Source: a virus
Virus record (IMG/VR): IMGVR_UViG_3300024344_000132
Span: 1 to 22,955 of that record
Reading direction: 5' to 3' (one strand)
Length of the DNA stretch: 22,955 nt
Made by a program: the position numbers and the translations under genes. Shown here piece by piece: positions 1 through 22,955 of the stretch. The number at the start of each line of letters is the position of its first letter. Position 1 is the first letter of the stretch. The notes beneath the pieces were generated by a model. It ran no database searches and had not been told where the DNA came from. It saw nothing but the letters and a program-made list of their open reading frames with translations.

Positions 1-2426
1 CCTGAAAACTGTGTTTCGTCTGCTACTAATAAATCTGAACCTGATGGCATATAAACTGCAATACTTGCTGTATCACTTGCATCCATATCTGCCAACACAA
101 TTATATTTTTAGTCATATACTGTACTGTAGCATCAAAACCACCAGTAGATTGTACAAAGTAATAAGTTTTATTTGAGGTAGTAATTTTTCCTTGCACATA
201 ATTCATATCAGTATCAATGTTTCTAAGATAAAAAGATGCTTGTAGTTGATATTTACCTGTAACTGGAGCTGTAAAAGTATTACTAGCACAATCCCCATTT
301 TGGTCAAATCTTTCTGTAGCTAATGCTATAGTTGCTTCAGAGTTACCACTAATAGTTTGAGTACCTTGTCCTTGTCTATTTAATTGAAAAGCTGGTTGTA
401 GTGGTTTGGTTATTGCACCTATTTCATTTATTTTCATCGCTTCAACTAAAGTACCGCCAGTGCCTTGAGCAATACTCATTTTTATTTGTCCATAAGCGTC
501 GCCAGAGCCCTCTAAAAATTCTATACCAGAGTTTTGACTTCCACCAGAAAATCCATAGACAGCACCCATAACATTACCATCAGCACCATTTTGTCCACCA
601 AGATATATACTTCCTTGAGTTGCGCCACTATTTGCACCACCTAATAGTAAAGTAGCGTCATTTGCATGAGCTGTTCCCATAGCAGTAGCAGTTGTTGCTG
701 TATCGTGAAATCCAATTTGAACATCTGCACCAACAGTTGCACCAGCTGGTAATAATCCTATTTGTTCATTTCCAGCGTCAACAAATAAAGCATGAGTATT
801 ACCATTTGATTCTACTCGGAAGTCTATGTCTTGAGATGCGTCATTGAAAACAGTTGCTACTATGTCCATACCCATTCTCTCTCTAAGAGTTCCATCATCC
901 ATTACATTTATTACAAAAGCACCATCTTCTGAACCATCACTAACGTCAGATGTTCTTGTAATTAGCTGTGAATAAACCACATCTTGTGAATTATCGTTTC
1001 TACCTTCAAAATCTATTTGTCCAGTTACATCATCATCTGCTGGTGAACTGGTATTTCTATACATTCTTAAATTTGGACCAGCATTTGCATCAGCATCAGT
1101 TGATATTAATGTAAGTGTGTCTGTATTGTCAGCAGTGGTAATTGTCATACCAGCAGAGGATGTAATCGCACCATCAACTTGTAGTGTAGAAGCCATATCA
1201 ACAGCACCGTCTATGTCAACAACATCTAAATTGGTTGTGCCGTCAATATCTACATCACCCGAAATATCTAAATTTGTAAATACAGATGTACCTACAGCAG
1301 TTATTTTATCGTTAAATGTTGCTGCCCCAGCAGCAGACATATCTAAAGTTAATGCTGTGATAGTTGCACCACCGTCATTACCTCTTAATAGCATATCACC
1401 ATCTGAAACGCTTGAATGAATTTCAAGATTATTACTTGATTGAATAAATTGACCAAATGCAGTTCCGCCATCTTTTAGTATAACATCACCGCCATCAGCG
1501 TCTAAAATAATATCACCAGCAACATCAATTGTTAAATCACCTGAACTTAAATCTATTTCTGTGCCATCAATTGTAATATTGTCAACCACAACTCCAGCGT
1601 TTGATGTGGTAACACCTGTAACACCAAGAGTTCCAGATACAGTAGCATTACCTACTACTTCGATTAATGTAGCAGTTAATTCTATCTCGTCTGTGGCAGC
1701 AATATCTAGTACGGTCGCACTTGCACCTTGAATAAATTGAGAGGCGTCATTGAACATTAATTTGTTTGTAGAGTTTAATGTTAATCCAGCACCATCTGTA
1801 TGAGTTAATATTGTATCTTGGTCATTACCAAACTGAATTGTGCCGCTGTCTGCCAAGAATAAATCTGACCATTCTAATGAAGCAGAACCTAATGCCTGTC
1901 CATCAGCACTTGAAGGAGTGTTCGCACTTAAAGTTGTAAATGATAAAACGCCAGAACCATTTGTTGTTAATGCCTGACCACTTGAACCGTCTGCATTTGG
2001 GAAAACTAATGTGTATGCTGTTGATACATTTCCAACAGATAAACCAACATAGTTTGAACCATTGTCTGTATCTTCAAAAATTCTGATTACGCCAGGACCT
2101 GTAGCACCATTTTCGATACCTACAAACCCACCATCGTTAATATCTAATAATGTTCTTCCATCATATTGTTGAAACTTAATATCTTTTGCGTCAACCATTG
2201 GTTTAATGATTGTATCACCAGAACTATTAGAAAAAGAAAAGTGTTCGACACCTGCGATTTTAAAATCTATTCTATCATCTGTATCAGCAGTAATAGATGT
2301 ATCAGCGTCAGCGTCTAAAACTAATTCAACACCATTTAAATCTACAGCAGCTGAGAAATCTTTTAATTTAGAAGATGATATTGCTTCATCAGCGATTGAG
2401 TTTTCTATTATTTTTGATAATGCCAT
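1..2426 (-). CDS. Long tail fibre protein, 3' end beyond window (partial)
   Basis: An uninterrupted reading frame starts at ATG 2426 and stays open for about 808 residues to the left edge, so the C-terminus is missing. The start follows an AAGGAC ribosome site about 9 bases upstream and a TATAAATA late promoter at 2449-2456. The N-terminal part is Asp/Thr/Gly-rich. Around residues 280-450 come short runs of alternating hydrophobic residues with D-G and I-D-G turns (for example NLDISGDVDIDGTTNLDV), as in beta-helical phage fibres. From about residue 675 the composition changes to a jelly-roll-like block containing GNSEATI, FTAPVTGKYQLQASFYL and, at the very edge, DETQFSG. This resembles C1q/TNF-type trimeric receptor-binding heads. 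I infer a trimeric fibre that binds the host surface; the C1q-like call is from pattern only. It is the last visible member of the late block and has its own promoter. Confidence 0.8.
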   Translation of the reverse strand, partial: MALSKIIENSIADEAISSSKLKDFSAAVDLNGVELVLDADADTSITADTDDRIDFKIAGVEHFSFSNSSGDTIIKPMVDAKDIKFQQYDGRTLLDINDGGFVGIENGATGPGVIRIFEDTDNGSNYVGLSVGNVSTAYTLVFPNADGSSGQALTTNGSGVLSFTTLSANTPSSADGQALGSASLEWSDLFLADSGTIQFGNDQDTILTHTDGAGLTLNSTNKLMFNDASQFIQGASATVLDIAATDEIELTATLIEVVGNATVSGTLGVTGVTTSNAGVVVDNITIDGTEIDLSSGDLTIDVAGDIILDADGGDVILKDGGTAFGQFIQSSNNLEIHSSVSDGDMLLRGNDGGATITALTLDMSAAGAATFNDKITAVGTSVFTNLDISGDVDIDGTTNLDVVDIDGAVDMASTLQVDGAITSSAGMTITTADNTDTLTLISTDADANAGPNLRMYRNTSSPADDDVTGQIDFEGRNDNSQDVVYSQLITRTSDVSDGSEDGAFVINVMDDGTLRERMGMDIVATVFNDASQDIDFRVESNGNTHALFVDAGNEQIGLLPAGATVGADVQIGFHDTATTATAMGTAHANDATLLLGGANSGATQGSIYLGGQNGADGNVMGAVYGFSGGSQNSGIEFLEGSGDAYGQIKMSIAQGTGGTLVEAMKINEIGAITKPLQPAFQLNRQGQGTQTISGNSEATIALATERFDQNGDCASNTFTAPVTGKYQLQASFYLRNIDTDMNYVQGKITTSNKTYYFVQSTGGFDATVQYMTKNIIVLADMDASDTASIAVYMPSGSDLLVADETQFS

Positions 2427-2448
2427 CTTTTTTTGTCCTTATTACTAC

Positions 2449-2456
2449 TATTTATA
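2449..2456 (-). promoter_or_regulatory. T4-type late promoter for the long tail fibre gene
   Basis: The minus strand reads TATAAATA, the exact T4 late-promoter box, in the 33-bp gap between the upstream fibre-like gene and the long fibre ATG at 2426. With T4 spacing (start about 6 bases past the box) the leader would be about 17 bases and would still contain the AAGGA ribosome site. Assignment is by exact match to the known consensus plus position. Confidence 0.75.
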
Positions 2457-2459
2457 CAA

Positions 2460-3380
2460 CTATCCCAAGGCAGCTGCAATTGCAACCGAAAAACTAAGTG
2501 TTGCCTGACTTGCGGAAGTTACTAATGTTCCTGTCTCATTTGGTAGTGTTAATGTTCTATCTGCTGTTGGATCTACTACTGTTAGTGTAGTTTCGTGTGC
2601 GTCAGCAGTTGCCCCCTCAAATACAATACTAGAGTCAGTTAATGTTAGTGTTGTTGCAGTTAAATTTGTAATTGTTGGTGTATTAATTGTAGGACTTGTT
2701 AAAGTCTTATTTGTCAAAGTCTGTGTTCCTGTGAGTGTTGCAACCGTACTATCAATTGCTACTGTAATTGTATTACTTGAACCAGTTGTATCAATACCAG
2801 TACCACCAGCAATAGTCAATGTTTCACTATCTAAATCAATTGCAATAGTACCACTATCACTTGTAACGTCTAAATCTTGAGCAGTTATAGTTGCGTCAAC
2901 ATATGCTTTGATTGATTGTTGCGAAGCTAATTTTGTTGCACTATCAGAAGCCATATTATCTTCATCAAGAAATGCTGTACCTGAAATAGCAGTATTGAAA
3001 ACACCACTTGTAATAGTTGGTGAAGTTAAAGTTTTGTTTGTTAGTGTTTCAGTACCATCTACTGTCGCAACAGTACCAGATAAGTTTGGTAGTGTAATCG
3101 TTCTATCAGCAGTTGGGTCTGTTACTTGTAAAGTTGTTTCGTGGGCGTCATCTGTAGCACCTTCAAATACAATTTTTGTTTCGAATATAGAAGTACCTGC
3201 TTTTAAAGCAGCAATTTCTGTATTCATCGCTACAACAGCTTCTACTATATCAGTTGATGAAGCAATTGTGCCAGTTGCACTTAATAAATCTGCTATATCA
3301 CCTACATCACCTGCCGTTGAATTGTAGGTCGTTCTAAAAGTTTCTAGTGTATCTGATACTGCTACGGATCTATCTGCCAT
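2460..3380 (-). CDS. Repetitive fibre-like virion structural protein, paralogue 2
   Basis: This is a 306-residue protein, very rich in Thr, Ser, Ala and Asp and without cysteine. An FEGAT-D/A-DAHETTL...DPTADRT-TLPN...GT module occurs twice, at about residues 70-104 and 252-286. Two TLTNKTLTSPTI segments lie between, plus a central block LDEDNMASDSATKLASQQS...KAYVD at about residues 138-165. Such motifs are common in fibre or decoration proteins of marine phages. The gene is a tandem paralogue of its upstream neighbour, sharing the N-terminal MADRS start, central block and short ALG C-terminus. An AGGAT ribosome site lies 10 bases before the ATG, inside the 13-base gap behind the neighbour's stop codon. 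I infer a structural, probably trimeric, fibre or fibre-connector; no exact function can be given. Confidence 0.75.
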   Translation of the reverse strand: MADRSVAVSDTLETFRTTYNSTAGDVGDIADLLSATGTIASSTDIVEAVVAMNTEIAALKAGTSIFETKIVFEGATDDAHETTLQVTDPTADRTITLPNLSGTVATVDGTETLTNKTLTSPTITSGVFNTAISGTAFLDEDNMASDSATKLASQQSIKAYVDATITAQDLDVTSDSGTIAIDLDSETLTIAGGTGIDTTGSSNTITVAIDSTVATLTGTQTLTNKTLTSPTINTPTITNLTATTLTLTDSSIVFEGATADAHETTLTVVDPTADRTLTLPNETGTLVTSASQATLSFSVAIAAALG

Positions 3381-3393
3381 ATTAATATTTATC

Positions 3394-4320
3394 CTATCCT
3401 AATGCAAGAACTTTTGCAAAGTGTGAGCCTTTCGTTGCGAATTGAGCGGTTGTTATTGCTGTCATATCAGCGTTTGGTATTGTAATTACATTATCTTGTG
3501 TTGGGTCTTGAGCATTTAAAGTTACTTCGTGTGCGTCAGCAGTTGAACCTTCAATAATTATACCGTTTGCCCCAATATTTAATCCACTAATTGTTGAAGT
3601 TCCTAAAGAAAACGAATCAATTGTTGGACTTGTAAAAGTTTTGTTTGTTAAAGTTTGTGTTCCTGTTTTCGTTACAACATTTGAAGTTGTTGCGAATGTT
3701 ACTGTATTACTTGAAGCACTAGTTCCTATTTCTGTACCACCAGAGAAAGTTAATGTTTCACTATCTAAATCTATACTTTGTGCTGTACCACTATCGGGTG
3801 CAATATCTAAATCTTGAGCAGTTGTCTGATTATCAACATATGCCTTAAAACTTTGTTGTGTAACTGCTTTTGTTGCACTATTACTTGCCATATCATCTTC
3901 ATCTAATATAGCAGTTCCTGAAACAGCAGTATTTAAAACTGGACTAGTTAGTGTTGGTGTAGTGAAAGTGTGGTTTGTAACAGTTTGAGCACCTTCAATT
4001 AACATAACTGTACCATCATGATTAGGTAAAGTAAATGTTCTATCAGCAGTTGGATCAGTTACAGCAAGAGTTGTTTCAAAACTATCCTCTGTAGCACCTT
4101 CAAATATAATAGACCCACCACTAAAAACATGATTGTCAGTTGATATAGTTGTTAAATCAGGATTTAATAATACAACAGCCTCAACAACATCGGTTGCAGC
4201 CGCAATAATACCACTAGTTCCTTGTAGAACTGATATGTCTCCTATATCTTCAGCAGTACCATTAAATTCAAATCTAAATTTATTTAATGTATCGCCTGCT
4301 GCTATACTTCTATCTGCCAT
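3394..4320 (-). CDS. Repetitive fibre-like virion structural protein, paralogue 1
   Basis: This 308-residue protein is the tandem paralogue of the gene just downstream. Both begin MADRS, carry the EGAT/EGST...DPT...LPN/IPN module near both ends (about residues 71-105 and 254-288), have the central LDEDDMASNSATKAVTQQS...KAYVD block, and end in LALG or AALG. The second module copy here is degenerate (DPTQDNVITIPN). The two genes have clearly diverged, so the duplication is not recent. The ATG lies within the last codons of the 75-aa coiled-coil gene (11-base overlap), suggesting translational coupling. The role is inferred from composition and position after the baseplate genes: a fibre or fibre-like virion protein. 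Confidence 0.75.
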   Translation of the reverse strand: MADRSIAAGDTLNKFRFEFNGTAEDIGDISVLQGTSGIIAAATDVVEAVVLLNPDLTTISTDNHVFSGGSIIFEGATEDSFETTLAVTDPTADRTFTLPNHDGTVMLIEGAQTVTNHTFTTPTLTSPVLNTAVSGTAILDEDDMASNSATKAVTQQSFKAYVDNQTTAQDLDIAPDSGTAQSIDLDSETLTFSGGTEIGTSASSNTVTFATTSNVVTKTGTQTLTNKTFTSPTIDSFSLGTSTISGLNIGANGIIIEGSTADAHEVTLNAQDPTQDNVITIPNADMTAITTAQFATKGSHFAKVLALG

Positions 4321-4537
4321 TTGTCATACCTATAATTAAATTTTTTATTTCTCTCATTTCGTTTTTTAATTCATTAACATCTCTAATTACTTGTCTTACT
4401 TCATCATCTTTTACTTTTTGTTTAGTTTTTCTTGCCATGTATCTAGCATAAGCGTCTGAATCTGTATTGATAATTGCTTGAGATTTTAAGTCTCTTACTA
4501 AATGTTGATGTCCTTGCACTTTAACAGTATCACTCAT
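4310..4537 (-). CDS. Small charged coiled-coil protein of the structural operon
   Basis: The gene encodes a 75-residue protein. I chose ATG 4537 (MSDTVKVQGHQ) over a TTG seven codons earlier, because the TTG lies inside the preceding gene and the ATG follows that gene's TAA by only four bases. The N-terminal half includes HLVRDLKSQAIINTDSDAYARY. The C-terminal half is a predicted helix with heptad-like hydrophobic spacing (VRQVIRDVNELKNEMREIKNL) that should form a coiled coil. Short proteins of this form sit between structural genes in marine T4-like phages, but I do not know a function. The tail overlaps the next start by 11 bases. It could be a fibre trimerisation partner or assembly factor; that is a guess. 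Confidence 0.6.
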   Translation of the reverse strand: MSDTVKVQGHQHLVRDLKSQAIINTDSDAYARYMARKTKQKVKDDEVRQVIRDVNELKNEMREIKNLIIGMTNGR

Positions 4538-4541
4538 ATGA

Positions 4542-7500
4542 TTAAACTGCCAAAGCAATTCCTCTTAAATCTTTAATTCTTGGAGGATAAGAACTAACTG
4601 TTCCTTTTAAAACAAGTTTAAGTTGAAATGATGTAAATGGAGCAAGACTACTAACACTATATTGGTGTTCTTTGAAAGTGCCATCGTCAGTTGGTGTAAC
4701 AGCCTTATCAGGAGAACCATCAGTATTAAATGGTGTCCACAATAAGTCTTTCATATCTCTAGCGTCATCAGCATTTGATACACGGAAATAAGCTTCTACT
4801 TCAGAGGTTGAAGGAACATCAGCAGATATACGAATATCAATAGATGTTGATTCATTCTCTAATTGAATTGCCCTTGTAATATATTTCGCAGATGAACTAC
4901 CTCCACTTTTTGCCGTATCAGCAACAAAGTCTGGTGTAGTTCCTGATACAGGATTATATAAGTGATTTCTTATTAAGTGAGCACTTAATCTACTTGTATC
5001 AATAATTGGCGAAATATTATCATCACCTGTTTGTGTTTTAATTTTTAAAGACATTGATAAAGATTTACTACCTGACATTTCGTTTGTTTCATTTATTTGA
5101 GAGGCAACAATTCTTGGTGCCGTCATATAATAATCTTCATTTAAATCTACTGCAACTTGTTTTGAAGCAGTTACTAAACTAAATTCTGTTTCACTACCCT
5201 CTAAAGTTTTACCAGTAGTTGTTCTTAATGTAGCAGAAAGTTCTGTGCCTGGTGGTTGAATAACACCAGCAATAGGTTTAATAACATCATACATCATATT
5301 TCTTGTAACGGTTACAGTTTCTCCACCAACATCTCCTGTTGCGTCAGCAGCGTCAGAATTTTGTGCTGTTACTTGATAACTATGCATTTTAATATTTTTA
5401 ATTGTTGTATATGTACCATTAATATTTGTAGAAGCAATACCGTTATATGTTCCTGAAGCAACACCAGCAATTGTTACATTATTTGATGTACTATGCATAC
5501 CGTGATTTCTATGATTTATTGTTATATCAGCAGAACCACTTGTTGTTGTAATAGGATTTAATCCTAATAATTTTGTAGGCACAACATCATTTACAAGAAC
5601 CACAGTTCCTTCAGTATTTTCTGTAAACTTACAACGATTAATTTTAAATTTAACATCTTCATTTTGTTCAGATGTCCATGTTGAAGCATTTTGTGATTTA
5701 AACATACTTCCAAGATACGGTTGATTAGAAATTAATCTTGAACCATCTAAAGTTGTTTGTCCTAATCTTGAAGTGTACATTGTATAATCTGTATTATTTG
5801 TAATTACACAAAACGCATATTCTATTCCATTCTGTAAAAATACAGGACTTGGGAATGTAAATTTAGTTGCAGCCGAAGCGTCATCTGATACAGTAATGTC
5901 AGCAGAGTCAACAGTTTGTTGACCAAAAGGAACAACTGTTGTAGTTGGGTAACCATTTACCATTGTTCTAATTTGAAGTGTTACAGGTAACGCACTTGAT
6001 TTAGTTTTAAAGTAAACCTCAATACTTGAAACATAAAGACCATTAGTCTTATCAACCATAAATGATTGACAAACAGGATCGAACCATCCGCCAGTTTCAT
6101 CTCTAACAATTCTAGTACCTTGAGCACCAATAACTTGACTTGTATCAGTTGATGTTGTTCTCTGTATTTGTGTTTCTCTAGTTGATAAAACTGTTCCTTG
6201 AACTGTTTGAATTAATCCTTTTGCTGTATAGTCTGCCTCAGCAGAAGTGGTTACAAGCCCTTCGGTTTTTACATTTGTTGAACTTGAAGTTAATCTGAAT
6301 ACTCTCTTACCAACTCTCCATCTTGGTGGTATTGTAAATCCTGGACCAGTTGGAATTATTCTAGGATCTCTTGGGGCAGGTAAAGCAAATACACCTGAAG
6401 CAGTACCAGCAGAATTAGTTGTTAAAGCTGCACCTGCACTTGAACCAGTTGGCGTTACATATGTTGAAACATCAACTCCATCAAAGAAAGGATAAATTCT
6501 TGTACCAGGTTTCATTCCTTTTGCAGTAAATGAAATATCTTTTGCTCTTATGAATGTAGCAAAAGCAACTTGTACTACTCTGTTACCAATACTTGTATTT
6601 CTTAATCCACCAGGAACTAAAGATGTTCTTACACCTGTTCTTGTTCTATTATTAACTTCTTGAAAATCAACTGTTGTTCTATTTACTCGTCTAATAAATG
6701 GCCATTGTGGTCGTCTATCAATACGGTTTTCATTTACCTCAGTACCAGCAATATCGACACTTGACCAGTTATTGTTCCATTCGTTCCATACAGTACCTAA
6801 ATTTAATTCTTGCACACTATTACCAGCACCGTCTGTAAGTGTATCAAATACACCAGGAATATTAACTGTCATTTCAGGAAGTGTTTCTGTTTCCATCCAA
6901 TCATCTTGGTCTGGAGTAAGTGTAACATTTCCTACAAATGATATGGTGTCATATGGGTTTAGATTAACAGTTGTACTAGCATATTGTTGTTCTATTTCTG
7001 TTACCTCAGTATAAGGTAAAGTAATTAAATCACCAGTTTTTTGATAACCATTTGTTGTTCTAATTGCGTCTGTCATAGAAGCACTATTTTCTAATGAAGA
7101 ATCTGCCTCAATTAGATTAGTATTATCCATATGGTGTGAAGGTCTTAATTCGCCTGCAGCCATATCCATAGATATAGAATAATCGTTATCACTAACATCA
7201 CCAATACCATGACCTGTAAAGTTATCTACTATGAAACCATTTTTAAATCTATCAAAACCATCAGCGTCTTGTATTTGTAAACTTTGAGCACTTTGTTCTA
7301 ATAAGTTTAATTGAGTATAATATTCCATATTCTCAATTCTTTTGTGTAGACCACCAATATCTCTCATTGTATATCTTCTATTATCAATTGCCTTTATTTC
7401 AATAGTTGATATATCAAAAGTATAAGCAGGCATATAAACATCATATAAATGTATTGCGTCTTTTAATTGTTCACCAAATCCTGGTTCAATTGCAGAAGCA

Positions 7501-10500
7501 CCAGTTACTACTTTAAACTGTCCTTTTGATGATAGATAAACTCTTCCTCTTTTTGATAGATAGTATTCTAAGTCAGCTGTAACATCTGAATTAACTTTAG
7601 CAAATTCAATTGCTGAACTACCTGTGCCATCAAATGACCTATCAGCACTACCAGAGTTAATTGTAGAAGCGTTATCTACTCTTGGTCTAAAGTCTAAACA
7701 ATCTCTTAATGCAAAATCTTCACCAGTAATATCTGAAGTGTATCCAGGAATATTAGTATAAGTAAAACCAGAATAACTATCAACACTAAAGAAGTTTCCA
7801 GCACCATGTTCAAAGTAATCAAAATTAATTAATAATCTTCCAGTTGGTGCAGCTTCACCAGGTTTTAAAATTAGTCTTGCAATATCATAGAAGTTGTCTC
7901 TTTGTCCTGTATCTAATTCAAATCTTCTCGTAATATCTGTATCATCTGTATCAGCAGCAGTACTAAAGTCAGCAGCCATAAATACACTATTTAATTTATG
8001 AACATCTGCCTTTCCTAAACTTATGAACTCATCAGTTGCAAGCGTTTGAGTATCTATTGTTACCGTTGAGCCTACTGTATTAGTTTTAGTTTTTGCACCA
8101 GCAACGGAAGCAGAAATTGTTGCTATAACTTTAATTTTATGTCCGTTATATCCACTACCTAAATCTATTGTTAATGTTTTTCCTGTTGGAGAACCACCAA
8201 GCGTAAAATCGCTTCCAGTAGAGAGTGATACAACATCACCAGCAGTACCTGTAGAACCAGAACCTGTTGACATAATTGATACAGTATAATCATTCTCAGT
8301 AAACGCAGAAAATATTTCGTTTGTACCAGCAGTTAATGTTCCAGTACCTGAACTTGAAAGGGTTGTAACAAATTGCCTACGAATTTTAAAACTTGTATCA
8401 CTTAATCCAGAATTATCCTCTGTTAATAATGTTTTAACTACGTTATAAGGTAATTTAAATATTGCAGTATTTTTACCAGCGTCTTGAAGTTTTGCTCTTT
8501 GTCTTACTAACTGTCTTGATGTTGCACTAGCAGTTCCTAACCCAACTTTGGTTTGTAATCTTGTATTTGATTCTATGTTTTGTACAATTCTTGTAACTGT
8601 ACTACCTTGGTTATCAACAAAGAAAATTTGGTCACCTATTTTTAATTCTTCAGTAAATTTAGTTCCAGAACCAACTAATACGTCAGCCTGGTCAGCAGGA
8701 TCTTCTAATCCAATACCAAAATCAATACTAGTTCCCTCAGTTGCATCCTCTAAGATTATATTATCTCCAGAGTTAGAACCGTTAGCGTCTGTTCCATCCA
8801 TAATAATACTACCAGGAGAGGCAGCGGGATCCACCGTTGATACTACTCCTGTTAAAGTTGTATCATCACCAAAGATTGAATCTAATGAAACATTGGAAGT
8901 ATAAGTAGGACTTCCTGCCATTGAAATACCTTTAGTCTGATTAAAAGATTTTTGTTCGAATCCTTTTTTACCAAAGAAATCTGCCTGAACTGTTCCACTT
9001 CTTGAATTAGTTGGTGCATTAATTGCTTCACCAGCAACAAATTCACCTTTAACATCACTTAATACAATTGTTGTATGTTTTGCTGTACCACCAGATGAAT
9101 ATGCACTTGAAGAAGCTAAATCAATAGGAGGTGTACCAGAGATATTATCAAATATCTCAAAAGTTGTTGCAGTTGCATTTTTTACAACGTGGTTACCATT
9201 TACAGTACTTGACATACCGACTACACTTGCAATCGTAACTACTTGTCCATCAGTAAAGTTATGACCACCAGAGCAGGTAACAACAGCTGGGGATGCTTGT
9301 GAAACACCTGTGATAGTTGCGGAACCTTCAGTTGAAGTGCCTTGAATAATACCAGTTGCACCTGAAGTTTCGCCTGTTAGTTTATCTCCAGTTGTTAATG
9401 CACCAGACATAACACCTTTTACATTAACATGAGCAAACATTTCTATATCAAATAAGAAGTGTTTAAATTTTACATCTCTTGTAGCCGCATTTGATAAATG
9501 AGTTGTAGTTCCTGAATCAGGACTTACAGCAGAACCAGAGTTATATTCAAATGCTCTAGTTTTTGCACGACCAATATCAAATACATGAGCAAGAGCAGTA
9601 CCAAAAACAGAACCTCTAGTAGCATGTGCTGTATCCACTAATCTTAATGTTTTAAAATTTTCTATCTCACCAGATACAAAGTTAATATCAGGTGTACCAA
9701 AAACTTCTTCTACATTAACAAAAGAACCAACATCAAATCTCGTTGTAATTCCACTATCTGTTTCAAAATCTCTTGCCTTATCTACATCAATATATGTTGT
9801 ACCTATTTTTCCTATTTCATATCCTTTGACGTAAGCCTTTCCTTGAGAAAGACCAAATGCTAATTTTGCTTCGTCAGCAGTGTTACCATCATCGGAAGTA
9901 GTACCAGTTGCATAGATACCACGATTATCTCCTGATAGTAAATGCTCTCTAATATCTAATTCAAAATCATCTACAACATAATCACCAGATTCGTCATATG
10001 TTCGTCTTGCTAAAGTATCTTCAATAGATGTACGAGTATCATCTACTGGTCTGTTTTGTAATTTACCATTTTTTAATCTAAATGTTTCTACAAAACTTGA
10101 GTCAGCAGTTGATGTTAAAGATAATTTTGCTAATGTTAATGTAATTTTAAATCTATGAGCACCAGTTGCATTTACATTTGATGAACCAGTTGCGTTATCT
10201 AATAAACTTGAATCGTCTGTTGAAGTTATAAAGTTTTCTGTAACTGTTAAACCTACTCTATAATCTGGAGTGTTTGTGTATTTGTCTAGCACTAAACTTT
10301 GTGCGTCTACCTCAACAAAGTAACCATTAATATAATATGTACCAGCGTCTATGAAAGCAGCAGAACCTGTGTGTGAACTTGCAACAACGGCAGTTTCTCC
10401 TGTTGAAGCATCCGATGTTAATGTTTCACCATCAGTAAATGTATCTGAAGCATTATCAGTACCAGAGTTTCTATATTTTACAAATAAAGTATCTGGATCA

Positions 10501-10841
10501 GTACCATCAGTTGCTACTACACTTAAAACATCAGCAACTACACCAGATGTTCCGCCAGTAATAGCTGTGCCTGCAAAGTTTGCTAATGTGCCAGTAAATG
10601 AAGTTAATTTTATTGAAAAATGATTTAAGTCGTAAGTTACCTCACCAGGTATAACCATAGACCCATGTTTATACATAGAATCAGCAAGTTTTTCAATTTG
10701 GTTTTGTAATATTGCTTGTTGTGTTGTTAATTCTCTTGCCTGAACAGCGAACGCTGGTCGGTACATAACTCTATGAAATTTTTTACTTTCAGCAAAATCA
10801 TCATAGTAAGGACTAACATTAAAATCAGTTTTTGATGGCAT
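4542..10841 (-). CDS. Giant DUF4815-type virion structural protein
   Basis: The gene encodes 2,099 residues. The N-terminus (about residues 1-70; MPSKTDFNVSPYYDDF, KFHRVMYRPAFAVQARELT, then an ILQNQIEKLADSM helix and MVIPGEVTYD) matches the start of DUF4815-type proteins of marine T4-like phages. Further along are a TSGATGII-type small-repeat segment and a GHNF-DGQVVTIASVVGM FCCH-like beta module at about residues 505-590. A conserved block starts at WFDPVCQSFMVDK, about residue 1584, and a second FCCH-like stretch (HGMHSTSNNVTI) lies near 1765-1800. It sits directly after gp8, where T4 encodes gp9, gp10 and gp11, none of which I recognise here. I infer a peripheral baseplate or fibre-connector protein. 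The 13-base gap after gp8 contains AAAGGA as ribosome site. It is one uninterrupted frame with no sign of frameshift. Confidence 0.75.
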   Translation of the reverse strand: MPSKTDFNVSPYYDDFAESKKFHRVMYRPAFAVQARELTTQQAILQNQIEKLADSMYKHGSMVIPGEVTYDLNHFSIKLTSFTGTLANFAGTAITGGTSGVVADVLSVVATDGTDPDTLFVKYRNSGTDNASDTFTDGETLTSDASTGETAVVASSHTGSAAFIDAGTYYINGYFVEVDAQSLVLDKYTNTPDYRVGLTVTENFITSTDDSSLLDNATGSSNVNATGAHRFKITLTLAKLSLTSTADSSFVETFRLKNGKLQNRPVDDTRTSIEDTLARRTYDESGDYVVDDFELDIREHLLSGDNRGIYATGTTSDDGNTADEAKLAFGLSQGKAYVKGYEIGKIGTTYIDVDKARDFETDSGITTRFDVGSFVNVEEVFGTPDINFVSGEIENFKTLRLVDTAHATRGSVFGTALAHVFDIGRAKTRAFEYNSGSAVSPDSGTTTHLSNAATRDVKFKHFLFDIEMFAHVNVKGVMSGALTTGDKLTGETSGATGIIQGTSTEGSATITGVSQASPAVVTCSGGHNFTDGQVVTIASVVGMSSTVNGNHVVKNATATTFEIFDNISGTPPIDLASSSAYSSGGTAKHTTIVLSDVKGEFVAGEAINAPTNSRSGTVQADFFGKKGFEQKSFNQTKGISMAGSPTYTSNVSLDSIFGDDTTLTGVVSTVDPAASPGSIIMDGTDANGSNSGDNIILEDATEGTSIDFGIGLEDPADQADVLVGSGTKFTEELKIGDQIFFVDNQGSTVTRIVQNIESNTRLQTKVGLGTASATSRQLVRQRAKLQDAGKNTAIFKLPYNVVKTLLTEDNSGLSDTSFKIRRQFVTTLSSSGTGTLTAGTNEIFSAFTENDYTVSIMSTGSGSTGTAGDVVSLSTGSDFTLGGSPTGKTLTIDLGSGYNGHKIKVIATISASVAGAKTKTNTVGSTVTIDTQTLATDEFISLGKADVHKLNSVFMAADFSTAADTDDTDITRRFELDTGQRDNFYDIARLILKPGEAAPTGRLLINFDYFEHGAGNFFSVDSYSGFTYTNIPGYTSDITGEDFALRDCLDFRPRVDNASTINSGSADRSFDGTGSSAIEFAKVNSDVTADLEYYLSKRGRVYLSSKGQFKVVTGASAIEPGFGEQLKDAIHLYDVYMPAYTFDISTIEIKAIDNRRYTMRDIGGLHKRIENMEYYTQLNLLEQSAQSLQIQDADGFDRFKNGFIVDNFTGHGIGDVSDNDYSISMDMAAGELRPSHHMDNTNLIEADSSLENSASMTDAIRTTNGYQKTGDLITLPYTEVTEIEQQYASTTVNLNPYDTISFVGNVTLTPDQDDWMETETLPEMTVNIPGVFDTLTDGAGNSVQELNLGTVWNEWNNNWSSVDIAGTEVNENRIDRRPQWPFIRRVNRTTVDFQEVNNRTRTGVRTSLVPGGLRNTSIGNRVVQVAFATFIRAKDISFTAKGMKPGTRIYPFFDGVDVSTYVTPTGSSAGAALTTNSAGTASGVFALPAPRDPRIIPTGPGFTIPPRWRVGKRVFRLTSSSTNVKTEGLVTTSAEADYTAKGLIQTVQGTVLSTRETQIQRTTSTDTSQVIGAQGTRIVRDETGGWFDPVCQSFMVDKTNGLYVSSIEVYFKTKSSALPVTLQIRTMVNGYPTTTVVPFGQQTVDSADITVSDDASAATKFTFPSPVFLQNGIEYAFCVITNNTDYTMYTSRLGQTTLDGSRLISNQPYLGSMFKSQNASTWTSEQNEDVKFKINRCKFTENTEGTVVLVNDVVPTKLLGLNPITTTSGSADITINHRNHGMHSTSNNVTIAGVASGTYNGIASTNINGTYTTIKNIKMHSYQVTAQNSDAADATGDVGGETVTVTRNMMYDVIKPIAGVIQPPGTELSATLRTTTGKTLEGSETEFSLVTASKQVAVDLNEDYYMTAPRIVASQINETNEMSGSKSLSMSLKIKTQTGDDNISPIIDTSRLSAHLIRNHLYNPVSGTTPDFVADTAKSGGSSSAKYITRAIQLENESTSIDIRISADVPSTSEVEAYFRVSNADDARDMKDLLWTPFNTDGSPDKAVTPTDDGTFKEHQYSVSSLAPFTSFQLKLVLKGTVSSYPPRIKDLRGIALAV

Positions 10842-10854
10842 TATATTCCTTTAC

Positions 10855-12312
10855 TTAAAATTCTATAATCAATTTAACATTTTCTGTTTGGTCAGAAGCT
10901 CTAGTGATAGGACTTCTTTCTTCCACATAAATTATGTCTCCCGAATCGTATGCAAGTTCTGGATTTGAATAACCAGAACTAAATGACACTCCATTTGTTG
11001 TCGTTGAGTTACTTGTATTAGGTGTTGCACTTGCACTTGAACTTTGTCCTGTAATTGCGTTTGCCCCACTAAATGCTGTTAGGTTACCATTACTATCTGT
11101 TCCGACATCTGGAAATCTTGTTTGATAATAATATAAAATTTTATTTGTTGAATCATATTCAATAACTTTACCAACAGCGCCTGTACTTGCCTGATTAATT
11201 TCTTCATCAGCAGTAAATGTTCCTGATACAGATGAGAACACGGCAGCATAGATTTGTCGTCTTGTTGTTGCAGTTGCAACCGTTGATGTTCCAAAGTTAG
11301 TTGGGTCTCTTAATAATCCTATTCTTCTAAAGTCGTTTGCAACACCAATGTCAGATGTTCCTTCAACACCAACAAGTGATTTATTTAACATCACATAGAA
11401 GCCGCCTAATTCTTTTACAGCGTTTGCACCATGACCACCCTTTGGTGGAATAATTACATTTAGATTATCACCTGACCCAGCGCCGCCAGCGTTTGTAGCA
11501 GCAATAATATCAGCTGTTCTAATGTATGCAAAAGTGTAACCTGTTCCTGCAGTTGTAACAGTTGCAGCTGTTATCGCACCAGAACCTATTGTTACTGAAG
11601 CAACACCACTTGAACCATCACCACGAATTGGTATTCCTGTAATTGTTGAACCTGAAGATGTATTAAAACTTGAACCACCAGCAACAACCAAGATTGTGTC
11701 TAACGCACCATCAACGGCAGCAGCTGATACGGTAGAATCTGTTGATACATGAATAAAGTCTGTTGACATAAAGTTTAGAGTTTCAGCAGATGTTAAAGAA
11801 TACATATACTTCCATCTATATCCATCAGAGGTTTCAAAAATTGAGTTTGATGTAGATGTTGGTTCTACTGTCGAAGCAGTTGCGCCATCATTTTCTATTA
11901 CTTTGTAAACAGCAAAAGAGCTGTTCATTACCACGAAAGTTGAATCAAATAAGTTTGTTGCACCACTATTAGCGGCGTTAGAAGAACTTATATTATGTTC
12001 ATACATATCATAAGTTGTTCCTGTTGTCCAGTTTCTTCGTGGTATACAATGTGATACATCACTTGAAGTTATTAGTTTTGCACCTAACATATCATCATAG
12101 TTGTAAAATTCTGATGTTACATCATCATTAGGTGTAGGTGGAGAAGCGTCTGTTCCTTCGTTTATCGAATTTCCTTGAACATCAGCGTCTGTGGCCCATG
12201 AATGAGCCCTTCCAATGAACAAATAATACGTTGTAGCCGCTGTCTCTGAAAAGGACTCAACGAACTGTTCCGCATTGTTTATTCTAAATTTGTTTGTAAT
12301 TATTGCTGCCAT
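10855..12312 (-). CDS. gp8: Baseplate wedge subunit gp8
   Basis: This is a 485-residue homologue of T4 gp8 (334 aa). Conserved blocks in the right order are ITNKFR near the N-terminus; YLFIGRAHSWA (T4 FITFGRSEPWS); P-PPTPNDDV; YDDMLGAKLI; the IPRRNW signature near residue 90; DGYRWKYMY (T4 DGYVWEYLF); and the C-terminal YVEERSPITRASDQTENVKL...EF (T4 YMENRPPIIMAMDQTEEINILFTF). The extra length is a central Ser/Thr/Gly-rich insertion at about residues 200-400. T4 gp8 is a dimer in each wedge, bound to gp7 and gp10. The gene has its own TATAAATA promoter at 12347-12354 and is followed after 13 bases by the giant DUF4815 gene, which suggests that those two products contact each other. Confidence 0.9.
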   Translation of the reverse strand: MAAIITNKFRINNAEQFVESFSETAATTYYLFIGRAHSWATDADVQGNSINEGTDASPPTPNDDVTSEFYNYDDMLGAKLITSSDVSHCIPRRNWTTGTTYDMYEHNISSSNAANSGATNLFDSTFVVMNSSFAVYKVIENDGATASTVEPTSTSNSIFETSDGYRWKYMYSLTSAETLNFMSTDFIHVSTDSTVSAAAVDGALDTILVVAGGSSFNTSSGSTITGIPIRGDGSSGVASVTIGSGAITAATVTTAGTGYTFAYIRTADIIAATNAGGAGSGDNLNVIIPPKGGHGANAVKELGGFYVMLNKSLVGVEGTSDIGVANDFRRIGLLRDPTNFGTSTVATATTRRQIYAAVFSSVSGTFTADEEINQASTGAVGKVIEYDSTNKILYYYQTRFPDVGTDSNGNLTAFSGANAITGQSSSASATPNTSNSTTTNGVSFSSGYSNPELAYDSGDIIYVEERSPITRASDQTENVKLIIEF

Positions 12313-12346
12313 TTTAGTTTCCCATTAATTTAATGTTCTTTCATAT

Positions 12347-12354
12347 TATTTATA
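12347..12354 (-). promoter_or_regulatory. T4-type late promoter upstream of gp8
   Basis: An exact TATAAATA on the minus strand lies in the 47-bp gap between the gp7 stop and the gp8 start. The expected RNA start is near 12341, giving a leader of about 29 bases. This starts the transcription unit gp8 - DUF4815 protein - small coiled-coil - paralogous fibres. Confidence 0.75.
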
Positions 12355-12359
12355 AGAGT

Positions 12360-15300
12360 TTAAGTAGGCTCTGAGGTGACATCCGTAGGAAACGCAAAAT
12401 TATTTCTATGACTTAAATTACTATTTGTTCCGTCAATATCTTGCAGTCTCATATTTTCACCATCAACACTTCCTTCTAATCTAATTTCGTCAATACCGTC
12501 ACCTGTGTCGGTTCCCGTTGTTTCATTAAGAAGATTTGACCCATCTTCTTGAATAATTTTAAGAGTATCGCCTGATAAAGTGCCCGTAAATCTCAATTGG
12601 GCCCAATCTGCTATTGTTGTACTTGCAGATATACCAAATTCACTTTGTAATACACCAGACTCGTTTTCTAGTTTAATATTTGAATTACCTGTTTCTGTAT
12701 GACCTTCTAACAATATACCATTATTATGAGCAAAAGCACTTAAAGCATATGTTTTTAGATTTCTCATTCTTGGTCCTGCATATGCAAACCCATTACTGAT
12801 ATCTGGTATGCCTCTAACTTGATAACTATTTAAACTATAAAAACTGTTTCTATTTCTTTTCTCCATCTCAATTGTGGTTTCAGGAGATAAATTTAATTCT
12901 TTTTCTGTATTTGTCGTTACATCTCTGTAATCATTTTGTGGTTCAACAGCAAGACCTGTTCTTGCCACTGCTGAAGATACTTTTGTTTTACCATCTAACT
13001 CAACAGCATTACTCATAAATTTAAATCCTACTCCTGTTCGTCTACCAAATAATGTAGAGAATAGAGTATTTAATCTCATGTAAATAGGACTATCAGATGT
13101 GCCAGAGAATAATCCAGAAGATAGAGTAGCACCAACTGGTCGTTTAATTTGAGCGTCTATACTTGAAGCAATATTAACCTCACCAGTTACATAGAATCCA
13201 GTAGGGTGAACTGCTTTCTTTAAAGCGTCTCGCCATTTCGTAATAGATTCAGAAACTTTGATAACATACGAAAAGTCTTGATAGTATAAACTGTCTTGTA
13301 TTTTTTTAGTTAATTCTGATAAATGACCATCTTGATTAACATATTTTCCTGCTGTTTGTATTCTAGTATTAATTGCTGTCGTTGCAGTAAGATTATCTGA
13401 TTTTACTACGACAGCTGTTGTACTACCAGAAAAGGTAACTGTATCGCCAACTTCTAATTCGCTTGTTGTTGCTGTGTATTTTAAAAGAGGTGCTGTAAAG
13501 TCAACAACTGTTCCTGTTGCACCACTAACATTACTTGTAAATGTTTCATCTTCAGTTATAGTGCCTGAAACTGTTTTAAGAATAGCATATTTAGGAAATG
13601 CAAGTGTAGGTGCTGATGTAAAATCAATACCGTGTTCAATAATATTTAATGATGTTGTTCTACCAATATCAGCACCGTAAGGTATAACTGTAGCACTTGC
13701 ACCATCAAAAGCAATATCTGATAAAAGTCTTCCACCTGCTTCTAATTCTATTCTACTATAAGATGTTGTCTCACTTGACGTAGCATCCTCTAATGAAATA
13801 AATCTATCTCCTGATATTGTTGCTGTTGGTAAAGTTGTATATCCACCACCACTTGATATCATTCTAATATCTGTTATGTCTCCACTACCAGTTGAATTTT
13901 CTTGAACTATTTTATCACCAATATATAAACCATCATTTTGAGTAAATTCTTCTAATACAACATGGTCATCATCTTCCATAAAGTAAGGTGTGTCTGGCGA
14001 TGATTCTTGATTTAAAATAAAGAAAGTATCTGATACTTCGTTATCATCATCTTCATTTAATAAATGACCTACTTCGTTTTCTAATTCAAACTTAATTTCG
14101 TTTTCAATCATTTGTGAAGCAGAGTCTAAAAGTTTACCACCTGCACCACTATCAATAGCATCCTCTAATAATAAATCACCTGAACCTGAACCTGTAATTG
14201 TTCCTGATTCTAATTCAACATGAATATCAACACTACCTGTTTCAGGTGCAAATCCACCATTTACAATAGCAACTTTTGCTTGAGCAGTACCTGAACTAAA
14301 TGTTAATGTATCAAATTCTTGATAACCTGTACCAGCTGCATTAACGATAACTTCATCAACACCTGCACCACTTATATCTTTAACTTGAATACGAGCACCT
14401 GCACCAGCACCTCCCGATACGGTTGCCTCATCACCAACGGTTACTGTGGCACCATCATTTGTTATAGTTGTTGTTGATACAGCTTGACTTACTGAAAGTT
14501 TTATGATAGTATTAGAATCTTCATAACTAGCACCTTCAATTGTTGTGCCGTTTACAAAAGTACCAGTTGTTGTTTCATCATTAATTTCAATTTCAATTAT
14601 TTCAACGGTACCTTCTCTAAACTTTGTAACATTTTCTACAATTGCTGTCGCTAAATTTATAGTAGAACTAGCAGGATTATTTGCCTGTGTTATTTTTTGA
14701 CCAATTAAGAATATTGGATTATTAAGTGCTTGTGCTGTTGATTGTGTACAACGAATAAATGTATTTGTAGAAAACTTACCATCTGATACTCGTAACATAT
14801 CTTCATTAGGTTTATACACCTCTGAAGGCTCATTAAATAATATTCTAAAAAATGCTTGATGAGCTTTATTAGTACCTTTTGCACGATATAATGATTTAAT
14901 ATTTTTAATTAATTTTCTTGTATTTAAACTAGAGTGTGTATCTTTTGGAATAGTTTTAAGAAACTCTTCCTTCATTTGTGATAAAAAATCCTCTATCGTA
15001 TGGTCAGGATCAGAATAGTTTAAAAATTGTTGAATGTTCTCGATTGGATTTGCACGATACTTACCTACAACTGCTGTAGCACCAGAGGTTGCACCAGTTA
15101 CAGTTTCACCTGTAATAAAACCATTGTTAGATGTAATTGTATATCTTGAATTAGCAAAATCTTCAGCAAGAATAGTTGCAGTAGCACCAGAAGTTGCGCC
15201 TGTAATTACCTCACCTTTTTGTAATGTTCCTGAAAAAGATAATTCTTCGTTTACTAATTTGTCACCAGCGTCTAAACTAAAAACATCTGTTCTATCTAGT

Positions 15301-15512
15301 AAAACAAAAGAACTAGTTAAACTTTCACCTTCTAAAAGTATATTATCAACCTCAGTAAAAGATGATAAAGTTATTTCTGCTGATTCTAAGAAAAGATAAT
15401 AAGATTTTACAAACTCAGCAAATTTAGGATGTTCCTCTAAGACAAATTCAGGTAATTGTCTTTTGACTAGGTTCGATAATTTTTTCTTATTTGTTTTTTT
15501 AAAGTCTGTCAT
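12360..15512 (-). CDS. gp7: Baseplate wedge subunit gp7-like protein
   Basis: The 1,050-residue product is close to T4 gp7 (1,032 aa). Two blocks match T4 gp7 by eye. Near residues 174-235, IKSLYRAKGTNKAHQAFFRILFNEPSEVY corresponds to T4 FYSTKGIEASYKFLFKVLYNEEVEI, preceded by a short helical segment. Near 746-780, YVIKVSESITKWRDALKKAVHPTGF corresponds to T4 YYVMKIKSNLPSSRWKSDVIRFVHPVGF. The N-terminus (about residues 1-45; QLPEFVLEEHPKFAEFVKSYY) is a marine-phage form. Between and around these blocks are beta-rich repeats (GATSGATA twice at about residues 105-150, LLEGE/LLEDA/LLNEDDD motifs) not found in T4 gp7. T4 gp7 is the large subunit of the wedge core. The order gp25-gp6-gp7-gp8 supports the call. 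It begins 9 bases after the gp6 stop and is probably co-transcribed with gp6. Confidence 0.82.
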   Translation of the reverse strand: MTDFKKTNKKKLSNLVKRQLPEFVLEEHPKFAEFVKSYYLFLESAEITLSSFTEVDNILLEGESLTSSFVLLDRTDVFSLDAGDKLVNEELSFSGTLQKGEVITGATSGATATILAEDFANSRYTITSNNGFITGETVTGATSGATAVVGKYRANPIENIQQFLNYSDPDHTIEDFLSQMKEEFLKTIPKDTHSSLNTRKLIKNIKSLYRAKGTNKAHQAFFRILFNEPSEVYKPNEDMLRVSDGKFSTNTFIRCTQSTAQALNNPIFLIGQKITQANNPASSTINLATAIVENVTKFREGTVEIIEIEINDETTTGTFVNGTTIEGASYEDSNTIIKLSVSQAVSTTTITNDGATVTVGDEATVSGGAGAGARIQVKDISGAGVDEVIVNAAGTGYQEFDTLTFSSGTAQAKVAIVNGGFAPETGSVDIHVELESGTITGSGSGDLLLEDAIDSGAGGKLLDSASQMIENEIKFELENEVGHLLNEDDDNEVSDTFFILNQESSPDTPYFMEDDDHVVLEEFTQNDGLYIGDKIVQENSTGSGDITDIRMISSGGGYTTLPTATISGDRFISLEDATSSETTSYSRIELEAGGRLLSDIAFDGASATVIPYGADIGRTTSLNIIEHGIDFTSAPTLAFPKYAILKTVSGTITEDETFTSNVSGATGTVVDFTAPLLKYTATTSELEVGDTVTFSGSTTAVVVKSDNLTATTAINTRIQTAGKYVNQDGHLSELTKKIQDSLYYQDFSYVIKVSESITKWRDALKKAVHPTGFYVTGEVNIASSIDAQIKRPVGATLSSGLFSGTSDSPIYMRLNTLFSTLFGRRTGVGFKFMSNAVELDGKTKVSSAVARTGLAVEPQNDYRDVTTNTEKELNLSPETTIEMEKRNRNSFYSLNSYQVRGIPDISNGFAYAGPRMRNLKTYALSAFAHNNGILLEGHTETGNSNIKLENESGVLQSEFGISASTTIADWAQLRFTGTLSGDTLKIIQEDGSNLLNETTGTDTGDGIDEIRLEGSVDGENMRLQDIDGTNSNLSHRNNFAFPTDVTSEPT

Positions 15513-15521
15513 TGTTATCCA

Positions 15522-17387
15522 TTAGTATGATGAATAACTACTAGTTGTTGTATAAGTTGTTCCTGCCTGTGATGAACCACTTTCAACAGTATCTACATTA
15601 CCAGTTATAGTTGAATTAGAAGTATCTATTTCTAAAGTTTGATTACGAACTGGAGCAATATCGTTAGAATTTGGAATAGCAAAAACTCTTATTCTTGTAC
15701 TAGCAGCACCATCAACATTTGAAATACTTGTTATATTTGCTGATGTTAAAACAATTTCACCAGTTGTATAATTAACTGTGCCAAAAGTTGCACTTGTATA
15801 TATTCTTGTTGTACCACTTAAATAATAAACCCTAACATTACCTGCACCATCATCATCTAAAAAATGTTCATTCGTTGAATCGTCATCATTAATTTTAAAT
15901 CCTGTGGATGAAATTACTCCACCAGCACTTGAATTATGTCCAGAGTGTGGATTATAAAATCCATTGTTAAATGATAAAGTATATTTTAATCCTTCACTTA
16001 AAGTTGGTGTAAAAAATTTGTACATTTTAATAGTTGTAATATTACTTAAAATAGATGTATCAGCACCATTGACTGCTTCTAAAAGTTTTGAGTGTCTAAA
16101 GACGCCAACAAAATCTTGTAGAGTATCGACATTATAATTTGAAATTGCAGCTAAAACATTTGTTTCAAGTGTACTTACATCTTTTGTAGTTGCACCAGTA
16201 TCATATTTAAAATTTGTGTTTAAAGTAAGAAAAGTTGTTTCTGGATCAATAATTACTGGTCTTATAGAAGCAACAGCATATTGTTTAAGACTGTTTTTAA
16301 TACTTTCTTTTGTTGTTACTGTTAAGTTTGAACCTGATTTTGCTTTAATAGAAATATAAACTTTACCATAATCTGGTATAGCGGCATCTTCGCCACCATA
16401 AACTTGAACTGATTGAGCATTTGCATATAAACTTTTAACTAGAACTTTGTAATCGTCAGCTGTTACAGCACGGTCTTGTGCTGTATAATCTCTTGGTGCA
16501 TTATATTTAATAGATGTAATTGTTTCTGGTTCAGAACCACCATTTGCATTATCAACGGTTGTAACAGTCGCATTAGAAAAACCACCAATTGTTCCATTTA
16601 ATGTAAAAGAAGTAGCACCATTTGCTTCTGCTCTATTCGTGTTAATATAATCCAAAATAATAATATTACCATCAGCAACTGCTTTTCCTAAAACACCATC
16701 GCCAAAAGAAACTTCATATCTTCCGTTTTCAACTTCTTGTAAAAAGAAAACTTTAGATGATGAAGTTAATCCTGTAATACCATCAGCAAGTTTATATGTA
16801 CTTGTTGTAGAGTCAGAGGAAGATTCTTGAACTTTAACTGTTAGTGTTGTTGTATCTACATTATCATTTGGAATAATAAATCTTTGGTCTGTATCAGAGG
16901 TGTTTACTGTATATTTAAAATTTAAATATGTTCCTTCAAAAACATCTACATTACTAAACTTATAAACATTGTCAACAGGAGTAATACTTAAATCAGCATT
17001 GTTTACAAAATTATATGAAACGCCATTAACAGTTGTACTAAATTGTGTTCCTCTTGCCATAGTAAGTGTAGAACCACTAGCAGGACTAACTACCACATCA
17101 ATAACAGCCTTTGAAGCCGTAGCACTTGTTGGAGTATAACCAACTGCCTTTGCTTTTGATACTACACTTGCTCTTAAATCAGCACTATCTAAAAACATTT
17201 CATTTGCTAACATATTAGCATTGAAACCAAGATAGTGTGTATTGTAAGCAAGCATATCTAAAAGAACTGACATACCAGAACCTTCAAAGTCATAATCTCT
17301 AAATTCGTCTTGTTGTGATAAAAAGTTTTTTAGATTTGCTTTTATACCGTCAAAATCTAATTCTGATATTTCTAATTTAGTTGCCAT
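15522..17387 (-). CDS. gp6: Baseplate wedge subunit gp6
   Basis: This is a 621-residue homologue of T4 gp6 (660 aa), of the gp6/gp47 (baseplate J) group. The N-terminus carries the family signature: an FDGIKANLKNFLSQQDEF stretch, then YDFEGSGMSVLLDMLAYNTHY, NEMFLDSADLRASVV and GYTPTSATASKA, each with a clear T4 counterpart (YDFEGSRLNVLCDLLAYNT, ESFMRTANLRSSVV, GYLPTSKSAAQ). A central APRDYTAQDRAVTADDY at about residues 295-315 is typical of baseplate J-like proteins. T4 gp6 forms the inner iris ring of the baseplate with gp25 and gp53. It starts 4 bases after the gp25 stop and is in the gp25-gp6-gp7 unit. The C-terminus is Ser/Thr/Tyr-rich and of no recognised function. Confidence 0.93.
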   Translation of the reverse strand: MATKLEISELDFDGIKANLKNFLSQQDEFRDYDFEGSGMSVLLDMLAYNTHYLGFNANMLANEMFLDSADLRASVVSKAKAVGYTPTSATASKAVIDVVVSPASGSTLTMARGTQFSTTVNGVSYNFVNNADLSITPVDNVYKFSNVDVFEGTYLNFKYTVNTSDTDQRFIIPNDNVDTTTLTVKVQESSSDSTTSTYKLADGITGLTSSSKVFFLQEVENGRYEVSFGDGVLGKAVADGNIIILDYINTNRAEANGATSFTLNGTIGGFSNATVTTVDNANGGSEPETITSIKYNAPRDYTAQDRAVTADDYKVLVKSLYANAQSVQVYGGEDAAIPDYGKVYISIKAKSGSNLTVTTKESIKNSLKQYAVASIRPVIIDPETTFLTLNTNFKYDTGATTKDVSTLETNVLAAISNYNVDTLQDFVGVFRHSKLLEAVNGADTSILSNITTIKMYKFFTPTLSEGLKYTLSFNNGFYNPHSGHNSSAGGVISSTGFKINDDDSTNEHFLDDDGAGNVRVYYLSGTTRIYTSATFGTVNYTTGEIVLTSANITSISNVDGAASTRIRVFAIPNSNDIAPVRNQTLEIDTSNSTITGNVDTVESGSSQAGTTYTTTSSYSSY

Positions 17388-17391
17388 ATTT

Positions 17392-17817
17392 TTATCTTAG
17401 TCTTTCTAAAAATGATTCCATTTCAACTCTTTCTGGAGTATTTACTACAAAAAAAGATATTGACGCTCTGTATCCATTTCTTTCTATAAAAGGTTGTACG
17501 TTTATTTGAACTAGTTTTGCTCTTGGTTCAAAGTTTTTTATTAATAAATCAATTTGTTTAGAGAGAGCATGAGTCATTTGTGGAGTGATATTTTCAAATA
17601 ACATCGCTCTCAAATTAGAACCAATTTCAGGATGAAAAGGTCTCTCATAATGATTAGTGTTAATTAAATTTCTAACACTTCTTTTGACTGCCTCAACATC
17701 CGAAAGTTTCTGAATATCTTTTGTAGCACTATTAACAGAAAAGTCTAAATCTAAATCACGATAGATTTTAGCGCTTCTTTTACTCTCGTTACTTTGTGTT
17801 GCGTCATATCTTGACAT
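17392..17817 (-). CDS. gp25: Baseplate wedge subunit gp25 (GPW/gp25 family)
   Basis: The 141-residue protein (T4 gp25: 132 aa) carries the gp25/lysozyme-like fold signatures. These are YRDLDLDFSVNSATKDI at the N-terminus, AVKRSVRNLINTNHYERPF, PEIGSNLRAMLFE at about residues 63-75, and the hallmark EPR triad at 97-99. In T4, gp25 joins gp6 and gp53 in the inner baseplate and helps start sheath assembly; the EPR motif is the contact found also in type VI secretion TssE. The start follows AGGAGA at good spacing and the TATAAATA promoter at 17839-17846. It is the first gene of its late unit. Confidence 0.95.
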   Translation of the reverse strand: MSRYDATQSNESKRSAKIYRDLDLDFSVNSATKDIQKLSDVEAVKRSVRNLINTNHYERPFHPEIGSNLRAMLFENITPQMTHALSKQIDLLIKNFEPRAKLVQINVQPFIERNGYRASISFFVVNTPERVEMESFLERLR

Positions 17818-17838
17818 TTAGCAATCTCTCCTATGCTA

Positions 17839-17846
17839 TATTTATA
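17839..17846 (-). promoter_or_regulatory. T4-type late promoter upstream of gp25
   Basis: An exact TATAAATA on the minus strand lies in the 32-bp gap between the PAAR gene and gp25. The predicted RNA start near 17833 leaves a leader of about 16 bases that includes the AGGAGA ribosome site. It opens the gp25-gp6-gp7 unit. Confidence 0.75.
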
Positions 17847-17849
17847 CCG

Positions 17850-18146
17850 TTATCCACCAGCGAATACATTACCTGAACCTGCAGCTACAGACGTACATCC
17901 TGATATACTATCACCTACACGACCACATCCTTTACCATTAACTTTAACAGTTGATGAGCCTGAAGCAATACCAGCTGCATGAGAAGGACACGGTGGTACA
18001 TTAGGTGGTAAAAGATGAGTAGTGTTATTATCACCTTGTCTTGAAACCCCTATACCATTACAAAATACATTTGAAGAACCTGCAGCTCTTGTCATACCAC
18101 TACAATGTGTTACATCAGCGTCGCCTATTCTAGTTACTGCTGGCAT
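17850..18146 (-). CDS. PAAR-domain tail-spike tip protein (gp5.4-like)
   Basis: The 98-residue protein has the length of T4 gp5.4 (97 aa). It starts MPAVTRIGDADVTHC and has the Gly/Ser/Val turns and repeated VN-GxGxxRxGD pattern (NGIGVSRQGD at about 30-39, NGKGCGRVGD at 70-79) of PAAR proteins. H14, H44, H56 and C84 are candidate zinc ligands. PAAR proteins cap the central gp5-type spike as a sharp tip that first pierces the outer membrane. Its ATG lies 13 bases inside the preceding 68-aa gene, suggesting coupled translation. It is followed directly by the gp25 promoter. The zinc ligands are chosen by family analogy. Confidence 0.93.
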   Translation of the reverse strand: MPAVTRIGDADVTHCSGMTRAAGSSNVFCNGIGVSRQGDNNTTHLLPPNVPPCPSHAAGIASGSSTVKVNGKGCGRVGDSISGCTSVAAGSGNVFAGG

Positions 18147-18340
18147 TCTCTTCCTCTTTTAAATACTTCTTGAAATCTATCATTGAATGTATTAATATAA
18201 TCATGGTCTTCCTGAGTGTGTGGCTCAGGTGGTTCTTCTGGAACAAATTTGATAAGGTGGTCAAACTCGTCAGGTATATCTGTACTATTAGAAAATTCTA
18301 AAAAAGAAGTTCCTATTTTTACAATATACTCACCCTTCAT
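18134..18340 (-). CDS. Small acidic protein of unknown function before the PAAR gene
   Basis: The 68-residue protein has an N-terminal IVKIGTSFLEFSNSTDIPDEFDHLIKF segment, then a proline-rich acidic linker (VPEEPPEPHTQEDHD) and a C-terminal helix (NTFNDRFQEVFKRGRECQQ). I do not recognise a named family. Its ATG overlaps the TAA of the lysine-rich peptide gene (TAATG) and its end overlaps the PAAR start, so the three genes are translationally linked. The position next to the spike tip suggests a baseplate or spike-assembly role; this is inference only. Confidence 0.65.
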   Translation of the reverse strand: MKGEYIVKIGTSFLEFSNSTDIPDEFDHLIKFVPEEPPEPHTQEDHDYINTFNDRFQEVFKRGRECQQ

Positions 18341-18453
18341 TATTTTTTCTTTGCAGATTTCTTTTTAGTTTTTTTCTTTGCTACTTTTTTGACTTTAGCA
18401 ACTTTTTCAGCTACTTTCTTTTTGCCAAATCCTAACATTTCTAAAATTTTCAT
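18340..18453 (-). CDS. Lysine-rich 37-aa peptide
   Basis: This small gene has ATG 18453, TAA at 18342-18340, and an excellent ribosome site, AGGAG, five to six bases before the ATG. The product has a short hydrophobic start (MKILEMLGFG) followed by a tail of Lys, Ala, Val and Thr; 17 of its 37 residues are lysine. The stop overlaps the next ATG as TAATG, and the preceding nuclease gene ends eight bases before the ATG. Basic low-complexity tails of this kind resemble histone-H1-like or DNA-binding tails. A nucleic-acid binding role, or an accessory to the nuclease whose own tail is similar, is inference. It could also be a non-functional low-complexity reading frame, but the ribosome site and tight packing argue for a gene. 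Confidence 0.6.
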   Translation of the reverse strand: MKILEMLGFGKKKVAEKVAKVKKVAKKKTKKKSAKKK

Positions 18454-18461
18454 ACTTTCTC

Positions 18462-19013
18462 CTATTTCTTTTTAGATGTTTTTTTCTTTTTAGTTTTTTT
18501 AACTGGTTCTGAAACTTCTTCAACAACCGGTTCTTCAACGATTGGTTTTTGTACTAATGCTGGTTTGGTTACTTCCATACCTTCAACATCAACTTTACCT
18601 TCATTGACTAATCTTTGTCTATTCTCTAAATGTTTTGCTTGAATCTTTTCCTTGTTGCCACCAGAGTAAGCAACAGCGTGACCTTCTTCCATAAGTTTAG
18701 AAGTTAGTATGTCTCCTTGTGGTGTTCTAAAATCACCAAGAATACGACCAAACTTGCCTCGCATTTCTTCGTTACCATCACCTTTAACTTTAGACAATAG
18801 AGTAGCACCATCGCCAAGTAAATGTTTTACTCTTTCTTTTGCTGCTAAACCAAAAATCTTTTCAACTTTATCACTAGTTCTTGATTCAGGAGTATCAATG
18901 CCTATAATTCTCACTCTTTCATCATTGAGCCAGACACCGAAACCTAAATCAATATCAATATCAACGGTATCTCCGTCAACAACTTTTCTAATTTTGCATT
19001 TATACTCGTACAT
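18462..19013 (-). CDS. Staphylococcal nuclease-type (thermonuclease) protein
   Basis: This is a 183-residue protein counted from ATG 19013; a longer frame to 19127 crosses the promoter and is not used. The start has AAGGA 7-8 bases upstream. The SNase fold is clear: VVDGDTVDIDIDLGF at about 11-25 (metal-binding Asp in DGDT), then RVRIIGIDTPESR with R35, D40, T41 and E43, and KFGRILGDF with R90 at the place of the third catalytic residue. The nuclease core ends near residue 140. A Pro/Val/Glu linker (about 145-170) and a 12-residue lysine-rich tail follow. No signal peptide is seen, so it should act in the cytoplasm or be packed in the virion. SNase enzymes cut DNA and RNA with calcium. It is the first gene of the late unit that ends with the PAAR tip. 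Degradation of host DNA or delivery with the tail are both possible; neither is shown. Confidence 0.88.
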   Translation of the reverse strand: MYEYKCKIRKVVDGDTVDIDIDLGFGVWLNDERVRIIGIDTPESRTSDKVEKIFGLAAKERVKHLLGDGATLLSKVKGDGNEEMRGKFGRILGDFRTPQGDILTSKLMEEGHAVAYSGGNKEKIQAKHLENRQRLVNEGKVDVEGMEVTKPALVQKPIVEEPVVEEVSEPVKKTKKKKTSKKK

Positions 19014-19042
19014 TTGATTTTTCCTTTGTTTTTTATATAAAC

Positions 19043-19050
19043 TATTTATA
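19043..19050 (-). promoter_or_regulatory. T4-type late promoter upstream of the nuclease gene
   Basis: The minus strand reads TATAAATA, followed by an AT-rich leader with AAGGA before ATG 19013. The expected RNA start is near 19037. It lies only five bases from the -35 hexamer of the divergent plus-strand promoter at 19056-19084, so the two promoters cannot easily be occupied at the same time. Confidence 0.78.
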
Positions 19051-19055
19051 AGGGC

Positions 19056-19084
19056 TTTACAAATCGTTAAAAATATAGTATAAT
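19056..19084 (+). promoter_or_regulatory. Sigma70-like promoter P0 (early), nearly leaderless
   Basis: TTTACA at 19056-19061 and TATAAT at 19079-19084 are separated by exactly 17 bases. RNA should start around 19090-19092, at or just before the ATG at 19092. The message for the 79-aa protein would then be leaderless or almost so. Promoter call is by consensus match; start site is inferred. Confidence 0.72.
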
Positions 19085-19091
19085 AGAAATT

Positions 19092-19331
19092 ATGGATGAA
19101 GATATTATTATAATGAAAAAAATACAAGATGAATTGATGGGATTATTGTCAAAATATCCGAATCATACTTTACAATCACTTGCCATGGTGTTAAAAACAG
19201 CTATAGATTGTTATGTTGCCGCTTTGGGTGAAGAAAATACCGAAGAAATATTAAATGTTGCAATTGATTCGGTAAAAAACGGTAAACATTCTGTATTTTC
19301 ACCAGAAATGATGAAAAAATCTCTACATTAG
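19092..19331 (+). CDS. Small helical protein of unknown function
   Basis: The 79-residue protein starts MDEDIIIMKKIQDELMG and looks wholly alpha-helical (SLAMVLKTAIDCYVAALGEENTEEILNVAIDSV), ending in HSVFSPEMMKKSLH. I do not recognise the family. No ribosome-binding site precedes ATG 19092 because the -10 box of P0 ends seven bases earlier; the second in-frame ATG (19113) has none either, so leaderless translation from 19092 is the simplest reading. It is the first plus-strand gene and probably is expressed immediately after infection by host RNA polymerase. Confidence 0.6.
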   Translation: MDEDIIIMKKIQDELMGLLSKYPNHTLQSLAMVLKTAIDCYVAALGEENTEEILNVAIDSVKNGKHSVFSPEMMKKSLH

Positions 19332-19403
19332 AACAAAAGTAGAACAAAATTGAGTAAATTGAACTAGATTCAACGTAAGTTGACCATTTTTATGGGTTTT
19401 TTT

Positions 19404-19455
19404 CCATTTTTTTCTTGACTCTTAGTCTGGTTCAATGTATAATATGTGTATATTA
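19404..19455 (+). repeat. Promoter module, copy 1 of a 144-bp-spaced duplication
   Basis: CCATTTTTTTCTTG (19404-19417) and TGTATAATATGTGTATATTA (19436-19455) are repeated exactly 144 bases downstream. The 18 bases between them, in the promoter spacer, have diverged apart from length. Confidence 0.8.
19415..19443 (+). promoter_or_regulatory. Sigma70-like promoter P1
   Basis: TTGACT at 19415-19420 and TATAAT at 19438-19443 with a 17-base spacer form a near-consensus host-type promoter. RNA from here would begin near 19450 and run through the P2 region into the small-gene cassette. Confidence 0.75.
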
Positions 19456-19530
19456 TGAAAAAAACGCAGAAAATAAGGGTTTTTAGAGTGTGTCAAAATG
19501 CGCCTCTTAAATCGTTGAAAAATAAGGGTT

Positions 19531-19546
19531 TTATTCCATGGAATAA
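19531..19546. promoter_or_regulatory. 16-bp perfect palindrome, candidate operator
   Basis: TTATTCCATGGAATAA reads the same on both strands. It ends 12 bases before the -35 box of P2. Perfect palindromes of this size next to a promoter usually bind a dimeric regulator. There is no equivalent beside P1. The operator role is inferred. Confidence 0.5.
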
Positions 19547-19547
19547 T

Positions 19548-19599
19548 CCATTTTTTTCTTGCAATCAAACTCGTTTTAGTGTATAATATGTGTATATTA
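19548..19599 (+). repeat. Promoter module, copy 2 of a 144-bp-spaced duplication
   Basis: The second copy has the same 14-base and 20-base blocks at identical internal spacing as the copy at 19404-19455. The conserved parts are the T-tract leading into the -35 box, and the -10 box with the start region; the spacer has drifted. Confidence 0.8.
19559..19587 (+). promoter_or_regulatory. Sigma70-like promoter P2 for the small-gene cassette
   Basis: TTGCAA at 19559-19564 and TATAAT at 19582-19587 are 17 bases apart. RNA should start near 19594, giving a leader of about 28 bases with a strong AAGGAG ribosome site before ATG 19622. Confidence 0.75.
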
Positions 19600-19621
19600 A
19601 ATAAAAAAAGGAGACTACATT

Positions 19622-19843
19622 ATGTCAAAGACTAAAAATTACTACTGGGATTGTGCTGAGAAAGAATCAGACTCAATCATACTTGAATTTTGCGAAGGTA
19701 AGATTTCTTATGATGTTGCAAAAAACAAATTATCAAATGTTGACGGTATCGAACTTGTCGGTATTGATGAATACAATGTTGATGAAGTTTTGGATGCAGA
19801 ACTTGAAAGATACAAAGACTTTCTTAATAAGGAGACTGCTTAA
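19622..19843 (+). CDS. Small acidic protein of unknown function
   Basis: The 73-residue protein has net negative charge and a start MSKTKNYYWDCAEKESD, then IILEFCEGKISYDVAKNKLSNV and a C-terminal helix. I do not recognise the family. Ribosome site AAGGAG lies eight to nine bases upstream. It is the first gene after promoter P2 and its stop overlaps the next ATG (TAATG), so it leads a coupled cassette. Small acidic early phage proteins often act on host machinery, but nothing in the sequence shows a target. Confidence 0.7.
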   Translation: MSKTKNYYWDCAEKESDSIILEFCEGKISYDVAKNKLSNVDGIELVGIDEYNVDEVLDAELERYKDFLNKETA

Positions 19844-20196
19844 TGATTAATATTTCAAAGTCTGCTGAGACTCTACAAGACGGTATCGCAAATATGATGG
19901 CTGGTGCTAAAGAAGATTATGCTCAAGGAATGGGCAGAAACGAATCTGATTACACTAAAGAAAAAATTGCTAATTTTGAATCTCAAACTACCATTAGAGA
20001 GGGTAAAAAATATATCAAGATTATCTACGATAGATCCGTATTTGCTTTTATAGTGAAAGAAGATTTTAAACATTTCAAAAAAGGTGATGTTTTAAAACCC
20101 GCTGGGTGGGCGGCACCCGCTCTTAATCAACCAAGAGGTAATGTTCTTAAAGGAAACTACCCAATACAATGGACTGGTCCATTATACTTAAAATAA
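19843..20196 (+). CDS. Conserved-looking phage protein of unknown function
   Basis: The 117-residue protein has a helical N-terminus (SAETLQDGIANMMAGAKEDY) and a beta-rich C-terminal half with a dense, gene-like pattern: GKKYIKIIYDRSVFAFIV, HFKKGDVLKPAGWAAPAL, QPRGNVL and a final WTGPLYLK. I associate this C-terminal pattern with short proteins of marine phages, but no function is known to me. The gene is coupled to its upstream neighbour by a TAATG overlap. No catalytic motif or membrane segment is visible. Confidence 0.75.
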   Translation: MINISKSAETLQDGIANMMAGAKEDYAQGMGRNESDYTKEKIANFESQTTIREGKKYIKIIYDRSVFAFIVKEDFKHFKKGDVLKPAGWAAPALNQPRGNVLKGNYPIQWTGPLYLK

Positions 20197-20209
20197 GGAA
20201 AACTATATT

Positions 20210-20464
20210 ATGAAAAAACTACAATTAATTAAGGCTGGCATCCAACAACTGTCTCTAACTGAACTGAATGAACTTTCTAGTTTTATTAGTGATGTTAAAA
20301 TTATGAATGCTAAATCCTCATTGTCTGTCGGACAAAAAGTGTTTGTTGTTCAAAAGACTAAAAAAACTCCTGGTGTAATTACTAAGATTAATCAATCTAG
20401 ATGTGTAGTAGATATGCTCGGTAGAAGTTATAGAGTGCCAATGTCAATGTTAGAGGCTGCTTAA
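20210..20464 (+). CDS. Small basic protein with SH3/KOW-like C-terminal domain
   Basis: The 84-residue protein has a helical N-terminal segment (LIKAGIQQLSLTELNELSSFI) at about 6-26. It is followed at about residues 39-84 by a barrel-like pattern (LSVGQKVFVV, TPGVITKINQSRCVVDM, YRVPMSMLEA) reminiscent of KOW or Tudor/SH3 domains that bind RNA or proteins. An AAGGA ribosome site precedes the ATG. The stop overlaps the next ATG (TAATG). The fold is inferred from strand spacing, and a role in transcription or nucleic-acid binding is only suggested by it. Confidence 0.65.
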   Translation: MKKLQLIKAGIQQLSLTELNELSSFISDVKIMNAKSSLSVGQKVFVVQKTKKTPGVITKINQSRCVVDMLGRSYRVPMSMLEAA

Positions 20465-20643
20465 TGAATACTTTTTTTAGTGTTACAGGTCTAATGAGTT
20501 TTATATTCGCTGTCGGTTGTATTGACGGCGGATATAATGGAGTTCCTATGAATGATAACTGGTTGGGATTTAGTATCTTTACCATCATAGGTATCGTATC
20601 AATGTTTATCGTAATAATAAATCAATCAAAGGAGGTTGAATAA
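20464..20643 (+). CDS. Small membrane protein, two transmembrane segments
   Basis: The 59-residue protein starts MNTFFSVTGLMSFIFAVGC and carries two hydrophobic segments, at about residues 4-19 and 34-52 (WLGFSIFTIIGIVSMFIVII), joined by a short polar loop with DGGYNG. It ends NQSKEVE. Its ATG overlaps the upstream stop (TAATG) and its own TAA overlaps the next ATG, so it fits exactly between two genes. It probably sits in the host inner membrane; function unknown. Confidence 0.65.
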   Translation: MNTFFSVTGLMSFIFAVGCIDGGYNGVPMNDNWLGFSIFTIIGIVSMFIVIINQSKEVE

Positions 20644-20840
20644 TGAGTATAGAAGATGACTTCTTGAAAGACCCTATGGAAGAAGTATTGGCTGAAAACC
20701 TTGTTGAGGTTATTGCCACTATGAATGAAGAACAAAGAGATAAATTTGTAAATACCTTTGTATCTAAATGGCCTTTGCTCGCAAGTAAAATTTCTTTTAA
20801 TATTGATTGTACATTACAGGAGGTTACAAGTGTTAATTAA
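20643..20840 (+). CDS. Small acidic helical protein of unknown function
   Basis: The 65-residue protein begins MSIEDDFLKDPMEEVLAEN and continues as an acidic helix (VEVIATMNEEQRDKFVNTFV) with a C-terminal LASKISFNIDCTLQEVTSVN. The AGGAGG in front of its ATG lies inside the end of the membrane-protein gene. It overlaps the following GTG-started gene by 11 bases. Not recognised; no catalytic motif is visible. Confidence 0.65.
   Translation: MSIEDDFLKDPMEEVLAENLVEVIATMNEEQRDKFVNTFVSKWPLLASKISFNIDCTLQEVTSVN
20818..20823 (+). promoter_or_regulatory. Ribosome-binding site deciding a GTG start
   Basis: A full AGGAGG is placed six bases before GTG 20830. It shows that the following gene starts there and not at the ATG at 20758, which would overlap the upstream gene by 83 bases and lacks a ribosome site. 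Confidence 0.75.
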
Positions 20841-21063
20841 AATAGATGATAAAGTATCTGTAAATATTAGAAATGTTTTACCAAGAGAAGGTAAGATAAC
20901 AGATATATCTCTTGCCCTAACGACAAGTGATCCTGCAGGCGAGAATGGTATACAGGTACAAGAATATGATACTGATATGGGTTACAATGGCTCTATCGGA
21001 TATGTAACTGAGAACGGTGACCAATATTGGGCATACTTCTCTCAAATTGAAAAGGATATATAA
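20830..21063 (+). CDS. Small beta-rich protein of unknown function (GTG start)
   Basis: The gene encodes 77 residues from GTG 20830, chosen by the AGGAGG at 20818-20823. The N-terminus (LIKIDDKVSVNIRNVLPREG) and following KITDISLAL, EYDTDMGYNGSIGYV and WAYFSQIEKDI suggest an all-beta fold, possibly SH3-like. It overlaps the gene before by 11 bases and the gene after by one (TAATG). I do not recognise it further. Confidence 0.65.
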   Translation: MLIKIDDKVSVNIRNVLPREGKITDISLALTTSDPAGENGIQVQEYDTDMGYNGSIGYVTENGDQYWAYFSQIEKDI

Positions 21064-21365
21064 TGACAGGTGAAGAAAGATTTATTACGGCAATACTAAC
21101 TCAAGCAGTTGAAGATACCATGTACATGGGTAAAAGACCCAGGTATCTAAAACATAAAGTTGAAGCAATCGACTGGATACTGAACAATGAAAGTGAACAT
21201 CATTGGTCGTTTCTTAACTATTGCACTATGCTTGGTTTATCGCCATCAAAGATACAAAACAAAGTTAGAGAATTTATTAATCCTAAATTGTCTAATACTC
21301 AAAAATTAATAATGAAACAAAATATAGTGAAAGGTAGACAAGAACAAAATGACAATAGATTATAA
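21063..21365 (+). CDS. Small helical protein, possible helix-turn-helix
   Basis: The 100-residue protein is basic and helical. The core AIDWILNNESEHHWSFLNYC followed by MLGLSPSKIQNKVREFI at about residues 35-72 has the spacing of a helix-turn-helix: a short helix, LGLSPS turn, then a recognition-like helix. Small phage proteins with a WSF(L)N-C...LGL(D)P core are known to me but without assigned role. It is linked to its neighbours by a TAATG overlap upstream and a 17-base overlap downstream. A transcription-regulator role is possible but not shown. Confidence 0.6.
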   Translation: MTGEERFITAILTQAVEDTMYMGKRPRYLKHKVEAIDWILNNESEHHWSFLNYCTMLGLSPSKIQNKVREFINPKLSNTQKLIMKQNIVKGRQEQNDNRL

Positions 21366-21702
21366 GTTTAATGAAAATAAAATTGTAAATGATATAATGG
21401 ATTATATTAATAAAACATATGATTCACATTATGCTCAAACTAAAAATTATCAGGCAACTGAAATTATCATAGACCAAGGTCATGGTACAGGTTTCTGTAT
21501 GGGCAATATTCTAAAGTATGCTCAGAGATACGGCAAGAAAGAAGGCCGTAATAAGAATGACTTATTGAAAGTTATTCATTATGCTGTTATACAATTATCG
21601 CAAGACCATTATCAATCAAATAAATTAGAAAAAGTTTTAGATGAAGATGGATTTTCTGAACTAAGGTCTGTGGCGTCTGAAAAATATAACAATGCTACTT
21701 AA
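21349..21702 (+). CDS. DUF3310-like protein
   Basis: The 117-residue protein contains GFCMGNILKYAQRYGKKEG then NDLLKVIHYAVIQL at about residues 48-84. This matches the DUF3310 pattern (a C-x-GN-x-x-KY-x-x-R-x-G-x-K-x-G core followed by a DL-x-K helix) found in many phages. The N-terminal 45 residues (IDYKFNENKIVNDIMDYINKTYDSHYAQ) are not part of that pattern. The biochemical role of DUF3310 proteins is unsettled; some are annotated as putative nucleotide kinases. The start overlaps the gene before by 17 bases. Confidence 0.55.
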   Translation: MTIDYKFNENKIVNDIMDYINKTYDSHYAQTKNYQATEIIIDQGHGTGFCMGNILKYAQRYGKKEGRNKNDLLKVIHYAVIQLSQDHYQSNKLEKVLDEDGFSELRSVASEKYNNAT

Positions 21703-21916
21703 TAAAGCAATTTTTAAGTTAGCAAAGTATCTATTTCTTCCATTTTTTTTAGTTATCTTTTTTGCTGCTCTTTTAGGCAGAGAAAGAATAGCAGTCTTTT
21801 ATGTGGGCGAACAAAATAGTTTAGTTGAAGAATATCTAATCATAGCACTTCTTTTAGTTTTATATGATTATATAAAATTTTTAATTGAATATAAAAAAAA
21901 TAATAACGGAGTGTAG
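21692..21916 (+). CDS. Small membrane protein overlapping the tRNA
   Basis: The 74-residue protein has two hydrophobic segments, at about 9-28 ([20 protein letters not shown]) and 44-60 ([17 protein letters not shown]), with a loop [14 protein letters not shown] and a basic tail (EYKKNNNGV). It overlaps the DUF3310-like gene by 11 bases. Its last codons and TAG stop fall inside the first ten bases of the tRNA gene, an unusual economy. Inner-membrane location is inferred; function unknown. Confidence 0.6.
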
Positions 21917-21983
21917 CGCAGCCTGGTAGCGCATATCGTTTGGGACGATAGGGCCGCAGGTTCGAATCCTGCCACTCCGACCA
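21907..21983 (+). tRNA. tRNA-Pro (anticodon UGG)
   Basis: A complete 77-base cloverleaf with CCA encoded. The acceptor stem CGGAGTG pairs fully with CACTCCG, followed by A and CCA. The D-arm is GCGC/GCGC with a GGTA loop. The anticodon stem TATCG/CGATA closes the loop TTTGGGA, giving anticodon TGG. The T-arm is GCAGG-TTCGAAT-CCTGC. The pattern closely follows bacterial tRNA-Pro(UGG). It would read CCA proline codons, which appear often in the late genes of this window. Confidence 0.97.
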
Positions 21984-22009
21984 ATTTAAAAAAACAAAGG
22001 ATTGTCAAA

Positions 22010-22183
22010 ATGACAATTGATTTAAGACAACTCTATCTAAATCTTATTCTAAATATTTTACGAATGAGAAAATATAAATTAACAAAACGAGAGAAAGAAG
22101 ATACTGCTGCTTTTATAGGAGGCACTTATGCTATTTGTGTATCGACTTTAGTATTCTTTACTTTGTCATCACTTTCAATATAA
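22010..22183 (+). CDS. Small putative membrane protein
   Basis: The 57-residue frame starts at ATG 22010 (MTIDLRQLYLNLILNILRM) with AAAGGA about eight to ten bases upstream. It has a basic middle (KYKLTKREKED) and a C-terminal hydrophobic stretch (AICVSTLVFFTLSSLSI). It starts 27 bases after the tRNA and is the last plus-strand gene. Its last 58 bases overlap, tail to tail, the minus-strand gene ending at 22126. It is short, so chance cannot be excluded. Confidence 0.45.
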   Translation: MTIDLRQLYLNLILNILRMRKYKLTKREKEDTAAFIGGTYAICVSTLVFFTLSSLSI

Positions 22184-22362
22184 GTTTTTTGAAACCACTC
22201 CCAGTATATCTTATCATTAAAAATTTCAATCATACTATTATAAGATACTTTATTGTCTAGTATATCTTTTGCTAGACTTTCATATTCATAAGTATCTATC
22301 TTTACCTTTCTACCTGGTGGTAGTTTAGATAGTACGAACCATGTTCTTTGTTGTTTATTCAT
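22126..22362 (-). CDS. Small protein of unknown function
   Basis: The 78-residue protein reads like a real one: mixed charge, aromatic residues (IYWEWFQKTYIE), and a start MNKQQRTWFVLSKLPPGRKV preceded by GGAGCGGA. The middle, LAKDILDNKVSYNSMIEIF, looks helical. I do not recognise the family. It converges on and overlaps the plus-strand 57-aa frame by 58 bases. It is separated from the barrel-like gene upstream by a GC-rich hairpin region. Confidence 0.55.
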   Translation of the reverse strand: MNKQQRTWFVLSKLPPGRKVKIDTYEYESLAKDILDNKVSYNSMIEIFNDKIYWEWFQKTYIESDDKVKNTKVDTQIA

Positions 22363-22538
22363 TCCGCTCCAAGCTAGCTTAGGTGGGTTTTTGAAGGACT
22401 TACATGAGTACTTATAATAATCAAGAATTATAGATGTAGTGTGTAAATGAAGAAAAATACACTAATGACTTGGAAAACGACCGTCTAGGCCGCCGCTCAG
22501 GCGGTCTTTAGGGGTCAAGTGATAGTATAGTACCCCCC
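22363..22538. other. Intergenic region with one structured element
   Basis: This 176-base gap is AT-rich except for the hairpin at 22479-22507 and a C6 tract near 22531. No promoter with both hexamers at good spacing was seen on either strand. A 13-codon frame (MKKNTLMTWKTTV) leads into the hairpin on the plus strand, without a ribosome site, and is not called. Confidence 0.5.
22479..22507. terminator. GC-rich hairpin, possible bidirectional terminator
   Basis: AGGCCGCC and GGCGGTCT form an 8-bp stem with one G-T pair around the loop GCTCA. An alternative outer pairing GACCG/CGGTC uses the same 3' arm. On the plus strand the stem runs into TTT; on the minus strand GTTTTCC follows the outer pairing. 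Short T-tracts make termination plausible but weak. Its GC content is far above that of its surroundings. Confidence 0.45.
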
Positions 22539-22877
22539 TTATTTTGTGAAATTGAACTCATAACCGATTACGATACCAATATTCTTTTTTTCGTATTCGT
22601 AAGAAGGAGAAACAAACCAGTCTCGATCCGTGTATCTCATAAACGGCACAATATCACCACCACTATAACCAGTAGCAAGACCAATCTCTAGATGTACGAA
22701 ACGATCCAATGCATAGTCTTTGCCAGCATATAAACTGATATTGTTTTCGCTATTATAGAAAACACCTGTAATCGTATTGTCTATTTGACAACGAGCATGA
22801 GGGTGAATATTATTGTAGTTGTTTTCGAGGCCTATGTGCATTGACACAGCCATGAGTAATGAAAGACAAGTATTCAA
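22539..22877 (-). CDS. Small outer-membrane-barrel-like protein
   Basis: The 112-residue frame begins at TTG 22877, immediately after the stop of the gene upstream. ATG 22853 (MAVSMHIGLENNY, 104 residues) is an equally possible start; neither has a clear ribosome site. After a short hydrophobic N-terminus (CLSLLMAVSMHIGL), alternating strands follow: ITGVFYNSENNISLYAGKDY, FVHLEIGLATGYSGGDIVPF, DWFVSPSYEYE and a final IGIVIGYEFNF ending close to an aromatic residue, as in outer-membrane beta-barrels. Similar short proteins with GYSG-D-VP and a final GYEF occur in marine phages. Too short for a closed 8-strand barrel, so it may oligomerise or be a structural mimic. Function unknown. Confidence 0.65.
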   Translation of the reverse strand: MNTCLSLLMAVSMHIGLENNYNNIHPHARCQIDNTITGVFYNSENNISLYAGKDYALDRFVHLEIGLATGYSGGDIVPFMRYTDRDWFVSPSYEYEKKNIGIVIGYEFNFTK

Positions 22878-22955
22878 TTAATTATTGACTGGAGCATTGG
22901 CACGCCATTGATAACATGACCAGTATCTTGCTGTTGTTTTGTCTTTCGCTGTATC
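22878..22955 (-). CDS. C-terminal end of an unknown protein cut by the window
   Basis: An open frame enters from the right edge and ends at TAA 22880-22878. The visible 25 residues include TARYWSCYQWRANAPVNN. The aromatic-rich composition looks protein-like, but the fragment is too short to identify. Its stop codon directly abuts the TTG that may start the barrel-like gene. Confidence 0.4.
   Translation of the reverse strand, partial: DTAKDKTTARYWSCYQWRANAPVNN

Follow-up and report, generated by a model that had tools for sequence, protein, structure and literature searches.

The nuclease gene and the lysine-rich peptide gene at the head of a spike-tip operon in a marine T4-like phage are best explained as two independent late genes, one for a late nuclease with an electrostatic tail and the other for a separate cationic, possibly membrane-acting peptide. 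We hold this reading tentatively, at a probability of about 0.35. The DNA analyzed, hereafter the window, is a viral contig of 22,955 bases. Its closest cultured relatives are marine T4-like phages, namely Pelagibacter phage HTVC008M, Mosig and Methylophilales phage Melnitz, and the window phage is a pelagimyophage relative belonging to this group.

The operon lies on the minus strand and runs from position 19013 in the order nuclease (183 aa, 18462-19013), peptide (37 aa, 18340-18453), a 68-aa gene of the unknown-function family phrog_24555 (18134-18340), the PAAR spike-tip protein (17850-18146; PF05488, E 2.4e-8; phrog_281) and the baseplate wedge proteins gp25 (17392-17817; PF04965, E 1.5e-12; phrog_261, 5.9e-42) and gp6 (15522-17387; PF21379; phrog_219, 2.1e-192). 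A preliminary description of this DNA had put the nuclease at the head of the operon and credited it with its catalytic residues and a 12-residue lysine tail, followed by the 37-aa peptide. Translation confirmed these residue counts, and a late promoter element at 19043-19050 sits in front of the nuclease. The same description had the spike-tip genes follow after the peptide; PAAR, gp25 and gp6 are indeed downstream, but the 68-aa gene, which it did not mention, intervenes before PAAR. Among relatives, the spike-tip region forms a hypervariable cassette. The PAAR gene is swapped for very different PAAR types (in L024, L040, L045, L062 and others), and extra genes come and go between the peptide and gp25, for example a gene of 153-165 aa in L017-L022. 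Elsewhere in the window, a 112-aa protein (22539-22877, minus strand) matched the PagP-type (lipid A acylation) phage family phrog_3600 with an E-value of 7e-9, and a tRNA-Pro with anticodon tgg was found at 21907-21983 (plus strand).

The promoter element in front of the nuclease is TATAAATA, present as CTTATAAATAG at 29 nt from the start codon. It resembles the gp55/gp33-dependent late promoter of T4 in being an exact motif at a near-fixed distance upstream, and the HTVC008M annotation names a late sigma factor as well as a late promoter transcription factor. Four exact copies of TATAAATA were found in the window (2449-2456, 12347-12354, 17839-17846 and 19043-19050), a number not above chance (3.6 expected). 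Their placement is non-random: all four are minus-strand copies shortly before structural genes, one of them ahead of the nuclease and another, at 17839-17846, ahead of gp25. The exact motif CTTATAAATAG was present upstream of the nuclease in 46 of 46 distinct regions from relatives (shuffled mean 2.2), starting 35-47 nt from the ATG. In HTVC008M, 11 of 21 late motifs lay within the 60 nt preceding an ORF, where about 0.9 would be expected. Given this conserved promoter, the operon is late as far as sequence can establish, which agrees with the late expression together with PAAR and baseplate genes put forward in the preliminary description. A survey of pelagimyophages stated that late promoters were not predictable (PMC7029224); the conserved CTTATAAATAG is a usable late-promoter signature for these phages, in which prediction reportedly failed. 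The exact motif was not found before the peptide in HTVC008M-type phages, with the exception of L117. In HTVC008M, the late motif often begins only 13 nt before the ATG, as at gp25 (L082 5274-5717) and at genes near record positions 6266, 31118 and 49746, a spacing that would produce late transcripts with very short leaders or none.

The nuclease matched the SNase family PF00565 over residues 33-133 (18615-18917; E 4.9e-10, 40.2 bits against a curated cut-off of 21) and the PHROG family phrog_452, annotated as 'endonuclease' (E 2e-29). A PDB search with a profile of 24 relatives retrieved the S. aureus nuclease at 7.6e-9. Residues D15, R35, D40, T41, E43 and R90, which we take to be equivalent to the S. 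aureus catalytic set D21, R35, D40, T41, E43 and R87, were all invariant among 20 close relatives, and in a set including Melnitz and cyanophages only T41 varied (23 of 24). With regard to the OB-fold of this family, the best Foldseek matches of the AlphaFold model were to staphylococcal nuclease (E 8.6e-5, TM-scores 0.4-0.5), for a model of low confidence (pLDDT 59.6). Confidence was very low at residues 149-183, consistent with disorder in this predicted part of the model. The window nuclease is thus like the staphylococcal nuclease or thermonuclease group (PF00565; phage cluster phrog_452, cyanophage cluster T4-GC228) in domain, catalytic residues and length, and shares 43-50% identity with its Melnitz and cyanophage homologs by alignment. 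It differs from the staphylococcal enzyme, which is secreted, in that its domain begins almost at the N-terminus and a signal peptide is absent. It also differs from its PF00565/phrog_452 kin by its place in a PAAR-gp25 operon behind its own late promoter, and by a lysine-rich tail that is absent from the aligned Melnitz and cyanophage homologs.

This tail, residues 172-183 (KKTKKKKTSKKK, 18465-18500), is predicted to be disordered. The protein ends in PVKKTKKKKTSKKK, with nine lysines among the final 12 residues, and the last 12 codons had a pN/pS of 0.28 among relatives, in pairs that are not independent. The nuclease and the peptide were the only ORFs of the window with at least nine lysines among the 12 C-terminal residues, the runner-up having three. 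All 204 called ORFs of HTVC008M had at most five; gp048, missed by the caller, has six. Such tails are exceptional in both genomes, more than chance would give. Homologous nucleases are located just upstream of the terminase gene gp17 in P-SSM4 and S-RIM2 and among metabolic genes in S-TIM5. The link between nuclease and spike tip is, from these gene orders, a feature of the window's clade and Melnitz, a weak argument against a role dedicated to the spike; within the operons of the window's clade, the nuclease has a fixed place and promoter.

The 37-aa peptide, MKILEMLGFGKKKVAEKVAKVKKVAKKKTKKKSAKKK, contains 17 lysines (46%) and consists of a hydrophobic start (residues 1-10, 18424-18453) and a cationic remainder (residues 11-37, 18343-18423). 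In 73 of 76 testable relatives it follows the nuclease immediately, and 50 of 63 distinct cases carry an AGGAG of their own; in the window, this Shine-Dalgarno sequence (18459-18463) overlaps the nuclease stop codon. Its pN/pS among relatives was 0.40 in frame, compared with 0.83 and 1.26 in the shifted frames, and 0.27 for the lysine tail alone, all from pairs that are not independent. Judged by these comparisons, the peptide is a real gene, and both lysine tails are under purifying selection as protein. Its variants, 34-77 aa long, carry a net charge of +10 to +18. Even near-identical operons have exchanged their N-terminal module: of 86 pairs in which gp25 reached 95% identity or more and the nuclease 90% or more, 23 had less than 50% identity over the first 12 peptide residues. 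Since the modules of these pairs differ entirely, only the gross character, a hydrophobic start and a cationic tail, is kept. Most N-terminal classes are amphipathic (MGFLSKLW, MKYLKKIFDWFF, MNKINKWFKNLW). The helical moment exceeded that of shuffles in 8 of 14 distinct N-termini at p <0.05 and in 11 of 14 at p <0.1, with a combined p of 3e-10 over the 14, which are related sequences. The N-terminus of the window peptide (MKILEMLGFGKKK), of the MKILEMLG class, showed no unusual amphipathicity (p 0.88 for its class). Searches of Pfam and PHROG returned no family for the peptide or its variants. A tblastn search of 50,697 phage records with HTVC008M gp048 matched only HTVC008M itself, the C-terminal module KGKYKADDKSTKDYNEAWVGG of some variants had no match in phage records, and within the literature collection searched, no report on the lysine-rich peptide or on HTVC008M virion proteomics was found.

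The preliminary description had proposed a common function for the two basic tails. We found no support for it, as either gene occurs without the other in relatives. Operons were sampled through gp25 and not through the nuclease; at a gp25 identity of at least 65%, the nuclease was present in 63 of 63 operons and the peptide in 59 of 63, in a sample that includes the window and near-duplicates and in which the L291 peptide was recognized by eye. The nuclease was kept and the peptide lost, a pattern that the preliminary description had named as counting against its proposal, in L020-022 and in L277, L281, L282 and L287. A tailed nuclease runs straight into PAAR in L277, L282 and L287 (the PAAR gene of L282 was not recognized by the search), and in L281 the nuclease is also tail-less. 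Tail-less nucleases stand beside a peptide in L072, L073, L075, L076 and L312. Conversely, in HTVC008M (gp048) and 12 further contigs of its type the peptide heads PAAR-gp25-gp6 without a nuclease, and no SNase was detectable anywhere in the HTVC008M genome. The 46-aa gp048, annotated as a hypothetical protein, resembles the window peptide with its MGFLTKLW start, its KKKKKSTKKKSTKKRS tail and its place at the head of an operon that continues to PAAR, gp25 and gp6. It differs in lacking a nuclease and an exact TATAAATA upstream, and in that the genes after it encode a Cys-rich peptide of 40 aa and two more small products. Because relatives carry either gene without the other, the nuclease and the peptide probably do different jobs.

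In nuclease-free operons, the head slot was taken by the lysine-rich peptide (13 loci, selected by a pattern for the peptide) or by a small lipoprotein (21 loci), a distribution that may reflect two clades rather than repeated replacement. This lipoprotein is of the Mosig_00111 type with a lipobox (L083 6172-6375 and 20 other loci, e.g. L298 and L315) and is followed by a Cys-rich peptide of 30-55 aa. An apparent double in L344 involves an ORF without the N-terminal motif, which we judged spurious. In cyanophage P-HM1 (L204 4317-4490 and 4758-5264), the homolog of the 68-aa gene and PAAR are preceded by a protein of 58 aa (phrog_36349) that has a hydrophobic segment and a basic tail. A 169-aa protein annotated as 'toxin' stands between that homolog and PAAR, directly before the latter.

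The two lysine tracts recombine. Compared with L017/L019, a clean in-frame deletion of 174 nt in L020-022 runs from the nuclease tract into the peptide tract; the peptide is gone there, and the nuclease carries a composite tail. In the pattern AAA AAA xxx AAA AAG, the variable codon (ACT, AAT or ATT) is the same in both tails of each genome (L001, L003 and L016), which in three distinct genomes is at most suggestive of gene conversion within the window's clade. Concerted evolution of the tails across all loci was not significant (p 0.13). The recombination of the tracts lends partial support to the earlier idea of a duplicated tail. On present evidence, the two tails are coupled by history and not by function, and the tracts illustrate how low-complexity tails can spread between neighboring genes. 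We rejected a conserved fusion of nuclease and peptide by frameshift or readthrough, as their relative frame varies across relatives (offsets 0, 1 and 2). Slippery dnaX-like A_AAA_AAG heptamers were noticed in the lysine tracts of relatives, which in the window correspond to 18465-18500 and 18343-18423. The window peptide is in the -1 frame of the nuclease, so that a slip could fuse both, yet this frame is not conserved.

It seems unlikely to us that the tail and the peptide nevertheless share a function, with the peptide acting in trans as a polycationic cofactor or tether to keep the nuclease on DNA or to neutralize it until it is needed. The peptide does adjoin the nuclease in 73 of 76 nuclease loci, it is present in 59 of the 63 operons sampled through gp25, and the tail codons match in the window's clade. 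However, HTVC008M and phages of its type have the peptide without the nuclease, in HTVC008M even without a detectable SNase, several lineages keep the nuclease without the peptide, and the peptide is also kept where the nuclease has no tail. We are similarly doubtful that the peptide is a nucleic-acid-binding mini-protein, histone-like or related to packaging, that acts independently of the nuclease. Its high net charge over so short a length would suit such a role, as would a lysine tail conserved as protein while the N-terminus changes, but the recurrent hydrophobic or amphipathic N-terminus and the lipoprotein that takes this slot in sister phages would be left unexplained.

The SNases are known as a family of non-specific nucleases and not as homing enzymes, and for this reason we rejected the idea of a homing-type or otherwise mobile endonuclease reshuffling this region, which has very little probability. 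It could draw on the differing neighbors of the nuclease in cyanophages and on the homing-type shuffling role suggested in a cyanophage study for cluster T4-GC228 (PMC3037559), but the SNase family and catalytic set argue against it, as does the constancy of the nuclease's place and promoter across operons of the window's clade. It is also very unlikely that the lysine tails are a by-product of an A-rich ribosome-entry sequence for the next gene, unselected as protein. The peptide stop overlaps the start of the 68-aa gene (TAATG), so that the ribosome-entry site of the latter falls in lysine codons, but we disfavor this origin because the tails have a pN/pS of 0.27-0.28 and because AAG makes up 37-40% of their lysine codons, compared with 20% in the nuclease body, the opposite of maximizing A. 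Other ORFs of the window and of HTVC008M also lack such tails. Delivery of nuclease and peptide into the host with the particle, as spike-tip virion proteins, was hinted at in the preliminary description and would be in line with late transcription together with PAAR, gp25 and gp6. This claim went unsupported, and we rate it as quite improbable: the homologous cyanophage nuclease adjoins gp17 or metabolic genes and not baseplate genes, it is not named in the virion-protein section of the cyanophage study (PMC3037559), and no targeting feature was seen.

Under the preferred reading of two independent late genes, a cytoplasmic SNase-type nuclease without signal peptide would be made late from a T4-type promoter, and its disordered lysine tail would tether it to nucleic acid electrostatically and without specificity. 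Judging from staphylococcal nuclease, the enzyme may cleave both DNA and RNA and may need millimolar calcium, so that it would stay mostly inactive while the cell is intact and would act on host or released nucleic acid at lysis, as the envelope fails in calcium-rich seawater. The peptide would be a small polycation in which a lysine tail is joined to a hydrophobic or amphipathic N-terminal module that can be exchanged. It would most likely be membrane-acting, either as a disruptin-like or as another late envelope-active peptide. Module swaps that keep only the gross character would fit a membrane-active or non-specific polycation better than a specific protein partner. Recombination between the lysine-coding tracts has fused the two tails and has probably swapped and homogenized them.

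The archetype disruptin, phiKT gp28, is a short amphipathic cationic peptide (PMC12819732), and a comparison with it concerns the way of working only, there being no sequence homology. Both are short, cationic and products of late genes, the peptide variants with their 34-77 aa and +10 to +18 lying behind the late promoter of the operon. As for an amphipathic helix, 8 of 14 N-terminal classes reached p <0.05, the window's own class not being among them. However, phiKT gp28 has a charge of +7 and sits between endolysin and holin genes, whereas the peptide has a lysine tract and is found at a baseplate operon, with the nuclease, the 68-aa gene, PAAR and gp25 as neighbors and no lysis gene nearby. 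For Melnitz, lysis by curli pores and an autolysin-like enzyme has been proposed (PMC9004378). Host lysis by phages of SAR11 and related streamlined marine bacteria is poorly understood. For an envelope function in these abundant ocean phages the peptide, being late, cationic and conserved, and found both with and without a nuclease, offers a candidate that is short and easy to synthesize. It is conceivable, if rather unlikely, that the peptide typifies a so far unnamed family of membrane-active cationic peptides made late by pelagimyophages. Such peptides would be analogous to disruptins, stand in for a small lipoprotein at the head of the spike-tip operon, evolve through swaps of the hydrophobic module and exchange their lysine tract with an adjacent nuclease.

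Further variants of the peptide were observed. A C-terminal module RAR.KGKYKADDKSTK.YNEAWVGGKAPKKKKKK occurs in some peptides (L017, L026, L072 and L075), and its swapping is the main difference between those of L073 and L075. A lysine-rich MGFLSKLW peptide was also found outside the PAAR operon, on a 69-kb contig (L174 353-520 in reverse-complement numbering of the locus), where its neighbors, named by eye, are a methyltransferase-like, a superoxide-dismutase-like and two iron-sulfur-assembly-like genes. The motif MGF[LF]SKLWKG[IV]KK opens proteins of 230-420 aa in other phages (L090, L092, L101, L104, L105, L110 and others), where it is followed by an amphipathic lysine-rich stretch. This start, common to the peptide and the longer proteins, is possibly a shared membrane-active one.
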